Below are positions 1 through 64,000 of a DNA stretch of 64,000 bases, in pieces (position 1 is the first letter of the stretch; the number at the start of each line of letters is the position of its first letter). The position numbers were made by a program, and so were the translations under genes. The notes beneath the pieces were generated by a model. It ran no database searches. It saw only the letters and a list, made by a program, of their open reading frames with translations, and had not been told where the DNA came from. Location: assembly GCA_012719445.1 (NCBI GenBank), contig JAAYAH010000149.1, forward strand, positions 1-64,000, written 5' to 3'. The stretch is from Actinomycetales bacterium. Its GTDB lineage: Bacteria; Actinomycetota; Actinomycetes; Actinomycetales; Kineosporiaceae.

Positions 1-1239
1 CCGGTCACCCTGGTACAGCGGCTGATAGACCAGCAGGTCCCGACCCAGCTCGCTCTCGAGGCGGCCCGGTAGCAGCCGACAGGAGGAGAAGCGCTCGGGA
101 TCCGGGACGTGGGCCCGGCCGTCCCGGTAGTCGGCCACCAGACGGGAGGTGCTGTGCCGGGCGGTGTCGTCCTCGGCCGGGTCGGACACGGGGTCGAAGG
201 CCACCAGGAAGCACCGGGTCAGCCCGACGGAGGCCGCCCTGTCGGCCAGCACCCCGCCGACGTCGTCCAGGCTGCGGCACCCCAGCAGGTCCCGGCTCAT
301 CCCCACGATGGCGTCCTGGGCCCGCGAGTGACCGGTCGCGGTCCTGGTGATGCGCACGGCGGTGCGGATCTGCTCGTCCACACCGCCCTCCGCCGGGACG
401 GTGCTGCCCCGCACCACCAGGGTGCACGGCACCTCGACCCGCGCGGCCGAGCGGTCGCCGTCGGCCTGGGCCAGCAGCAGCTCGGCGGCCACCCGGCCCT
501 GGTCGGGCAGGTTCTGGTCGACCGTGGTGATCCCCGGCCAGGTCATGACACCGGTCGGGTAGTTGTCGAACCCGGTCACCGCGACGTCCTCGGGCACCCG
601 CAGCCCGCGGCCGGTCACCGCCTCCATCGCCGCGACGGCGATGTAGTCGTCGGTGGTGACCACGGCGTCCATGTCGGTGCGCCGGCGCAGCAGCGTGCGC
701 AGCTCCTGGTCGGCGACGTCGTGCCGGGCCTGACCGTCGATGACCAGCTCCTCGTCCACGGCAAGGCCCCGCACGGCCAGCTCCCGCCGGAACACCAGCT
801 CCCGCTCGATGTGGTCGGCGGCGTGCAGATGCCCGCGGATCATGACCGGTCGGCGGACACCGCGCTCGTCGAGCAGGTGGGCCATCACCGCCGACATGCC
901 CTGGTCGTTGTCCCCACGCACGCAGGCAGCCCCCGGGACGTCCTGCGCGATGTGCACCGTGGGCAGCCGCAGCTCAGCCAACAGCCCCAGCAGGGCCTCG
1001 CTCTGCTCCGGCCGGGGCAGATCCGTGGTGATCACACCGACGGGGCTGTGGTGCCGCAACAGGCAGACGAGGGACTCCGGCAGGGCGGTCGAGGTGAGAT
1101 CGTCGGAGTGCACGACCAGCGGGACGCCGCGCGGGGCGAGCACCTCGAGCATGCCGCGTACCAGGGCGATCTGGTACACGTCGAACGTCGTCATGACGGC
1201 CACGACCGGCTGACGTCCGCCCGTCGCAGCGCAGCCCAT
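1..1239 (-). CDS. PBP1/LacI-type sensor domain plus GAF-like region, partial
   Basis: The open frame runs from an ATG at 1239 off the left edge, so 413 residues are visible and the C-terminus is missing. AAGGAGG lies about 9 nt upstream of the ATG. Residues about 11-290 read as a periplasmic-binding-protein type 1 fold of the LacI sensor class (TTDDYIAVAAMEAV, then VAVTGFDNYPTG). No helix-turn-helix precedes it, because the fold starts almost at residue 10. The following part (about 300-413) looks like the GAF-like segment that often follows this fold in actinobacterial signalling proteins. The output domain, perhaps a kinase or GGDEF, lies outside the window. It is therefore probably a cytoplasmic ligand-sensing signal protein and not a repressor. 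Ligand unknown. Confidence 0.8.
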   Translation of the reverse strand, partial: MGCAATGGRQPVVAVMTTFDVYQIALVRGMLEVLAPRGVPLVVHSDDLTSTALPESLVCLLRHHSPVGVITTDLPRPEQSEALLGLLAELRLPTVHIAQDVPGAACVRGDNDQGMSAVMAHLLDERGVRRPVMIRGHLHAADHIERELVFRRELAVRGLAVDEELVIDGQARHDVADQELRTLLRRRTDMDAVVTTDDYIAVAAMEAVTGRGLRVPEDVAVTGFDNYPTGVMTWPGITTVDQNLPDQGRVAAELLLAQADGDRSAARVEVPCTLVVRGSTVPAEGGVDEQIRTAVRITRTATGHSRAQDAIVGMSRDLLGCRSLDDVGGVLADRAASVGLTRCFLVAFDPVSDPAEDDTARHSTSRLVADYRDGRAHVPDPERFSSCRLLPGRLESELGRDLLVYQPLYQGDR

Positions 1240-1364
1240 CGGATGCCGCCTCCTTCGCGGAGGTCATCGACAGGAGGCGGCGCCATCTCAACAATGCTCC
1301 GGTCTCACCGGCCCTCGCCGCATCGGCAGGTCGGGGTGGCTCGGCGTGCCGCCCGGCGCCCGAC

Positions 1365-1790
1365 TCACCCGGCCGCGACGGCCCCGGTCTGACCGACGGT
1401 CTGACCGACGGTCTGGTCGACGGGCTGGTCGAGCAGGGACCGATACCACTTGATCTTGTTCTCGATGGCGGTGAGGTGCCCGGTCAGGTCCGCCAGCCGC
1501 GCGCACAGCTCGTCCCGGTGCGCCTCCAGCACCGCGACCCGTTCCGGGACGGTGTCGTCCCCGGAACGGGTCAGCTCGACGAACCGGAGCATGTCCCGGA
1601 TCGGCATCCCGGTCTGCCGGAGCAGGTTGAGGAAGCGGACGGCGCCCAGGTCGGCGTCCCGGTACCGGCGGTGCCCGCCCGCCGCCCGGGCGACCGGCTC
1701 CAGCAGACCGATGCGTTCGTAGTAGCGCAGGGTGTGCCGGGTGAGGCCGGTGAGCTCGGCTGCCTGCTCGATGGTGTACGTCCCGTCCAC
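1365..1790 (-). CDS. MerR family transcriptional regulator
   Basis: 141 residues from a GTG at 1790. The N-terminus has the MerR winged-helix signature (TIEQAAELTGLTRHTLRYYE, then GLLEP and GGHRRY). It is followed by a coiled-coil dimerisation helix (about residues 80-120) and a short C-terminal tail with the repeat VGQT VGQT. Only one cysteine is visible (DELCARL), so a thiol metal site of the MerR/CueR kind is unlikely. The protein fits the group that controls oxidoreductase or stress genes through a long-spacer promoter. The start codon sits just downstream of a promoter-like sequence, so the message may be nearly leaderless. It is co-oriented with the TetR operon but separated by about 80 bp carrying its own promoter. 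Confidence 0.9.
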   Translation of the reverse strand: MDGTYTIEQAAELTGLTRHTLRYYERIGLLEPVARAAGGHRRYRDADLGAVRFLNLLRQTGMPIRDMLRFVELTRSGDDTVPERVAVLEAHRDELCARLADLTGHLTAIENKIKWYRSLLDQPVDQTVGQTVGQTGAVAAG

Positions 1791-1797
1791 GGGGACA

Positions 1798-1828
1798 ACG
1801 CTAGGAGTCGGAGGGGGCTCTCCGTCAA
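1798..1828 (-). promoter_or_regulatory. Promoter with 19-bp spacer ahead of merR-type gene
   Basis: On the minus strand TTGACG (1828-1823) and TAGCGT (1803-1798) are separated by exactly 19 bp. An over-long spacer of this kind is characteristic of MerR-activated promoters. The spacer begins with the inverted pair CGGAG/CTCCG, as expected for an operator between -35 and -10. The position directly upstream of the MerR start suggests autoregulation; this is inferred from sequence only. Confidence 0.5.
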
Positions 1829-1873
1829 CACCGCCGACCTGCCGGACGCCGGTGCCGGCGGGTTGACGAGACC

Positions 1874-2479
1874 TCAGGACGCCGCGGCCCCGCGGAGGAA
1901 CAGGTCCACCACCCGCCGGGGCAGCTCCGGATCGGGGCCGTCGCCGCCGCGTTCCTCCGGTGGCATGGCCACGTCGTCGGGCATGGGCTCGGCGACCGCG
2001 GCCAGCTCGAGGAACGCCCAGGCCAGGAAGCCGGGGTCGGCGGCCCGCAGCTCCCCGCGGGCGACGGCCGCCGCCATCAACTCGGTGACCGGCGTGATGA
2101 GCGCCGCGACGTACCGGTGCGAGACGGCGCTCCTGGTCCCGTCGCCGACCTGGCGGGTCGCGTCGAACAACCGCTGCCCCATCGCCGTGCTCGGGCCGTC
2201 GCCCCGGGCGAAGAGGGTGACGACGGCGGTGAGCTGCTCGGCCAGCCCTCCCCCCGTCGCCAGGGCGGTCTGGAGCACCCGCTCCGACTCCGCGATGTAC
2301 CGCATGGCCACCTCGGTGTACATCTCCTCCTTGCCCCCGGGGAAGTGGTGGTAGAGCGAGGCCTTCCGGATCGCCACGGACCGGGCGATCCGGTCGAGGG
2401 AGACCCCGGGGTACCCGTTCGCCAGCAGTTCGTCGGCGAAGGCGTCGAGGATGCGGCTCCTGGTGTCGCTCGGGGACAC
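1874..2479 (-). CDS. TetR/AcrR family repressor
   Basis: 201 residues from a GTG at 2479, preceded by AAGGGAG. The N-terminal helix-turn-helix is clear (TRSRILDAFADELLANGY, then VSLDRIARSVAIRKASLYHH). The C-terminal ligand domain shows no residues that name a ligand. The start lies 5 nt after the stop of the ABC permease gene, so it is the last gene of an ATPase-permease-regulator operon. The natural target is the 18-bp palindrome at 4309-4326 in front of that operon, which would make it an autoregulated exporter operon. It could respond to whatever drug or lipid the transporter exports. Confidence 0.93.
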   Translation of the reverse strand: MSPSDTRSRILDAFADELLANGYPGVSLDRIARSVAIRKASLYHHFPGGKEEMYTEVAMRYIAESERVLQTALATGGGLAEQLTAVVTLFARGDGPSTAMGQRLFDATRQVGDGTRSAVSHRYVAALITPVTELMAAAVARGELRAADPGFLAWAFLELAAVAEPMPDDVAMPPEERGGDGPDPELPRRVVDLFLRGAAAS

Positions 2480-2484
2480 GATGA

Positions 2485-3351
2485 TCAGACTCCCTTCCGC
2501 ACCCGCCGGGTCGCGGTGACCCGGACGGCGACCAGACCGCAGACGAGCAGCACGGCTGCCGCGACCCCGGACCGCCCCAGCGTCCCACCGGACCAGGTCG
2601 GACCGGTCAGCGCCCGCAGCCCCTCCAGCACGTAGGTGAGGGGGTTGAGGTCGGCGACGGGCGCCATCCAACCGCCGAGCCGGTCCCGGGGCACGAGCAT
2701 CGGGGTCAGCAGGGAGAGCGGGAAGAAGACCATCGACACCGCGTTGACCGCGGCGTCGGTCCCGGCGTGCAGCGCGGCCGCCGTCGCCAGCAGCAGGAAC
2801 CCCGCTCCGACCAGCACCGTCCCCAGCACCAGGCCGGCCGCCGCCGCGAGACCGTGCTCCGGCCGCAGCCCCATCAGCCCGCCGAGGGCCACGAGCAGGG
2901 TCGACTCGACCGTGAGCACGATCAGCCCGGCCGCCACCGGGGCGACGACGAGCACGGACCGCCGGGTCGGCGTGAGCGCGAGCCGGGCGTGGTACCCGGA
3001 GGTGATGTCCCGGACGAGGAGCTGTCCGGCGACGGCGCCGCCGGTGAAGGCGGTGGTCAGCAGGCAGAGCGGGAGCACGATGGCCACGTAGGGCCGCCCG
3101 GGGGCGAGGGCGTCCCCGACGGTGGACAGCTGCCCGTCGTAGAGCAGCAGGAAGAACCCGCTCATCAGCAGCGGCGAGACCACGAGCGCCGGCAGCCTCA
3201 GGCAGGTGACCAGGGCCCGGCGGGTCAGGGCGAGGGCGGTCGGCAGGAACGGACTCGTCGTCGGGATCGTCGCGGGACTCGTCGTCGAGGTCACCGCGGG
3301 GGGCATGGTGCGGGTCGTGACGGGACTCGTGTCGGGAGGCGTCGTGCTCAT
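2485..3351 (-). CDS. ABC-2 type export permease (DrrB-like)
   Basis: 288 residues with a Thr/Pro-rich N-terminal stretch (about 1-35) and six predicted membrane helices. The segments around ALVVSPLLMSGFFLLLY, GLIVLTVESTLLVALGG and SMVFFPLSLLTPML are typical of ABC-2 permeases. The ADLNPLTYVLEGLRAL motif near the C-terminus is the usual ABC-2 signature before the last helix. The ATG overlaps the stop of the ATPase gene by 4 bp, so the two products form one exporter in the cytoplasmic membrane. The DrrAB drug exporters are the nearest recognisable relatives; the substrate is unknown. Confidence 0.92.
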   Translation of the reverse strand: MSTTPPDTSPVTTRTMPPAVTSTTSPATIPTTSPFLPTALALTRRALVTCLRLPALVVSPLLMSGFFLLLYDGQLSTVGDALAPGRPYVAIVLPLCLLTTAFTGGAVAGQLLVRDITSGYHARLALTPTRRSVLVVAPVAAGLIVLTVESTLLVALGGLMGLRPEHGLAAAAGLVLGTVLVGAGFLLLATAAALHAGTDAAVNAVSMVFFPLSLLTPMLVPRDRLGGWMAPVADLNPLTYVLEGLRALTGPTWSGGTLGRSGVAAAVLLVCGLVAVRVTATRRVRKGV

Positions 3352-4295
3352 CGGGCACCCGCCTCGGCAGGGGCGGCGAGGCGGAGGAACACGTCCTCCA
3401 GGCTCGGCTCCTCGACGGCGCAGGACCCGATCTCCAGCCCGGCACCGGCCAGGGCCAGCAGGATCTCGGTGACACCGGTGCCCGCTTCGGGGAGGTGCAC
3501 CCGGATGCCGGCCGGCGGGAGCGGGTCGACGGCGTCACCGCGGTCGGCCAGCACCCGCCTGGCGCGACCGGCGGACTCGGCGTCCGGGAGGCCGACGGCC
3601 AGGGACTGCTCGCCCACCCGGCGCTTCAGCTCCTCGGGGGTCGCGGATGTGACGAGCCTGCCTGCGGAGAGGATGCCGATCCGGGCGGCGAGGTGGTCGG
3701 CCTCGGCGAGGTCCTGGGTGGTCAGCAGCACGGTGACGCCCTCGCGGGCCAGCCGGGAGATCTCGGCCCACACCTCCAGCCTGCTCCGCGGGTCGAGCCC
3801 GGTCGTCGGCTCGTCGAGGAAGAGGACCCGGGGCTGGTGCACCAGGGCGACGGCCAGGTCGACCCGGCGGCGCAGCCCCCCGCTCAACCGGCCGACCGGG
3901 ACGTCGACGTGCGCGCCGAGGGAGAACAGGTCGACGAGCCCGGCGACCCGGTCCCCGGCCCGTCGCCCGCCGAGACCCTGCAGGGTGGCCTGCAGCCGGA
4001 GCAGTCCGAGCGGCGTCATCATCGGGTCGAGGCCGACCTCCTGGCGGACCGCGCCGACCCGTGCCCGCACCAGCTCCGGATGCGTCACCACGTCGGCACC
4101 GGCGACCAGGGCGGTGCCCTCGGTCGGCGGGAGCTGGGTGGTCAGCATCCGGACGGTGGTCGTCTTGCCGGACCCGTTCGGCCCCAGCAGCCCGTAGATC
4201 TCGCCCTTCGCGACGGCGAGGTCGACCGACTCCACCGCGACGACTCGGCCGAACACCCGGCACAGGCCGGTCGCTCTGATCATCTCTGTGTCCAT
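3348..4295 (-). CDS. ABC exporter ATPase (DrrA-like)
   Basis: 315 residues. Walker A is GPNGSGKTT, the ABC signature is LSGGLRRRVDLA, and Walker B is RVLFLDEPTTGLDPRSR, followed by a switch segment at VLLTTQDLAEAD. The C-terminal extension of about 90 residues is the DrrA-type regulatory tail (ending around EPSLEDVFLRL). The protein energises export with the permease encoded immediately downstream (4-bp overlap). The upstream region holds a palindrome suited to the TetR protein encoded by the third gene. Expression is therefore probably repressed until an inducer binds. Confidence 0.95.
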   Translation of the reverse strand: MDTEMIRATGLCRVFGRVVAVESVDLAVAKGEIYGLLGPNGSGKTTTVRMLTTQLPPTEGTALVAGADVVTHPELVRARVGAVRQEVGLDPMMTPLGLLRLQATLQGLGGRRAGDRVAGLVDLFSLGAHVDVPVGRLSGGLRRRVDLAVALVHQPRVLFLDEPTTGLDPRSRLEVWAEISRLAREGVTVLLTTQDLAEADHLAARIGILSAGRLVTSATPEELKRRVGEQSLAVGLPDAESAGRARRVLADRGDAVDPLPPAGIRVHLPEAGTGVTEILLALAGAGLEIGSCAVEEPSLEDVFLRLAAPAEAGAR

Positions 4296-4308
4296 GACCC
4301 GAGACCCT

Positions 4309-4326
4309 ACCTATCGTTCGGTAGGT
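4309..4326. promoter_or_regulatory. TetR-type operator palindrome
   Basis: ACCTATCGTTCGGTAGGT is an 18-bp imperfect palindrome with 7 of 9 pairs matching. It lies 13 bp upstream of the ATPase start (4295). It matches the size and ACCTA...TAGGT shape common for TetR-family operators. The operon's own TetR protein is the likely binder. Function is inferred. Confidence 0.6.
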
Positions 4327-4957
4327 TGTCCACCGCCTTCCGTCGCCCGACACCCACCCCCGCATCCGGCGCCGCCCCCCGGGCGACCCCGGCGCGACGA
4401 GAGGGATGTGTGACATAAACCCTTGTCGCCGGTATTGACATCGCCGAGACGAGGCCTTCCCAACCGTTTCGTGTGTCGGAACCCACAGTGCGGAATGCCA
4501 CCCGGGACGGGTCCTATGCGCCTCCCTGGGCGAACCGCACGGTTGACGTACAGTGAGGGGATTCATACCCGTCCGACATGCGACACGTCGCGGGAGATGT
4601 CCCCCGGGCGGCGGCCCTCAGGGCAGAATCGGTTCCCGAGGAGCGACGTCCACCCTGCACAGCGCGGCAACCGGCGGCACACCGCGCGGGGCAGGGCCGG
4701 TACGGGCGAGTGCACGGCCCGGCGGGTGCCGTGATTCACTGAGGTGCCGGACCGGTGTACAGACAGTGGCCGCCAGGACCCGTAGAATCGAGGCCGATCC
4801 GAGGTTTCATCCGCACTTGACCGAAGATGTCACCCCCGACCCCGTGACTGCCCAGCACTCGTGGTGTCATGCTCAATACCGAACGTGCAGACCGTCGCGA
4901 GGGAGGTAATGCGCGTCCCCATGCGCGCATCGATGTGTGAACTCGGGGAGGAACCCG
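4327..4957. other. Divergent intergenic region, no gene seen
   Basis: About 630 bp separate the minus-strand ABC operon from the plus-strand secretion operon. No frame here has convincing coding character. A TTGACG hexamer at 4543-4548 and a TAGAAT hexamer at 4783-4788 are possible pieces of plus-strand promoters, but neither has a convincing partner at normal spacing. The last 40 bp carry the GGGAGGAA ribosome-binding site for the first gene of the secretion operon. The long leader could hold an undefined regulatory RNA; I see no known riboswitch. Confidence 0.4.
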
Positions 4958-5227
4958 ATGGTTGTGCTTGCCGCTACCGGCCTTCTTGCCGCCGCTGACG
5001 GCCCATCACTCAACGCCGACGGGGTCGTCGAGTGGGGGGTCAAGAACATCATCCCGATCGTCCTGCTCATCATCGGCATCGGGATCATCGCCAGTTCCCG
5101 CAAGGGCAAGATCAGTGACAACGCCAACACGCTGACCAACGTCATCCTCGGCTTCAGTGTCATCGCCGGAGCCGCGGTTCTCTACGGGTTCGCCGGTCAG
5201 CTCACTGATCTGGTCTTCGGCAGCTGA
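4958..5227 (+). CDS. Small two-helix membrane protein, first gene of T4SS-like operon
   Basis: 89 residues from the ATG at 4958, chosen because GGGAGGAA ends 6 nt upstream; an earlier in-frame GTG has no such site. The sequence contains an Ala/Leu-rich N-terminal stretch (VVLAATGLLAAADG), a hydrophobic helix around IIPIVLLIIGIGIIASS, a short basic loop (RKGKISDNAN) and a second helix (NVILGFSVIAGAAVLYGF). A very short two-helix protein placed ahead of VirB3-like and VirB4-like genes is the usual position of a VirB2/TrbC-type pilin or pilin-like subunit. Homology cannot be shown by eye. It is 3 nt from the next gene. Confidence 0.8.
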   Translation: MVVLAATGLLAAADGPSLNADGVVEWGVKNIIPIVLLIIGIGIIASSRKGKISDNANTLTNVILGFSVIAGAAVLYGFAGQLTDLVFGS

Positions 5228-5230
5228 GCC

Positions 5231-5638
5231 GTGCGCGTCGTCCCTGACGACGAGGTCTACCGGGTCAACACGGTGTGGCTGGGTCCACGCGGGCTCACCT
5301 TCCCCTGGACCGCCCGCTACCTGGCCTACGCCACCTGGCTGGCGACCTTCCTCGTCGTCCTCCTCGTCGAGGCGATCACGCCGCTGGACGTCGGCGTGCC
5401 GCCGGTCTGGGAGATCGCCGTCACCACCCTGTTCACCTACGCCCTGATGGGGTTCGTCGACCACGAGCGACCGGTGCGGGCGGTCTGGCAGACCTTCCTC
5501 GCCGACCTCACCGCCCCGCGCCCGCAGGCCCGCCGACTGTCCACCCGCACCACCCCGAACGTCCGGGTCGTCGAACGACGCCCACCGAGGGCGCCGTCCG
5601 AGGTGACCCCGTCCGAGGAGAGCCTGGAGGTCATGTGA
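5231..5638 (+). CDS. VirB3/PrgI-like membrane protein
   Basis: 135 residues from a GTG at 5231. Two closely spaced membrane helices (about residues 28-50 and 58-76) follow a short basic/aromatic N-terminus (YRVNTVWLGPRGLTFPWTAR). A cytoplasmic Arg/Pro-rich tail completes it. Small proteins with this layout, directly preceding a VirB4-type ATPase, are the VirB3 or PrgI components of type IV secretion systems; they recruit the ATPase to the membrane. The stop overlaps the ATPase start (TGATG), so translation is coupled. Assignment rests on topology and gene order, not on a motif. Confidence 0.75.
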   Translation: MRVVPDDEVYRVNTVWLGPRGLTFPWTARYLAYATWLATFLVVLLVEAITPLDVGVPPVWEIAVTTLFTYALMGFVDHERPVRAVWQTFLADLTAPRPQARRLSTRTTPNVRVVERRPPRAPSEVTPSEESLEVM

Positions 5639-8280
5639 TGGGCCGACGCGGTAGAGGCGACCGGCGCGCGGCGAACCTGCCGCTCGCCCTGCGCTCGATC
5701 CACGGCAACCTCGCCCTCACCGACACCTCGGCATGGGCGTGGTTCGCCGTCCCCATCCAACGGTGGGCGTTCCGGGCCGACAGCGAGCGGCTCAACCTCG
5801 TCCTCGACACCGGGTCCCGGCTGTCCGCCCTCGCCGGGCGCCAGGTCCACCTCCGGATCACCTCCCGGCCCTACCCCGCCGCCACCTGGGCGAGGGGCCT
5901 CGACGAGCGCACCGAGCGACCGGTGCGCGGGGTTCCCGGCGAGACCTGGGCCGACCACCTGGTCAGGGCCCAGAAGCACGTCCGCGCCTCGACCATGGCC
6001 GAGAAGGAGGTCTACGTCGGGGTGAGGCTGATGGAGCGGTCCGGGGTCTCCACCCTCGCCGAGCGGGTCCTGCGCCGGCCGACGGTCCGCGAGTTCGAGC
6101 GCCTCGACCGGGACGCCGCGCTGGTCGCCGAGACCGTCGCCGGCCCGGGCCTCGACGGTCGCCCCGCGAGCGCCCGCGAGATGGAGTGGCTCATGTGCCG
6201 CTCGCTCGCCCTCGGACTGCCGGCCCCCGGCGCCCTCTCCCCCGTCGACGACGGCCTGTGGGAGACCGAGGACCTCTTCGAGCTCACCGACGGCGTCCAG
6301 GCGGTCGCCGAGCCCTTCTCGCCGACGGTCCAGGTGACCCGCCGCGATCCGCTCGGCGGCACCGTCACCCGGCACGTCGCCGTACTCACCTTCGGCCGGG
6401 TGGAGGAGCTGGAGGTTCCCGAGACCGCCCTCGACCCCTGGGTCGTGCACGCCGACCGGATGCCCTTCCCCGTGGAGTGGTCCATGCGCCTGGACCTCCT
6501 CGACGGCGAGCAGGCCCTCGACGCCGTGCAGCGCAAGCTCCTCATCGTGCGGGACATGCAGCGGCACTACCGCGAGCACGACCTCGACGAGCCGCTGGCC
6601 CTGGAACGCCAGGCCCGCCAGGCCAGGGCCATCGAGGACGAGATGACCACCGGCGGGGACGTCGTCGGCACCCGGGTGCACGGCTGGTTCCGGCTGGCCG
6701 TCGCCGGCACCACCGAGGAGCAGTGCCTGGAACGGGCACGGGCCGTGGTGGACTCCTACCGCAAGCGCCGGATGACCATCGCGCACCCGAAGGGCCAGCA
6801 CGGCCTGCTCCGGGAGTTCATCCCCGGCGAGCCGCTGTCCTCGACGGCGTACCGGCGCCGGCTGCCGGTGCTGTACCTCGCCGCGGGGGTGCCCGCGGCG
6901 TCCTCGACCCTCGGCGACCGGCGCGGCCCCTACATCGGCCACACCTGCGCCTCCTCCCGGCGCGCGGTCATGTTCGACACCCACTACGCCACCGAGGTCA
7001 GGGAGACCTCCGGGCTGGTGCCGATCGTCGGCTCGCTCGGCTCCGGCAAGTCGGTGCTCGCCGGGCTGATCACCTACGAGGCCGCACGGCGCGGCATCAC
7101 CTCGGTGATGCTCGACCCGTCCGGCCCGCTGGCGCGGCTGTGCCAACTGCCGGAGCTGGCGGACGCCGCCCGGCACATCGACCTCACCTCGGCCCCGCCC
7201 GGCACGCTCAACCCCTACTCCGTCGTGCCGATCCCGCGCCCGGACGAGTACCCGACGGCCGACGCCCTGGAGGAGGCCAAGACGCTCGCGGCGCAGGACC
7301 GCAAGCTGCTGGCGCTCGACGTCGCGACGATGCTGCTGCCCCCGGCGCTGGCCTCGGCGCCGCGCACCCGGCTGCTGCTCAGCGAGGCGGTGCGGGCGAC
7401 CAAGGGCGTCCCGGTGACCAGCCTGTGGACCGTGGTCGAGCACCTCGACCGGCGCGGGGACGAGAGCGCGAGGGACATCGCCGCCTACCTGCGGGACATG
7501 GCGGAGATGCCGCTGGCCCGACTGTTCTTCCCGGCAGGCCCGGTCGGCGAGCGGGCGAGCGAGAGCGCTCCGGTACTCACCGTGCTGACCATGCCCGGGC
7601 TGGTGCTGCCGCCGCCCAACGTGCCGCGCGAGCACTGGTCGACCAGCGAGCAGCTCGCCGTCCCGCTGCTGCACCTGGCGTCCTGGTACGCCAGCCGGAC
7701 CATCTACGGCAGGGCACGGGCCGAGCGCAAGCTCGTCGCCCTCGACGAGACGCACTTCCTCGGCGAGTGGGGAGCCGGGCGGGCGCTGTTCACCCGGCTC
7801 GGCCGCGACTCCCGGAAGTGGAACACCTGCGTGCTCGCGGCCTCGCAGAACCCCGGGGATGTGCTCGGCATGGAGGTGTCCAACTTCATCTCCGCCGCCT
7901 TCGTCGGCCGGATCGAGGACGAGCAGGTCGCCGCGGACGCGCTGCGCATGCTCCGGGTCCCGGCCGGGGTCGGCTACGAGTCCGTGCTGGCCAGGCTCTC
8001 GCCGCGGTCGGCCCCCGGGGTCCGGTCAGGGCTGCGCGAGTTCGTCATGCGGGACGTCGACGGCAACGTCGACCGGATGCGGGTCGACCTCGACCACCTA
8101 CCGCACGTGCTCGCCTCCCTCGACACCACGGCGGCCCCCAGCGGTCGCGACGTGGCCGGCCAGCCGGCGCTCCCCGAGGCGCCGGAGACACAACGGGTCG
8201 CCCTCCCCGCCGGCGGCGTCGTCGACGTGGACAAGGCTGCCGGGGCTCGGGCACTGCGCGCGGCTGAGGACGTCGCATGA
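5638..8280 (+). CDS. VirB4/TraC-like conjugation ATPase
   Basis: 880 residues from the ATG at 5638, which overlaps the upstream stop. The open frame extends further upstream, but that part is the VirB3-like gene read in another frame. Walker A is GSLGSGKS (465-472) and Walker B ends in LDETH (702-706), both with the spacing of VirB4-class AAA ATPases. The N-terminal half (about 1-440) corresponds to the membrane-associated VirB4 N domain. A VirB4 protein powers assembly or substrate transfer of a type IV secretion channel at the inner face of the membrane. The length fits Gram-positive VirB4 proteins. No second VirD4-type coupling ATPase is present in this window. Confidence 0.9.
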   Translation: MGRRGRGDRRAANLPLALRSIHGNLALTDTSAWAWFAVPIQRWAFRADSERLNLVLDTGSRLSALAGRQVHLRITSRPYPAATWARGLDERTERPVRGVPGETWADHLVRAQKHVRASTMAEKEVYVGVRLMERSGVSTLAERVLRRPTVREFERLDRDAALVAETVAGPGLDGRPASAREMEWLMCRSLALGLPAPGALSPVDDGLWETEDLFELTDGVQAVAEPFSPTVQVTRRDPLGGTVTRHVAVLTFGRVEELEVPETALDPWVVHADRMPFPVEWSMRLDLLDGEQALDAVQRKLLIVRDMQRHYREHDLDEPLALERQARQARAIEDEMTTGGDVVGTRVHGWFRLAVAGTTEEQCLERARAVVDSYRKRRMTIAHPKGQHGLLREFIPGEPLSSTAYRRRLPVLYLAAGVPAASSTLGDRRGPYIGHTCASSRRAVMFDTHYATEVRETSGLVPIVGSLGSGKSVLAGLITYEAARRGITSVMLDPSGPLARLCQLPELADAARHIDLTSAPPGTLNPYSVVPIPRPDEYPTADALEEAKTLAAQDRKLLALDVATMLLPPALASAPRTRLLLSEAVRATKGVPVTSLWTVVEHLDRRGDESARDIAAYLRDMAEMPLARLFFPAGPVGERASESAPVLTVLTMPGLVLPPPNVPREHWSTSEQLAVPLLHLASWYASRTIYGRARAERKLVALDETHFLGEWGAGRALFTRLGRDSRKWNTCVLAASQNPGDVLGMEVSNFISAAFVGRIEDEQVAADALRMLRVPAGVGYESVLARLSPRSAPGVRSGLREFVMRDVDGNVDRMRVDLDHLPHVLASLDTTAAPSGRDVAGQPALPEAPETQRVALPAGGVVDVDKAAGARALRAAEDVA

Positions 8281-10469
8281 GTGCCTCACTGCGCCCGCGC
8301 CGGGTCGCCGCGATGCTGCTGGCCCTCGGCGCGGTCCTGCTGTGCGGCGTCGCCCTGCCGGCCCCGGCCGTGGCCATCCCGCTGCCGGGGGTGGACTGCA
8401 CCGAGGCTCCGACCCCCGAGGTGCCCGGGCGCGGAGTGGTCGGCTTCTTCGAGCCGCCCCCCGACTCCCCGCCCCCGGTGGCGGACCCGTTCGCCGACAA
8501 GCCGACGACGTCCATCCACGAGCAGTACGGCTACGCCGGGCTGCGCTGGAACACCTACGACCTGGGCTGCGGCCCGGACATGGCCAGGGCCCCCGACGCC
8601 CCGGTCGGCACGTCCATCGCCAACTGGATCATGACGGTCCCCAAGGCGGCCATCGCCGCGACCGGAGCCCTGCTGTCCGCCGCGTACCAACCGGAGTTCC
8701 TCGGGGTCTTCGACCCTCTCATCGCACGGGTGGTCGACACCCTGCGTCACTCGGTCTTCGAGCAGTGGCTCGGGCTGACCGTCGCGGCGCTGGGGTTCCT
8801 GCTCATCTGGCGGGCCCGGCAGGCGTCGCTGTCCAGCTCGGCCGGGGCGATCGGCTGGGCGCTGCTCGTCATGGTCATCGCCACCGTGATCTTCCGGTGG
8901 CCGCTGGTCGCGGGCAACGCCGCCGACCAGACGGTGACCTCGGTGATGTCGACCGTCACCGGAGCCCTCAACCAGGACAACGACGCCGACGGCGGCTCCC
9001 CCGGCCAGCAGGCCACCGCCAACCTGCACCACTCGCTGCTCTACCAGGCCTGGCTCGGCGGGATCTTCGGCGACTCCAACTCCGCCGTGGCCAGGAAGTA
9101 CGGCCCGGCCATCTTCGACTCCCAAGCCCTGACCTGGCGCGAGGCGGAGATCATGCGCCAGGACCCGGAACGCGGGAAGGACATCGTCCAGGCCAAGAAG
9201 GACAAGTTCGAGGCCACCGCCGCGAAGGTCAAGGCCGAGGACCCCGACGCCTACGAGTACCTCGTCGGCCGGCGGTCCGACGCCCGGGTCGGCTACGCCC
9301 TGCTGTCCCTGCTGGGGACCCTGTGCGCCATCCCGTTCCTGCTCATCTCCGCCCTGCTCGTGCTCGGGGCGCTGGTCATCGTGCGGCTCGGCGTGATGAT
9401 GTTCCCGGTGTTCGCCACCCTCGGATTGTTCGCACCGATGCGTGGTCTGGTCATCGGACTCGGCAACACGGTCGCGGCGGCAATGATCAACTCTCTGGTG
9501 TTCGGCCTCGGCACGGCAGTGATGATCAAGAGCATCGGCGTGATCATGTCGCCGGAGACCGGCCTCGCGCCATGGCTCGTCGTCGCGCTCATGCTGCTGC
9601 TGACCCTCGTCATGTGGTACGCGCTCAAGCCGTTCCGGCGACTGACCCAGATGGTCGGCGCCCGGCACAACGTCTTCTCCGACGCCGCGGGCGGCCTCGG
9701 CACGGCGGGCCGGGACACCGCCCGCGGCGGCAGGCGGCTGGTGACCGCGGGCCTGGGGTCCTTCCTCGGCAACACGGCGGCCCGCAAGGTGGCCGAGGAG
9801 GACACCGACGGGAGACGCCTGGTCCCGGCGAGGGCCGAGGCCGAGGGCACGTTCGTCCTCCCCCGGCCGGTCACCGCCCGCAAGGCGCGCCCGGCAGGTT
9901 CCGGTGGTCCCGCGGGGGGTCCCGTGGAAGGCGCTGCGGCCACGGCGGGCGGGCCGGGTGCCCCGGCAGCGGCGGCAGGGATCGCCCTCGGCGGGGCGGC
10001 GGCGGGTGCTGCCGCCGCGGCCGGTCCCGGCGGTCCCGGAGGGCCGGTGTCCGGCGGCCCGCGTGAGACCGGTGAGTCCCGGTCGGCGCGCACCGAGCGG
10101 ACCGGTGTCCACGTGTCCGGCGTCGACCGCTCGGGCGTCGACCACTCCGGCGTCGACCGTTCCGGTGGGGAACGGATCGACACCGAACGGTCCGGCACCC
10201 GGCGGTCCGGGGGCGAGCGCCCCGTTCCGGAGCGGGACGGCGGAGAGGTGTTCGTCCCCAGTCGGGGGCGGACGGCTCCCGACGCCGGCCTCGATCCGGG
10301 GGCACCCACCTACCACCCCGGTGGCAGGGAGAGCGGTGACCGGTCCTGGCATCCGGCGGCGACCGTCGACCAGATCCCGCGTCCGGTCGAACCCGAGGCC
10401 GTCGGCGGTGAGCAGGTGTACGTGATCTACCGCCCGGACGCGGGCGCCGAGGAGTCGAGTGGTGGCTGA
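8277..10469 (+). CDS. VirB6/TrbL-like polytopic membrane protein with repetitive tail
   Basis: 730 residues; ATGA overlap with the VirB4 gene. It has an N-terminal signal sequence (AAMLLALGAVLLCGVALPAP), a short outer segment, then hydrophobic helices at about 150-225 and 335-455, as in TrbL/VirB6 channel proteins. After residue about 470 a 260-residue hydrophilic tail begins. It is rich in Gly/Ala/Pro, then in short repeats of the form VDRSG/VDHSG/GERSG. In Gram-positive systems the VirB6-like protein forms the membrane pore beside VirB4. The tail repeats are encoded by imperfect direct DNA repeats near 10130-10220 and probably vary in length among strains. Confidence 0.85.
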   Translation: MSASLRPRRVAAMLLALGAVLLCGVALPAPAVAIPLPGVDCTEAPTPEVPGRGVVGFFEPPPDSPPPVADPFADKPTTSIHEQYGYAGLRWNTYDLGCGPDMARAPDAPVGTSIANWIMTVPKAAIAATGALLSAAYQPEFLGVFDPLIARVVDTLRHSVFEQWLGLTVAALGFLLIWRARQASLSSSAGAIGWALLVMVIATVIFRWPLVAGNAADQTVTSVMSTVTGALNQDNDADGGSPGQQATANLHHSLLYQAWLGGIFGDSNSAVARKYGPAIFDSQALTWREAEIMRQDPERGKDIVQAKKDKFEATAAKVKAEDPDAYEYLVGRRSDARVGYALLSLLGTLCAIPFLLISALLVLGALVIVRLGVMMFPVFATLGLFAPMRGLVIGLGNTVAAAMINSLVFGLGTAVMIKSIGVIMSPETGLAPWLVVALMLLLTLVMWYALKPFRRLTQMVGARHNVFSDAAGGLGTAGRDTARGGRRLVTAGLGSFLGNTAARKVAEEDTDGRRLVPARAEAEGTFVLPRPVTARKARPAGSGGPAGGPVEGAAATAGGPGAPAAAAGIALGGAAAGAAAAAGPGGPGGPVSGGPRETGESRSARTERTGVHVSGVDRSGVDHSGVDRSGGERIDTERSGTRRSGGERPVPERDGGEVFVPSRGRTAPDAGLDPGAPTYHPGGRESGDRSWHPAATVDQIPRPVEPEAVGGEQVYVIYRPDAGAEESSGG

Positions 10470-11049
10470 GTTCGTCGCCTGGGCCTGCCGGTCCCCACAG
10501 CGGTTGCTGACGGTCCTCGCCGTCACGCTCATCGCCGTCCTCGGGATCGGCACCCTGGTCGTCGACCACCTGTCCGACGAGACCCCCGGCACCACCACGA
10601 CCACACCGACGGTGAGCGCCGAGGTGCCCGACGCCGCACCCTTCGTGCGGACCGCGGTCGAGTTCGCCCGGCTGTGGGCCTCCCCGGAGTCCGGGCAGAG
10701 CCTGGAGCAGTGGCACGCCCGGCTCGCCCCGATGGTGACCGAGGACCTGGCGGCCGGGCTGCGGCTCACCGACCTGGCCAACCTGCCGGGCGGCGAGCCG
10801 GGCACGACCCCGACGGTGCGCTTCGTCTCCGGGGCGTCCGCCCTGGTGGCTGTCCCGCTCACCACGGGCACCACCGTCCTCGTCACCGTCGTCGACACCA
10901 GCGCCGGCTCGGCTGACGGTGACCTGGGCCCCGGCGCCGGAGCCGATCCCGGCGGGACGGCCGACCCCTCCGCGACCCAGGGTTCACCGACCGGCGTGTG
11001 GAAGGTCTCCGACGTCCAGCCCGACCGCGGGGACTACGGGTCGCCATGA
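10462..11049 (+). CDS. VirB8/TcpC-like protein
   Basis: 195 residues from GTG 10462; an adjacent GTG at 10459 is also possible, with GAGGAG at 10449-10454. The start overlaps the end of the VirB6-like gene. A single membrane helix (about 14-35, LLTVLAVTLIAVLGIGTLVV) is followed by a Thr-rich linker. A globular outer domain follows (about 55-190, beginning around FVRTAVEFARLWAS), with the helix-plus-sheet pattern of NTF2-fold VirB8/TcpC proteins. Such proteins are bitopic assembly factors of the secretion channel. Identification is by topology, domain size and gene order; no catalytic residues are expected. Confidence 0.75.
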   Translation: MAEFVAWACRSPQRLLTVLAVTLIAVLGIGTLVVDHLSDETPGTTTTTPTVSAEVPDAAPFVRTAVEFARLWASPESGQSLEQWHARLAPMVTEDLAAGLRLTDLANLPGGEPGTTPTVRFVSGASALVAVPLTTGTTVLVTVVDTSAGSADGDLGPGAGADPGGTADPSATQGSPTGVWKVSDVQPDRGDYGSP

Positions 11050-12059
11050 GCCGCCGCTGGGTGCGCCTCCTCGCTGCGACCCCCTTCGTCCTGGGGGCAG
11101 AAGTGATCACGGTGGTCGCCCTGTTCGCCGGCTCGACGACCACGTCCTCCGTCGACGACGGCACCGGCCTCGACGCCTGCACGGTCGAGTTGAGCGGCGT
11201 CGGACCGGCGACGAAGCTGGACCGGGAACAGCTGGAGAACGCGCGCACCATCATCCGGGTCGGCTCCACCATGGGGATCCCCCGGCAGGGGATCGTCATC
11301 GCCCTCGCCACGGCGATGCAGGAGTCCGGGCTGCGCAACCTCGACTACGGTCACGCGGACAGCGTCGGCCTGTTCCAGCAGCGCCCGTCGCAGGGCTGGG
11401 GGTCGATCGAGCAGCTCACCGACCCGGAGACCTCCGCACGGAAGTTCTACGCCGCCCTGCTCCAGGTCCGGGGCTGGTCCGACCTCGCGGTCACGGTTGC
11501 GGCGCAGAGCGTCCAGCGCTCCGCCTTCCCCGACGCCTACGCGAAGTGGGAGCCGCTGGCGGTCAAGCTCGCCGGGGGGTCGTCGGTGACCTGCGCGCAG
11601 ACCCTCGCCGTCACCCTGCCCGACGGTGCCGTCGGTGACATGCTGCAGGTCGCCCTCGCCCAGCAGGGCGACCCCTACGTCTGGGGCGCCACCGGCCCGG
11701 ACGCCTTCGACTGCTCCGGGCTCATCGTCTACGCCTGGCGACGGGCCGGGTACGCGCTGAGCGTCAGGGTCGCCGACGATATGTACCGGTCGGCCATGCC
11801 GGTCGCGGCGGGCAGCGAGCGACCGGGAGACCTGATCTTCACCGCCTTCGGGACCCGGGTGCCCGGTGCGGGACACGTGATGCTCGTCGTGCACCGGGGC
11901 TGGGCCGTCGAGGCGCCGAGGGCTGGGCTCGACGTCCGGCTGCGTCGGTACGACCCGATGAACCCGGCGCTGAGGTTCGGCCGGCTCACCTCCTCCGTCC
12001 TGCAGCCGCTGTCCCGCCGCCCGGCAGCGACCGGCGAATCGCCGGAACCGGTGCGGTGA
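11046..12059 (+). CDS. Bifunctional cell-wall hydrolase: lysozyme-like plus NlpC/P60
   Basis: 337 residues; ATGA overlap with the previous gene. A signal anchor (about 8-28) is followed by a transglycosylase-like region with Glu93 in AMQESGLRNL and the downstream SVGLFQQRPSQGWG motif. A C-terminal NlpC/P60 endopeptidase has Cys223 in DAFDCSGLIVYAWR and His277 in AGHVMLVV. The protein would cut both glycan strands and stem peptides outside the membrane. It matches the VirB1-like hydrolases that open peptidoglycan for Gram-positive conjugation machines. Its place at the end of the VirB3-VirB4-VirB6-VirB8 series supports a secretion role over general growth. Confidence 0.93.
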   Translation: MSRRWVRLLAATPFVLGAEVITVVALFAGSTTTSSVDDGTGLDACTVELSGVGPATKLDREQLENARTIIRVGSTMGIPRQGIVIALATAMQESGLRNLDYGHADSVGLFQQRPSQGWGSIEQLTDPETSARKFYAALLQVRGWSDLAVTVAAQSVQRSAFPDAYAKWEPLAVKLAGGSSVTCAQTLAVTLPDGAVGDMLQVALAQQGDPYVWGATGPDAFDCSGLIVYAWRRAGYALSVRVADDMYRSAMPVAAGSERPGDLIFTAFGTRVPGAGHVMLVVHRGWAVEAPRAGLDVRLRRYDPMNPALRFGRLTSSVLQPLSRRPAATGESPEPVR

Positions 12060-12196
12060 CGGGCCGACACCGGGTCGCCGGGACACAATGACCTGCGACG
12101 GTCCCGCCGCGAACCCTCCGTCGGTCCCGGGGTGGTCGCCCCTGCGCGAGACCGTTCCCACGATCGCGAGGCCGTTGGTACGACGAGGAGGAACCC

Positions 12197-12469
12197 GTGA
12201 CCGACGAGTCCCTCCCCTTCCTCGGGGAGCCCCCGACCCGACGCCCACAACGCGCCGGTGACGTCCCGGCCCTCCGCGGGAAGCGGGTGATCCTGTCCCG
12301 TCCCGACGGCTTCATCTACGACATCCGGGCGATCAGCGAGGTCTATACCGACGAGGGCGGCAAGCAGCGCGTCGACGTGTGCAGCGAGCAGGCCTACTAC
12401 CGATGGATGCTCAACGACATCCGGCCGGACACCCAGGCCTACCCGGTGTCCCTGGTCTGGGTGGAGTGA
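12197..12469 (+). CDS. Small conserved-looking protein of unknown function
   Basis: 90 residues from a GTG at 12197 with a strong GAGGAGGAA site. I recognise no family. The sequence is soluble, with a Pro/Arg-rich N-terminus and a compact C-terminal part containing LSRPDGFIYDIRAISEVY, a single Cys (VDVCSEQ) and a Trp/Tyr-rich end (YYRWML, SLVWVE). It follows the hydrolase gene by 137 bp on the same strand and may be the last gene of the secretion-like operon. A role as accessory factor or substrate is only a guess from position. Confidence 0.7.
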   Translation: MTDESLPFLGEPPTRRPQRAGDVPALRGKRVILSRPDGFIYDIRAISEVYTDEGGKQRVDVCSEQAYYRWMLNDIRPDTQAYPVSLVWVE

Positions 12470-12911
12470 GGTCCGGCCGGTGGCCGTGCCGGTTAGGTGC
12501 CGGCAGGAGAGATCAGCGGGGGTTGACTCGCCGGCCTGTCGCCACATTCCGTACCGGGTCGCTCACCGGCTGACGTGAGTTCCGGGTCATCCGTTCCGCC
12601 GCGCCTCGGGCTCACCCGGGAAGGCGTCCCTACGGGGAGGACTCGACGAGCCTCCGGACCCGCGCGAGCCCGTCTCGTGCGTCGACTCCTCCCCGGGGGA
12701 ACGAAGCCACGGCTCGGCTGCGGCGCTGCCTCGACGGACGGTTCCTCCCCGTACGGACGGAGACAGCGGGTGATCGGTAGGCGGGCGGCTCGGAGGTCGG
12801 GCGCTCCGGCAGCGGTCTGCCCGGTCTGCCGTCACCCGGGACAGCCGTCACCCGGGACAATCGTCAGCCGGAGCAACGGCCCAGAGGAGCGACGGCCCAC
12901 CGGAGCAGCCG
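12470..12911. other. Convergent intergenic region with a tandem 16-mer
   Basis: About 440 bp lie between the plus-strand secretion operon and the minus-strand gene ending at 12912. No coding frame is convincing. A perfect tandem 16-bp repeat, GCCGTCACCCGGGACA, occupies 12828-12843 and 12844-12859. A related CGTCAGCCGGAGCA follows. I see no clear terminator hairpin. Confidence 0.45.
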
Positions 12912-15653
12912 TCAGCCGGGCGGCAGGACCGACCGCCACCAGCGCCGCAACCGCCGGCGCCGCAGCAGCCCCAGCCGTTCACCACCCGTCCCGAGCTCGC
13001 GGGCCAGCCGGTCGAACAGCTCCGCGACATCCCGTCGCGGCCGGTGCCCCAACCCGCGCCGCAGGACGGCCCGGCCTACGTCCGCGGCCCCGACCGTCTC
13101 GGCGAGCGCCGGGGGCAGCACCACCCGGGTCAGCGAGGCGCGACCCGGCACTCCCGCGAGGGTCTCCCGGAGGCAGTGGACCACCAGCGCGTCCCGGAAC
13201 ACCCCGCTCTCCGGGTCCCGGAACAGCTCCTCGAACAGGTCCAGGGCCGGCTCCAGCCCGACCTCGACGGCCCTCCTGGCGACATCGAGGAAGATCCCCG
13301 GCTGCCGGGGACAGCGCCCGCGCAGGGCGGCCGCATGCCCCGGCGGGACCGCGTCTCCGCAGGCGAGGGTGACCTGGAGGCCGGCGACGAGAAGGTGGGC
13401 GCCGATCCGGGGCCGGTCGGCCACGGCCAGGCGATCCCACACCGAGGCCCCGACGCCGAGCACGTCGATCGCCCGTTCCGGCAGGCATCCCTCCGCGAGG
13501 TACCACCCGGCGGCGACCTCGGCCAGCACGTCGAGCATCGCGGTCTCCGCCTCGGACAGCTCCGTCGGCCCCGGCCTGCCCCGCACGTCGCCCTTCGCCC
13601 GCCGGAGCACCGCCAGCGTCGCCCGCCCGTCCTCGGTGGGCGGTGCGGTGAGCAGGGTCGACATGAGGTACCGGGCCAGCCCCACGTCGAGCCCGTCACC
13701 GACGGTCTCGGCGATCCTCCGCAGCTCCTCGTGCCGCCACGGGATCGGACCCCTGACCATGGCGAGGGCCTCCCCCGCGCACTCCTGGGACGTGCGCTCC
13801 GTCCCCCAGTCCGATCCCGGTCGCAGCAGCACCGACGCGGCAAGGACCCGAAGCGCCAGGTCCGACTCCGGCCGACGGCCGCACCTGTCGACGACCGCCT
13901 CGGCGAGGATCGGGTCCCGGTCGAGACCGGGTTCGGGGCGATCCGACCGCTCCGCGAGCCGCCGCAGGCCCGACGGGGGGGCGAGCAGCTCCAGCACCCC
14001 GGTGTCGAGGCGACTGCCGGGCAGCCCGGGCAGGCTCTCCATCCGACGGCGCGTCGCGGGCAGAACGAGATAGGTGAGGGTGCGCGGGTCCAGTTCCCCG
14101 ACGAGCCGGGCCGCCGGGCCGCCGACGGGTCCGACGAGCAGGTCCGCGATCCGCTCCGCGACCGGCACCGTGTCCTTGAGGACGACGACGGGGCCACGGA
14201 CGACGTGCTCGAGACGGACCAGGAGGTCGACGAGTCGCAGGGACCGGACGGTGTACCGGACGGCGTCCGGCCGGGCCTGCCCGCTGTCGGCCGGGAGCGT
14301 CCTGCTGTCGGGATCGGGGGCGGTGGAGGGCCCGGCTCCTGGTTCCCCGTCCGCGGTGCCGGGACGGTGTTCGCCCAGCAACCGTTCGAGGGCCACCTGG
14401 CCGTACCCGCGCAGGGTCGCGCAGACCGCCCGGCCGGCGGGGAAGGGCGCCGGGAGGGGAACGCCGGCTGGCCGGAGCAACCACTCCTCGTCCCGGACGG
14501 CGAGCTCGACGTAGCGGGCGACCGCCGCCTCGAGCAGGCAGCCGCCCGGCTCCTGCTCCGGGCCACCGCTCTCACCCGGCACCTCGTCGCCGGCTCGCCC
14601 GGCGCCTCCCGCTTCGCCGACCGTCGGGTCCGGGTGGGACACCGGGTCCGTGCGGGACGTCGGGTGCGTGCGGGCCGCCGGGGCGGAGGGCCGGTCGGCA
14701 CCCGTCGCCGGGGCCGCCGTGTCCAGCAGCGCCCAGACCTCCGCCGCCGTCGACCCGAGGCAGCCGAGGAGGGCGGGCAGGAGCGGACGGATGATTCCCT
14801 CCGGCAGGCACGTCGTGGTCAGGGTCTCCCGGAGCAGGATCGCGGCGGCGACCCTGCGGCACTCCCGTGACGCGGGCCGGAGCAGGTGGACGAGAGCGAG
14901 CGGCCAGACCGGATCGGCGGGAACCGTTGCTCCCACCATCCGGCACACCCGGGACAGCTCGGTGAGCCTGCCGAGCAGGCCGGAGGTGCCGTAGGAGCAG
15001 GCCTCGGCCGCCAGCACCGACCAGGCGGTGACCGGGACGGACCATCCCGACCGGGTGGTCCACGTTCCGCCGATCCGACCTCGTGCGGCACCGGCCGCGG
15101 TGTCGGATCGCGCGGCCCCTGCCGCGGTGTCCAGGAGCAGCAGGCCGGCCTCGGCGGCGGTGACGGCGTCGGGGCCCTGCAGGTCCTCCACCGGGACAAG
15201 GTGCAGGTGCGCCCGCCGTCGCCGGGCGAGCACATCAGCGAGCCGCACCTCCGGCCGGATGCTGATCGACCTGGCCGTGTCCGGCCCGGCGAAGGCCCGG
15301 ACGGCTCCGACCCAGACCGCGCCCTCCTCCCGGTCCGTGACCCCGAGGACGACCGAGGGGCCGCCGGCCAGGGCGTCGACGATGGCGTCGAGGAGACAGC
15401 CCAGCACCTCGACGCGGGTCCCCGAACCGTCGAGCAGGGCGTCGGCGACCGCTCTCCTGCCGGCGCCGCGCTCCACCCGCGGGACGGCACCACCGGCCCG
15501 GGCACCGACGGGGTGATCCCGACGGTGTCCGTCCCGGCCACCGGTCGGGGTGTCGACGGAGATGGTCGGGGGGTGGTCGACGGACAGGTCGGCGGCGACG
15601 ACCGAGACCCGGGGGGCGTCGTCCACGCTCCGGTCGGTCGATTCCGCCGTCAC
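12912..15653 (-). CDS. Large soluble protein, tentatively GTPase-associated protein 1-like
   Basis: 913 residues from a GTG at 15653, preferred over an upstream TTG (15698) because AGGGGG lies 9 nt before it. No enzyme motif is visible. The N-terminal third contains VEVLGCLLDAIVDALAG, a block around AVWVGAVRAFAGPDTARS, and GTWTTRSGWSVPVTAWSVLA. These resemble the middle region of actinobacterial GTPase-associated protein 1, which normally sits in multi-gene GTPase clusters. The rest is Leu/Ala/Arg-rich helical sequence with a hydrophilic Asp/Pro insert near 360-420. No GTPase gene is adjacent, so it is either an orphan or misassigned. The gene is certain; the family is not. Confidence 0.75.
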   Translation of the reverse strand: MTAESTDRSVDDAPRVSVVAADLSVDHPPTISVDTPTGGRDGHRRDHPVGARAGGAVPRVERGAGRRAVADALLDGSGTRVEVLGCLLDAIVDALAGGPSVVLGVTDREEGAVWVGAVRAFAGPDTARSISIRPEVRLADVLARRRRAHLHLVPVEDLQGPDAVTAAEAGLLLLDTAAGAARSDTAAGAARGRIGGTWTTRSGWSVPVTAWSVLAAEACSYGTSGLLGRLTELSRVCRMVGATVPADPVWPLALVHLLRPASRECRRVAAAILLRETLTTTCLPEGIIRPLLPALLGCLGSTAAEVWALLDTAAPATGADRPSAPAARTHPTSRTDPVSHPDPTVGEAGGAGRAGDEVPGESGGPEQEPGGCLLEAAVARYVELAVRDEEWLLRPAGVPLPAPFPAGRAVCATLRGYGQVALERLLGEHRPGTADGEPGAGPSTAPDPDSRTLPADSGQARPDAVRYTVRSLRLVDLLVRLEHVVRGPVVVLKDTVPVAERIADLLVGPVGGPAARLVGELDPRTLTYLVLPATRRRMESLPGLPGSRLDTGVLELLAPPSGLRRLAERSDRPEPGLDRDPILAEAVVDRCGRRPESDLALRVLAASVLLRPGSDWGTERTSQECAGEALAMVRGPIPWRHEELRRIAETVGDGLDVGLARYLMSTLLTAPPTEDGRATLAVLRRAKGDVRGRPGPTELSEAETAMLDVLAEVAAGWYLAEGCLPERAIDVLGVGASVWDRLAVADRPRIGAHLLVAGLQVTLACGDAVPPGHAAALRGRCPRQPGIFLDVARRAVEVGLEPALDLFEELFRDPESGVFRDALVVHCLRETLAGVPGRASLTRVVLPPALAETVGAADVGRAVLRRGLGHRPRRDVAELFDRLARELGTGGERLGLLRRRRLRRWWRSVLPPG

Positions 15654-16524
15654 TGCCTCGAACCCCCTGCGCGCCGCTGTTCCCGTTCGCCTCGACAACG
15701 ACGGCCCCGGACAGATCTCCAGCAGGTACCACGATGAATACCCAACGTGACAACAGTATCACCGCTGAGTAACCACCCCAGCCGGGGCCGGAACGCCGGG
15801 AAACCGCGGGGTGACCTGCGGCAGGACCGCTCCCGCCGGTGGCCGGCGTCGTGGGGTCCCCGGTGTCACAGGGTCGGTCGCCCCGGCGGCGCGGGGCGGA
15901 ACACCTCGGCCGACATTGTGACGAGCATTCCTGGAATCGATACCGCGGGGCGGCGGGACACCTGCCGGGGATTCGGGTACGGCCCTCCCGGGGATCCTGT
16001 CGACGACTCGGGTACGGCCGGAGGAGATACGGCTCGGCACACCACGTCGACGTACGGCGAACACCCCGGGGGACGGCGCGGGAACCGTTGGTGCACCCCT
16101 GCGGGTTCCGGCGCCGACTCGTCCGGACAGCCACCGGTGATTGCCACCAGGAATGCCGACCGATGGCACCCGAGAACCCGCACCGAGCCCGCGCGGAATG
16201 CACGCCGACCCCCCGCCGAACCCGCGGCCCGCACCCGGTGCCGTCCGGAGAGGCCCACTCCACCAGGCATGTCTCCCCCACCGTCGCGATCCGCCCTTCG
16301 TCCTCCCATGCCTCCGAGGGGATCTCGCCCGTCCGGCGGGAACGATGACGGTCACTGTTCACGGCCCTCTCGGCACGGGCGGTGACCCCCGAGTTCCTTT
16401 ACCATCACGAGACATCGGGGTTCTTCCCCGGAAAGAAACGGGGAGGTATCTTCCGGTCGTGGGCGCGGGTGTGCGTTCCACCCGCAGCACCCGGACGGCG
16501 CTCCGAGCCCCGTGGATCGGTCTC
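15654..16524. other. Divergent intergenic region with a hairpin
   Basis: About 870 bp between two divergent genes. The sequence next to 15653 is relatively AT-rich (around 15730-15775) and probably holds the minus-strand promoter. A hairpin with stem CGGGG/CCCCG lies near 16413-16427, and GGGAGG follows at 16441-16446. The latter could serve an alternative GTG start (16459) of the FG-GAP gene. No gene is supported in the remainder. Confidence 0.35.
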
Positions 16525-18042
16525 ATGACGTCGACGATGCTTTTCACCATGCGTTCCCGCTGTGCCGTGACGCTCGCCGTCGCCGCGTCCGCCCTCACCG
16601 GGCTCACCGTCACCGGGTCCGCCGCGCTCGGATCGCCCGCGAGCGCGGCCCCCGGTTCCCGGCCCGTCCACGACCTCGACGGGGACCGGAGCGACGACGT
16701 CGTCGTGGGGGCGATGGGACGCCTCGGCCTGCGCCTCTCGACGGCCGGGCTGGTCCGGCTGGAGGCCACGGCCTCGTCGTTCTCGGCCGAGAGCATGGCC
16801 ATCGGTGACTTTGACGGCGACGGGGACGACGACCTCGCCGGCGGCGACCCGTGGGCGACCGTCGGGGGGGTCTCCGGCGCGGGCGAGGTGTGGGTGCTGC
16901 CGGGCGCGACGGGCGGCCCGAACACGGGCGCGGTCACCCGGATCCACCAGGACGTCGCCGGGGTCCCCGACGACGCGGAGCGCGGCGACCACTTCGGGGC
17001 CGCCCTGGCCGCCGCGGACTTCGACGGCGACGGCTTCGACGACCTGGCGATAGGCACCCCCGATGAGGGCATCGAGAGCAGGGGAGTCAGGGCCGCGGGC
17101 TCGGTGACGGTGATCCCGGGCAGCGCCTCCGGCCTCGTCCTCGACGACGGCAGGCTCGTCGTCCAGGTGGTCACCGCGGCTCCGGAGCTGCCGGAGCCGG
17201 AGGACCGGCTGGGCACGGCGCTGGCCGCGGGTGACGTCACCGGGGACGGCGTGGCCGACCTCGCCGTCACCGCGCCCGGCGACCGGGCGGAGGGGGCCCG
17301 GGAGTCCCGGCGCGGGGCCGTCTTCCTGATGCCGGGCGCCACCGCCCGTGGCGTGACCGGCACCACGGCCTCTGTGGTCCGGGCCGACGACCTCACCCGA
17401 CTGCTGGCGGCGGCCGGGTTCGACGGCGGGCTCGCCGTCGCCGACGTCACCGGGGACGGGCACGCCGAGGTCGTCACCGGGACGTGGGGGCGGGGCTGCG
17501 GCGGCGTCTTCGTGCTTCGCGGCGGTGGCGGCGGGATCCGTGCCGCCTCGGCGCAGTACCTCGACCAGGAGTCCCCCGGGGTCCCCGGGGCATGCGAGAT
17601 CGGCGAGTTCTGGGGCGCCGTGGTCGCCGCGGGTGACCTCACCGGCGACGGGCACGCCGAGGTCGTCGTCGGCAACCCGTCGGAGAGCGTCGGCGATCGG
17701 GAGGCGGCCGGCGCCTACCTGGTGCTGCGCGGCTCCGCCGCGGGGGTGTCCACCGCGGGCTCCGTCATGGTGACCCAGGACAGCACGCACGTCTCCGACC
17801 GGGTCGAGTCGGGCGACCACTTCGCCGCGGCCGTCGCCCTGCACGACCTCGACGGCGACCGCCGCGCCGACGTCGTCGTCGGGGCTCCGGCCGAACGGGT
17901 CGACGGCGAGCTGACCGGCTGGGTCGCAGGCCTGCTGAGCGGGCCGGACGGCCGGGTGAGCGCGACCGCCTTCACCTTCACCGGGAGGGACCTCGGGACC
18001 TCCGGCGTCCCGGTGTGGGGGGTCGGCAAGCCCATCGGGTGA
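16525..18042 (+). CDS. Secreted FG-GAP/integrin-alpha-like beta-propeller protein
   Basis: 505 residues from ATG 16525. In-frame alternatives are GTG 16459, which has a Shine-Dalgarno-like GGGAGG 12 nt upstream, and ATG 16549. A signal peptide is clear (CAVTLAVAASALTGLTVTGS, then AASAAPGS-like cleavage context). The mature part repeats FG-GAP blades about every 60-70 residues. Each has calcium-loop motifs such as FDGDGDDDLAGGDP, FDGDGFDDLAIGTP, VTGDGVADLAVTAP, LTGDGHAEVVVGNP and LDGDRRADVVVGAP. The family folds as an extracellular beta-propeller that binds ligands or other proteins; no enzymatic domain is fused. It stands alone on its strand. Confidence 0.92.
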   Translation: MTSTMLFTMRSRCAVTLAVAASALTGLTVTGSAALGSPASAAPGSRPVHDLDGDRSDDVVVGAMGRLGLRLSTAGLVRLEATASSFSAESMAIGDFDGDGDDDLAGGDPWATVGGVSGAGEVWVLPGATGGPNTGAVTRIHQDVAGVPDDAERGDHFGAALAAADFDGDGFDDLAIGTPDEGIESRGVRAAGSVTVIPGSASGLVLDDGRLVVQVVTAAPELPEPEDRLGTALAAGDVTGDGVADLAVTAPGDRAEGARESRRGAVFLMPGATARGVTGTTASVVRADDLTRLLAAAGFDGGLAVADVTGDGHAEVVTGTWGRGCGGVFVLRGGGGGIRAASAQYLDQESPGVPGACEIGEFWGAVVAAGDLTGDGHAEVVVGNPSESVGDREAAGAYLVLRGSAAGVSTAGSVMVTQDSTHVSDRVESGDHFAAAVALHDLDGDRRADVVVGAPAERVDGELTGWVAGLLSGPDGRVSATAFTFTGRDLGTSGVPVWGVGKPIG

Positions 18043-18045
18043 CCT

Positions 18046-18061
18046 GACGGCGGCGGCCGTC
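18046..18061. terminator. Short hairpin between convergent genes
   Basis: GACGGC and GCCGTC form a 6-bp stem with a 4-nt GGCG loop, directly after the FG-GAP stop and 20 bp before the end of the convergent M20 gene. There is no T-run. It may be a weak bidirectional terminator. Confidence 0.35.
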
Positions 18062-18081
18062 GGCGTCCCCGGCCGCCCCCG

Positions 18082-19428
18082 CTACCCGGCGCCGCCCAGC
18101 AGGGTCAGCAGCCGGGCCTGCGTCACGATCATGCGCCGGAGCTCGTCCGGGTGCACGCTCTCGTCGCTGGCGTGGATCCTGGCCCCGGCGACGTCCTGGG
18201 CCCCCCAGATGACCACCCCGGCATCGGGGCAGGCCCGGCGCAGCGCGGCCACCAGGGGGATGGACCCACCGGTCCCGATGGCCCCGGCGGGCCTGCCGTA
18301 GGCCTCGGTCAGCGCGCGCCTCGCCTCGGCGACCCCGCGCCCGTCCTCCGGCACGGCGACCGGGGCCGCCGCCAGCCCCTCCCGCACCTCGACCCGGACG
18401 TTCCACGGTGCCGACCGGCGCAGGTGCTCGGTGAGCAGCCGGAGCTCCCGGTGCGGATCCGCGCCCGGGGCGATCCGCATCGAGACCTTGGCGGTCGCCT
18501 CCGGGATGAGCACGTTCGAGGCCGTGGCCACGCGCGGCGCGTCGAGGCCGGTCACGGTGACGGAGGGCCGGGACCACAGCCGGGACGCGAGGGTGGAGTC
18601 CCCGACGAGGTCGACGCCGTCGAGCAGGCCGCTGTCCCGCCGGTAGGCGGCCTCGTCGACGTCCCCGCCGACCCACGGGAACGAGGTCAGACCGGGGACG
18701 GCGACGTTCCCGCGATCGTCGTGCAGGCCGGCGAGGATGCGGACCAGCGCGACGAGGGCGTCGGGGGCCGCGCCGCCGAAGAGACCGGAGTGCGCCGGGT
18801 GGTCGAGGGTCCGCACGTCGACCGTGCACTCGACGCAGCCGCGCAGCGCCGTGGTCAGCGCCGGGACGCCGACCGCGGGGTTCCCCATGTCGGCGACGAC
18901 GAAGACGTCCGCGGCGAACGGCTCCGGGTCGGCATCGAGCACGTCCTGGAGATGGTCGGCGACCTCCTCCTCACCCTCGACCACCAGCTTGATCCGGACC
19001 GGACGCTCCCCCGCGAGCACCTGGAGCGTCCCCGCGTGGACGAGGATCCCGGAGATGCAGTCCGCCGCACCGCGCCCGTAGACCCGTCCGTCCTCCCGGC
19101 GGACCGCCGTCCACGGATCGCTCGTCCAGCCCTGCTCCGGCGGGGCGGGCTGGACGTCGTAGTGGGCGTAGAGCAGGACGGTCGGTGCCCCCGGCGGCCC
19201 GGCCAGGTCGGCGAACACCGCGGGATACCCCCCGGGGACGTCGAGCAGGCGGGCGGTCTCGGCCCCCGACCGGTGCGCGAGGTCGAGCACGGCCCGGGCC
19301 ATCCGGTGCACCGGCTCGGACGGGAAACCGGGGAAGGCCACCGAGGGGATGGCGACGAGCGCTGACAGTTCCTCCAGGAGACCGGGCATGAGCGCGGCGG
19401 CGCGCTCCTCGACGGTGCCGAGGTCCAT
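18082..19428 (-). CDS. M20 family dipeptidase / metallohydrolase
   Basis: 448 residues from ATG 19428 with AGAGGAGAGGGA upstream. M20 metal-site motifs are present: HYDVQP (His89, Asp91), GRGAAD (bridging Asp123), catalytic EGEEE (151-155), DMGNPAVG with its Asp, HSGLFGGAAPDA in the lid/dimerisation domain, and a C-terminal IHASDE. The set fits cytosolic dipeptidases that hydrolyse dipeptides or N-acyl amino acids with two zinc ions. One deviation is that the residues after the bridging Asp are CIS where the family usually has DKG. The metal ligands themselves look intact. Confidence 0.93.
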   Translation of the reverse strand: MDLGTVEERAAALMPGLLEELSALVAIPSVAFPGFPSEPVHRMARAVLDLAHRSGAETARLLDVPGGYPAVFADLAGPPGAPTVLLYAHYDVQPAPPEQGWTSDPWTAVRREDGRVYGRGAADCISGILVHAGTLQVLAGERPVRIKLVVEGEEEVADHLQDVLDADPEPFAADVFVVADMGNPAVGVPALTTALRGCVECTVDVRTLDHPAHSGLFGGAAPDALVALVRILAGLHDDRGNVAVPGLTSFPWVGGDVDEAAYRRDSGLLDGVDLVGDSTLASRLWSRPSVTVTGLDAPRVATASNVLIPEATAKVSMRIAPGADPHRELRLLTEHLRRSAPWNVRVEVREGLAAAPVAVPEDGRGVAEARRALTEAYGRPAGAIGTGGSIPLVAALRRACPDAGVVIWGAQDVAGARIHASDESVHPDELRRMIVTQARLLTLLGGAG

Positions 19429-19572
19429 GGGTCCCTCTCCTCTCGGGCGGCGTGCGGTCATGAGTATGGCCGGGGTGCGGGCTCGGTGCGACGGGGGTCG
19501 GCGGAGCGGGTGCAGGGCGGGAACACCTCCGATCGCGATCCGCGCCGGTGACGCTCCCGGTACCGTGACCGC

Positions 19573-21672
19573 GTGCGCGACCGCACCCGTAGCCACCGCA
19601 CCGGAACCTCCCGGTCCATGGTTCCCGTTCCGCCCCCGGTCCACCGCCCCGACGCGCGCCCGGGGCAGCCGGCTCGCCCCGACGCGCACCCCGGGCGGCG
19701 TCCGCGGCTCGGCCGCTTCGCCGGCCGGACCGACCAGGCGGCGGTCTACGTGGCGACCAGAGCCGCCGTCCGGTCCTTCTCGCCGTCCCTCGTCCCCCGC
19801 TCGCCCGTGGACCAGGGCGTGCTCACCTGCATGTCGGCTCTGTCGCGGTTCGCGCTGACCAGCCTGGTGCTGGACGCCGTCGAGGGCACCAGCGCCACGC
19901 TGACCGGTGCCCGGCACCCGCACCGGCCCGGGTCAGGACCCGGATCGGGACCGGGGGCGGGACCCGGCTCCCCGCAGCCGGTCGACGGCACCGTCCCTCC
20001 CGGCGGATCGTTGCGGAGCAGGGCGCGTCGCCGCCGCCGGACGACGCTGGCCCTCGATCTCACCGTGCTGCTCGTCGGTCTCGCCGTCCAGCTCGCCTTC
20101 CGCAGGCGCCCGGACGAGCGGCTGTGGCGGGGGGCGATGCGGCTGATCGGCTGGGAGCTGGCGAACGCCGGAGCCGCGGGATCGGTCACCGCCGTCACGG
20201 ACAGCGTCGGCCCGCGCGACCGGCGGAACCGGTCGGCCCGGCTGACCGTCGCCGCGCTCCTGGGCCTGGCCTCCCAGGCGGTCGAACGCCGGGTGGCGGT
20301 CCACCGGCAGGGGATGCCGCCGCCGACGGTGAACGTCCACCCCAGGGCGGTGGCCACCGGGACGGCCGTGGCCGCGGGGCTCGGTGCGGTCACCCTCGCC
20401 GAGCGTGCCCTCGCCAACGGCCTCGGCCGCGGACTGAGCCGGGTGCTGCCCGGGTCGCGACGGCTGTGGCGGCTCACCGGGCACGCGTCGGTGCTCGCGG
20501 GGCTGGGCGCGCTGGCGTACGCGGGGCTCAACCGGGTGATCCGCGGGATCGAGGCCGGTGCGGGGAAGCTGGAACCCGGACTCGAGGACCCGCCCGACAA
20601 CGCGTGTGTGAGCGGCTGCCGGGACAGCGCGGTCGCGTGGGCGACGCTCAGCCGGGAGGGCAGGCGCCACGTCGTCACCTGCCCCAGCGGCAAGGACATC
20701 GAGCAGGTCATGCAGGAACCCGCGAAGGACCCGGTCCGGGTCTACGTCGGGCTGGACAGCGCTCCGACCGCCGCCGGACGGGTGGACCTGGCCATCGCCG
20801 AACTGGACCGCACCGGGGCCTGGGACCGGGAGGTCCTGCTGCTCGTGTCGCCGACCGGCTCCGGCTACGTCAACTACGTCGCGGTCGAGGCCGTGGAGTT
20901 CCTGGCCCGCGGGGACGTCGCGACCGTGACCATGCAGTACTCCAAGCGGCCCTCACCGCTGTCCCTGTCCGAGGTCGACGAGGCACGGCTGCAGAACCGG
21001 CTGCTGTGGATCGCCGTCAACTGCCGGCTCGACGACCTCGCCCCGGAACGCCGTCCCCGGGTGCTGCTCTTCGGTGAGAGCCTCGGCGCGCTGTCCAGCC
21101 AGGAGGCGTTCCTGCACTTCGGTACGGCCGGCCTCGACCTGTTCGGGGTGGACCGGGCGCTGTGGATCGGCACCCCCGCGTTCAGCCGGTGGAAGGAGGA
21201 GGTGACCCGAGGGCACCGGCAGGACGTCGACCCGGAGGCCGTCGTCACCCTCAACGACATCGGTGAGCTGCTGGCCATGCCGGAGGCACGACGACGGAAG
21301 GTCCGGTTCGTCCTGCTCAGCCACTACGACGACGGGGTGACCAAACTCAGCCCGGACCTCCTGGTCGCCGCCCCGCCATGGCTCGCCGAGCGGCGGCCGC
21401 CCCGCGGCGTCCCGGCCACCATGCGGTGGACCCCGCTGACCACGGCCTTCCAGGTGGCGGTCGACGCGAAGAACGCGATGGGCGGGCGGCCGGGGGAGTT
21501 CATCGCCAGGGGGCACGACTACCGGGCGGACCTGCCCGACTTCGTCCAGGAGGTATTCGCGCTGCCGGCGACCCAGGAGCAGCTGGATCGGCTCCACCTG
21601 GCCCTGCGCCGCCTCGACCTGGAGATCTACGAGATGTGCAACGGCGAGCCGAGGGACCGGGAACAGCCCTGA
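19573..21672 (+). CDS. Membrane-anchored alpha/beta-hydrolase family protein
   Basis: 699 residues from GTG 19573. The start is uncertain: ATG 19618 is possible, and a TACCGT hexamer just upstream could give a leaderless message. The first 320 residues contain a Pro/Arg-rich segment and several hydrophobic helices (around LALDLTVLLVGLAVQLAF and ASVLAGLGALAYAGL). The C-terminal half is an alpha/beta-hydrolase fold with nucleophile serine in FGESLGALSSQEA and strand motifs REVLLLVSPTGSG and VTMQYS. This layout matches a large actinobacterial family of membrane alpha/beta hydrolases of unknown substrate. An active site facing outside is plausible. Confidence 0.88.
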   Translation: MRDRTRSHRTGTSRSMVPVPPPVHRPDARPGQPARPDAHPGRRPRLGRFAGRTDQAAVYVATRAAVRSFSPSLVPRSPVDQGVLTCMSALSRFALTSLVLDAVEGTSATLTGARHPHRPGSGPGSGPGAGPGSPQPVDGTVPPGGSLRSRARRRRRTTLALDLTVLLVGLAVQLAFRRRPDERLWRGAMRLIGWELANAGAAGSVTAVTDSVGPRDRRNRSARLTVAALLGLASQAVERRVAVHRQGMPPPTVNVHPRAVATGTAVAAGLGAVTLAERALANGLGRGLSRVLPGSRRLWRLTGHASVLAGLGALAYAGLNRVIRGIEAGAGKLEPGLEDPPDNACVSGCRDSAVAWATLSREGRRHVVTCPSGKDIEQVMQEPAKDPVRVYVGLDSAPTAAGRVDLAIAELDRTGAWDREVLLLVSPTGSGYVNYVAVEAVEFLARGDVATVTMQYSKRPSPLSLSEVDEARLQNRLLWIAVNCRLDDLAPERRPRVLLFGESLGALSSQEAFLHFGTAGLDLFGVDRALWIGTPAFSRWKEEVTRGHRQDVDPEAVVTLNDIGELLAMPEARRRKVRFVLLSHYDDGVTKLSPDLLVAAPPWLAERRPPRGVPATMRWTPLTTAFQVAVDAKNAMGGRPGEFIARGHDYRADLPDFVQEVFALPATQEQLDRLHLALRRLDLEIYEMCNGEPRDREQP

Positions 21673-21763
21673 CCCCGCCCGGACGGCGAGCCGCCGGGCC
21701 ACCCTCGGCGGGTGACCCGGCGGTCGGTGTGCGGCCGGTGCCCGGGATCGGGACCGGGCTCGG

Positions 21764-22783
21764 TCAGCGGAACTCCTCCGCGTCCCCCGGGACCAGGGCG
21801 GAGTTCTCCTTGAGGTGCGCGATCAGCTCGTCGACGTCCGCGTAGGCGACGGCCAGGTAGGTGTCGGCGGCGCCGTAGTAGATGGTGAGCCGACCGGTCC
21901 CGGGGTCGCAGAGCGTCGCGCACGGGAAGGCGACGTTCGGCACGAACCCGACGGTCTCGTACGGCTCCTCCGGGGTGAGCAGGTAGTCCCGGGTGCGGTA
22001 GAGCACCTTGGCGGGGTTCTCGAGGTCGAGGAGGGCGGCCCCGAAGCTGTAGACGAAGCCGTTGCACGGCCCGGAGACGCCGTGGTACAGGAGCAGCCAG
22101 CCCTCCGAGGTCTCGATCGGCACCGGCCCTGAGCCGATCTTGACCGCCTGCCACCACTCCGGGACGCTGCGGGACATCACCCGGCGGTGCCTGCCCCAGT
22201 GCACGAGGTCAGGGCTCTCGCTGAGGTAGATGTCGCCGAACGGCGTGTGGCCGCTGTCACTCGGCCTGCTCAGCAGCAGGTACTTGTCGTTGACCTTCCG
22301 GGGGAAGAGGACGCCGTTGCGGTTGAACGGGATGGTGAGGTTCTCCAGGCGGGTGAACTCCTGGAAGTCCCTCGTCATCCCGAAGCCCAGCGCCGGACCG
22401 CCGAAGTCCGTGCACCAGATGATGTAGTAGGTGTCGTCGAGCCGGACGACGCGCGGGTCATAGGCGTAGAACGGCTGGTACGGAGCGCCTGACTCGTCCG
22501 TCCACTTGATGTCCTCGTCGTCGATCTCCCAGGTCAGACCGTCCTGGCTGCGGCCGACGTGGATCTGGGGCCTGCCGTCCCTGTGGTCCGCCCTGAAGAC
22601 TCCGACGAAGGCGTCGCCGAACGGCACGACCGCGCTGTTGAAGACCCGGGCGGTCCTCCTCGTGGGGTTCCAACCGATGATCGGGTTGCCGTCGTGCCGC
22701 CACACGACTCCGTCGTCACCCGCCGGCCTGGGCTGCCAGGGAATGTTCTCGAGCGGTTCCCCCACGATTCGCGTACTACCCAT
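21764..22783 (-). CDS. GH130-type beta-mannoside phosphorylase/hydrolase
   Basis: 339 residues, ATG 22783 preceded by GAGAAGGG. The sequence reads as a five-bladed beta-propeller glycosidase of family GH130. Signatures are RVFNSAVVPFGDAFVGVFR, GRSQDGLTWE, AYDPRVVRLDDTYYIIW, DSGHTPFGDIYLSESPDLVHW and a late GAADTYLAVAYADVDEL. GH130 enzymes split beta-mannosides, usually by phosphorolysis, in the cytoplasm. No transporter or other sugar gene is adjacent, so the physiological substrate is open. The convergent upstream gene end lies 90 bp away. High confidence in family, moderate in activity. Confidence 0.9.
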   Translation of the reverse strand: MGSTRIVGEPLENIPWQPRPAGDDGVVWRHDGNPIIGWNPTRRTARVFNSAVVPFGDAFVGVFRADHRDGRPQIHVGRSQDGLTWEIDDEDIKWTDESGAPYQPFYAYDPRVVRLDDTYYIIWCTDFGGPALGFGMTRDFQEFTRLENLTIPFNRNGVLFPRKVNDKYLLLSRPSDSGHTPFGDIYLSESPDLVHWGRHRRVMSRSVPEWWQAVKIGSGPVPIETSEGWLLLYHGVSGPCNGFVYSFGAALLDLENPAKVLYRTRDYLLTPEEPYETVGFVPNVAFPCATLCDPGTGRLTIYYGAADTYLAVAYADVDELIAHLKENSALVPGDAEEFR

Positions 22784-23127
22784 CGAGCCCTTCTCTCCTC
22801 AGTCGCTGGTTCCGTGGTCCTCGGGTCTGGCCCGAGCAGCCTGGGACGCCGGAGGTCAAGAAGTCGCTTGCCCACCCACCAGGCACTGTGCGCCGGGCCA
22901 AGACTCGACGGGCGGCCGTTGCCCACCCGGACAGACCGATGACGGCTGCCCCAACGGCTCCGACCGGCGCCACTCCACGAGGAGTCCCAGCCAACGGCAA
23001 ATGTACAGCCCGGCGCTGCTGTTCAGGGGGGACCGTTACGCCGGTCACCTCGGTGGCCGTCTACTGCCCGCGGGCCGTGGCGCCGATACCTGGGTCGGTA
23101 GCCCCGGAGAGCACGGAGGGTCTCGGG
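22784..23127. other. Intergenic region, no feature recognised
   Basis: About 340 bp lie between the divergent GH130 gene and the small protein gene. Long frames exist on both strands but lack start signals and coding character. I recognise no promoter with both boxes. Confidence 0.3.
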
Positions 23128-23409
23128 ATGGCCGGGAACAGATCCACCCGCCGCGCCGGAGCGGAGCCGGACGACGGGTCGGCAGCCGGATCGGTCGGAT
23201 CAGCGACCGGGTCGCCGACCGATCCGGCGGACAGGCCGGTCGGCGACGCCGCACGGCGACCGTGCCTCTCCGACGAGGCGATCACCCCGTGGGAGGACGC
23301 CGGCTGGTGCGACGAGACCGACTGGTGCGGCCGGGCCGAGCTCGTCTCCGACGAGGAGCTGTACGCCGGGTATCTGAGGAGCCTGGAGAGCCCACCTGGT
23401 CTCGAGTGA
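23128..23409 (+). CDS. Small acidic Trp/Cys-containing protein, unknown
   Basis: 93 residues from ATG 23128, chosen because CGGAGGG lies 8 nt upstream; the frame extends further up without a good start. The first half is low-complexity (Gly/Ser/Ala/Asp). The second half is distinctive: PWEDAGWCDETDWCGRAELV, then SDEELYAGYLRSLE. Two Trp-Cys pairs with five residues between the cysteines suggest a metal or disulfide site, or a modified peptide. The next gene downstream (306 bp away) is a radical SAM enzyme. No known family is recognised. Confidence 0.55.
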   Translation: MAGNRSTRRAGAEPDDGSAAGSVGSATGSPTDPADRPVGDAARRPCLSDEAITPWEDAGWCDETDWCGRAELVSDEELYAGYLRSLESPPGLE

Positions 23410-23589
23410 TCACGGGTTCGCGAGGCGCGTCGGGGAACCCTGGACCCCCCCGGACGTCATGACTCATGAGACCGGTGAGGGGGCGGTGCGTCATGGGGGA
23501 AGGCGATCATCGGTTGCCGAGCACATTGTCACCGTTTCGGAGATCAGCCCGTTTGGCGAAATATGCACGACACGCGTTGAACATCGGAC

Positions 23590-23619
23590 TTGTGCTCCCG
23601 CATCGCGACAAGACTGTTA
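23590..23619 (+). promoter_or_regulatory. Possible promoter of the radical SAM gene
   Basis: The 300 bp before the radical SAM gene are clearly less GC-rich than the neighbourhood. TTGTGC (23590-23595) and CTGTTA (23614-23619) are spaced by 18 bp. The boxes deviate from consensus, so this is tentative. Confidence 0.3.
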
Positions 23620-23714
23620 CAGTTCGGCATCCCTGCTCCACCCGAGGGAACCACAACCACCCCATACCCCCGCGGGAGCCCGCGTATCGACATACTCTCG
23701 GAAAGGCTGACTAC

Positions 23715-25025
23715 ATGACCGCACCGGGCATCGACCGACCCACCGAGGCGGAACGGCGCACGCTGCACGGCCAGCAGCTCCTGACCCTGGACGGCCTCCG
23801 CAGCCTGCCGGAACACCTCCGCGCCGATATGTCACTGGTCACCCAGGTACTGCCGTTCAAAGTGAACGGATATGTACTTGAACGTCTCATCGACTGGTCC
23901 AACATACCCGACGACCCCATCTTTCGACTCACTTTTCCGCACAGCGAGATGCTGCCCGGTCCGGTTCTGGAGATGCTCCGGTTCTCCGCGACGTCGACGG
24001 CGGACGGAAAGGCGGCCCCGGAGGTCGTCAGCGACGTCCGGAGGCTGTTGAACCCGGATCCCTCGCACCAGATGGCTCTCAACGTCCCCCTGCTGGACGG
24101 CCATCCGGTCAAGGGCGTCCAGCACAAGTACCAGGAGACGGTGCTCGTCTTCCCCTCCCAGGGGCAGACCTGCCACTCCTACTGCGGGTACTGCTTCCGG
24201 TGGCCCCAGTTCGTCGGCAAGCACGAACTGCGGCACACGACCAACGACGTCACGGAGGTCGTGGAGTACCTGGCCACCCAGCCCGCGGTCACAGACGTGA
24301 TCATCACCGGGGGCGATCCGATGGTGATGCGCACCGAGCTCCTGGAGCGGTACCTGCTGCCGCTGCTGGAGCGGTGCCCGAACCTGCGCAACATCCGGAT
24401 CGGGACCAAGGCGCTGGCCTACTGGCCCTACCGGTTCACCTGGGGTGAGCAGGCGGACTCGCTGCTCGGGCTCTTCGAGCGCGTCGTCGCGACCGGGCGG
24501 TCCCTGACCGTCATGGCACACCTCTCCCACCCGCGGGAGATGCTGCCCCCGCAGTTCGAGCTGGCCGTCCGGCGGATCCGGTCCACGGGGGCGACCGTCC
24601 GGTCCCAGGCCCCGCTCATCCGAGGGGTCAACGACCGGGCCGAGGCCTGGGCCTCGCTCTGGACCAACCAGGTCCGGTTCGGGATCACCCCCTACTACAT
24701 GTTCGTGGAGCGGGACACCGGCTCCCACGCCTACTACAGCGTGCCGCTAGCCAGGGCCCACCGGATCTACACCGATGCCATCCGGGCGGTCTCCGGGCTG
24801 GCCCGCTCCGCCCGCGGGCCGGTGCTCTCGGCCCCGCCGGGGAAGATCCTGGTGGACGGGGTGGTGGACCTGGGCGACCAGAGGCTGTTCAGCTGCCGGT
24901 TCATCCAGGCCAGGGACGCCGACCGGGTGGGGGAGATCTCGCTGTACCACTGGGACGACTCCGCCACCTGGATCGACCAGCTGAAACCCTACGACCCGGA
25001 CGCGTTCCACTCCGTCGGCGACTGA
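23715..25025 (+). CDS. KamA-like radical SAM aminomutase family protein
   Basis: 436 residues from ATG 23715 with GGAAAGG 9 nt upstream. The radical SAM cluster motif is CHSYCGYC (Cys153, Cys157, Cys160). GGDP follows in VIITGGDPMVMRTELLE, as in lysine 2,3-aminomutases. The region that normally carries the PLP lysine within a glycine-rich PGGGGK is here SAPPGKILVDG, a shortened version. This resembles divergent KamA relatives more than the classical enzyme. The product could move an amino group or act on another substrate; PLP use is uncertain. A decayed metallo-beta-lactamase gene follows, and a small Trp/Cys protein precedes it. Confidence 0.9.
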   Translation: MTAPGIDRPTEAERRTLHGQQLLTLDGLRSLPEHLRADMSLVTQVLPFKVNGYVLERLIDWSNIPDDPIFRLTFPHSEMLPGPVLEMLRFSATSTADGKAAPEVVSDVRRLLNPDPSHQMALNVPLLDGHPVKGVQHKYQETVLVFPSQGQTCHSYCGYCFRWPQFVGKHELRHTTNDVTEVVEYLATQPAVTDVIITGGDPMVMRTELLERYLLPLLERCPNLRNIRIGTKALAYWPYRFTWGEQADSLLGLFERVVATGRSLTVMAHLSHPREMLPPQFELAVRRIRSTGATVRSQAPLIRGVNDRAEAWASLWTNQVRFGITPYYMFVERDTGSHAYYSVPLARAHRIYTDAIRAVSGLARSARGPVLSAPPGKILVDGVVDLGDQRLFSCRFIQARDADRVGEISLYHWDDSATWIDQLKPYDPDAFHSVGD

Positions 25026-25222
25026 ACCCGACCACCGGCGACGTGGCCGCCACGGCGAGGTGGCTCCCCGGTCCGGTGCAACCGACCGGCGGCGGGAGAC
25101 CTCCACGGGGTGGACGTCGACGACGCGGGAGGACGGATCACGCGGAGCGGGCGGTACCGGGACCGGACCTCGCGCAGAGCGGGCCCCGGCGGTCCGGGCA
25201 GCCACCGCGGGTGACCGGGCGG

Positions 25223-25618
25223 ATGACCGGGCGGGTCACCAGGGTGGCGGGGGGCTGCCAGTTGCTGCTGGCCGTCGTCGTGGCCACGGCTGCCTGCGGC
25301 GGCCCGGAACGGAGCGCCGACGCCGTCGGCCGTGCCCTGGCCGAGGTTGGGGGTCAGCTGGGAGAACGTCCGGTACGTCATCCTCACCCACCACCACAGC
25401 GATCACGTCGACGGTCTCGACGGGATGCTGGCCGGGCGGTGAACACCGTCCCGGTCGCGGACGCCGGCGAGGCGGCGAAGATCTCGTCCCCGCGTCCGAT
25501 CACCACGATCCGTGACGGGGACGAGGTGTTCGGCCTCCGGATCGTGGCGACCCCCGGCCACACCGACGGCCCACCGAGCGCGGTCCGGTCGCCCCGGGTT
25601 CCTCCCCCACGGTCCTGA
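25223..25618 (+). pseudogene. Decayed metallo-beta-lactamase-fold lipoprotein gene
   Basis: Three pieces in three frames align to one ancestral protein. From ATG 25223 a lipoprotein signal reads LLLAVVVATAACGG, followed by SADAVGRALAEVG. A shift near 25350 leads into NVRYVILTHHHSDHVDGLDG, the zinc-binding HxHxDH signature, which stops at about 25441. A third frame continues with DGDEVFGLRIVATPGHTDG, the second metal-binding segment. The usual N-terminal strand region between lipobox and GRALAEVG is missing, and the C-terminal metal ligands are absent. It is therefore an inactivated gene with deletion and frameshifts. The original product would have been a lipid-anchored metallohydrolase. Confidence 0.8.
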
Positions 25619-25865
25619 TCCATCCCGTCCGTCGGCGTCCGACCCGGCTCGTCCCGGTCTGCCGTCGCGCCGTCGTATCGGGCAGGTCGCCTGACCGGGG
25701 GGGAGCCATCCGAACCAGCGCGACGGCTTCCCGCTGGGCACGGTCACGCAGGGAGTATTCAGCCCCCCGGACGTCGCACGTTCTCTCCGTGGGCCGTTGA
25801 GGGCACCCGAGGTTCCGCCGATGACCGAGCGCGATGGTTCCCCGAACCTCGGAACGGAGCACCAC

Positions 25866-28493
25866 ATGACCACCCCGTCACCACGCACCGGCCTGTTCCT
25901 CGCCATTCTCGGCACCGTTGCGCTGACGACGGCGTTCGTCGTCCTTCCCACGATCACCGCACCGGCGGCCCACCCGCATCCGGTGACCCCCACGATGTCC
26001 TCGTTCACCGTGCAGAGTGCGCTCGCCGAGGCCCCGACGGTCTCGCCGGAGGAAGGCCGGACCGCGAAGGACTCCCCCTCCCCTGACGGCGACGGTGACG
26101 GCAGTCCCGGGACGCGCACCGGCGACCGCGACACGACCCGCACCGGCGACGGCGACGTAACCAGTACCAGGGACGGCGACGGCGACGGCGACCGCGACAC
26201 GACCCGCGCCGGTGCGGGCACCGGCGAGACCGAGACACGGCTCGCCGCGCTCGTCGAGCGCGCCCCGGTCGCCGAGTTCACCCTGCTGGGCGTGACCTGG
26301 GACGCCGGGTCCACCCCGGCCGGGACCACCGTGTCCGCCAGGGTCCGGGAGCACGGGACCTGGCAGGCCTGGCAGTCCCTGTCGATCATCGACGACGGCG
26401 GTCCCGACCGGGACGACCCGGAGAGGTCGTCGCGGACCGGGACGGACCCGCTGTTCACCGAGGGAGCCGACGGCTTCCAGGTCCGGATCAGCTCCGCCAC
26501 CGGCAGTTCACCGGAGGGACTGCGGGTCGACGTCATCGACGCCGGTCGGTCGGAGGCCGACGAGCTGTCCGTTCAGACGGCCGCCACCGCGAGCGCCGCC
26601 CCCTCCGTCGTCACCCGGAAGCAGTGGGGTGCCGACGAGCGGCTGCGGAAACCGACCGGGCTCAACTCCACGGTCAAGGCCCTCGTCCTGCACCACACGG
26701 CGGGCTCCAACAGCTACTCCAGCGCGGCGGCCTTCACCCAGGTCCGCGGGATCTACGCGTACCACACCCTGTCCCTCGGCTGGAGCGACATCGCGTACAA
26801 CCTGCTCGTCGACCGCTTCGGCCGGATCTACGAGGGTCGGGCCGGCAGCCTCGTGTCCGCGGTCCGCGGTGCCCACGCCGGTGGCTTCAACAGCTACACC
26901 TACGGCATCTCGGTGATGGGTAACTACGACGTCGCCAAGCCACCGCCCGCCGCGGTCTCCGGGATCAAGCAGGCGGTGGCCTGGAAAGCCGCGCGCTACG
27001 GGCTCGCCGCCAAGGCGAAGACCACCCTCACCTCGGCCGGCGGTGGCACCGCTCGCTGGCCGGCCGGGACCACCGTGACCGTACCCACGATCATGGGTCA
27101 CATCACCGTCGGTCAGACGGCGTGCCCCGGCCGGTACCTGATCCCCTACCTACCCGCGATCCGGGACGCCGCGGGCACGGGACGGACCAGCACCACCACG
27201 AGGACTCGGACGACCTCGTCGACGCGGACGAGGACGACCACGACCCCGACCACCACGGTCGGGAGCCCGGGGACCGGGAAGCCGCCGTCCTCGTTCACGC
27301 TGGCCGGCTCCGGCTACGGGCACGGAGTAGGGATGTCCCAGTACGGTGCCCGCGCGCAGGCGACGAAGGGACGTGGCGCGAAGCGGATCCTCGCCGCCTA
27401 CTACACCGGGACCTCGGTGACCGCGGTCAGAGACACCCAGATCATCCGGGTCCAGGTCCTCGGCGGGGTGAGCAGCGCCGTCCTCTCCTCGGACAGCCTG
27501 TCCGGGTCGAGTGGCGGCAGGTTCCGGGCCGCCGTCGGCGGTACCGTCCTCACCGGGACGGACGGCGACCGGCTGACCGTCACCCCGACCTCCACCGGGT
27601 TGAGGGCCGTGGTCAGAAGGGCCTCCGGCTCGTCCCGCTCGGCCGCCGGGAGCACGGTCACCGTCCGGTGGCAGGGAACCCGGCACTACGGCGGCGGCGC
27701 CACCGTGATGACGGTCGGGGGCTCCGGAGGGGTGTACCGGCACGGGCGGCTGGAACTCACCAGGGTCCGCGGGAAGGTCAACGTCGTGGCGCGGATGCGG
27801 CTGCACGACGAGTACCTCTACGGGATCGACGAGATGCCCTCCTCCTGGCCCGGCGCAGCGCTGCGAGCCCAGGCCACCGCGGCGCGCACCAACGCCGTCC
27901 TCGCGGTGCGCAAGGGCGTCCAGGCATCGTGCGACTGCCATCTCACCGACAACGTCGGCGACCAGCGGTTCACCGGCTGGGTGAAGGAGGGCGAGGGCGG
28001 CACCGGAGCGAACTGGGGCGCACGCTGGACGAAGGCCGTTCGCGACAGCTCCTCGGCGACGCGGGGGGTCGGCTACGTGGTCAGCTACCGGGGTACCCCG
28101 GTGCCGGCCTACTGGTTCTCCTCCTCCGGCGGCCGCACGGAGAACAGTGAGGACGTGTGGAGTACCGCGCTGCCGCACACCCGCAGCATCGCCGACTCCT
28201 GGAGCCTCACCTCGGCCAACCCCAACCGGTCCTGGACGAAGGTGGTCAGCCAGAAGGTGATGGCCACGGCCTTCGGTCTTCCCGACGTCGTCTCGCTGCG
28301 CCTGACCCGGACGAAGGACGGCGGATCGGTCCGCACGGTGGTTGCCACGTCCTCGACGGGGAGGACCGCGCGGCTGTCCGGCCGGCAACTACGGACCGCG
28401 CTCGGCCTGCGATCCGCCTGGGTGTCCGTGACCGAGTCCCCGAGCGACCACGGCTGGAAGACCCGCAGCCGCAGCGCATCAGCCGCGGGCTGA
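25866..28493 (+). CDS. Secreted PGRP-type amidase fused to SpoIID/LytB domain
   Basis: 875 residues from ATG 25866 (GGAACGGAGC upstream). A signal/anchor (about 12-33) precedes an Asp/Gly/Arg/Thr-rich low-complexity stretch (about 60-120, repeating GDRDTTRTGDGD). A peptidoglycan-recognition amidase domain lies at about 250-440: KQWGADERLR, LVLHHTAG with zinc His, SDIAYNLLVD, and MGHITVGQTACPG with zinc His and Cys. A Thr/Arg linker leads to a SpoIID domain at about 480-870: GYGHGVGMSQYGA, then YLYGIDEMPSSWP and ALRAQATAARTNAVL. Such proteins cleave cell-wall stem peptides outside the membrane, and SpoIID domains cut denuded glycan. Likely a cell-wall remodelling enzyme. Confidence 0.93.
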   Translation: MTTPSPRTGLFLAILGTVALTTAFVVLPTITAPAAHPHPVTPTMSSFTVQSALAEAPTVSPEEGRTAKDSPSPDGDGDGSPGTRTGDRDTTRTGDGDVTSTRDGDGDGDRDTTRAGAGTGETETRLAALVERAPVAEFTLLGVTWDAGSTPAGTTVSARVREHGTWQAWQSLSIIDDGGPDRDDPERSSRTGTDPLFTEGADGFQVRISSATGSSPEGLRVDVIDAGRSEADELSVQTAATASAAPSVVTRKQWGADERLRKPTGLNSTVKALVLHHTAGSNSYSSAAAFTQVRGIYAYHTLSLGWSDIAYNLLVDRFGRIYEGRAGSLVSAVRGAHAGGFNSYTYGISVMGNYDVAKPPPAAVSGIKQAVAWKAARYGLAAKAKTTLTSAGGGTARWPAGTTVTVPTIMGHITVGQTACPGRYLIPYLPAIRDAAGTGRTSTTTRTRTTSSTRTRTTTTPTTTVGSPGTGKPPSSFTLAGSGYGHGVGMSQYGARAQATKGRGAKRILAAYYTGTSVTAVRDTQIIRVQVLGGVSSAVLSSDSLSGSSGGRFRAAVGGTVLTGTDGDRLTVTPTSTGLRAVVRRASGSSRSAAGSTVTVRWQGTRHYGGGATVMTVGGSGGVYRHGRLELTRVRGKVNVVARMRLHDEYLYGIDEMPSSWPGAALRAQATAARTNAVLAVRKGVQASCDCHLTDNVGDQRFTGWVKEGEGGTGANWGARWTKAVRDSSSATRGVGYVVSYRGTPVPAYWFSSSGGRTENSEDVWSTALPHTRSIADSWSLTSANPNRSWTKVVSQKVMATAFGLPDVVSLRLTRTKDGGSVRTVVATSSTGRTARLSGRQLRTALGLRSAWVSVTESPSDHGWKTRSRSASAAG

Positions 28494-28568
28494 TCCGGCA
28501 CTCCGGTCGAGGTGATCCGACGCCCGTCCTGGGCGATCCGGCGACGGTCAGTGGCTCACGACCGCGGA

Positions 28569-28608
28569 ACGGGGTGGGGACGGTGCGCTCGCACCGTCCC
28601 CACCCCGT
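28569..28608. terminator. Strong hairpin between convergent genes
   Basis: ACGGGGTGGGGACGGTGCG is followed after 2 nt by its exact reverse complement, giving a perfect 19-bp stem (realistically a 16-17-bp stem with a short loop). It lies 75 bp after the amidase stop and 28 bp beyond the end of the convergent protease gene. It probably terminates both. Confidence 0.75.
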
Positions 28609-28636
28609 CGCCCGACCGTGCCGGCCGGTGTATGCG

Positions 28637-29767
28637 TCAGAGATGCCGGGTGGCTCCGTAGAGCGACCACGCCGTGTCGTCGAAGTACGGGGAGAGCATG
28701 ATGGTCGGGTTGACGATGCGGTCGATCCGGCTGTTGACACCGTTCAGGTATCCCCAGTCACCGTTCCAACCGTTGAACCATCCACCCCCGCTCGATCCGC
28801 GCGTCAGGTCGCAGGGAATCTTGATGGTCTCCGAGGACCAGAACAGGAAGGACCACTCCGGTGAGGACTTTCCGGAGCACCGGAACAGGTTGCCGCCGTC
28901 GAAAGGCCATTCCGCGGGATACCCGAAGGCATTCTCGAAGACGTTCTTCCCCGCGCCGGTGCGCAGGCCCTGCCCACCCAACTGGTTCGCGATCCGCTGA
29001 CCGCCGAGCGGGCTCATCACGGCGACGCCGAGGTCCGCACTGAAGTCGGAGCGCGAGGTCCAGGCGGTCATCGACCACAGTTGGCCGGCGGTCCACGTGC
29101 CGTACGGCCGCGGGTTGGCGAGGTCGTCGTCGTAGGCGGGGACGAACGTCCAGTTCGATGCCCAGGCGCCACCCCTGCCGCCGTGCACGCAGTGCCCCGC
29201 CGTCCACACGGAGTTCTTGCCCTCGGAGTTCACCACGGTGCCGGAGCACACGTAGTTGCTGCCGCCCATGCTGAAGAAGACCTTGCCGCTGGTGCTGGCG
29301 GTGGGGCGCCAGGCGTCGAATCCGGGATCGGCGGCGGCCCGCACCGACGACGGCGCCGTCGCCGTGCCTCCGGTCGGCTTGACGGCGTGCGGGTCGGCCG
29401 GCGTCACGGCATCGGGCTTCTCTCCACCCTTGAACCTGGTGAGCTGCTGCTTCTGCAGCTTCTCGTGCCTGGCCACGGCGGTGCGGTAGGCGAACGACTC
29501 CTCGACCCGCTTGGCCTTCCTCATCCGGGTCGGGGTCCAGTAAGCCTGGACGGCCTGGGCCGCCGTCACCTTCGAGCCCCGCTTGGCCCTGCCCACCGCC
29601 CAGGCCTCGGCGCTCACCGGAGCCGCGGTGGAGACGGTCTTCTCGGCCGCTGGCCGCGCCCGGGCCGCCTGCGCCGACGGGCCGGTCAGCAGGGCCGGCA
29701 GCGCGGTCAGGGCACCGACGGCGAGGACCAGCGCCCGACGCCGCGGCGCGATGGTTTTCGAGTACAT
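28637..29767 (-). CDS. Secreted trypsin-like serine protease
   Basis: 376 residues from ATG 29767. A signal peptide ends near residue 34 (LVLAVGALTALPALL, then AQA). A Lys/Arg/Gln-rich pro-region follows, to about 150. The chymotrypsin-fold domain has His192 (WTAGHCV), Asp245 (ADLGVAV) and Ser326 (RGSSGGGW). Cysteine pairs near the His and Ser loops fit disulfides. The domain most resembles the actinobacterial trypsin-like (glutamyl-endopeptidase-like) secreted proteases. An I36 inhibitor-type gene lies 1.5 kb away on the same strand. The upstream region carries several CCGGATTC elements and a palindrome discussed separately. Confidence 0.92.
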   Translation of the reverse strand: MYSKTIAPRRRALVLAVGALTALPALLTGPSAQAARARPAAEKTVSTAAPVSAEAWAVGRAKRGSKVTAAQAVQAYWTPTRMRKAKRVEESFAYRTAVARHEKLQKQQLTRFKGGEKPDAVTPADPHAVKPTGGTATAPSSVRAAADPGFDAWRPTASTSGKVFFSMGGSNYVCSGTVVNSEGKNSVWTAGHCVHGGRGGAWASNWTFVPAYDDDLANPRPYGTWTAGQLWSMTAWTSRSDFSADLGVAVMSPLGGQRIANQLGGQGLRTGAGKNVFENAFGYPAEWPFDGGNLFRCSGKSSPEWSFLFWSSETIKIPCDLTRGSSGGGWFNGWNGDWGYLNGVNSRIDRIVNPTIMLSPYFDDTAWSLYGATRHL

Positions 29768-29851
29768 CTCCTGAACCCCCCATGGTTCGCGATGAAGACC
29801 CGGAACGATGAGCGCGTCGAGGAGACGACATCTCTCCCGCGATCTCACCAG

Positions 29852-29959
29852 CCGGATTCGGAACTTCACGCCGGAATACTCCGGCGAGGACCGTGAACGG
29901 TACGTCTCTGCCCGGAGGAGACCCCGGGCGTCCCGGATTCCCGAGACCGACCCGGATTC
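29852..29959. promoter_or_regulatory. CCGGATTC cluster and 18-nt palindrome upstream of the protease gene
   Basis: The octamer CCGGATTC occurs at 29852-29859, 29933-29940 and 29952-29959. The palindrome CGCCGGAATACTCCGGCG occupies 29869-29886. The palindrome has the same CCGG-N6-CCGG geometry as elements near the inhibitor gene and in front of the kinase gene. It lies about 100 bp upstream of the protease start. It could be the binding site of the neighbouring response regulator; this is inference. Confidence 0.4.
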
Positions 29960-30125
29960 ACCGACAAGAAACCGCCCGTCACCCGAGAACACCACCGACT
30001 GTAGCCGAGCAGTGACGACGGAATGGCCCTCGCCGGTGAGTACTAGTGCTCGACCGGAGCGCGGACGAATGCGACGTCAGCCATGTCTCCGGTCTTTACG
30101 GAATTGCTTTCCCCGGTACCCGGCC

Positions 30126-30162
30126 GCCGTGGTCCGCGGGATACGGTTCCGCGGACCACGGC
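30126..30162 (-). terminator. Terminator hairpin of the lipoprotein gene
   Basis: GCCGTGGTCCGCGG pairs perfectly (14 bp) with CCGCGGACCACGGC across a 9-nt loop. It lies 6 nt beyond the stop of the minus-strand lipoprotein gene. There is no T-run, as is common in this GC range. Confidence 0.7.
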
Positions 30163-30167
30163 CACGA

Positions 30168-31103
30168 TCACCTGTCCAGGGCGGCCTCGGCCCGGGAGAC
30201 CTGGGTGGCCAGATCCACCGTGATCTGGGCGAACTCGTCGGATTTGGCCCTGATCGCCGCCTCCTGGTACTCCCGCTCCGCCTGTGCCCACACCGCGGCC
30301 AGGCGAGTGCTCCGCTTGCAGGCGAGGTCCGCCGTGGCGACAGCGATCTCCTGCCGGGTCGCCGTCGGCCTGACTGACGGCTTGCCCTGGCCGAGGGCCT
30401 CCAGTGGGTCGGTCTGCGGGTGTCCCGCCACCCGCATGCAGGCCGACCAGGCGTCGATCGCTGCACGGACCCGCGGGTCGTCCCGGGTCACGGCGAAGCT
30501 GTTCACGTTGAGCTCGGCGGCCAGACTGCTGTCGCCGTACACGCCCGGACGGCCACCCAGCCGGCGCTGGGCCTCGCCCAGGCACCCGCCGTCCGGGACC
30601 GTCCTGCCGTGGACCCGCACCCGGCGGTCCGGATGTTCCTCGTCCCCGTGGAGGACCAGAGCGGCCGTCCGGGTCAGCTCCGGCTCTGCCGAGGTCGTCA
30701 GGTCCGGGTAGGTTCCGGGTTCCGGGTGATAGCCGTACCGGGAGACGACCTCGGGATCCAGGACGCCGTACCGCCGGGCGGGATTGACGACGATGCTCGT
30801 GTCCCCGGGACGGAACGACGTCCGGGGTTTCGGGATCAACGGTCGTTCGATGTCGAACCGGTCCAGGCAGGACAGCGCCAAGACCATCCGGGCGTCGGCG
30901 AGGTCCTTGGCCTGCTTGCCGGTGAGCAGGTAGTCCTCGATCGGCAGGTGCAGTCCGGTGTCCACCGGGTCGGGTGTCACAGGGACGCGCGGCTCCCCGC
31001 CACCGCACCCGCTCGTACCGAGGAGTGTCGCGCACAGGACGAGGGCAGGCACCCTGACCAGGCGAGGGGATCGCAACCGGATCCGGGTAGGGGTCTCAGC
31101 CAC
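30168..31103 (-). CDS. Exported lipoprotein of unknown function
   Basis: 311 residues from GTG 31103, chosen because GGAAGGA lies 9 nt upstream; the frame runs further up. The N-terminus is a basic stretch, a hydrophobic core (VPALVLCATLLG) and a lipobox-like TSGCGGG, so Cys is probably lipidated and the protein sits on the outer membrane face. The mature part is hydrophilic with four further cysteines (SCLDRF, GGCLGE, SACMRV, LACKRS) that could form disulfides. A C-terminal helical region (AVWAQAEREYQEAAIRAK) ends it. No family recognised. A strong hairpin follows the stop, so it is transcribed as a single gene. Confidence 0.85.
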   Translation of the reverse strand: MAETPTRIRLRSPRLVRVPALVLCATLLGTSGCGGGEPRVPVTPDPVDTGLHLPIEDYLLTGKQAKDLADARMVLALSCLDRFDIERPLIPKPRTSFRPGDTSIVVNPARRYGVLDPEVVSRYGYHPEPGTYPDLTTSAEPELTRTAALVLHGDEEHPDRRVRVHGRTVPDGGCLGEAQRRLGGRPGVYGDSSLAAELNVNSFAVTRDDPRVRAAIDAWSACMRVAGHPQTDPLEALGQGKPSVRPTATRQEIAVATADLACKRSTRLAAVWAQAEREYQEAAIRAKSDEFAQITVDLATQVSRAEAALDR

Positions 31104-31183
31104 GGCTGCGTTCCTTCCACGAGTCGAGGTCGCACGAGCACGTCTGTCCAGCTGCCCGTCACGGACCGGACGAGTCACCGAGA

Positions 31184-31234
31184 CGCCGTGGTGACCCTGG
31201 TGTCGACGAAGCCGCCACCAGGGTCACCACGGCG
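31184..31234 (-). terminator. Terminator hairpin of the I36 gene
   Basis: CGCCGTGGTGACCCTGGTG pairs perfectly over 19 bp with the sequence ending at 31234, with a 13-nt loop. It lies 26 bp beyond the I36 gene stop and upstream of the lipoprotein gene, so it separates the two transcripts. Confidence 0.8.
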
Positions 31235-31259
31235 ATCAGGAGACGGTTGGGTCAACGGC

Positions 31260-31670
31260 TCACCAGATGGAGAAGTAGTGAGAGCTGTTGTGGTTCCGGA
31301 GCGCCCCGAGATTGGCCTTCTCGGCGCCATTCTGGATCATTATCGAGGTACCCCCGTAGTTGTCATCCTCCCAGATGTAGACATTGCTGACCGAGGCCTT
31401 GTTCTTGGCGCTGGCCGCATTGTCCTCGAGCGCTTCGCCCTTGCCCGTGCATCCCGTGCCGAACCTGTAGTAACCGTGATCCCTGTTGTCGTCGTAGAAG
31501 GTCGACACGCACCCCGTGAAGTTCTTGCCCCAGAAGAAGCACACCTCACCGGACTTGCACGACGCGTCGCCCTCCTCGGCCGAGGCAGGCCCGGCCGCCG
31601 CGATCCCGGCTCCGACCACAAGGCCGACACCGGCGGTGAGAGTCACGATCCTGCGAAAGAACATACCCAT
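31260..31670 (-). CDS. Secreted peptidase inhibitor family I36-like protein
   Basis: 136 residues from ATG 31670 with GAAGGGG upstream; a second ATG lies two codons in. A classical signal peptide (IVTLTAGVGLVVGAGIAAAG, ending around ASA) precedes a mature domain of about 100 residues. That domain has the I36/beta-gamma-crystallin-like pattern: CKSGEVCFFWGKNFTG, STFYDDNRDHGYYRF, a third cysteine pair member, and a C-terminal IWEDDNYGG repeat. I36 members inhibit metallopeptidases, but many homologues are uncharacterised. The nearby secreted protease gene and shared upstream palindromes hint at co-regulation. The promoter and terminator are both recognisable, so it is monocistronic. Confidence 0.85.
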   Translation of the reverse strand: MGMFFRRIVTLTAGVGLVVGAGIAAAGPASAEEGDASCKSGEVCFFWGKNFTGCVSTFYDDNRDHGYYRFGTGCTGKGEALEDNAASAKNKASVSNVYIWEDDNYGGTSIMIQNGAEKANLGALRNHNSSHYFSIW

Positions 31671-31835
31671 AGTGATCCCCTTCTTCACGAAACCTGCCGT
31701 CGAGGAGAGGTCCCGGTCACCCAGGACTCCCGGCTGCAGCCCGCACCGCACCCGGCGATTCGGACCAGCTTTCTCCGCCCCACTCCTCAGCAGCCCTCCC
31801 ATCGTTCTCCGCCTCACTCCGAGGCGACGACGAGA

Positions 31836-31864
31836 ACTCTAGGATCGTTTCAGGAGAGCAACAA
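31836..31864 (-). promoter_or_regulatory. Sigma-70-type promoter of the I36 gene
   Basis: On the minus strand TTGTTG (31864-31859) and TAGAGT (31841-31836) are separated by 17 bp, a good housekeeping-type promoter. Transcription would start near 31829, giving a leader of about 160 nt before the I36 start. Confidence 0.55.
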
Positions 31865-31909
31865 CAGGAGTATCCCTGTAGTTCCTGCGGGATCTCCCCC
31901 GGGAATCAT

Positions 31910-31943
31910 CAGGAAACCACCGGGATTCCCCGGTGGTTTCCTG
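31910..31943 (-). terminator. Hairpin downstream of the two-component operon
   Basis: CAGGAAACCACCGGG pairs perfectly over 15 bp with CCCGGTGGTTTCCTG across a 4-nt ATTC loop. It lies 52 bp beyond the response-regulator stop and may terminate that operon. The same stretch contains palindrome A (31918-31935), so terminator and operator functions cannot be separated by eye. Confidence 0.6.
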
Positions 31944-31980
31944 GAACCATGAGACACGAAAGCACCGGGAATCTCCGGTG
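31918..31980. promoter_or_regulatory. Two CACCGG-N6-CCGGTG palindromes
   Basis: CACCGGGATTCCCCGGTG (31918-31935) and CACCGGGAATCTCCGGTG (31963-31980) are 18-nt palindromes, 45 bp centre to centre. They lie upstream of the I36 promoter and downstream of the response-regulator gene. A third copy, differing at the first base, precedes the kinase gene (34762-34779). Repetition on both sides of the two-component operon suggests response-regulator binding sites. Confidence 0.5.
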
Positions 31981-31994
31981 CATACTGACCTGGT

Positions 31995-32789
31995 TCACCC
32001 GCGAGGACGCCATAACCGGCTCAGCGACTTTCGGATCACCCCGCGGACAGGCCGCGACCCCGGGGGGTCGTTGACCAGGTCGCCCTGGGCGACCCCGAGC
32101 TCGTGGGCGAGCTTGCCGAAACCCAGGTGCCGCTCCTCCATCTCGGCACCGAAGATCATCAGGATCTTACGCTTGTGGTCCTCGACGGTGCGCGGCGAGA
32201 GGTGCCGGCGCTCGGCGATCTGGGCGTCGGTCAACCCGCTGTCCAGCAGGCGCAGGGTCTCCTCCAACGGCGCGGACAGCCGCACGTCCCGGCACTGCTC
32301 GGCCAGCCGGGCGAGTGCCTCGGTGAGCACCCGGCTGCAGACCTGCCCCCGCCGACCGATCTCCACGACGGCCAGGGGCAGAACGGCCGGGTCGTCGTCG
32401 TACTTGCTGACGTACCCCAGGGCACCGGCGGACACGCACCGGGCGACGGGCTCGGGCCGGGGGTCGGCGGTGTGCACGAGCACCCGGTGGCCGAGCTCCC
32501 CGGACAGGTGCCGGATCGCCCGCACCCCGTGCAGCACGGCGTCATCCCCGGTCCGCCGGTTCAGGCACAGGTCCAGCACGACGACGTGGCACGGCTCGCG
32601 GTGCACGGCCAGGAACGTCTCCACATCGGGGTAGTTGCCGACCTGCTCGATCCCCGCCTCGGCGGCCGGCCCGCCGCCGAGCTCCAGCGGCAGCCGGTAC
32701 CGCGGCTCGTCGTCGATGGCCACGTACCGGACCGGCTGGTCCGCGGTGGCAGGAGGCAGGCAGGAGGTCTGCCGGGGGTCGGGGTTCAC
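31995..32789 (-). CDS. LuxR/NarL-type response regulator
   Basis: 264 residues from GTG 32789, overlapping the kinase stop by 4 bp. The receiver domain begins with acidic residues in YVAIDDEPRYR and has the phosphoacceptor Asp in VVVLDLCLN; a conserved Lys lies at YVSKYDDD. The C-terminal LuxR helix-turn-helix reads LTDAQIAERRHLSPRTVEDH. It is the cognate partner of the duplicated kinase. Likely targets, judged from nearby palindromes, are the kinase operon itself, the I36 gene and perhaps the secreted protease gene. Confidence 0.92.
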   Translation of the reverse strand: MNPDPRQTSCLPPATADQPVRYVAIDDEPRYRLPLELGGGPAAEAGIEQVGNYPDVETFLAVHREPCHVVVLDLCLNRRTGDDAVLHGVRAIRHLSGELGHRVLVHTADPRPEPVARCVSAGALGYVSKYDDDPAVLPLAVVEIGRRGQVCSRVLTEALARLAEQCRDVRLSAPLEETLRLLDSGLTDAQIAERRHLSPRTVEDHKRKILMIFGAEMEERHLGFGKLAHELGVAQGDLVNDPPGSRPVRGVIRKSLSRLWRPRG

Positions 32790-34711
32790 GAGCAGCTCCT
32801 GGGCACGGTGACGGTCACGACGGTTCCCTCTCCCAGACGCGAGCTGACGGTGCCGCGTGCTCCCACTTCGGCCAACTGGCTGCCGAGGATGTGGGCGATC
32901 CCATATCCGGGCGGGGTGCGGTCCGGGTCGAACCCCGGGCCGTCGTCCCGGACGGTCAGGACGATGCTCCCGCCCGACGCGGTCGCGGTGACCCGCACCG
33001 TCGCTCCGGGGGCGTTCTGCTCGGCGTTGGCGAGCGCGGTGTCGACCGCCCGCTCCACCCGCGCGGCCACCTCCGTCGGCAGGCACAGTCCCGGCGGCAG
33101 GTCCAGCCGGGGGCGGATGTCCACCCGAGGGTGGAGATCGAACAGCGACTCCACCCGGGACGTCAGGTCCCCGTCGACGTCGGCCCCCTCGGCGAAGGCC
33201 TTGACCTGCCGGTACTTGGCCCGCACCTGGCGGGTGACGGCGGCTGGGACGAGACCGGGCGGCGGCGGCTCCGCCGCGGTGCGCAGGAAGGGCAGGAGGT
33301 CGTGCACGACCGCCCTGCTGCGCTGCCGTTCCAGCTCCACGATCCGCTGTCGCGCCGTGTCGGCCTCCGAGGCCAGGTGCCGGATCCGGCGGGCGAACAG
33401 CCAGGCCACCACCGCGCAGGTCCAGTAACCGCACGAGGCGTAGGCGACCGTCGGAGCCAGCACGGTCGACCGGCCCCAGGCAGGCACGGCCACCACCAGG
33501 ACGTGCACGAGTGACAAGGCCAGCGATCCCGCAGCGACCCGCAGCGGGGACCGCGCGGCCAGTCCGAGGATGATCGAGGCGGAGGCCGCCACCGTGCCGA
33601 CCCGCAGGTTCCACACGCTCGTGCTGACCGAGGCCAGCGGATCCAGCAGGATCCCCAGCGCCGCCATCGCGGTGAGCAGGTCGATCGCCACCGGGCCCCT
33701 CGCGCCGGTGAGGCGACCGCGCCGGTGCGTCCAGACCCCGACCACCAGGGACTCCACCGCCACCACCCCGAGCCCGGCCAGGGCGTGCGGCGCCGGCCAG
33801 GAGGAGTTCAGCCCCTGCGCCACCGCGGCCATGGTCACGACGAGCAGGCAGGCGCCGCGCAGGCCGACCCCGGCGAAGACGATCTTCCGCTCGATGTCCT
33901 CCCGCAGCGACTGCCGCTCGAACCGGCTCGGCGGAGGCGACTGGACGCCGTCGACGAAGGCCCGCATCGCCCGGTGCAACCGGTGCCTGCGCCGGACGGC
34001 GGCCGGCTCGCCGGAGCCGGACCCGGATCCCGGGTCCAGGAACGGCAGGAAGGCCTGCACCCTGGCCCGGCTCCGTTCCCGCTCGAGCTCGGCCAGCCGG
34101 TCCCGCACGGCGTCCGCCGTATCGCCGAGCTGTCGCCCCACCACGCAGATCACGGCCGCGATCACGAAGTACGTCAGCAGCCAGCTGGCGTCGAGCCCGG
34201 TCAACGCCACCGCGGGCAACGGGGCCAGGAAGGGGACCGCCCCGAGCGCCCAGAACCCGCTGACCAGGAGGATCCCGCAACGGATCGCCGTCCGCCGGTC
34301 GGTCATCTGGGTGCCCACCAGGACCGCCGAGGTGAGAGCGACGTTGTAGATCCCGCAGCCCCACGGCCCGCGCAGGTCCGGCGCCATGACGTGGTCGGAG
34401 ACAACGACCAGCGCGATGGTCACCACGGTCAGGTCGGTCACGACCGGCCGGCGACCGACCAGGACGCTCCTGCATCGGTACATCCGGGAGCCCAGGGCCG
34501 CCGACTCGACGGCCACCACGACCAGCAGCCCCAGCATGACGAGGGCGTACCGGCGCCCCGCAGTGATCACCGGGTACCGCATCAGGATCCAGACGGCGGC
34601 CTCGACCAGGTAGAACACCCGCATGACCAGGAACGTGATCATTATGGAGCGTTCCATGGAGCCCCGGGTCGAGGCGCCGGCCGACCGCGCGGTCACTCGC
34701 TGCTCGACCAC
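32786..34711 (-). CDS. Sensor histidine kinase with duplicated membrane and coiled-coil module
   Basis: 641 residues from GTG 34711, chosen because GGAGGAGGG lies 9 nt upstream. Two copies of a module follow each other. Each has about five membrane helices, then a coiled helix: LERERSRARVQAFLPFL (209-225) and LERQRSRAVVHDLLPFL (460-476). His470 in the second copy is the likely phosphoacceptor; the first copy has Gln219 in its place. The C-terminal ATPase domain (about 530-640) shows NAEQNA, VRDDGPGFDP and GYGIAHI. It sits in the cytoplasmic membrane; no extracellular ligand domain is large enough to name. It signals to the response regulator in the same operon. Confidence 0.9.
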   Translation of the reverse strand: MVEQRVTARSAGASTRGSMERSIMITFLVMRVFYLVEAAVWILMRYPVITAGRRYALVMLGLLVVVAVESAALGSRMYRCRSVLVGRRPVVTDLTVVTIALVVVSDHVMAPDLRGPWGCGIYNVALTSAVLVGTQMTDRRTAIRCGILLVSGFWALGAVPFLAPLPAVALTGLDASWLLTYFVIAAVICVVGRQLGDTADAVRDRLAELERERSRARVQAFLPFLDPGSGSGSGEPAAVRRRHRLHRAMRAFVDGVQSPPPSRFERQSLREDIERKIVFAGVGLRGACLLVVTMAAVAQGLNSSWPAPHALAGLGVVAVESLVVGVWTHRRGRLTGARGPVAIDLLTAMAALGILLDPLASVSTSVWNLRVGTVAASASIILGLAARSPLRVAAGSLALSLVHVLVVAVPAWGRSTVLAPTVAYASCGYWTCAVVAWLFARRIRHLASEADTARQRIVELERQRSRAVVHDLLPFLRTAAEPPPPGLVPAAVTRQVRAKYRQVKAFAEGADVDGDLTSRVESLFDLHPRVDIRPRLDLPPGLCLPTEVAARVERAVDTALANAEQNAPGATVRVTATASGGSIVLTVRDDGPGFDPDRTPPGYGIAHILGSQLAEVGARGTVSSRLGEGTVVTVTVPRSCS

Positions 34712-34761
34712 CCGCCGTGCCCCTCCTCCGTCACCGGTCCGTGGACGAGCCACGCTCCAAG

Positions 34762-34779
34762 AACCGGGATTCTCCGGTG
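34762..34779. promoter_or_regulatory. Palindrome copy ahead of the kinase gene
   Basis: AACCGGGATTCTCCGGTG matches the two palindromes at 31918-31980 in 16 of 18 or more positions. It lies 51 bp upstream of the kinase start, fitting autoregulation of the two-component operon. Confidence 0.5.
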
Positions 34780-34849
34780 GCACCGCGGCCAGTGTCGTGC
34801 TAGGGCGCCCGTGGCATCCTAAAGCCCTCTAAAGCATGATTGGTCTCGG

Positions 34850-36757
34850 TTATCGGCTGCTGTACCCGGGACCACATCCAGGGAGACCCTGCGGGCGACC
34901 ACGGCATCCCGGCGGAGCGGGATCCAGGACGGCCCTGGGCAGCCAACCGCGGTGCGGCAGCGACACCCCGTTCGGCGTGCGCGGCGTCCCGGTCACCGGG
35001 CCGAAGAACGGGTCGGGAACCAGGGCCGTCCCCGGGCTGGTCGCCAGGCTCTCCCAGTAGCGGGTCAGCCACCCGGGAGCGGTGTCGTCCCAGCCGACAC
35101 CGGTCATCCGGCGGTGCAGGGCCGCCAGGTGCGCGGCCAGCGTCGGAGGATGCAGGACCGCACAGTCCAGTTCGGTGTCGCACGCGAAGGAACGCCGGTT
35201 CAGGTTGGCCGATCCGCACACCAGCAACGCGTCGTCGTAGGTCTGCACCTTGGCGTGCACGTAGACCCCGACGTCCGCCCGCGGGTCCCACAGGTCGAAC
35301 ACGCGCACGCGTCGTCGACCGTCCGGGGTGAGGCCGTCCCACAGGGTGCGGAGTGCGGCCCGGCGTAGCCGGAGTTCGTTCGACACCGAGGTGGTGCCGG
35401 ACGGGGGCAGCGCGACCAGCAGCCGCAGGGCGGGCCCGGCCCGGAGCGCCTGGGCCAGCAGGCCGGCGAGCGCCACGTTCCAGAAGTACTGGTCCCAGAT
35501 CGTGATCAGTTCCTCGGCCCGGCCGACCGCGTGGGCGATCCCTGCGGCGACGGTGAACTCGCCGTACGGGAACGGCCCCGCCGGATGGTCCCCGCGACGG
35601 GGCGGGACGGTCCGCCACATCTGGACGGCGGCGTCCCCGGTTCGCCCGGGGGGCGCGTCGACCGGCACCGGCCGCAGCCGGCGTCCGTCCAGGGCCGCCG
35701 GTGAGGTCACCTCCACCCGCGCGGTCCGCAGCCAGCGACGATCACGATCGAAGACGACCACCCGGCCGCCGGCGTCCGAGACCCAGCACTCGGCGAACTG
35801 CTGCTCCAGGGTGGCCACGACCGGTCCGCTGAGGCCGAGATGCTGGTCGTGCCAGCGCCGGGGCCCCGGGCCGTACACGTTCGCGGCGAGGTCCTCGGGG
35901 AATCGCCGGGTAACCCGGTCCGGGTAGGGGGGGTAGCCGCCCGCCGGGGGAGGTTCCTGCCGCGGCCACCCCAGGTGGTCCAGGGGGATGGACTCCCCGG
36001 ACTGCCAGTCACCCGTCCACCGGGGGGTGTCCGGCGGGTCGGCGACGTCTCTGCGGGTGAAGGCCAGGTCGACCCCGCCGCAGAACGCCGCCTGCACCGC
36101 CCCCACCCGCACCGTGAGCAGCTTCTGGTGCACCGACCCGGTGGGCGTGGCGATCCGGCGGTCCAGGGCCACCACTCCCAGCGGCCGGTCCAGCGACCAC
36201 AGCCGGCGGAGGGCGGCGTCGTGGTCCTGGACGGCGGCAGCGAGATTGTGGTGCGCGACGGCGAAGTCCGCGAACCACAGCGACTGCAGCCGGGTCGGCA
36301 TCCACAGCAGGATCCGGACGACGATCCCCGCGGACATCATCCGCACCACCAGGCCCAGCACCGTCTGGTCGCGGGTCGCGACGGAGGCCGGGTCCCACGG
36401 ACCCACGCCCCAGGGGTTGCCCTCGGACAGGTCCCGCAACGGGTTCGTCTGCCAGGACGCCAGGCACACCTGCCCCCGCTCGCCCGGCGGGATCCCGGCC
36501 AGGGCCTGCCGGTCGGCGTCCCGGATCGCGGCCTCGACCGTCTCCCGCATCGCCCGCATCGCGGCCAGCCCGTCGACGTGCGTGGTGATCCGGCATCCGT
36601 CGTCCCACGGGTCCCGCCCCTCGACGGCGCGTCGGGCCATGGCGGTCCCGGAGCCCCAGGGTCGGCCCGGCTGGTCGGTGTGCCCGGCGAACCCCAGGAA
36701 CTGGTCGGTGTCCCCGGCGAACCCCAGGAACCAGCGATGCGGGTCCGGTACGGTCAC
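34850..36757 (-). CDS. Phospholipase D superfamily protein
   Basis: 635 residues from GTG 36757 (GGGGGAG 7 nt upstream), overlapping the preceding gene's stop by 4 bp. Two HxK motifs of the PLD/HKD fold are visible: SVHQKLLTV with FCGGVDLAFT after it, and YVHAKVQTYDDALLVCGSAN with LNRRSF after it. These form one active site for phosphodiester transfer on lipids or nucleic acids. No clear signal peptide is present. The N-terminus carries a tandem decapeptide FLGFAGDTDQ/FLGFAGHTDQ encoded by a 30-bp duplication. The protein is probably translated with the frameshifted gene upstream. Substrate unknown. Confidence 0.9.
   Translation of the reverse strand: MTVPDPHRWFLGFAGDTDQFLGFAGHTDQPGRPWGSGTAMARRAVEGRDPWDDGCRITTHVDGLAAMRAMRETVEAAIRDADRQALAGIPPGERGQVCLASWQTNPLRDLSEGNPWGVGPWDPASVATRDQTVLGLVVRMMSAGIVVRILLWMPTRLQSLWFADFAVAHHNLAAAVQDHDAALRRLWSLDRPLGVVALDRRIATPTGSVHQKLLTVRVGAVQAAFCGGVDLAFTRRDVADPPDTPRWTGDWQSGESIPLDHLGWPRQEPPPAGGYPPYPDRVTRRFPEDLAANVYGPGPRRWHDQHLGLSGPVVATLEQQFAECWVSDAGGRVVVFDRDRRWLRTARVEVTSPAALDGRRLRPVPVDAPPGRTGDAAVQMWRTVPPRRGDHPAGPFPYGEFTVAAGIAHAVGRAEELITIWDQYFWNVALAGLLAQALRAGPALRLLVALPPSGTTSVSNELRLRRAALRTLWDGLTPDGRRRVRVFDLWDPRADVGVYVHAKVQTYDDALLVCGSANLNRRSFACDTELDCAVLHPPTLAAHLAALHRRMTGVGWDDTAPGWLTRYWESLATSPGTALVPDPFFGPVTGTPRTPNGVSLPHRGWLPRAVLDPAPPGCRGRPQGLPGCGPGYSSR
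36671..36730. repeat. 30-bp tandem duplication within the PLD gene
   Basis: Units 36671-36700 and 36701-36730 differ at one base and encode two copies of the decapeptide FLGFAG(D/H)TDQ near the PLD N-terminus. It keeps the frame and could vary in copy number. Confidence 0.85.
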
Positions 36758-37427
36758 CCGGCCTCTCCCCCGGGACGGCCGTGGACCGGAGCGGCGGAGA
36801 CCAGATCGGGAACGCCCAGGCCGATCAGTACCCGCACCACGGGATCGACGTCCCCGTCCCACCAGCCCTCTGCCCGGAACTCCTCGTCACGATCGGCGGT
36901 GTCCCTGGCATGGGCGACGAGCCGACGGAAGTGCTCGGCGACAACGGGGTCCCCGGTCCGTTCCTGCCATTGCCCGGCCTGGGGGCGCACGTCCTCGGCG
37001 ACGCCAGCCAGGGCGATGAGTACCTCCACCGGATCCGGGTGACCGGTCTCGGCGCTGATACGTGTTGTCCACACGTTGCGGAGGAACGCAGCCACCGCTC
37101 GGGGCTCGTCACCGGTCCACCCGCGGGTCCGCATCGCGGCCAGCCCACGCCCCAGCATCTCCGGACCCACCGTGCACGAGGAGTCGGTCACGACCAGGTC
37201 GACGATCCGGGGGAAAAGTACCGCAGGTCATCCAGGTCACCGACGGTGTAGCAGAAGGCGTACAGGTCAACGATCTCGCTGGACAGTTCGCGCACCGGGA
37301 CCGGGGCGAGCAGTTGCTCCTCGTCCTCGTCGCAGAAGCAGTGAGGACAGCGCTTCAGGGTCGTCGGCTTGGGCACCTGCGCGAACGCGGCGTAGAGGGC
37401 CGCCGACGCCTCACCCCATTGATCCAC
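36754..37427 (-). pseudogene. Frameshifted gene of unknown family, single ancestral frame
   Basis: Two frames together read as one protein of about 220 residues. The first runs from GTG 37427 to a stop at 37188 and contains CPHCFCDEDEEQLLAP, ending with DLDDLRYF. The second, opened by a GTG at 37191, reads TDSSCTVGPEMLGRGLAAMR and so on to 36754. Reading back in the second frame gives LFPRIVDLVVTDSS, which continues DLRYF naturally. The shift therefore falls at the homopolymer TTTTCCCCC (minus strand, near 37213-37221). It may be a true inactivation, a sequencing error or ribosomal slippage. The GTGA overlaps are compatible with residual coupling to the PLD gene. Confidence 0.7.
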
Positions 37428-37889
37428 CCGCGCATCATCCCCTGCGAGGAGACCGCGGCACGAGCCGATTCACCGGCCGTCGACGACCGGGGTGGGCATC
37501 ATGCCGAGGTCGACGTCCACGCCCGGACGACGGCCTCATCGGTAGGCCGCCCTCGTCCCGCTGATGGGCGTCCTCACGTCGCTTCTTGATCACGGGTGAG
37601 CCTCGGGGATTCGGACCCATCTCGGCTCCTCCCCTCCCGGAGCCGTGGTAGGGCGTCAGGGAGGCGAGCGGTCAGACGTTCGCGGACCCGTTGCACCGCT
37701 TGCGGACGGTGCCAGCGGCGATGCACCCGCCATCGGGAGGGGACGATGGGGGCTCGCAGGGACGCTCATGTCCGCCCGACAAGGACAAATGAGACCGTAC
37801 TGAGACCAGGGAAGGCACCAACGGTCGCCACACCTCCCACGACAACGGCCGGGCCGCGTTCCCGCTGGTCAGGGGCCGTGTCGTCGCTG
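37428..37889. other. Intergenic region before the integrated element
   Basis: About 460 bp with no convincing gene. It contains an inverted stretch around GGCTCCTCCCCTCCCGGAGCC (about 37623-37643) that could be a weak terminator. The right side leads into the att copy at 37890. Confidence 0.35.
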
Positions 37890-37942
37890 TCTCAACGAGC
37901 GCGCCCGAAGGGATTCGAACCCCCTAACCTTCTGATCCGTAG
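37890..37942. repeat. Distal attachment-site copy (tRNA-Arg 3' fragment)
   Basis: 53 bp repeat the 3' half of the tRNA-Arg gene at 41914-41986, from the anticodon loop through the acceptor end, plus 10 bp beyond. The only difference from the copy at 41904-41955 is one extra C in the CCCC run of the T-loop region. No 5' half is present, so it is not a tRNA gene. It marks the far end of the integrated element. Confidence 0.9.
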
Positions 37943-38113
37943 GGTGCAAGGACGCGTGTCACGCAGGATCGCCTGATGCGGTCCGGCGCCTTCCGCCGCA
38001 GGTCAGTGGCGTCCCCGGTGCCCGAGTGTGTCGCTGGGTGGCGGCCCTGATGACCTCGTTCGTGAGCAACCGGTGAGCAGCGCATGGGAGTCATGGACGC
38101 CACCGGCCAGCTC

Positions 38114-39667
38114 TCACCGGTGCAGTCCGGCCACGAAGGCGACTTCACGACGCTGGTGCTCGGTGAGCGCCACCGTGGTCAGGTTCTGGGCGATGTCGGA
38201 GGCTTGGTCCTGGGTCGGCCTGCTGTAGGTGCGACACGCGTCGTGCTGGAGCCAGGCGAGTAGGTCCGTCCGCGCCGTCCGGGCGAGGTCCTGGTCGGGA
38301 TCGTGCATAGCGCGCAGGTCACTGCGTACCCGTTCCCAGGGGCCGAGTCGTTGGTGCAGGGACAGGGCGGTGCGTCGTGATCGGGGGTCGGGATCGGCTT
38401 CCAGGGTTGTCAGCACGGTGACCGGGACCTCCCCGGCCCGTTCCTGCAGGTATCGGGTTGCGGTGCGGACAACGCGGTTGGAGGGGTCGGCCAGGAGGGG
38501 GAGCAGGGGCTCGATGGGGCCTTGCTGGTGGGCGGCTCGGTGTCCGAGGATGCGGACGGCTGTGGTGCGTACCCGAGGGCTGGGGTGGGTTAGGAACGCC
38601 TGTGCGTCAGCGTCGGTGTTCTCGGCGGCGCACTCCCGCAGCCCGTCGAGAGCCGCCGCAAGGATCGACGGCCGGGTCGAGGTGGCCAGGGCCTGGCGGT
38701 ACTGGTCCGCGGGAGTGCCCCACAGCCGCGTCCAGCACCAGCGGGCGACCGATCGCACGGCCCCGGACGGGTCGAGCAGACGCGCGGCCAACTGCTCGCG
38801 GCCCAGGGCCTCCTCGGGCAGGGCGCTCCAGGCCAGGGCGCGCACCGCGGCTCGTCGAGACGTCACCAGCCGTGCGGACCACGCACACGTGCCTGGCTGT
38901 TCCGCCGAGAGCAGTCGCTGCGCGCTCCAGACGGCGAGGACCGGATCGGGATCGGCGAGGGCACGGTCCAGGAGCGCATCGGCGGCGAGCTGTTCACGGT
39001 CAGCGGCAGCCTCCAGCGCCCACAGGCGCACCGCCCGCTCGCCCACGGACGTCAACGCCAGCAGCTGGTCCTGCGGCCCGGCAGCGATCTCGTCCAGGTA
39101 GACCTGTGCCCAAGCGCCTCCCCGGCGTCGGTGCGTCAGTCGCAACATGACGGCGATGACGGCGGCCAGCTCGTCGGCGGCATCGAAACGGGACACCAAT
39201 CGCCGAGCGGCGAGAGCAACGGGGCGCACCCAGTCGTTGACGCGCACCGCGACCGCTGCTGCCGGAGCCGGCCCGCGGAGGCATCCGAGCCATGCGAGAG
39301 CGCGTTCCCGGACATGGCCGTCACGGGAGACCGACGCGGCGATGGCGACGGTGGGCTCGGTCACCTGGAGCACCTCCGCCGGCCAGACCGTGATCTGGGA
39401 CAGCGGGGAGGGGGTGTAGAGGTTGTACTGGCGCGAGAGATCGTCGAAGTGCAGCCACTGATCCCCCCGCAGGGCCCCCAGCCGGTCCTCCACGGTGCGG
39501 AGATCGTCTCGGTTCGCCGCGATGACGGCGCTGGCCAGACTGTCCACCAACTGCCGCAACGCGCGATCGTTCACGGCAGCGATGATGACCGCGTCTGGAC
39601 GGTGGATCAACGACATATCTTCGTTCGCGCTGCTGTGGCGAGATCTGTCCTCACCGTCACCGGCCAT
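38114..39667 (-). CDS. HEAT-repeat protein, cargo of the integrated element
   Basis: 517 residues from ATG 39667; ATG 39616 is an alternative start. From about residue 100 onward the sequence is a series of helical pairs of HEAT type. Examples are VRERALAWLGCL, VRPVALAARRLVSR, RAAVRALAWSALP, AVRSVARWCWTRLWG, RVRTTAVRILGHRAA, NRVVRTATRYLQER and RSRRTALSLHQRLG. The N-terminus (1-100) is unrelated and contains NDRALRQLVDSLASAV. No catalytic motif, membrane helix or signal peptide is seen. HEAT solenoids bind proteins or nucleic acids. As the only non-mobility cargo besides the toxin pair it could serve defence, regulation or maintenance; none is shown by sequence. Confidence 0.85.
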   Translation of the reverse strand: MAGDGEDRSRHSSANEDMSLIHRPDAVIIAAVNDRALRQLVDSLASAVIAANRDDLRTVEDRLGALRGDQWLHFDDLSRQYNLYTPSPLSQITVWPAEVLQVTEPTVAIAASVSRDGHVRERALAWLGCLRGPAPAAAVAVRVNDWVRPVALAARRLVSRFDAADELAAVIAVMLRLTHRRRGGAWAQVYLDEIAAGPQDQLLALTSVGERAVRLWALEAAADREQLAADALLDRALADPDPVLAVWSAQRLLSAEQPGTCAWSARLVTSRRAAVRALAWSALPEEALGREQLAARLLDPSGAVRSVARWCWTRLWGTPADQYRQALATSTRPSILAAALDGLRECAAENTDADAQAFLTHPSPRVRTTAVRILGHRAAHQQGPIEPLLPLLADPSNRVVRTATRYLQERAGEVPVTVLTTLEADPDPRSRRTALSLHQRLGPWERVRSDLRAMHDPDQDLARTARTDLLAWLQHDACRTYSRPTQDQASDIAQNLTTVALTEHQRREVAFVAGLHR

Positions 39668-39698
39668 TCATCTCGTCACCGACCGGGGAGGCTTGGGA

Positions 39699-40064
39699 TC
39701 ACCGCTGTAGGAAGATCACTTGCCCTGGTCCGAGGTGGCCAGGGGCGGCGAGGAGCTTGTCGAGCGCCTCGGTGATGGCCCCGATGAACGCGCGATCCTG
39801 GGGGAATGTTCTGGTAGGGATCAGGACGAGCCCGCTGTGGCTGCGGCCAGCCGCGGTAAGCGTGGCGTCCAGGGGGAGGAAGTCCCTGATGTTGGCCGTG
39901 ACCAGGGCCCGTCCCGAGGCTGTCGCGGTGGCGAGGATCTGGTCGTCGGGTAGTCCCTGCAGCTCGGGGTTACCGGCTACGGCGGTGACGTCGTGACCGC
40001 GCTCGCGTAGCTGCTGGGCGATCAGTGGGGTGAGCATCTCGTCCAGGAGCAGGGGGTGGGTCAT
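39699..40064 (-). CDS. PIN-like (DUF5615-type) putative toxin
   Basis: 121 residues; ATG 40064 overlaps the antitoxin stop (ATGA). The sequence fits DUF5615 PIN-like proteins: LLLDEMLTPLIAQQLRERGH, LPDDQILATATASGRALVT and TANIRDF. Acidic residues at DE (about 8-9), DD (about 41) and D (about 62) are positioned as in PIN-fold nucleases. With its upstream partner it should form a toxin-antitoxin pair, the toxin being an RNase in the cytoplasm. It would stabilise the integrated element. Confidence 0.82.
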   Translation of the reverse strand: MTHPLLLDEMLTPLIAQQLRERGHDVTAVAGNPELQGLPDDQILATATASGRALVTANIRDFLPLDATLTAAGRSHSGLVLIPTRTFPQDRAFIGAITEALDKLLAAPGHLGPGQVIFLQR

Positions 40065-40567
40065 GCTCCGCGGCGTCCCAGCAGATCGTGCTCACGGTGC
40101 CAGGCAAGCTCGGCGTCGTGTTCGACATGGGTGGCCGCGGTGATCTCGGCCTCGATCTCCTCGGGGTAGGCCGCCCAGTAGCGCACCGCGATGCGGACCA
40201 GCCGCACCGGAGTGCCGGTGTTGGTGGCGACCAGATCCACCAGGGCTGTCTCGTCGAGGTCGGGTTCGGCCTCACGGGCCGAGCGCAGCGCGCGAACGAT
40301 CTCCCAGACATCAGGGCCGGTGACCAGACCGGCGCGACGCCCGGTGGGTCCGTCCCGGAACGCCACGCCCGGATGCTCACTCATGCGCAGTCCCTCGTCG
40401 ACCAGGCGATTGGTCGCCGAGGACAGGGACCAGCCCGGCCGAGTACGCACATAGGAGGCCAACCGGTCGGCCACCTCTGTGTCGAACCGCACGGGAGTCG
40501 CAGCACGCTTCACCATGACTACATGGTATTCACTAGTCGTCGTCTTGTCATCCAGGTAGGCACTCAT
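40061..40567 (-). CDS. RHH plus DUF433-like putative antitoxin
   Basis: 168 residues from ATG 40567, overlapping the integrase stop by 4 bp. An internal ATG at the MVKRAATPVRFD position may be the true start for independent expression. The N-terminal part (PVRFDTEVADRLASYV) is ribbon-helix-helix-like. The C-terminal part (TPVRLVRIAVRYWAAYPEEI, then LAWHREHDLL) matches the DUF433-type partners typical of PIN-like DUF5615 toxins. It would bind the toxin and repress the pair. The dual overlap links integrase, antitoxin and toxin in one operon. Confidence 0.8.
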   Translation of the reverse strand: MSAYLDDKTTTSEYHVVMVKRAATPVRFDTEVADRLASYVRTRPGWSLSSATNRLVDEGLRMSEHPGVAFRDGPTGRRAGLVTGPDVWEIVRALRSAREAEPDLDETALVDLVATNTGTPVRLVRIAVRYWAAYPEEIEAEITAATHVEHDAELAWHREHDLLGRRGA

Positions 40568-41751
40568 CGGTAGAGACGGTCGATGGCGGCGGCTGCGTCG
40601 GCGTCGGTCAGGGGCAGTGCATGGCTGTAGATCCGTAGCGTGGTGGAGGCGTCGCGGTGTCCGAGGCGGTGCTGAGCCTGGAGGAGGTCACCCTGGCCGA
40701 CCAGGACCGTTGCCACGGTGTGACGCAGCCGGTGCAGGGTGACGTCGGGGTGGCCCGCTCGGGCGGCGAGGTCGATGAACCAGCGGCCCAGGCAACTGGT
40801 GGACAGTCGAACGGTGTGGTCCGGACGGGTGGAGAACAGCCATGGACCGAAGGCCGCGGGATTCGTCTCCGTGTCGTGGGTAGCTCGGTCGCGCCAAGCG
40901 GCAACGCTTGTTCGCCACAGGTCGGCCGCGCCGGCGCCCAGGGTGAGCCGTCTGCTGCGCCCGCTCTTGGTCGGACCGACGATCTCGTTGGAGGTGCCCC
41001 GGCTGATCGTGAGCACCTCACCGTCGAGGTCGCCGAACTGGAGCGCGGCCAGCTCCCCTCGCCGGGCCCCGGTGTCGGCTGCGAGCCGGGCCAACAGCAG
41101 CACCTGCTCAGCCCGATGGACCTCAGCCTCAGCGCTCCCGGCGGTTCGCGAGGCCGCCCGGGCCGCCTCCACTTCAGCGGTCGCGCGTTCCAGGATCCTG
41201 CGGACCGTCTCGACGGGGGCGTGCAGCCTGGTCGGGCCCGTCGCCGGGCCCCGCATTCCCCGAAGCGGGGGAGCGTCGAGGACACCCTCGCGGTAGGCCC
41301 AGGTGAACGCCGACCGTAGACAGCGCACCCGGGAGGCGATCGTCGCCGAACCCACACCGATCGTGGTCCATACCCGCATCCCTGCTCGCAGGACCTGCGG
41401 GGTCACCGCAGCGGCACGCCGGGTACCGAGGGCGTCCGCGCTCAGGGCCTTCACCGTCGAGGTGTAGCCGGCCAGCGTCGAGGGCCGCCAGCCGTGGGGG
41501 GCGATCAGCCATCGGTCGAGCAGGTCCGCGACCGCGATGCCCGGATCGCTGTGACGACCGGCGCGCACCTGGGCCGCTGTCGCCGCCCACCGGGTCAACG
41601 CAGCGCGCGCGTCCTCTTCCCCGCCACGAACCGTCAGGGAGCGCACGAGACTGCGGCCGGTCACCAGATCCGGCCCGAGCGCCACCCGCAGTTCCCACAC
41701 CCCGGGTCGACGTTCACGTAACGACCCCGAGCCTCGCGATCTGTTCGTCAT
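40564..41751 (-). CDS. int: Tyrosine recombinase (site-specific integrase)
   Basis: 395 residues from ATG 41751; a GTG at 41772 is also possible. Neither start has a strong ribosome site. The N-terminal arm-binding and core-binding domains (about 1-175) precede a catalytic domain with the full set: Arg230 (TGARRGEL), Lys262 (TKSGRSRR), His340 and Arg343 (HRLRH), His365 (LGHRD) and Tyr375 (TLRIYSHA). It integrates the element by recombination between tRNA-Arg and the element's att site. The gene reads away from the tRNA and is 162 bp from it. Conserved residues suggest it is active. Confidence 0.95.
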   Translation of the reverse strand: MTNRSRGSGSLRERRPGVWELRVALGPDLVTGRSLVRSLTVRGGEEDARAALTRWAATAAQVRAGRHSDPGIAVADLLDRWLIAPHGWRPSTLAGYTSTVKALSADALGTRRAAAVTPQVLRAGMRVWTTIGVGSATIASRVRCLRSAFTWAYREGVLDAPPLRGMRGPATGPTRLHAPVETVRRILERATAEVEAARAASRTAGSAEAEVHRAEQVLLLARLAADTGARRGELAALQFGDLDGEVLTISRGTSNEIVGPTKSGRSRRLTLGAGAADLWRTSVAAWRDRATHDTETNPAAFGPWLFSTRPDHTVRLSTSCLGRWFIDLAARAGHPDVTLHRLRHTVATVLVGQGDLLQAQHRLGHRDASTTLRIYSHALPLTDADAAAAIDRLYR

Positions 41752-41804
41752 GCCCGACGGTAGGCACACCACAGATGCCCCGACGGGGACCCGGTGTCAC
41801 GGCA

Positions 41805-41826
41805 GTTGTTGGGATCGTTGTTGGGA
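41805..41826. repeat. Decamer direct repeat, possible integrase arm sites
   Basis: GTTGTTGGGA occurs at 41805-41814 and 41817-41826, spaced by 2 bp, between the integrase start and the att copy. Short direct repeats at this place are typical arm-type binding sites of tyrosine integrases. Inference from position only. Confidence 0.45.
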
Positions 41827-41903
41827 CGCCAGCAGATCCGCCTCACCGACCGAGACGGAATCTACGCGGCGTTTCCGCAGGTCGGAGGCCGTCTCGGTAG
41901 CCA

Positions 41904-41955
41904 TCTCAACGAGCGCGCCCGAAGGGATTCGAACCCCTAACCTTCTGATCCGTAG
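41904..41955. repeat. tRNA-proximal attachment-site copy
   Basis: 52 bp match 37890-37942 except for one fewer C. It covers the 3' half of tRNA-Arg and 10 bp beyond, so integration restores a functional tRNA. Confidence 0.9.
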
Positions 41956-41986
41956 TCAGATGCTCTATCCGTTGAGCTACGGGCGC
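41914..41986 (-). tRNA. tRNA-Arg (anticodon ACG)
   Basis: 73 nt on the minus strand, CCA not encoded. The acceptor stem GCGCCCG/CGGGCGC is fully paired, the anticodon stem is TCTGA/TCAGA with loop CTACGGA (anticodon ACG), and the T-loop is GGTTCGAATCC. The gene is the insertion target of the element on its 3' side and remains intact. Confidence 0.97.
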
Positions 41987-42349
41987 TCGCCGTGCCTGCG
42001 GCACGACCAGTACGAGGATAGCGGCTCGCTCCGCCGAGGCCGAATCGGTTCCGGAGGCCGAGTGGCCGACCGTCCCCGGGGAGGTGCCCCCGATTGCGGA
42101 GGGTCCGACCGGGGGCGCGGACAGGGACCCGCAGCCCCGGCGCAGGCGCAGCTCGGAGGGGCGTCGGCGCCGTGTCGGAGTGGCGCAGACACTGCGTCAG
42201 AGCACGGAGCAGTGCCTGGCCGCCGAACCACTGGTCTCTGCCCGGTCGCCACGCTCGGCGCCCTCGGTCGTCTCCGCCCGCCCAGCGAGCTCAGTGTCCT
42301 CGGTCGTCTCGACCCGATCACCATGCTCAGGAGACGCGCCTCACCATGC
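41987..42349. other. Intergenic region with a short direct repeat
   Basis: About 360 bp upstream of tRNA-Arg and beyond the end of the ABC permease gene. CACCATGCTCAGGAGA occurs twice near 42319 and 42343; the second copy includes the permease stop codon. The tRNA promoter must lie here, but I cannot define it. Confidence 0.35.
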
Positions 42350-43204
42350 TCAGGAGAAACGTCGGCCCTCGTCGCGGATGTAGGCGCGCACGGCGAGCAC
42401 GGCGGCCAGCGCGGTCCACCCGACCAGGACCAGGATCACCCCGAGGTCGACCGAGGCGAACTCGGAGGTCCCGGTGGCGGCGGTGACGACCAGTTCGCGA
42501 CCGGCACGGCTCGGGGTGAACCGGGAGATGGCGCCCAGCCATGCCGGGAACACGGTAGGCGGCATGAAGAGCCCTCCGGCGAAGGCCAGCGGTATCAGCA
42601 GCAGCTGGGCGACGGCGAGAGCCGCCTTGGGCGTCGCCCAGTACCCGATGGCGAAGCCGCCGAACAGGAACGGGAGCGCAGCGGCGATCAGTGCCCCGAG
42701 GGTGAGGACCATCCGGGACGCCGGCAGGGACGCGTCGGTGAGCAGCGCCGCGATCAGCACAAGGGGCAGCAGCGACAGGATGGAGAAGAACAGCCCGTTG
42801 GCCACCCTCCCGAACAACCGGGGAATCGGTCCGGCGGGCAGCGTGCGCAGGTAGCCGTCCCACGACAGCGCCCGGTCCTCGGCGATCCCGGCTCCGAACG
42901 TGAACAGGCAGACACTCATCACCGCGAAGATCGACAGCTGGACCGCGGACCCCGTGGCCTGTAGCGGGTCGTTGGCGACCTCCGGGAACGGGACGATGAA
43001 GAACAGCAACGCCAGGCCGGGGAACAACCCCGTCCCGATCACCGCGATCGGCACCCGGACGGTCTCGGTGAACTGGTACCTGGCCTGGACGAGAGCGAGC
43101 CGCCATCCGGGCACAGTCCTGGCCCTCTCCGATCCCGCGGACGTCACCGGTCCCGCGGGTACGGCCGTGCCCGCGGACGTGACCGGTCCCACTGGTGTGC
43201 TCAT
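42350..43204 (-). CDS. ABC-2 type export permease
   Basis: 284 residues, ATG 43204 with GGGGAG 5 nt upstream, overlapping the ATPase stop. Six membrane helices are apparent, with ABC-2 hallmarks at SVCLFTFGAGIAEDRALSWD and at FAGGLFMPPTVFPAWLGAIS with RFTPSRAGREL after it. The first 28 residues repeat PVGPVTSAG/PAGPVTSAG, encoded by a direct DNA repeat. It pairs with the ATPase encoded just upstream as an exporter in the cytoplasmic membrane. The family includes antibiotic and lipid exporters of the NodJ/DrrB kind; substrate unknown. Confidence 0.92.
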   Translation of the reverse strand: MSTPVGPVTSAGTAVPAGPVTSAGSERARTVPGWRLALVQARYQFTETVRVPIAVIGTGLFPGLALLFFIVPFPEVANDPLQATGSAVQLSIFAVMSVCLFTFGAGIAEDRALSWDGYLRTLPAGPIPRLFGRVANGLFFSILSLLPLVLIAALLTDASLPASRMVLTLGALIAAALPFLFGGFAIGYWATPKAALAVAQLLLIPLAFAGGLFMPPTVFPAWLGAISRFTPSRAGRELVVTAATGTSEFASVDLGVILVLVGWTALAAVLAVRAYIRDEGRRFS

Positions 43205-44211
43205 CGCGACTCCCCTCCCTCGCGACCGTCGTCTACGGCCCTCGCCGCAGGATCGGTCAGGGACAAGAAGGCCTCCTCCAGCGACGCGTTGGTGATCTCC
43301 AGGTCGGCGAACGGTGCGCCGTCCAGCACCAGAGCCCTGACCAGCGCGTCGGCGTCGGAGGTCAGCAGCTCGTACCGGTCGTCCTCGCGGCTGGTGCGTC
43401 GGACCCCCGGCAGCTCGGGCAGACGCTCCGCCGTCACCCGTACCCGCCGCAGCCCGACCCGTGACCTCACCTCGTCCAGGCTCCCGTCGGCGAGCACGTG
43501 GCCGGTACCCAGGACGACGACCCGCTCGGCGAGCGCCTCGATCTCCTCCAGGTAGTGACTGGTGAGCAGGACCGTTCCACCCTCGGCGTGGTAGTCGCGC
43601 ACCGCCTGCCAGAGGCTCAGGCGGGACTCCACGTCCAGCCCGGTCGTGGGCTCGTCGAGCAGCACCAGCCGCGGACGCCCCACGAAGGCGAGCGCGAGGA
43701 CGAGCCGCCGCCGCTGCCCCCCGGACAGCCCCCCGGTCTGCCGTCCGGTGAGCCCGCCCAGCCCGAAGCGCTCCAGCAGCTCCCCCGTCGGCTCCGGATC
43801 GGTGAAGTGCGAGGCGACGAACTCGATGACCTCACTGACGCGGAGGGTCGCCGGGAGACCGGTGTCCTGCGGTGTCACCCCCAGCCCGCTCCGGACGGAG
43901 GGACGGCGCGGATCACCGCCGAGGACCTCGACCGACCCGGACGTCGGCCGCCTCAGCCCGGCGAGCAGCTGCAGCAGCGTCGTCTTCCCCGCTCCGTTGG
44001 GTCCGAGCAGGCCGACCAGTTGGCCTGCGGGGATCTCGATGCTCACCCCGTCCAGGGCGACGACGTCGCCGTAGCGACGGCCGAGATGCTCGGCCCGGAC
44101 CACCGGAGCCCCGACGGGGACGCCGTTCCCGGCGCTCCCGGAACTCCCGGTGCTCCCGGTACTCCCGGGTCCTCGTCCCACGACCACCGGCGCCTCGCTC
44201 GATCCGGGCAT
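43201..44211 (-). CDS. ABC exporter ATPase
   Basis: 336 residues from ATG 44211 (GAGGAG 5 nt upstream). Walker A GPNGAGKTT, Q-loop region VTPQDTGLP, signature LSGGQRRRLVLA, Walker B LVLLDEPTTGLDVESR and a switch His in LLTSHYLEEIEA are all intact. The first 30 residues are a Gly/Ser/Thr repeat (GSTGSTGSSGSAG). It works with the overlapping permease gene. The divergent operon beginning at 44541 encodes another ABC system; the 330 bp between hold both promoters. Confidence 0.95.
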   Translation of the reverse strand: MPGSSEAPVVVGRGPGSTGSTGSSGSAGNGVPVGAPVVRAEHLGRRYGDVVALDGVSIEIPAGQLVGLLGPNGAGKTTLLQLLAGLRRPTSGSVEVLGGDPRRPSVRSGLGVTPQDTGLPATLRVSEVIEFVASHFTDPEPTGELLERFGLGGLTGRQTGGLSGGQRRRLVLALAFVGRPRLVLLDEPTTGLDVESRLSLWQAVRDYHAEGGTVLLTSHYLEEIEALAERVVVLGTGHVLADGSLDEVRSRVGLRRVRVTAERLPELPGVRRTSREDDRYELLTSDADALVRALVLDGAPFADLEITNASLEEAFLSLTDPAARAVDDGREGGESR

Positions 44212-44314
44212 GACTGCTCCTCGACCGTGATCAACCCTCGACCCCCCTCATCCTGGACGACGGCCGTGCCTCACGCCCCCGCAACCGGCGGACCCGCGTG
44301 TCCGGCTCGCCCGC

Positions 44315-44377
44315 CGTCACGACCTGCCGCTCGGCCGTCACGACCTGCCACTCGGCCATCACGACCTGCCGCTCGGC
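44315..44377. repeat. 21-bp tandem repeat, three units
   Basis: Units at 44315-44335, 44336-44356 and 44357-44377 share CACGACCTGCC and CTCGGC, with single-base differences. A degraded fourth unit (CATCGCCACGATCTCC...) and two TCACGA/CTCCTGGGGT remnants follow. The array lies in the divergent promoter region of two ABC operons (44212-44540) and is not coding in any supported gene. Confidence 0.75.
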
Positions 44378-44540
44378 CATCGCCACGATCTCCTGGGGTC
44401 ACGAACTCCTGGGGTCAGGATCTCCCGTCGCCGTGACATGGTGCGCGGCCACCACCACGAGAACCATGTGGCCAACCCGTCACGGCACCCGGGGGTCAAC
44501 CGGAGGGCGGCGGCGATCACCCATCACTAGGGTGCGAGGC

Positions 44541-45605
44541 GTGTCCGTCGTTGTCACCTCCGCCCTCACCAAACGCTTCGGCCCGGTGACGGCTCTCGAC
44601 AGCCTCGACGTCGACGTTCGTCCCGGGGTGACCGGGCTGGTCGGCGCCAACGGGGCCGGGAAGTCGACCCTCATCAAGATCCTCCTCGGGCTGTTACCCG
44701 CGACATCGGGGCGGGCCGAGGTGCTCGGCCTCGACGTCGCCTCCAGCGGCGAGCAGATCCGTCGGGCCGTCGGGTACATGCCCGAACACGACTGCCTGCC
44801 CCCGGACGTCACGGCGACCGAGTTCGTCGTGCACATGGCCAGGATGTCGGGCCTGCCCACCTCCGCCGCACGGGAGCGGACCGCCGACACGCTGCGCCAC
44901 GTCGGCCTCTACGAGGAGCGCTACCGCCCGGTCGGGGGGTACTCGACCGGGATGAAGCAGCGGGTCAAGCTGGCCCAGGCGCTCGTGCACGACCCGCGGC
45001 TGGTGTTCCTGGACGAGCCGACCAACGGCCTCGACCCGGCGGGCCGGGAGGACATGCTCGGCCTGGTCCGCCGGATCGGCACCGACTTCGGGATCTCGGT
45101 GCTGGTGACCTCGCACCTGCTCGGCGAGCTCGAACGGATCTGCGACCACGTCGTCGTCGTCGACGGCGGCCGCCTGCTCAGGGCGACGTCGACGGCCGCG
45201 GCCACGACGGCGAGCCAGGTGCTGACCGTCGAGGTCACCGACCGCGCCGACGAACTGGTCCGGATGCTCCGGGGTGCCGGCCTCACGGTCCGGTCCGGCG
45301 GGAACGGCCACGGACCAGGGAACGGCCACGGACCAGGGAACGGTCCGACGGCGTCCGGTGACGCTCCACCGGCGGACGGGAACGGCGCGGCAGACGGCGA
45401 CCCGCACGGCCTGCGCACCCCGGCCGGCACGCTGACGGCCCGGGTACCCGACGGCCGGTTCGAGGTCGAGGTCACCGACGACGCGGCGCACGACGTCGTC
45501 CGGGACGCGGTGACCCACCTGGGGGTCGGGCTGATCCGGATGCAGCGCCGCCGTCACCACCTCGCCGAGATCTTCCAGGACGGTGCCCATGCAGACCCCC
45601 GCTGA
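44541..45605 (+). CDS. ABC transporter ATPase 1 of a four-gene export operon
   Basis: 354 residues from GTG 44541; GTG 44532 is possible, and no clear ribosome site is seen, so the message may be leaderless. Walker A GANGAGKST, Q-loop region YMPEHDCLP, a YSTGMKQRVKLAQALVHDPR signature block and Walker B LVFLDEPTNGLDP are present. A Gly/Asn-rich repeat (GNGHGPGNGHGPGNG) interrupts the region before the C-terminal domain. It is followed by a permease gene whose start lies within its last codons, then a second ATPase and permease. This arrangement recurs in actinobacteria as paired ABC-2 exporters of unknown substrate. Confidence 0.93.
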   Translation: MSVVVTSALTKRFGPVTALDSLDVDVRPGVTGLVGANGAGKSTLIKILLGLLPATSGRAEVLGLDVASSGEQIRRAVGYMPEHDCLPPDVTATEFVVHMARMSGLPTSAARERTADTLRHVGLYEERYRPVGGYSTGMKQRVKLAQALVHDPRLVFLDEPTNGLDPAGREDMLGLVRRIGTDFGISVLVTSHLLGELERICDHVVVVDGGRLLRATSTAAATTASQVLTVEVTDRADELVRMLRGAGLTVRSGGNGHGPGNGHGPGNGPTASGDAPPADGNGAADGDPHGLRTPAGTLTARVPDGRFEVEVTDDAAHDVVRDAVTHLGVGLIRMQRRRHHLAEIFQDGAHADPR

Positions 45606-46509
45606 CCGCGACACCACCCCGGTCCCGAACGGCGGGGCCGCGGGCGTCATCCACGACATCGGCTACCAGCGCTACGACGGCAGCCGGCTGGGCCGGGGCT
45701 ACCTGCTCCGCACGCTCTTCCTCGACACGCTGCGCGGCTGCTACGGCTTCGGGCGCTCGGCCAAGTCCAAGATCATGCCCTTGGTGCTGTTCGGGTTCGG
45801 CTGTCTGCCCGCGATCATCATCGCCGTCATCCTCAACGCCTTCGGCGGCGAGGAACTGCCGATGACCTATCCCGAGTACCTGTGGACCCTGTCCATGCTG
45901 GTCAGCATCTACGTCGCCGGGCAGGCCCCGCAGGCCGTGTCCCGGGACCTGCGGTTCCGGGCGACGTCGCTGTACTTCTCCCGGCCGCTGCGCCGTGGCG
46001 ACTACGTGGTGGCGAAGTTCGCGGCTATGACGGCCGCGGTTCTGATCTTCACCGGTGTGCCGATGCTCATCCTCTACCTCGGCACGCTGCTGGCGAAGCT
46101 GCCGTTCTGGGAGCAGACCGGCGACGTCCTCGTCGGGTTGGTCGGCGCCCTGCTCACCGCGCTCGTGCTCGGTGGGATCAGCCTCGTCATCGCCGCGATC
46201 ACCCCGCGCCGCGGCTTCGGCGTAGCCGCGATCATCACCGTGCTGCTCGTCGCGAACTCCGTCGCCGGGGTGGTCTTCGGGGTCGCGCAGGAGACCGGCC
46301 GGGAGACCCTCTCCGCCTACGCCTGGGTGCTCTCGCCGACCGGTCTGGTCGACGGCGTCCTGGTCGGCCTGTTCGACCTCCCAGCGGTCAACGGTGTCTC
46401 CCCGCCCGGGACCACCGGGTGCCTGGTCTACCTGTCGGTCACCGTCCTGCTCGTCTCCGCCTGCGCCGGCCTGCTGCTCGGGCGCTACCGGAAGGTCTCG
46501 GTGTCGTGA
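45589..46509 (+). CDS. ABC-2 permease 1 of the four-gene operon
   Basis: 306 residues from ATG 45589 (CCAGGA upstream), overlapping the ATPase 1 end by 17 bp. About six membrane helices are visible, e.g. MPLVLFGFGCLPAIIIAVIL, TAAVLIFTGVPMLILYLG and ISLVIAAITPR. The N-terminal motif DIGYQRYDGSRLGRGYLLR is typical of this actinobacterial permease family. It forms an exporter with ATPase 1 or with the downstream ATPase 2. The next gene starts in a GTGA overlap. Confidence 0.92.
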   Translation: MQTPADRDTTPVPNGGAAGVIHDIGYQRYDGSRLGRGYLLRTLFLDTLRGCYGFGRSAKSKIMPLVLFGFGCLPAIIIAVILNAFGGEELPMTYPEYLWTLSMLVSIYVAGQAPQAVSRDLRFRATSLYFSRPLRRGDYVVAKFAAMTAAVLIFTGVPMLILYLGTLLAKLPFWEQTGDVLVGLVGALLTALVLGGISLVIAAITPRRGFGVAAIITVLLVANSVAGVVFGVAQETGRETLSAYAWVLSPTGLVDGVLVGLFDLPAVNGVSPPGTTGCLVYLSVTVLLVSACAGLLLGRYRKVSVS

Positions 46510-47447
46510 GCGCGATCGTCCTCAGCAACGTGTCCCGGTGGTTCGGCAACGTCGTCGCGGTCAACGACGTGACGATGACCATCGGCCCGGGGGTCACCGG
46601 CCTGCTCGGTCCGAACGGTGCGGGCAAGTCGACGCTGATCCACATGATGGGCGGGTTCCTCGCGCCGTCGACCGGTTCGGTGACCCTGGACGACGAGCCC
46701 ACCTGGCGCAACGAGCGCCTGTACCGGCGGATCGGACTGGTCCCGGAGCGCGAGGCCATGTACGACGTCGTCACCGGCTGGGAGTTCGTGCTGGCCAACG
46801 CCCGGCTGCACCGCCTGCCCGATCCCGCGGGCGCGGCCAGGACGGCTCTGGCGACCGTCGAGATGACCAACGCGCGGGACCGGCAGATCGCCACCTACTC
46901 CAAGGGCATGAAGCAACGGATCAAGATGGCCAGCGCCCTCGTCCACGACCCGCCGGTGCTGCTGCTCGACGAGCCGTTCAACGGGATGGACCCCCGGCAG
47001 CGACTGTCGCTCATGGACCTGCTGCACACCATGGGCGAGCAGGGCAGGACCGTGCTGTTCAGCTCGCACATCCTGGAGGAGGTCGAGCAGATCGCCGGCA
47101 GCATCCAGGTGATGGTCGCCGGGCGGCACGCGGCGTCGGGCGACTTCCGGGAGATCCGGCGGCTGATGACCGAACGCCCGCACCAGTACACGATCCGGTC
47201 CAGCGACGACCGCGCCCTCGCGTCCATGCTCATCGCCGACGCCTCCACCCAGGGCGTCCAGGTCCTCACCCAGAACACCAAGACCCCGGGCACGGACCCC
47301 GAGGGACTGCGGGTGCAGGCCGTCGACTTCGCCCGGTTCGTGCGGGTGCTCCCCTGGTACGCCAGGGAGCGGGGGATCCGGCTGTTCGAGGTCTCCCCGG
47401 CCGACGAGTCACTGGAGAGCGTCTTCTCCTACCTGGTGACCCGATGA
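46506..47447 (+). CDS. ABC transporter ATPase 2 of the four-gene operon
   Basis: 313 residues from GTG 46506 (GTGA overlap). The open frame continues far upstream but belongs to permease 1 in a different frame. Walker A GPNGAGKST, YSKGMKQRIKMASALVHDPP signature block, Walker B VLLLDEPFNGMDPRQR and a switch at LFSSHILEEVEQ are intact. The C-terminal region ends around ESVFSYLVTR. It is paralogous to ATPase 1 and lacks the Gly/Asn insert. Confidence 0.95.
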   Translation: MSAIVLSNVSRWFGNVVAVNDVTMTIGPGVTGLLGPNGAGKSTLIHMMGGFLAPSTGSVTLDDEPTWRNERLYRRIGLVPEREAMYDVVTGWEFVLANARLHRLPDPAGAARTALATVEMTNARDRQIATYSKGMKQRIKMASALVHDPPVLLLDEPFNGMDPRQRLSLMDLLHTMGEQGRTVLFSSHILEEVEQIAGSIQVMVAGRHAASGDFREIRRLMTERPHQYTIRSSDDRALASMLIADASTQGVQVLTQNTKTPGTDPEGLRVQAVDFARFVRVLPWYARERGIRLFEVSPADESLESVFSYLVTR

Positions 47448-47584
47448 ACGCCGGGTGGAGGACGAGGACGCGACCCTCCTGCGGGCCCGCGACCAGCGAC
47501 GGCCCCCCGTCCACGACGGGCGACAGCCCGTCGACGACGATCGGCGGCCACACGTCGACGACGAACGGCGAGGTGACGAAGTGA
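47444..47584 (+). CDS. Possible 46-residue linker ORF with double stop-start overlaps
   Basis: ATG 47444 overlaps the ATPase 2 stop (ATGA), and the ORF's own stop overlaps GTG 47581 of permease 2 (GTGA). The product is Ser/Thr/Gly-rich (SDGPPSTTGDSPSTTIGG) with no known motif. It may be a real small protein or simply a reading path that lets ribosomes reach permease 2. The alternative is that permease 2 starts at GTG 47455 with a long Asp/Arg-rich extension. Confidence 0.35.
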   Translation: MNAGWRTRTRPSCGPATSDGPPSTTGDSPSTTIGGHTSTTNGEVTK

Positions 47585-48309
47585 ACGGCGTGGTGGCCAG
47601 GCTCACCCTGCGCAGCCTGCTCGGCAGGCGACGGGCGATCCTCCTCGCCTGCCTGCCGGCGCTGCTCCTGCTCATGGCGGTGGCGATCCGGTGGATGGCC
47701 GGACCGGACGACGACCTGGCGGGGAACGTCCTCGGCCATCTCGTCGCCGGAACGATGATCCCGCTACTGGCATTGATCGCCGGGACCGGAGCGATCGGCC
47801 CGGAGATCGACGACGGTTCGATCATCTACCTGCTGTCGAAGCCGCTGAGCCGATACCGGATCGCGGTCACGAAGTTCGTCGCCGCAACCGGAGTCGTCCT
47901 GGTCTTCGGCGTCGTCCCCACCCTGATCGCCGGTTACGTGCTCACCGGGCAGGTCTCCCGCCTCGCCCTCGGCTTCACCCTCGGCGCCACAGCGGCCGGG
48001 ACGGCGTACTGCGCGCTCTACCTGGCCCTCGCCGTGCTGTCCCGGCACGCCGTGGTGATCGGCCTGCTCTACGCGGTGGTGTGGGAGTCGATCATCGGCG
48101 GGTTCGTGCCCGGGGCGCAGGCACTCAGCGTCCAGCAGTGGGCGATGTCGCTCACCCAGCGGGTGATCGGTGACCAGGCGGCCGAGCTCGGGGCGAAGGC
48201 GGCGGTCGGCCTGTCCACGGGCGTCGTCCTGCTCTCGGTGGTGACCGTGGCGTCCGTCTGGTACACGGGCTGGCGGCTGCGCGGTCTCCGCCTGACCGGC
48301 GACGAGTAG
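47581..48309 (+). CDS. ABC-2 permease 2 of the four-gene operon
   Basis: 242 residues from GTG 47581; an alternative GTG at 47455 would add 42 mostly Asp/Arg residues. Six membrane helices can be traced, e.g. AILLACLPALLLLMAVAIRW, MIPLLALIAGTGAIG, VVLVFGVVPTLIAGYVL and VVLLSVVTVASVWYTGW. The motif EIDDGSIIYLLSKPLSRYRI is a hallmark of ABC-2 permeases of this class. It probably partners ATPase 2. The operon ends here, 75 bp before the convergent nitroreductase gene. Confidence 0.9.
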   Translation: MNGVVARLTLRSLLGRRRAILLACLPALLLLMAVAIRWMAGPDDDLAGNVLGHLVAGTMIPLLALIAGTGAIGPEIDDGSIIYLLSKPLSRYRIAVTKFVAATGVVLVFGVVPTLIAGYVLTGQVSRLALGFTLGATAAGTAYCALYLALAVLSRHAVVIGLLYAVVWESIIGGFVPGAQALSVQQWAMSLTQRVIGDQAAELGAKAAVGLSTGVVLLSVVTVASVWYTGWRLRGLRLTGDE

Positions 48310-48384
48310 CCCGCACGGGCCGGGACCGCGGCGACCCCGTCGGGCACCGGCCCGGGACCCCTCGTCGTCACGGGTACCCGCCGT

Positions 48385-48990
48385 TCACGCCCAGCGGTCG
48401 TGGAACACGCACTCGGCGAGCGACCGGCGGGACACCTCGCCCGGCTCCTCCGCGGGATATCCGACGGGCATGAGGTACAGACAGACCATGTCGTCGGGCA
48501 GCCCGAGGACGGCCCCGGCGCGGCGGATGTCGAGGTGCCCGACCCAGCACGACCCGAGGCCGTGCGCGGCAGCCGCGAGGTGCACGTGCTCGCCGGGGAT
48601 CAGCGCGGCGCCGTTGTCCCACAGGGTCCTGGTCGTCGCCCGATCCGGAAGCGCGTTGACGCTGTCCAGGAACTCCTGCCCGAACCGGTCCCGGTTGACC
48701 TGCATCGCGAAGTCGTCCGGCGGGAGCGTCGCCAGGTCCGCGGAGAGCTCGACGCAGTACGCGATCACCACCGGAGCCGTCGCGATCCAGTCCTGACCGC
48801 CCGCGGCCCCGGCCAGCTCCCTGCGCAGCGCCCCGTCGGTGACCACCCCGAAGTGGAAGCCCTGCCGGTTCCCCCCGGACGGCGCGAGCCGCCCGGCTTC
48901 GAGGATCTCCGTCAGCACCTCCTCGGGGATCGGCCGGTCGGCGAACCTCCGGACGGAGCGCCTCCGGCGGACCGCGTCCCCGAACTCCAT
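48385..48990 (-). CDS. Nitroreductase family flavoprotein
   Basis: 201 residues from ATG 48990 with GGAGG 6 nt upstream. Typical nitroreductase-fold motifs are EFGDAVRRRRSVRRFADRPI, LEAGRLAPSGGNRQ (FMN-binding N-terminus), GAALIPGEHVHLAAAAHGLG with SCWVGH after it, and a PVGYP motif near the end. The enzyme should be a cytosolic FMN-dependent NAD(P)H oxidoreductase. Natural substrates of this family range from quinones to deiodination substrates and cannot be read from sequence. Single gene, convergent with the ABC operon. Confidence 0.93.
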   Translation of the reverse strand: MEFGDAVRRRRSVRRFADRPIPEEVLTEILEAGRLAPSGGNRQGFHFGVVTDGALRRELAGAAGGQDWIATAPVVIAYCVELSADLATLPPDDFAMQVNRDRFGQEFLDSVNALPDRATTRTLWDNGAALIPGEHVHLAAAAHGLGSCWVGHLDIRRAGAVLGLPDDMVCLYLMPVGYPAEEPGEVSRRSLAECVFHDRWA

Positions 48991-49056
48991 GCCCGGCCTC
49001 CGTCCCCTCGTCACCCGTCCGGCATCCGGCATCCGGAGAGTAGCGCCACCTCGGCG

Positions 49057-50409
49057 TCACGCCACGGGGTCGGTGACCCGGCCGATGAACAGCGGGGTGG
49101 CGGTCCCGACGTCGTGGACGACGAACAGGAACGGCCGGTCCACGGTGAGCTCCAGGTCGACCCTCGGCATGGACAGGGCCCGCAGCACCACCGCGGTCGC
49201 CGCCGCTGCCTCGGTGCCCTGCTCGTCCACGGCGACGAAGGCCTCGTGCACGACGGCGCCGACGACGAACCTCTCGGTGGCGCTCATCCCGGTGAAGTCC
49301 GCCTGGTTGCCGAAGGCGGTGGGCATGCCCAGTGCCGCCAGCACGTCGGAGAGCTCCACGCCGGTGCGGAAGGTCCAGCGCGGTATCCGCAGGTCCACCT
49401 GCGCGGAGCGGAACCCGGTGAGCAGCCGGCGCAACCGCGCGCCGTCCAGCGCCCGCTCGACCTCGGCGAACCGGCCCCGGTCCGGGACGACGACGGCCAT
49501 GGCGAGCGTCGACCCGGCGTAGCGGAGGTTGACGGCCGTCCACCCGCTGCCCTTCCCGACCCCGGCGGCGAGGGCCGAGGCGCGCATCATCGGGACGGCC
49601 ACCGTCGAGGCGTCCAGCCGGGTGAACGGCGCGTCCTCGGTGCCGTGTTCGGCGAACGGCGTCTCCCACGGAGCCTTGAGGTAGACGGCGTTGACGAGGA
49701 CGAGCCTGGTCATCGCGTCGAGGACGCCGCTGGCGATGAGCTCGGGGATCCTCTCGTGGGTCCGCTCGCCCACCCAGGCGTTGATGGCGCGGCGCGCCGC
49801 CTCGGTGGCGCCCCGGTAGTCCACCAGGTGCATGCCGGCGCCGAAGTCCCGCGCCAACGCGTCCAGGAAGGCGGCCTCCCACCCGGTCCCCCATTGCCCC
49901 CACAGCGAGTTCGCGACGTCCAGGCTGATCTCCGCGTCCGGCAGGCCGGGCCGCTCCACGGCCCCGGCCCGCGAGGTGAGCAGGCGGTCCAGCGCGTTCA
50001 GCCCCGATGCCAGCCGCTCCGGGGCGGGGCTCGGGGCGTGCAGGACGGCGTCCAGTTCCTCGGCGGTGCGGCCTCTCGCCCCCGCTCTGGCCATGGCAAG
50101 GGCGGCGACCACCGAGTACGGCGAGGACACAAGGTTCCCCGCCGCCGCGCCCCGTGCCGCCAGTGCACGGTGCAGGTCGGCCGTGAAGGCCAGGACGGCG
50201 TCGGTCGCCGGGGCTGCGGCCGACCCGTCCGCCTCGACCCGGCCGAGATCCGAGGCGGCGAGCTGCATGCGCGGTCCTCCTGTCGCGTTCCTCCCCCGGG
50301 GGAGCCTCCCACCACCCTGGTCGGCGGGCGTCCGGGAGCAGCCGGAGACCCCGGCAACCGGAACGAGCGCGGCGAGCGCAGCGCGGAGGCACTCCCGACG
50401 GGTCGGCAT
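49057..50409 (-). CDS. Lipid-anchored serpin (serine protease inhibitor)
   Basis: 450 residues from ATG 50409. A lipoprotein signal (LRAALAALVPVAGVSGCSR) precedes a serpin domain from about residue 70. Serpin signatures include NLVSSPYSVVAALAMARAGA, LVLVNAVYLKAPWETPF and DRPFLFVVHD. The reactive-loop hinge is GTEAAAATAVV, with small residues at P15-P9 as in inhibitory serpins. Aligning on the hinge gives Leu-Ser as P1-P1' (VLRALSMP), suggesting a chymotrypsin- or elastase-like target. A lipid anchor on the outer face would place it to guard the cell surface. The upstream frame beyond 50409 has no supported start. Confidence 0.92.
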   Translation of the reverse strand: MPTRRECLRAALAALVPVAGVSGCSRTPADQGGGRLPRGRNATGGPRMQLAASDLGRVEADGSAAAPATDAVLAFTADLHRALAARGAAAGNLVSSPYSVVAALAMARAGARGRTAEELDAVLHAPSPAPERLASGLNALDRLLTSRAGAVERPGLPDAEISLDVANSLWGQWGTGWEAAFLDALARDFGAGMHLVDYRGATEAARRAINAWVGERTHERIPELIASGVLDAMTRLVLVNAVYLKAPWETPFAEHGTEDAPFTRLDASTVAVPMMRASALAAGVGKGSGWTAVNLRYAGSTLAMAVVVPDRGRFAEVERALDGARLRRLLTGFRSAQVDLRIPRWTFRTGVELSDVLAALGMPTAFGNQADFTGMSATERFVVGAVVHEAFVAVDEQGTEAAAATAVVLRALSMPRVDLELTVDRPFLFVVHDVGTATPLFIGRVTDPVA

Positions 50410-50608
50410 GCCGCTTCGACGCACCGCGCGGCGACCCGGTTCCCTGCTCCGTGGCAGCGCCCCCGGCGGCCCCTCGCCGCCGCTCGTGGTGTGGTTCCGT
50501 CCGCAGCGCCCGCCGCGGGAGGCAGCGCTGCGCCCCACCCTGCGGGTACCGTCGAGACAGACCGCCCACGGGCAGGTGACGGGGCAGCCGGGTGGGACGG
50601 AGGCGCAG

Positions 50609-51280
50609 GTGGAGGAGCACATCGCCAGGCTCGACACGCTCCGGTCCCGGATCAGGGAGGAGCACGCGAGGCTCGACGGTCTCGATCCCCGCGACCGGGA
50701 GTACGAGGTCGTGGCGCGCCGGGTGTTCGACGCCGCCAACGCGCTGTTGGAGTACGAGGACCGGCTGCCCGTCCTCCTCGACGAGCCGCGTCACCGGCTG
50801 AGCGTGATCCTGGTCCGGTCGACCGGGGCCGCGACGGCCGTCGTCGCCGGTGGCCTGGCCCTGTCCGCCGTCCCCGGCTGGATCACCGTCTGGTGGACGC
50901 TGCTGCTCGTCCCGTTGGCCGTTCTCGGCGTCGCCGTCGCCCTCACCCGGGTGAGGCCGCCCGCCAGTCCGCACCGGGAGCAGCGGACCGGCGCCTGCAT
51001 CGTCGCCGGCGCGACCCTGGTGGTCGGGGTGACCGTGCTGGGGCTGCTGCCCCGCTGGGGGGCTGCCGCCGGGGTCGCCGTCGCCCTCGCCGGGATGTCC
51101 CTCATCTTCGGCGGTCCGGTGCGGGTGCTCGGCAGCCCGTCCGGCGACGGCATCACCCTCCCCCGCGACGACACGGACACCGGCGAGATCCCCGTGGTGA
51201 CCGACGCCGCGGCCCGGTCGTGGCCGGGGTCGCGGCGACGGCGGGCGACCTGGCCGCCGGAGGGTGGTGCACCCCGGTGA
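50609..51280 (+). CDS. Membrane protein with N-terminal coiled coil, unknown
   Basis: 223 residues from GTG 50609 (GGAGG 5 nt upstream). The long frame upstream of this start lies opposite the serpin gene and lacks a start signal. The N-terminus is a charged helix (VEEHIARLDTLRSRIREEHA, to about residue 55), likely coiled coil. Two pairs of membrane helices follow (about 72-110 and 128-165). A hydrophilic C-terminal tail ends in Arg/Pro. The next gene overlaps by 4 bp, so the two products probably work together. No family recognised. Confidence 0.82.
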   Translation: MEEHIARLDTLRSRIREEHARLDGLDPRDREYEVVARRVFDAANALLEYEDRLPVLLDEPRHRLSVILVRSTGAATAVVAGGLALSAVPGWITVWWTLLLVPLAVLGVAVALTRVRPPASPHREQRTGACIVAGATLVVGVTVLGLLPRWGAAAGVAVALAGMSLIFGGPVRVLGSPSGDGITLPRDDTDTGEIPVVTDAAARSWPGSRRRRATWPPEGGAPR

Positions 51281-52221
51281 CCTGGGAGAGCCAGGGCAAT
51301 GTCGTCCACGGCCTGCTGCAGCGACTGCGCGAGGACGTCGAGCAGCTGGAGCGACTGGTCATCGACCAGGACCTGCCGGCACGGGTGATCAGGGCCGAGG
51401 ACCATCTGGCCGAGGTCAGGGAACGCTCGGAGACCCAGGAGACCCAGCTCGCGGAGGCCGTCGCCTCGGTGAAGGACCTGATGGCGCTCGTCCGGCGGAT
51501 GGACGCCCGGGTGCTCTGGCTGGAGCGGAGGATCCGGCTCTCCGAGGCGGCGGTGCTGGAACTCGACGACGTCGACCCGGAGGTGGTGCGGCTGGCCGCC
51601 GTGGCCGAGTCCGGCCGGGTCGCCCGGCTGGCGCTGCTCACCTCGTCGGCCAGGGACGCGATGCTCCACGCGGTCGACGTCTTCGAGACCGCCGACGCGA
51701 CGGCGGCCGCGGAGCGGGACAGGGCTCTCGGTGCCGCCGTCCGGCTGGCGGACACCGAGCACCCGTCGGGCCCGCACCGCTCGGCCGCGACGGAGTTCCG
51801 GGCCGCGCTGACCGCGATGGAGGTCGCATCCGGTGAGGCGTCCCGGGCACGGGACGCGGCCCGCGAGGCCCGGCAGCGGCTGCGCCGGGACGACGCCCTC
51901 CGCTCGGAGTCGGAGGCGACCGTCGAGGACGGCGAACGGGCCTGGGCAACGCTCCGGGTCCGCCTGCGGACCCTGGTCGCCGAGGCGGTGGGCACGGCCG
52001 CGCTGCTGCCCAGTTGGTTCACCACCGTCCTCGGGCCGATGCCGCCCGCGGAGCACACCGACCGCTGGATGGAGGTCGCGACCGAGCTGCTGGCCTACCG
52101 GATCACCTACCGGATCGGTGACCCGGTCGTCGCCCTCGGTCCCGAGCCCGTCGGCGCGAGCCGGCAGCGGCACGACTGGTGGGCCGAGCTGGACCGGTCC
52201 CTGCGGGAGCTGCAGCGGTGA
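51277..52221 (+). CDS. Coiled-coil protein of unknown function
   Basis: 314 residues from GTG 51277 (GTGA overlap). Most of the protein is helical and charged. The first 100 residues show heptad patterns (LLQRLREDVEQLERLVIDQ, then DLMALVRRMDARVLWLERRI). A second helical region (ASGEASRARDAAREARQRLR) follows, and the C-terminal 90 residues contain hydrophobic and Trp residues. No membrane helix or catalytic motif. It likely binds the membrane protein encoded upstream. The function is open. Confidence 0.82.
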   Translation: MTWESQGNVVHGLLQRLREDVEQLERLVIDQDLPARVIRAEDHLAEVRERSETQETQLAEAVASVKDLMALVRRMDARVLWLERRIRLSEAAVLELDDVDPEVVRLAAVAESGRVARLALLTSSARDAMLHAVDVFETADATAAAERDRALGAAVRLADTEHPSGPHRSAATEFRAALTAMEVASGEASRARDAAREARQRLRRDDALRSESEATVEDGERAWATLRVRLRTLVAEAVGTAALLPSWFTTVLGPMPPAEHTDRWMEVATELLAYRITYRIGDPVVALGPEPVGASRQRHDWWAELDRSLRELQR

Positions 52222-52704
52222 CCGCGGGACCGTGAACCGACGCCGAGCCGCCGTGGACCGCGGAACGACCCCGGGTCGCCGTGGACCGTGAACCGACGCC
52301 GAGCCGCCGTGGGACCGCGGTTGACGACCCACCGCAGCCACTGATCGACGCGGGGTGAGACCCCGGTTCCGCCGGACACCGATCCGCCACCGACCGTTGC
52401 GGCGTGGAACACCGTCCGGGGGGTATCTTTCGCTGGACGACGCAACGTGTCGCGCCTCACACTCCTACGACACCGGATCCCCCATCCCGGATCCGGGTAC
52501 CCGGTCCCGACGACAGCCGGGACGGCCAATCGGTCAGCAGGGCACTCAGGACCTCGGTCCGGGGAGATCGCGGACCGTCCGCACATACGGTCGGGGCAAC
52601 CCGACGCGAAGGAGCCGGTCACAGCGTCGTGACGGCCTCATCACCGCGAGTGAACGGGGGATCCCCGGGATGCACGCGGACCCGATCGAGAAGGGGCAGC
52701 ACCT
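52222..52704. other. Upstream region of pckG with direct repeats
   Basis: About 480 bp. The 28-bp sequence from ACCGTGAACCGACG through GAGCCGCCGTGG occurs at 52229-52256 and 52285-52312, perfectly repeated at 56-bp spacing. The rest must hold the pckG promoter, but no clear box pair stands out. AAGGGG at the end is the pckG ribosome site. Confidence 0.5.
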
Positions 52705-54543
52705 GTGACCACCACCGACACCAGCTTCGGCCGCCTCACCGCCGGAGAGGGCGCCGGCGCGCCGACACCCCACGCCGTCCTTCGGGCCTGGGTCGACGAG
52801 ATTGCCGCGCTCACCACCCCTGACAGCATCGTCTGGGTCGACGGCTCCGAGGAGGAGAGCGAGCGCATCAACGACCTGCTCGTCGCCTCCGGCACCTACA
52901 CCCGCCTCACCGGCAAGCCGAACAGCTTCCGGGTGGCCTCCGACCCGAGTGATGTCGCCCGGGTGGAGGACCGCACCTTCATCTGTTCCACCCAGGCCGA
53001 CGACGCCGGTCCGACGAACCACTGGATGGACCCGGCCGAGATGCGCTCGGTCTTGACGGAGCTGTACCGCGGCTGCATGCGCGGTCGCACCATGTACGTG
53101 ATCCCCTTCGTCATGGGCCGGCTGGACGCCGAGCGCCCGTTCTTCGGCGTCGAGATCACCGACAGCGCGTACGTCGTGGCCCACATGCGCATCATGACGC
53201 GGATGGGCGCCGACGTCCTGGCCAGGATGGGTGACGACGCCCCGTTCGTGAAGTGCCTGCACTCCGTGGGCGCCCCGCTCGAGCCGGGACAGGCCGACGT
53301 CCCCTGGCCGTGCAACCCGACGAAGTACATCACCCACTTCCCCGAGTCCCGGGAGATCTGGAGCTTCGGCTCCGGCTACGGCGGCAACGCCCTGCTCGGC
53401 AAGAAGTGCTACAGCCTCCGGATCGCCTCCGTGATGGCCCGGGACGAGGGCTGGCTGGCCGAGCACATGCTCATCCTCAAGCTGACCAGCCCCGAGCAGA
53501 AGGTCTACTACGTCGCGGCAGCCTTCCCGAGCGCCTGCGGCAAGACCAACATGGCCATGATCGAGCCGACGATCCCCGGCTGGACGACCGAGATGATCGG
53601 CGACGACATCGCCTGGATGCACTTCGGCCCCGACGGCCGGCTCTACGCCCAGAACCCCGAGGCCGGGCTGTTCGGGGTCGCCCCGGGCACCGGCTACGAC
53701 ACCAACCCGAACGCCATGCGGGCCATCGAGGCCGGTCACTCGGTGTTCACCAACGTCGCCCTCACCGACGACGGTGACGTGTGGTGGGAGGGCGCGACCA
53801 AGGAGCAGCCGGCCCACCTCGTCGACTGGAAGGGCAACGACTGGACGCCGGGCAACGGCGTGCTCAGCTCGCACCCGAACAGCCGCTTCTGCACCCCGAT
53901 CACCAACTGCTCGATCCTCGCCCCCGAGTACCACGACCCGCAGGGCGTGCCGATCTCGGCGATCCTGTTCGGCGGGCGCAGGGCGTCGACCGTCCCGCTC
54001 GTCGACGAGGCACGGGACTGGACGCACGGCGTCTTCCTCGGGGCGACGACGTCCAGCGAGACGACGGCCGCCGCGGCGGGTGCCGTTGGCGTGGTCCGCC
54101 GCGACCCGATGGCCATGCTGCCCTTCATCGGCTACCACGTGGGCGACTACTTCCAGCACTGGATCGAGGTCGGCAAGTCCGCCGACGCCGCCAAGCTGCC
54201 CCGGATCTACTTCGTCAACTGGTTCCGCAAGGGCGACGACGGCCGCTGGCTGTGGCCGGGCTTCGGCGAGAACAGCCGGGTGCTGGAGTGGATCATCCGC
54301 CGGATCGAGGGCACCGCCGAGGCGACGGAGACCCCGATCGGCTACGTCCCGACGCCCTCGTCGCTGAACACCGAGGGCCTCGACCTCGACCCGACAGACC
54401 TCAAGGCCGCCCTCACCGTGCACGACGACGAGTGGCGCACGGAGCTCCCGCTCATCGAGGAGTGGTTCGCCAGGATCGGTGACAGGGTGCCCGGCGAGCT
54501 GCGCAGGGAGTTGGACGCCCTGCGGAGCAGCCTCGGCGCCTGA
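52705..54543 (+). CDS. pckG: Phosphoenolpyruvate carboxykinase (GTP)
   Basis: 612 residues from GTG 52705 (AAGGGG 8 nt upstream), the normal length. The nucleotide-binding loop is [17 protein letters not shown], and the metal/substrate region [10 protein letters not shown] and oxaloacetate motif ([19 protein letters not shown]) are visible. It also has [13 protein letters not shown]-type sequence near the C-terminus. The enzyme converts oxaloacetate and GTP to phosphoenolpyruvate, GDP and CO2 in the cytoplasm. It supports gluconeogenesis, and anaplerosis in some actinobacteria. Single gene with a strong terminator downstream. Confidence 0.98.
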
Positions 54544-54585
54544 GAACCGACCGGTCGGGGCTGCTCCCGGCCGGGACCGACCGAC

Positions 54586-54627
54586 GGACGGCCCGCGTGT
54601 CCCCCTCCCGGGGCGCGCGGGCCGTCC
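54586..54627. terminator. Bidirectional terminator after pckG
   Basis: GGACGGCCCGCG pairs perfectly (12 bp) with CGCGGGCCGTCC across an 18-nt loop that contains a smaller CCCC/GGGG stem. It sits between the pckG stop and the convergent gene ending at 54636. Confidence 0.8.
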
Positions 54628-54635
54628 GGTACGCC

Positions 54636-55607
54636 CTACTCGTAGAGCACGTACTCCGGTTTCGGGCGCAGCTTCATCACCTGTGACGGCTTCATCAGCC
54701 GGGCCCCGCCCTCGGTGTCCTCCTCGTAGAAGAGCTTGAACCCGGGGTGCGTGGATCCCGGCAGGTCGCGGACCACGCGTTTCCAGGTGGACTCCTTCTG
54801 CGCCCTCGACCCGATCCCGTCAGCCGACATGATCACGGCGACGCCCTCGTGCGTGCCGATGCCGGCCGGTCTGCGCACGACCTTGGGGATGAGCCGGTGG
54901 ACCACCAGGGCCTTCTCGGGCAGGTCCTCCCGGGCGACGAGCTTCTTCACCCACCGGGCGACCGGCCGGAGCTCGGCGCCGGTGGTGCTGCCGAACACCC
55001 TGCCGGGGACCTGCCCCGAGCCCACGGCCCACTCGGGGTCGAGGGCGAGGCCGACGTCGGGCTCCCGCAGCCACTTCTCCAGGGCCTTCACCTCGTCGAG
55101 GAAGTCGGCCCGCCCCGGCTGGATGTTGAGCAGCAGCAGGGCCCGGTGCCGGCGGGCGGCGTCCAGGTACTCCTGGATGACCCGGTCGTCGATCCGGCCC
55201 CGGTAGAGGCCGTCGGGACCGGGACGTGGGTGGGCGACCACCGTCACCAGCTCGAACACGGGCAGGATGCGGCGACCGTCCCCGTCGTAGGAGCGGCCGA
55301 GCTTCTCGATCTCGCGGCCCCTCGCGTCGATGTCGCCGACGCCGAGCCTGCCGAAGGCCGCGGTGCCGGGACCCCCGGAGTAACCGACCAGCCGATACCT
55401 CGGGAAGAGCTTCCTCCCGCCCCTCGGCAGCTCCAGGGTGGGCTTCCACGGCGTGCCGAGGGTCGCCCGGGGGGTCGGCCGGGGTCCTGGGGTCGCAACG
55501 GGTCCCCGGTCCCGGGTGTCCCCGGTGAGCAGGACGGCGAGCAGGGCGACGGCGACCACCTTCGCGGTCGCCACCACGAACGGGGCGTCCACCCGGAGCC
55601 GACGCAT
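54636..55607 (-). CDS. Exported protein of unknown family
   Basis: 323 residues from ATG 55607 (GGGGAG 8 nt upstream); a GTG one codon earlier is possible. A membrane anchor or signal (VVATAKVVAVALLAVLLTG, about 12-33) is followed by a Pro/Thr-rich stretch and then a globular domain of about 260 residues. That domain has alternating strands and helices: RYRLVGYSGGPGTAAFGRLG, ALLLLNIQPGRADFLDE, LALDPEWAV, and EGVAVIMSADGIG. This could be a TIM-barrel-like, perhaps glycoside-hydrolase-like domain, but no catalytic pair can be fixed. No family recognised with confidence. Confidence 0.85.
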   Translation of the reverse strand: MRRLRVDAPFVVATAKVVAVALLAVLLTGDTRDRGPVATPGPRPTPRATLGTPWKPTLELPRGGRKLFPRYRLVGYSGGPGTAAFGRLGVGDIDARGREIEKLGRSYDGDGRRILPVFELVTVVAHPRPGPDGLYRGRIDDRVIQEYLDAARRHRALLLLNIQPGRADFLDEVKALEKWLREPDVGLALDPEWAVGSGQVPGRVFGSTTGAELRPVARWVKKLVAREDLPEKALVVHRLIPKVVRRPAGIGTHEGVAVIMSADGIGSRAQKESTWKRVVRDLPGSTHPGFKLFYEEDTEGGARLMKPSQVMKLRPKPEYVLYE

Positions 55608-55828
55608 CACTGCTGCTCCCCTCACCGTCCCTCCCCTCGCCGAGCGGGTGCTCCTCATCGGACCGGGTGCTCCTCGGACCGGGTGTTCCTCGCACCCGGA
55701 CCGACCACCTTGGCAGGCTCCGCCGGAACCCGCCAGACCTCGATCCGGACAGCGGGACGGGGAACGATCCGGGCGTCGACCACCCGACGCGACGAGGCCC
55801 CGGTCGGTCGACCGGGGCCTCGTCAGTG

Positions 55829-55920
55829 CGGAGGCGGCGGGATTTGAACCCGCGAGGGGGCTTCAAACCCCCAACCCGCTTAGCAGGCGGGCGCCATAGA
55901 CCGGGCTAGGCGACGCCTCC
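55829..55920 (-). tRNA. tRNA-Ser (anticodon GCT)
   Basis: 92 nt on the minus strand, CCA not encoded. Acceptor stem GGAGGCG/CGCCTCC; anticodon stem CCCGC/GCGGG with loop CTGCTAA (anticodon GCT); a long variable arm (GGGGGTTTGAAGCCCCC), as in class II tRNAs; T-loop GGTTCAAATCC. Confidence 0.97.
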
Positions 55921-56011
55921 TGGAGACCCAGCAAGGGTAGCGGTCCCCGTCGACCGGGAGCAAAACAACTTCGCACCGATCACGCCGCCGATGACCACGG
56001 AACGTCACCTC

Positions 56012-56041
56012 AGAGCGACGATCATGTCGATTCGTCGCTCT
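56012..56041. repeat. 10-bp inverted repeat upstream of the LCP genes
   Basis: AGAGCGACGA and TCGTCGCTCT are perfect inverted repeats with a 10-nt spacer, in the 250-bp region between tRNA-Ser and the small ORF at 56168. It may be an operator or attenuator; no protein partner is known. Confidence 0.4.
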
Positions 56042-56167
56042 CCGGAGATCAACTGGAGAGGAATGGTCGGGATCGGGCAACGTTCCGGTCACCCGAGGCG
56101 TCATTATCAAGACGACACGGTCACCTGAGCACCTCGGGGCCGGGGTCGGCGCGGAGGGGACGCACCC

Positions 56168-56362
56168 ATGAGTGAGCTGGTACCGGGAGCTGTGGACGGA
56201 TTGCGGGCAACGGTCATCCCACCCACAGGATCACGTGCCAGACTTGCCCCTCGTGAGCCCAGCTCCCGGTGGTCCGGATCGAGCGGGCAGCCCCGGATAC
56301 GTCCCCGGGGCCTGAGCTGTGGCCGGACGCCTCACGGCCACCTGTACGAGGAGGAGCGGTGA
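56168..56362 (+). CDS. Possible 64-residue upstream ORF
   Basis: ATG 56168 has GGAGGGG 8 nt upstream, and the stop overlaps the LCP start (GTGA). The product (starting MSELVPGAVDGLRATVIPP) is Pro/Ser/Arg-rich and unlike known proteins. The second LCP gene has the same GAGGAGCGGTGACCC start context without such an ORF, so the overlap may be chance. Confidence 0.3.
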   Translation: MSELVPGAVDGLRATVIPPTGSRARLAPREPSSRWSGSSGQPRIRPRGLSCGRTPHGHLYEEER

Positions 56363-57987
56363 CCCAGGTCGCGGCCAGCCCCCGGCGGGTGCGGCGCGAA
56401 GTCGACGCCCGCCACCAGCGGGCCGTGCGCACCGGTCCACCGCTCGCCCGTCGCGGGCGGCACGCGACGCCGGTCGGCCAGGGGTTCGGCTATCTCGTGG
56501 GCTGGACGATCCTCGGCACGATGGTCCCCGGCAGCGGACTGGTCGCCGCGGGACGGCGGATGCTCGGCGGGCTGATCATCACCGGGACCGTCGTCCTCGG
56601 TGCGGCCGCTGCGGCGTTCGTCCTCGTCAACGGCAACCAGAAGGCCGTGATCCGGCTCGGTTCGGACACCGACTTCCTGCTCGTCGCGGCAGTCTCGGTC
56701 ACGACCCTCGGCCTGGTCTGGGCCCTCGTCGTCCTCGGCACGCACGGGGCGCTCCGCCGCGGGGCGGAGCTGAGCGGCGGCCAGAAGGTCCTCGCCTTCG
56801 GCCTGGTGCTCGCCCTCGTCGGCGCCATCGGTATCCCCACGGCCGAGGCCACCCGGTACACGCTGATCCATCGTGACCTCGTGATGACGATCTTCTCCGA
56901 CGAGGACGACCCCACGACGGGGGTCAAGCCCCAGGCCGAGAAGCCTAACCCGTGGGCGGGCATCCCCCGGGTGAACGTCATGCTCCTCGGCGGGGACGAC
57001 GGCGCGGGCCGGGTCGGAACCCGCCCGGACACGGTCATCCTGGCCAGTGTCGACACCAGGACCGGCAACACGGTCCTGTTCAACATCCCCCGCAATCTGG
57101 AGAAGGCGCCGTTCCCGCCCGGGACGCAGGGGCACGCCGCCTGGCCGGACGGCTTCGGTCCCACCTTCGGCGGCCCGCAGTACAACTGCGGCCAGAGCGG
57201 CGAGCTGTGCTTCTTCAACGCGATCTGGGCGACCGCCGAGGCCAACCGGCAGTACTTCCCCGGGGTCAGGAACCCCGGCCTGCTGGCGACCAAGCAGGCG
57301 GTCGAGGGCGTGCTCGGCCTGAAGGTCGACTACTACGGGAAGCTCAACCTGGCCGGGTTCGAGGACTTCGTGGACGCCATCGGGGGCGTGACCCTCAACG
57401 TCAAGCGGGACATCCCCATCGGCGGGGGGACCAACCAGCTCACCGGGGGCAAGAACCCGATCCACGGCTGGATCCGCACGGGGAGGCGGCACCTCAACGG
57501 CAAGTACGCGCTCTGGTTCGCCCGGTCCAGAGAGGGCTCCGACAACTGGGAGCGGATGCAGCGCCAGCAGTGCGTCATCGGCGCCCTGACCCGCCAGGCC
57601 GACCCGCTCAAGGTCGCCAGGGCGTACCCGAGGCTGGCGGTGTCGGCGAAGAAGAACATCTCGACGAACATCCCCCGGCAGCAGATCGACGCCTGGGTGG
57701 AGCTGGCCTTGAAGGTGAAGGACGCGGAGGTCACTAGTCTGACCCTGAACAAGGCCGTCATCGGGGGGGACGCGGCGAACCCTGACTTCTATCGGATCCA
57801 GCTCCTGGTCCGACGGGCGATCAGGGCCTCGACGGCACCGAAGCCCACCCCGACACCGACGGTCGACCCCGTCACCGGAGCGACGGTGACCCCGAGCCCG
57901 ACGAGCAGCCCGAGACGTACCCAGAGGCCAACGACCACCCGCACGGTGGACCCGAGCAGGGCGCAGAGCATCACCGACATCTGCTGA
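56359..57987 (+). CDS. LytR-CpsA-Psr (LCP) family protein, copy 1
   Basis: 542 residues from GTG 56359 with GAGGAGGAG just upstream. Several N-terminal membrane helices (GYLVGWTILGTMVPGSG, LIITGTVVLGAAAAAFVLV, LLVAAVSVTTLGLVWALVVL, VLAFGLVLALVGAIGIP) are more than the single helix of most LCP proteins. The extracellular LCP domain (about 210-480) shows VNVMLLGGDDGAG, RPDTVILASVDTRTG, FNIPRNLE, DYYGKLNLAGFEDFVDAIGG and WFARSREGSDNWERM. LCP enzymes attach wall polymers to peptidoglycan from polyprenyl carriers. A Thr/Pro/Arg tail ends in ITDIC. Copy 2 follows after 40 bp. Confidence 0.95.
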   Translation: MTQVAASPRRVRREVDARHQRAVRTGPPLARRGRHATPVGQGFGYLVGWTILGTMVPGSGLVAAGRRMLGGLIITGTVVLGAAAAAFVLVNGNQKAVIRLGSDTDFLLVAAVSVTTLGLVWALVVLGTHGALRRGAELSGGQKVLAFGLVLALVGAIGIPTAEATRYTLIHRDLVMTIFSDEDDPTTGVKPQAEKPNPWAGIPRVNVMLLGGDDGAGRVGTRPDTVILASVDTRTGNTVLFNIPRNLEKAPFPPGTQGHAAWPDGFGPTFGGPQYNCGQSGELCFFNAIWATAEANRQYFPGVRNPGLLATKQAVEGVLGLKVDYYGKLNLAGFEDFVDAIGGVTLNVKRDIPIGGGTNQLTGGKNPIHGWIRTGRRHLNGKYALWFARSREGSDNWERMQRQQCVIGALTRQADPLKVARAYPRLAVSAKKNISTNIPRQQIDAWVELALKVKDAEVTSLTLNKAVIGGDAANPDFYRIQLLVRRAIRASTAPKPTPTPTVDPVTGATVTPSPTSSPRRTQRPTTTRTVDPSRAQSITDIC

Positions 57988-58027
57988 CGACCCGGGCCGC
58001 CCTCGCGGAGACGACCGAGGAGGAGCG

Positions 58028-59635
58028 GTGACCCGGAGGGCACCCGACGCCTGGACGAGCGGTCCGGCCGGCGGCACCCGCCATCGGGCTGCTGACGGAA
58101 CCGGGCGGCCCCGCCGTGGCAGCCACTCCGCTGCCTCGCCCCAGGGGTTCGGCCGGCTCGTCGGCTGGACCATCCTCGGCACCGTCGTCCCGGGGACCGG
58201 CCTGCTGGTGGCGGGCCGGCGGATCGCGGGGAGCACCGCCCTCGTCGTCCTCGGCGGGCTCTCCCTCGGCGGGGTCGCGGCCCTCGGCTACGCCCGGAGC
58301 AAGGGGGTCTCCGGCATCACCCCGATCCTGGTCCGGATCGGGTTCAGCCCGTCCAGCCTGCTCTACATCGCCGCAACCGTCGTGGTGCTGGCCTCGCTGT
58401 GGGTTGCGGTGACCGTCGGCACCCACGTCTCGCTGCGCCGGTTCACCCTGCTCACCGGGGCGCAGAACGTCCTGGCCGGCGCTCTCGTACTGGCCCTCGT
58501 CGGGGCGGTCGCGGTGCCGGCGGCGGAGGTGACCCGCCTGGTGCTCATCCAGCGCGACCTCGTCACCTCGGTCTTCGCCGACGGCGGCAGCCGGAAGGGG
58601 ACCGACCCCGACCTCGGCGGGGCCGACCCGTGGGCCGGCGTCCCACGGGTGAACGTGCTGCTGCTCGGCGGCGACGACGGTCGCGGCCGGACCGGGGTAC
58701 GGCCCGACACGATCATCCTCGCCAGCATCGACACCCGCACCGGTGACACCCTGATCTTCAGCATCCCCCGGCAGATCCAGCAGGCACCCTTCCCACCCGG
58801 CACGACGGGGTACCGCGCCTGGCCGTACGGGTTCGGCCCGGCGCTCGAACGGGAGCAGACCGAGGCGGACTGCACGGTGACCGGACAGCCCTGCTTCTTC
58901 TACGCCATCTGGCGCACCGCCGAGGAGCACCGGGAGTACTTCCCCGGCGACCCGAACCCCGGTCTGACGGCGACCAAGCAGGCCGTCGAGGGCATCCTCG
59001 GCCTGCACGTCGACTACTACGGCAAGGTGAACCTCCGCGGCTTCGCCGAGTTCGTCGACGCCATCGGCGGGTTGCGGCTCAACGTCAAGAAGAACCTGCC
59101 CATCGGCGGGGGGGAGAACAAGGTGACCGGCGGCCAGAACCCGATCACCGGCTGGATCCGCAAGGGCGACAACCGGCTCCTCGACGGAGACGACGCCCTG
59201 TGGTTCGCCCGCTCCCGCGCCATGTCGACCAACTGGGAGCGGATGGCCCGCCAGCAGTGCGTCATCGGCGCGCTCGCCGACCAGGCCGAGCCCATGAAGG
59301 TCGCCCTCGCCTACCCCCGGATCGCCCGGTCCGCGAAGCGGAACATCACCACCGACATCCCGTACCAGCAGGTCGACGCGTGGGTGGAGTTGGCGACCCG
59401 GGTCCAGAAGGCGCAGGTCCGCAGCCTCGTCATCGACCACGAGATCTTCGGCTCGGACTTCCACCCCGACTATGCCGCCATCCGGCAGGCGGTGCAGACG
59501 GCACTGACCACCCCACCCGCGCCGAGGAGGACCACGACCCCGGGGGCGACCCCCTCGCCGACCGCCACCCCCGGCAGGACCCCCCGGACCACGGCGCCGC
59601 CGGACGTCCCGCAGGACGTCACCGACATCTGCTGA
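58028..59635 (+). CDS. LytR-CpsA-Psr (LCP) family protein, copy 2
   Basis: 535 residues from GTG 58028, with the same GAGGAGGAGCGGTG start context as copy 1. The layout is the same: four N-terminal membrane helices (starting GRLVGWTILGTVVPGTGLLV), then an LCP domain with VNVLLLGGDDGRG, RPDTIILASIDTRTG, FSIPRQIQ, DYYGKVNLRGFAEFVDAIGG and WFARSRAMSTNWERM. The C-terminus again ends with Thr/Pro and VTDIC. It is a tandem duplicate that may act on a different wall polymer. Arg residues of the active site (RPDT, SIPRQ, ARSR) are retained in both. Confidence 0.95.
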   Translation: MTRRAPDAWTSGPAGGTRHRAADGTGRPRRGSHSAASPQGFGRLVGWTILGTVVPGTGLLVAGRRIAGSTALVVLGGLSLGGVAALGYARSKGVSGITPILVRIGFSPSSLLYIAATVVVLASLWVAVTVGTHVSLRRFTLLTGAQNVLAGALVLALVGAVAVPAAEVTRLVLIQRDLVTSVFADGGSRKGTDPDLGGADPWAGVPRVNVLLLGGDDGRGRTGVRPDTIILASIDTRTGDTLIFSIPRQIQQAPFPPGTTGYRAWPYGFGPALEREQTEADCTVTGQPCFFYAIWRTAEEHREYFPGDPNPGLTATKQAVEGILGLHVDYYGKVNLRGFAEFVDAIGGLRLNVKKNLPIGGGENKVTGGQNPITGWIRKGDNRLLDGDDALWFARSRAMSTNWERMARQQCVIGALADQAEPMKVALAYPRIARSAKRNITTDIPYQQVDAWVELATRVQKAQVRSLVIDHEIFGSDFHPDYAAIRQAVQTALTTPPAPRRTTTPGATPSPTATPGRTPRTTAPPDVPQDVTDIC

Positions 59636-59643
59636 CCCGCGGG

Positions 59644-61305
59644 TCAGACCGGGGACGCCGCCCCGTGCAACCGTCGACGCTGGTCCCGGTCGGCGACCAT
59701 GGCCTGGCGGGCCTCGTCGACGAGCCGGTCGGAGCTCTCCCGCCGGACCATGGCGTGCCCCACCCCGATCACACCGCCCATGGACTGCACCAGATCCGCG
59801 TGCAGCCGGCCGGCGACCATCCCCACCTCGTGCGGCGCGGTCCCCGGCAGCAGCACGGCGAGCTCATCGACCCCCAACCGGTAGAGGACGTCCCCGGCCC
59901 GCAGCTCCCCCCGCACCGTGAGGATCGCCTGACGGAGCACCTCGGCCGCCGGACCGGGGCCGGCCAACGCCCGGGTGTCGGCCACCCGGTCGATCCCGAA
60001 GATCGCCAGTGCCAGCGGGACCGGGACGGTGCCACCCCCGGTCACCGCCTGGCGCACGTCCGCGAGCAGCCGCTGGTCCGACCCCACCCCGGTGACCGGT
60101 TCCAGCTCCACCGTCGTACCGGCACCGGCCCGGCGGGCGAGGATGTCGAGCGCGCTGCCGGCGAGCCGTCCCAGCCTGGCCAGGGCGTCCACGTCACCGT
60201 CGGTGAACGGGCGGTCGGGTCCCCGCCGGGCCAGGATCGCCCCCGCCGCCCTCCCCCTGGCCAGGACCGGGGCGGTGACCAGTGCCATGTCCTCGTACAT
60301 CCCGAGCGGGTCGTCGCGGACCAGGGTGCGCCGGGCACGCCCGCCCTCCCACGGTGCCTGCTCCAGGACCGGGCCCCAGCCCTCGAGCGTTCCCGTCCCC
60401 GGCGGATCCTCCAGCGCCACCCGGGGCCCCTCGGGCAGCCGGACGACGAAGGTCACCCGCTCCGCGTCGACGAGATCGCGCGCGGCCTCCGTGCAGCACC
60501 GGGCGACGTCGATCCGGTGCGGTGCCTCGCGGAGGGCGGTCCGTGCGGTCTTCAGCCGCCGGATCTGCGCCTCGGTGGGCCCCCTGCCCCTGGTCGCCCC
60601 TCGACCGGCCGCCGGGGGAGCCTGCCCTGCCGGCACCGCGGACTCCCCGCTCCCGGGGACCGGTACCCCTGGTGCCGTGCCCTGCGCCCCGGGAGCAGGG
60701 CCCTGCGGCCCTGGCACGGTGCCCGGGATCCCGACCTGGGTACCCGACTCCGCGCCGGGACCGGCGGGCTGCGGCACAGGCCGGTGCGCGGCTCCCGAGG
60801 AGCGCGTCCGGCGCCGGGACCAGCCGGCCACGGAGGCGGGGGACGGCGCCGCGGATGGCGCGGGAGGCTGTTGCGGGAGGTTCACGGCGGCGCCACCCAC
60901 CGGTTGCCGTGCCCTGGGCACGGACGCCCTTCCGGGGACCGCCGGAGCCGGACGTCGTCCCGCACCGCCGGCCCGGTCCCCGCTCGCGGCCCGGTCACCC
61001 CCAGCCCGGTCATCCCCGGCCACGGACCGGTCGGCTCCGCTCCCGCCCTGGTCACGCCGGCTCCCGGCCGATGCCCTGCCGCCGGACTCGCCCGGTTCCT
61101 CCAGCTCCTCCAGCGGCACCACGGCGAGATCGGAGAGCCGCGGCCACTGGTCGAGCTCCGGATCCCTGCGGGACGACCACGGCACCGCCGTCAGCACCGT
61201 GAGCAGGCTCCGCCGCCGCTCCCGGTGCCGCCCCGGAGCGGCGGGGACGAAGGTGTACAACGTCGCCCGCCGGGGTCGAGGGATCTCGCCGTTCACGCGC
61301 TTCAC
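59644..61305 (-). CDS. GAF protein with degenerate GGDEF domain
   Basis: 553 residues from GTG 61305 (GGAAGGG 4 nt upstream). A GAF domain (about 270-390) follows a 230-residue Pro/Gly/Ala-rich N-terminus. The C-terminal domain (about 400-545) has the fold pattern of GGDEF proteins: PLALAIFGIDRVADTR, AEVLRQAILTVRGELRAGD, and YRLGVDELAVLLPG. The active-site motif GGDEF reads GVDEL, so diguanylate cyclase activity is unlikely. It could bind GTP or partners as a sensor. It lies convergent with LCP copy 2, stops 8 bp apart. Confidence 0.85.
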   Translation of the reverse strand: MKRVNGEIPRPRRATLYTFVPAAPGRHRERRRSLLTVLTAVPWSSRRDPELDQWPRLSDLAVVPLEELEEPGESGGRASAGSRRDQGGSGADRSVAGDDRAGGDRAASGDRAGGAGRRPAPAVPGRASVPRARQPVGGAAVNLPQQPPAPSAAPSPASVAGWSRRRTRSSGAAHRPVPQPAGPGAESGTQVGIPGTVPGPQGPAPGAQGTAPGVPVPGSGESAVPAGQAPPAAGRGATRGRGPTEAQIRRLKTARTALREAPHRIDVARCCTEAARDLVDAERVTFVVRLPEGPRVALEDPPGTGTLEGWGPVLEQAPWEGGRARRTLVRDDPLGMYEDMALVTAPVLARGRAAGAILARRGPDRPFTDGDVDALARLGRLAGSALDILARRAGAGTTVELEPVTGVGSDQRLLADVRQAVTGGGTVPVPLALAIFGIDRVADTRALAGPGPAAEVLRQAILTVRGELRAGDVLYRLGVDELAVLLPGTAPHEVGMVAGRLHADLVQSMGGVIGVGHAMVRRESSDRLVDEARQAMVADRDQRRRLHGAASPV

Positions 61306-61423
61306 GGTTCCCTTCCTCACGGCGCGACCGGGGACCCGGTTCCGCCCGGGTCCAGCATCGGCAGGAACCCCGCCCGGCTTCAGCCCCCCGGGCCGGATGG
61401 ACCCGGTCGCCGGGGCGAACCGA

Positions 61424-61471
61424 CGGACGGCGGACTGGTCGGACGGCGGACTGGTCGGACGGCGGACTGGT
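61424..61471. repeat. Perfect 16-bp tandem repeat, three units
   Basis: CGGACGGCGGACTGGT repeats three times without error directly upstream of the gene at 61483. It lies in the divergent promoter region with the GAF/GGDEF gene and could affect spacing of a promoter or operator. Confidence 0.85.
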
Positions 61472-61482
61472 TGGATGGAGCC

Positions 61483-62517
61483 ATGGGGCTCTTCCGGCGG
61501 AGTGATCGGGGACCGGCGAGGACCGCCGAGGCGATCCGGGACTTCTGGGAGTGGTGGTCCAGGGTCCGCGACGACGTGGCCGCGGCCCTCGGTGAGGGGA
61601 CGGCCGACTCGCTCGCGTCCGTGCTCGCGCCCCGGGTCTCGCGCATCCACCCCGACCTCGAGTGGGAGACCCTCCCCGGCCGGTCGGCCCGCCACGCGCT
61701 CGTCGTCTGCGCCGGAGGCCGACCCGAACTGCGCAGCGTGGCCGAGCGCTGGCACCGCGCCGGTCCCGAGGCGGACGACCTCTGGGAGCACCACCCGGCG
61801 CGGCAACCGGACCCCGGCGGGTTCACCAGCAGCCTCGAGGTCGCGGGCCGCTCCCTCGACCTGTCCCGGACCGTCCTCGCCGCCCGTGCCGACGACACCC
61901 GCTGCAGGCTCGACGTCCAGGTGCACCACCCGGACTTCCCCGACCTGCCGGACGAGGCACGGACCCAGGTGAGCTGCCTCGTCCTCGACTGGGCGCTGGG
62001 GGAGGACGACGTGGAGCGCTGGGTCGGTGAGATCACCCCGTTGTCCGACGCACCGCTCGACCCGGTGCCGGCATCGTCCTTCGGCCTGGTGGTCGAGCAG
62101 TTGCGGGAGCGCTGGAGCAGGGAGCAGTGGGCTCTGCTCCAGGGCGAGGGCCGCCGCGGCCGACCGCTGCTGGCCGCAGCCCGGCACCCGATGCTCCGCG
62201 TCGACCACCCGCTGTTCGACGAGCACGTCGCGGTGACCCTCTCCTTCCCCGGCACCCCGCAGGGGCTCCCCACCGAGGAGGCCCTGGCCCACCTGCGGGC
62301 CTTCGAGGACCATCTGCTCAGCCGGCTGGGGGACGCCGCCGTCCTCGTCGCGCACGAGACGCACGACGGTCGCCGGCTGCTCCACCTCTACGACGACGGC
62401 GAGGCCAGCGTCGCCCCCCAGGTCGAGGCGGTGCTGCCCGCCTACCGCGGTGGGCGGGCCCAGGTGCGGGTCGAGCCGGACCCTGCCTGGCGGGCGACCT
62501 CGCACCTGCGTCCCTGA
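61483..62517 (+). CDS. DUF695-like protein
   Basis: 344 residues from ATG 61483. The N-terminal motif IRDFWEWWSRVRDDVAAALG and the following PRVSRIHPDLEWETLPGRSA pattern resemble the DUF695 group. The C-terminal part contains VAVTLSFPGTPQGLPTEEAL and FEDHLLSRLGDAAVLVAHET, followed by a HLYDDGE motif, as in DUF695 proteins. Soluble, with no signal peptide or catalytic motif known. Function unknown. The perfect 16-bp tandem repeat upstream ends 11 bp before the start codon. Confidence 0.88.
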   Translation: MGLFRRSDRGPARTAEAIRDFWEWWSRVRDDVAAALGEGTADSLASVLAPRVSRIHPDLEWETLPGRSARHALVVCAGGRPELRSVAERWHRAGPEADDLWEHHPARQPDPGGFTSSLEVAGRSLDLSRTVLAARADDTRCRLDVQVHHPDFPDLPDEARTQVSCLVLDWALGEDDVERWVGEITPLSDAPLDPVPASSFGLVVEQLRERWSREQWALLQGEGRRGRPLLAAARHPMLRVDHPLFDEHVAVTLSFPGTPQGLPTEEALAHLRAFEDHLLSRLGDAAVLVAHETHDGRRLLHLYDDGEASVAPQVEAVLPAYRGGRAQVRVEPDPAWRATSHLRP

Positions 62518-62727
62518 CCGGGGGTAGCGACGGTCGGCCCGCTCCTCGACAGAGGACTACGTATCGTCACAGTGCGTCGATCGAGCGAAATCCCTCGGTA
62601 CTGGCGTGACAAAGAGTGTTGAACCTTCCACTCTGCGACGATCGGCTGGGTAGGCTGCCCGGGCACGGCGGTCCATTCCCCTGACGGCCTGGTGAGAGCC
62701 GAGGTCGTGGCGCTGCCCGGAGACGAC

Positions 62728-64000
62728 ATGAACGACAGTTCGCGTCAGCCCGTCGATCCGTCGCGCGCCGGCCGGGCCGAGCGGTGGGCAGCGGCGGAGA
62801 ACCAGCGGCGGCAGGACGCGTACGCCGTCGCCGCCAGGCGCTGGCACCGGGCGGACCGCGAACTCGAGAACATGATCCACACTGCGGGCAGCTACACCGG
62901 GTCCACCGCGGCCGACGCCTGCCCGTGGGCAGGAATCGGTCCCCACGAGTCGGTGTACCTCGTCGTGGACCAGGCATGGCTGGTGGAGACGAGACGGGCG
63001 GCAGGGGCCACCATCGGTGGCTACGCCGAGTTCTCCTTCACCGTGGCCCAGGCCCCGTTGCAGCGGGTGGGCGGCCCTGCGGGCACCACCGTGCACGGCG
63101 GTGAGTCACTGGTCATCTCCGACGAGGGCAGCCTGGTCGTCACCAGCGAGCGGGTGCTCTTCCGGGGGGCCGTCAGCTCGCGCGAGTGGACCTACGACAA
63201 GCAGTTCGGCGTGGAGCACGACCCCCTCCGGTCGCTGACGCTCATGCACGTCAGCGACCGGAGGGGACTCTCCGGCTTCGGCTACCCGCCCGAGGTCGCC
63301 GCGGGGGTCCGGTTCCTCCTCACCCTGGCCATCGCCCGCGCCAAGGACGCGACGGGACAGCTCATCGGAGCCCTGGAGCAGGAGCGGCAGGCCCTCTCGG
63401 CACAGCTCGTCCCGCCGGTCGAGGTGACCCCGGACGACGCCCCGACCCTCCCGGCCCGGGTCGCCCACGTGCTCCGACTGGTGTACTTCGGCATGCCCTC
63501 CCAGCGCCGAGGGGCCAGGATCCTGCAGTCGGTCGTGGCGTTCGGCGTCACCGCCCTGATCCTGTACGGGCTGGCACCCTCCCAGGACACCTCGCCCTCG
63601 GCGTCCGAGCGCAACCTCCCGCGCCTGCCCGTCCCGGTCACCACCACGACCGGGGACCCGTGGGAGCCGCTGGTCACGGAGGACACCACCACCTCCACCA
63701 CGACGACGACCACCACCACCACGACCACCACCACCACGACCACCACGACCACGACCACCACGACGACGACCAGGCCGACCACCACCCGCAGGCCGAGCCC
63801 GCCCGGCCCGCCGACCCCCCGGCCCACGACGAGCCGGACGACCACCACGACCGGCGTCGCCCTGTGCGGAGCCCCGGCCAACCCGCTGCGCTACACCTTC
63901 TGCGAGGGGTCCCTCATCACCGACCCCGACCCCCACACCTGCGAGTACTTCGCGTGCACCGCCCACTTCGACCACGGCAACGGGTACCTGGTCCAGTGCG
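62728..64000 (+). CDS. Single-span membrane protein with poly-Thr linker, partial
   Basis: ATG 62728 with GGAG 5 nt upstream; the frame runs off the right edge, 424 residues visible. The N-terminal 260 residues are cytoplasmic: a charged helix (RRQDAYAVAARRWHRADREL), then a beta-rich domain with GGESLVISDEGSLVVTSERV. One membrane helix (ARILQSVVAFGVTALILYGL, near 265-285) leads to a Thr-rich linker of over 25 consecutive or near-consecutive Thr codons. A Cys-containing extracellular part begins after it (VALCGAPANPLRYTFCEG). The family is not recognised. It could be a surface sensor with a cytoplasmic domain. Confidence 0.82.
   Translation, partial: MNDSSRQPVDPSRAGRAERWAAAENQRRQDAYAVAARRWHRADRELENMIHTAGSYTGSTAADACPWAGIGPHESVYLVVDQAWLVETRRAAGATIGGYAEFSFTVAQAPLQRVGGPAGTTVHGGESLVISDEGSLVVTSERVLFRGAVSSREWTYDKQFGVEHDPLRSLTLMHVSDRRGLSGFGYPPEVAAGVRFLLTLAIARAKDATGQLIGALEQERQALSAQLVPPVEVTPDDAPTLPARVAHVLRLVYFGMPSQRRGARILQSVVAFGVTALILYGLAPSQDTSPSASERNLPRLPVPVTTTTGDPWEPLVTEDTTTSTTTTTTTTTTTTTTTTTTTTTTTTTRPTTTRRPSPPGPPTPRPTTSRTTTTTGVALCGAPANPLRYTFCEGSLITDPDPHTCEYFACTAHFDHGNGYLVQC
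63683..63772. repeat. ACC/ACG microsatellite coding poly-Thr
   Basis: A run of about 28 ACC, ACG and a few TCC codons encodes the Thr-rich linker. Read in the opposite strand it gives a poly-Val frame, which is an artefact. Confidence 0.85.

Follow-up and report, generated by a model that had tools for sequence, protein, structure and literature searches.

A chromosomal, relaxase-less type IV secretion-like operon conserved in several actinobacterial families

We analyzed a 64,000-nucleotide stretch of DNA (hereafter the window) from an Actinomycetales bacterium of the family Kineosporiaceae and found on its plus strand, at 4958-12469, a tight array of seven genes whose products resemble the core of a Gram-positive type IV secretion system (T4SS). 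Dozens of genomes share this order of genes, which excludes a chance arrangement and confirms that the operon is real. Comparison with its relatives showed that the operon is inherited at the family level, is fixed on the chromosome and is not the remnant of an integrated conjugative element (ICE). We think it probable that it encodes a relaxase-independent, wall-spanning export or cell-contact machine of the MPF-FA class, split from the DNA-processing half of conjugation. The genes are:

4958-5227, plus strand: 89-aa protein with two TM helices (TM 27-45 and 62-80) in a VirB2/TcpD-like position; the label is positional
5231-5638, plus strand: VirB3-like membrane protein, 135 aa, directly 5' of virB4 and overlapping it; the label is positional
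5635-8280, plus strand: VirB4-type ATPase, ~880 aa, start probably at 5635/5638; AAA_10 and TcpF matches
8277-10469, plus strand: VirB6/TrbL-like polytopic membrane protein, 730 aa, with 7 TM-like segments; CD3337/EF1877 match
10459-11049, plus strand: VirB8-like single-TM protein, 196 aa, with a predicted NTF2-like outer domain (AlphaFold model and Foldseek)
11046-12059, plus strand: VirB1/TcpG-like cell-wall hydrolase, 337 aa, with a signal/TM segment, a lysozyme-like domain and an NlpC/P60 domain
12197-12469, plus strand: 90-aa soluble protein, the seventh conserved member; a recurring family at the same place in relatives

The window covers bases 1-64000 of contig C111 (66,271 bases), one of 283 contigs in a 5.42-Mb assembly. 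Each of the first six genes overlaps its neighbour or lies within 4 bases of it, and a gap of 138 bases separates the hydrolase gene from the 90-aa gene. The initial annotation had described two-TM, VirB3-like, VirB4, VirB6-like, VirB8-like and hydrolase genes in this order; the gene set and positions held, as did the tight overlap of the six, but the real count is seven with the 90-aa gene added. Its reading of the set as a Gram-positive T4SS core is likewise supported, with VirB4, the VirB6-like protein and the wall hydrolase identified by profiles. Outside annotated plasmids genes were called with a simple codon-usage script, and some starts and small genes are therefore unreliable.

Judged from profile matches, the assignment is strong for VirB4 and the NlpC/P60 hydrolase and moderate for the VirB6-like protein. 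VirB4 matched AAA_10 (Pfam) over the cut-off (E 2.6e-26) and the TcpF ATPase model at E 5.1e-35, which is under that model's curated cut-off; its Walker A Lys and Walker B Glu are identical in 57/57 relatives, and a PDB sequence search with it gave no match. The VirB6-like protein matched the CD3337/EF1877 mobilome membrane protein model (NF046089) at E 1.7e-5, under the curated cut-off, and its homologue in the Streptosporangiales version matched TrbL (PF04610) at E 5e-9, over the cut-off. The VirB8-like protein had no Pfam match and is recognized, weakly, through predicted structure only: its AlphaFold model (pLDDT 82.9) found as best PDB match the IcmL/VirB8-like T4SS protein 5cnl (Foldseek probability 0.99, E 0.017), with pIP501 TraH also among the structural matches. 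In hhalign comparisons it reached 97% to the Streptosporangiales VirB8-like family, one member of which has a weak TcpC match, but only 26% to the strong TcpC family. The VirB3-like protein forms a conserved family with 6 invariant columns, and its place and size fit VirB3/TcpE. Identification as TcpE by profile failed (hhalign probability 3.6%, no detectable similarity), and for that reason its VirB3 label is positional.

The two small proteins are conserved as well. The 89-aa protein, which has no family match in Pfam/NCBIfam, is kept as the first gene in 49 aligned neighbourhoods. The 90-aa family occupies the same place in 52 of 80 neighbourhoods, with tblastn similarity in 70, and its domain is tandemly duplicated in Micromonosporaceae; the model of the protein (pLDDT 89) has a small beta-rich fold, and a fold search returned weak tudor/SH3-like matches only. 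Among Kineosporia, VirB2-4 are under purifying selection (dN/dS ~0.1); VirB6 and the hydrolase have values of 0.16-0.4 and VirB8 ~0.5, the VirB8-like and hydrolase genes being the fastest-evolving of the operon.

The hydrolase of the window matched NLPC_P60 at E 3.6e-13 and, weakly, the lysozyme-like SLT_3 (E 0.008). The NlpC catalytic Cys and His are present, and the lysozyme-like Glu is retained in 52 of 53 relatives. The second domain varies by group: M23 takes this place in Micromonosporaceae and Nocardioidaceae and VanY in Kineosporiaceae elements, and the hydrolases of Kineosporiaceae, Streptosporangiales and plasmids have NlpC/P60. Inactivation of the Micromonosporaceae hydrolase by loss of the NlpC Cys was considered and rejected, the change being a domain swap to M23. 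One peptidoglycan peptidase has thus been exchanged for another, so that wall cutting itself appears to be selected, which argues for a functioning wall-spanning channel.

A GTDB contig scan yielded 217 relatives, of which 80 were kept, including Kineosporia, Nocardioides, Micromonospora, Actinoplanes, Salinispora and Dactylosporangium. Among named genomes Kineosporia species come closest (VirB4 ~80% identical), and the relatives place the window genome in Kineosporiaceae. By gene calls and clustering, the operon order, including the 90-aa gene, is common to most of the 80 neighbourhoods. Among Micromonosporaceae genomes of >=95% completeness VirB4, the gene scored in place of the whole operon, is present in 198/201 genomes and 37/38 genera, mostly as one copy, and in the neighbourhoods read from this family the operon is flanked by folP/folB/folK on one side and ftsH on the other. 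A VirB4 tree placed Kineosporiaceae, Nocardioidaceae, Micromonosporaceae, Streptosporangiales and Streptomyces each in one clade (SH-aLRT 96-100), with plasmid and element copies scattered over several positions; the deep joins are unsure, since the tree was quick and has some long branches. A divergent version (VirB4 35-38% identical) occurs in many genomes of a Streptosporangiales family (f33) whose copies are 89% identical to Nonomuraea gerenzanensis and 71-74% to Nocardiopsis; the names of this family and of f35 and f48 were inferred from near-identical named sequences. In the Streptosporangiales cassette TcpC (PF12642, E 5e-18) is encoded alongside a TcpE domain (E 3e-21) that is fused, by way of a long linker, with a MinD/ParA-like domain, and the presence of TcpC and TcpE links all versions of the operon with the Tcp/MPF-FA class. 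The chromosomal setting proposed in the initial annotation was supported, and close relatives were found to be fixed chromosomal genes instead of parts of an integrated conjugative element.

At the locus itself the DNA-processing genes of conjugation are absent. No relaxase is encoded there, PF08751 matches sitting on other contigs only, and a profile search found PF03432 nowhere in the assembly. Gene calls and family searches detected no VirD4 or TcpA/FtsK-type coupling protein on C111, and no FtsK/TraB translocase adjoins the operon in the window or in the Kineosporia chromosomal locus. These statements cover the 66.3-kb contig, that is, the window and 2.27 kb to its right, and across it the proposed lack of a nearby relaxase or coupling ATPase stands; beyond the window, too, the contig has neither a relaxase nor VirD4. 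The description of the operon as relaxase-less is accurate for the locus but not for the genome, which encodes on other contigs six VirD4-type coupling proteins (T4CPs; C143, C188, C7, C275, C121 and C199, with a weak Pfam match on C95), three MOBF relaxases (C49, C121 and C199) and FtsK-type genes. C95 carries a separate T4SS with a PrgI-VirB4 fusion, a TrbL-like protein and its own T4CP, and C121 and C199 represent at least two near-identical elements with MOBF, T4CP and DUF2637 genes and no VirB4 on their contigs. The suggested absence of a nearby integrase and tRNA att site must be refined in the same way: none adjoins the operon, but a tRNA-Arg island lies 26-30 kb downstream, at 37.9-42.0 kb, with a 53-base att repeat at 37890-37942 and 41904-41955 and a tyrosine integrase at 40564-41700. 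The repeats enclose 4 kb only, which rules out that the operon is part of this island. No integrase and att pair encloses the operon itself, its left flank being read only as far as the contig edge, 4.96 kb away.

The same separation was seen in relatives. The 101 neighbourhoods surveyed (1.94 Mb) contain no homologues of the window genome's T4CPs, MOBF relaxases or integrase. A search for relaxases of the MOBF family alone found none in the complete operon-bearing genomes G010, G134, G372, G260 and G191, three of them Streptosporangiales, and TraG-D_C T4CPs were not detected in G010 (a single-contig Kineosporia), G001 or G005. The operon is therefore maintained without those partners, complete genomes having it without MOBF and, in G010, also without a T4CP, and the hypothesis that it must pair with VirD4 T4CPs encoded at other loci was rejected. 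The original proposal that this is not a conjugation system thus holds in the sense that the operon is no conjugation system of its own, lacking relaxase, coupling ATPase and integrase.

The cassette also occurs on mobile DNA: on the Nonomuraea NBC_00507 plasmid, on the linear Streptomyces plasmids pRVR2 and pSSFR2, all three typed non-mobilizable, and in element-like regions of the Kineosporiaceae genomes G010 and G011. These versions keep the VirB2/3/4/6/8/hydrolase order, with VirB4 ~40% (plasmids) or 66% (G010 element) identical to that of the window, and differ from the window operon by added regulators, partition genes and an FtsK/SpoIIIE motor; no relaxase was recognized on the plasmids. 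The FtsK/SpoIIIE-domain protein is adjacent or nearby in 4 of the 5 mobile copies, pSSFR2 having a DUF2637 gene instead. With FtsK beside most mobile copies and absent at the Kineosporiaceae chromosomal ones, the cassette exists both as a transfer module with an FtsK/TraB-type motor and as a motorless, stable chromosomal module.

Sequence comparison indicates that the nearest known machinery is the Gram-positive Tcp/Tn916 (MPF-FA) class, whose systems have been reviewed together with FtsK-like TcpA and TraB/Spd transfer (PMC12857230). With Tcp of Clostridium perfringens pCW3, Tn916 and ICEBs1 the operon shares VirB4 (best match TcpF), an upstream small membrane protein, a VirB6-like protein, a putative VirB8-like protein and an NlpC-type hydrolase, and the Streptosporangiales VirB4 has 30% identity with its counterpart in Bacillus plasmid regions annotated for conjugal transfer. 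In contrast to Tcp and Tn916, the window operon lacks TcpA/VirD4, a relaxase and a mobile element, is chromosomally fixed, has a VirB3-like protein that is not recognizably TcpE and carries the additional 90-aa gene.

The general idea of such a system is not new: MOBless T4SS are known (Guglielmini et al. 2011, PMC3158045), and cmdABCDEF of Streptomyces coelicolor (SCO4126-4131), a chromosomal relaxase-less VirB4-like cluster conserved across the genus, has been deleted and its phenotype described (PMC2782261). Like the window operon, MOBless T4SS are VirB4 clusters without a neighbouring relaxase; they were, however, analyzed mainly in proteobacteria, with known protein-export cases (PMC3158045), whereas the window operon is a core gene set of a whole actinobacterial family. 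The cmd cluster resembles it in being chromosomal and relaxase-less and in combining a VirB4-type ATPase with VirB6-like and small membrane proteins. Streptomyces loci of cmd layout (L240, L241 and L244) nevertheless divide VirB4 between two proteins, one of the SCO6880 family and the other an ATPase, and carry a TraG-D_C protein (CmdA-like, E 7e-6); the window VirB4, a single ~880-aa protein, has no SCO6880_fam match, and its profile matches the CmdB-like ATPase over the motor domain only. These loci were matched by the described layout, and a second replicon that matches a Streptomyces plasmid at 100% identity confirmed the genus. The split VirB4 and the different gene set rule out orthology, and on these comparisons cmdABCDEF is a distant analogue. 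Also found in Streptomyces is a third chromosomal cluster, in which VirB4 is full-length and is accompanied by TcpC and hydrolase genes (L220-L222). In the Micromonospora lupini genome one lone 'VirB4-like' gene was noted among neighbours of no assigned function (PMC4182475), and our search of the accessible literature found no report of the operon as a core feature of a family.

In the machine that we favour, the VirB3-, VirB6- and VirB8-like proteins and the 89-aa protein would form an inner-membrane channel, ATP hydrolysis by VirB4 would drive assembly and transport, and the secreted hydrolase would open the peptidoglycan to let the channel reach the outside or an adjoining cell; the soluble 90-aa protein may serve as an adaptor. 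We judge protein export or a local role in cell-to-cell or hyphal contact to be the likeliest use, since the chromosomal form shows no dependable link to a DNA motor. Several points count against this reading. The VirB3 and VirB8 assignments are positional or weak; the chromosomal position of the operon differs from family to family; the delayed sporulation and chromosome mis-segregation of cmd deletion mutants (PMC2782261) would also fit a DNA-related role; and an FtsK/EccC-like gene (family 27) just downstream of the operon in Micromonosporaceae, found in 53 of the 101 neighbourhoods, all from that family, could be a DNA or a protein motor.

A rival reading is a chromosomal double-stranded DNA-handling machine, in which the channel and an FtsK/EccC-like ATPase would together transport DNA from one compartment to another or release it, a role that has been proposed for Streptomyces cmd. 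This gene and the cmd phenotype speak for it. VirB4 and T4CPs do belong to the FtsK/HerA superfamily (PMC12857230), and family 27 has orthologues in three other Kineosporiaceae genomes. However, no orthologue is among the PF01580 matches of the window genome, which has the operon in a 99% complete assembly, and genome G003, which lacks the operon, has a weak 915-aa T4CP/FtsK-like frame. The pair is thus not obligate, and we regard this machine as distinctly improbable. Use as a conjugation channel in trans, by elements that have a relaxase and T4CP only, or an FtsK/TraB motor only, and borrow the chromosomal T4SS, is also unlikely, if a little less so. The T4CPs and relaxases of the window genome, the elements on C121 and C199 and the FtsK-like motors beside the mobile cassettes all favour it, as does the observation that actinobacteria have many relaxases and few T4SS, for which use in trans was suggested as possible (Guglielmini et al., PMC3158045). 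Yet G010, G001 and G005 have the operon with no T4CP or MOBF relaxase detected, it is near-universal in Micromonosporaceae regardless, the window genome owns a separate T4SS with its own T4CP, and transfer of an SLP2-derived plasmid was unchanged by cmd deletion (PMC2782261).

A complex that only remodels the wall or acts as a membrane sensor, with no transport, would suit the modularity of the hydrolase, the most variable part of the cassette, and the fast evolution of its gene and of the VirB8-like gene; the constant presence of the VirB4 ATPase, with invariant Walker residues, and of the VirB6-like channel protein makes this very unlikely. Least credible, to the point of being nearly dismissed, is a decaying or silent ICE remnant. 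The closest sister of the Kineosporiaceae chromosomal VirB4 clade is indeed the G010 element copy, in a region (L127) with FtsK and GntR genes, and the tRNA-Arg island with its integrase is 26 kb from the operon. The att repeats of that island fail to reach the operon, all genes are open, catalytic motifs are intact, and family-wide conservation, selection on VirB2-4 and the fixed location rule out an ICE or plasmid remnant.

The wall-spanning export or cell-contact machine invites a wider proposal, which we put forward tentatively as possible but on balance doubtful: a core actinobacterial secretion system, T4SS-derived and free of relaxase and coupling protein, vertically inherited in at least four groups, that would export protein or other non-plasmid cargo across the wall or into neighbours with VirB4 as the sole substrate-recognition ATPase needed. 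Relaxase-less T4SS are common, and their roles outside pathogens are largely obscure; here is one that is near-universal and mostly single-copy in Micromonosporaceae, whose members (Micromonospora, Salinispora, Actinoplanes) include many culturable antibiotic producers. As a core gene set of a culturable family, it makes the role of a relaxase-less T4SS in a free-living bacterium testable by one knock-out. The finding is relevant, too, to the question of how elements of actinobacteria that have a relaxase and no T4SS of their own could transfer. Altogether, the comparisons suggest that soil actinobacteria keep a channel of the plasmid-transfer type as a fixed part of the chromosome, without its DNA-handling genes, where its task is probably to export another cargo or to serve cells nearby.

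In Streptosporangiales carrying a divergent version of the operon, the TcpE (VirB3-like) domain is joined through a long low-complexity linker to a MinD/ParA-like domain. The fusion gene is flanked by VirB4 and the small two-TM gene, and its product reaches 1807 aa; to our knowledge, no counterpart has been described. Loci include, among others:

L170, 6255-9023, TcpE-MinD/ParA-like fusion
L171, 6538-9225, TcpE-MinD/ParA-like fusion
L174, 3822-9242, TcpE-MinD/ParA-like fusion

A conserved FtsK/EccC-like gene (family 27, about 870 aa) adjoins the operon in Micromonosporaceae and is located away from it in Kineosporiaceae, where a small partner gene (family 22) accompanies it in G010 and G001:

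L216 (G010), 5252-8505, family 27 gene
L217 (G001), 5799-8375, family 27 gene
L219 (G005), 6181-8808, family 27 gene

Three Streptomyces loci (L220, L221, L222) hold a mid-chromosomal cluster, separate from cmd, with genes for TcpC, an 87-aa protein, VirB4 (about 1000 aa), a lipoprotein and VirB6, and a divergent gene encoding M23 plus NlpC-like domains.

The window itself contains a 4 kb integrative island in tRNA-Arg, with a 53-base direct att repeat. Besides the integrase it encodes a HEAT-repeat protein, and two further small genes resemble a toxin-antitoxin pair.

37890-41955, tRNA-Arg island
40564-41700, minus strand, tyrosine integrase of the island

Other contigs of the window genome (G000) carry these elements:

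L121, C121 6953-16166, MOBF relaxase and T4CP element
L122, C199 6390-15559, MOBF relaxase and T4CP element
L123, C49 3910-8841, large MOBF relaxase
L124, C95 4592-11800, second T4SS: PrgI-VirB4 fusion, TrbL-like protein, own T4CP

L121 and L122 are near-identical, each encoding a 1400-aa MOBF relaxase, a DUF2637 protein and a VirD4-like T4CP; VirB4 is absent from both contigs, and the elements are candidate T4SS borrowers. On three near-identical short contigs (L117, L102 and L118 on C143, C188 and C7), a DnaB-like gene comes after the gene for a 640-aa VirD4-like T4CP; these contigs are apparently one multi-copy element split by assembly. The relaxase on C49 may be part of the T4SS on C95, the two lying on separate contigs. 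Finally, split-VirB4 clusters of the SCO6880 family, each with its own NlpC hydrolase (L242 on C76, L243 on C191), are a third T4SS-like type within one bacterium.
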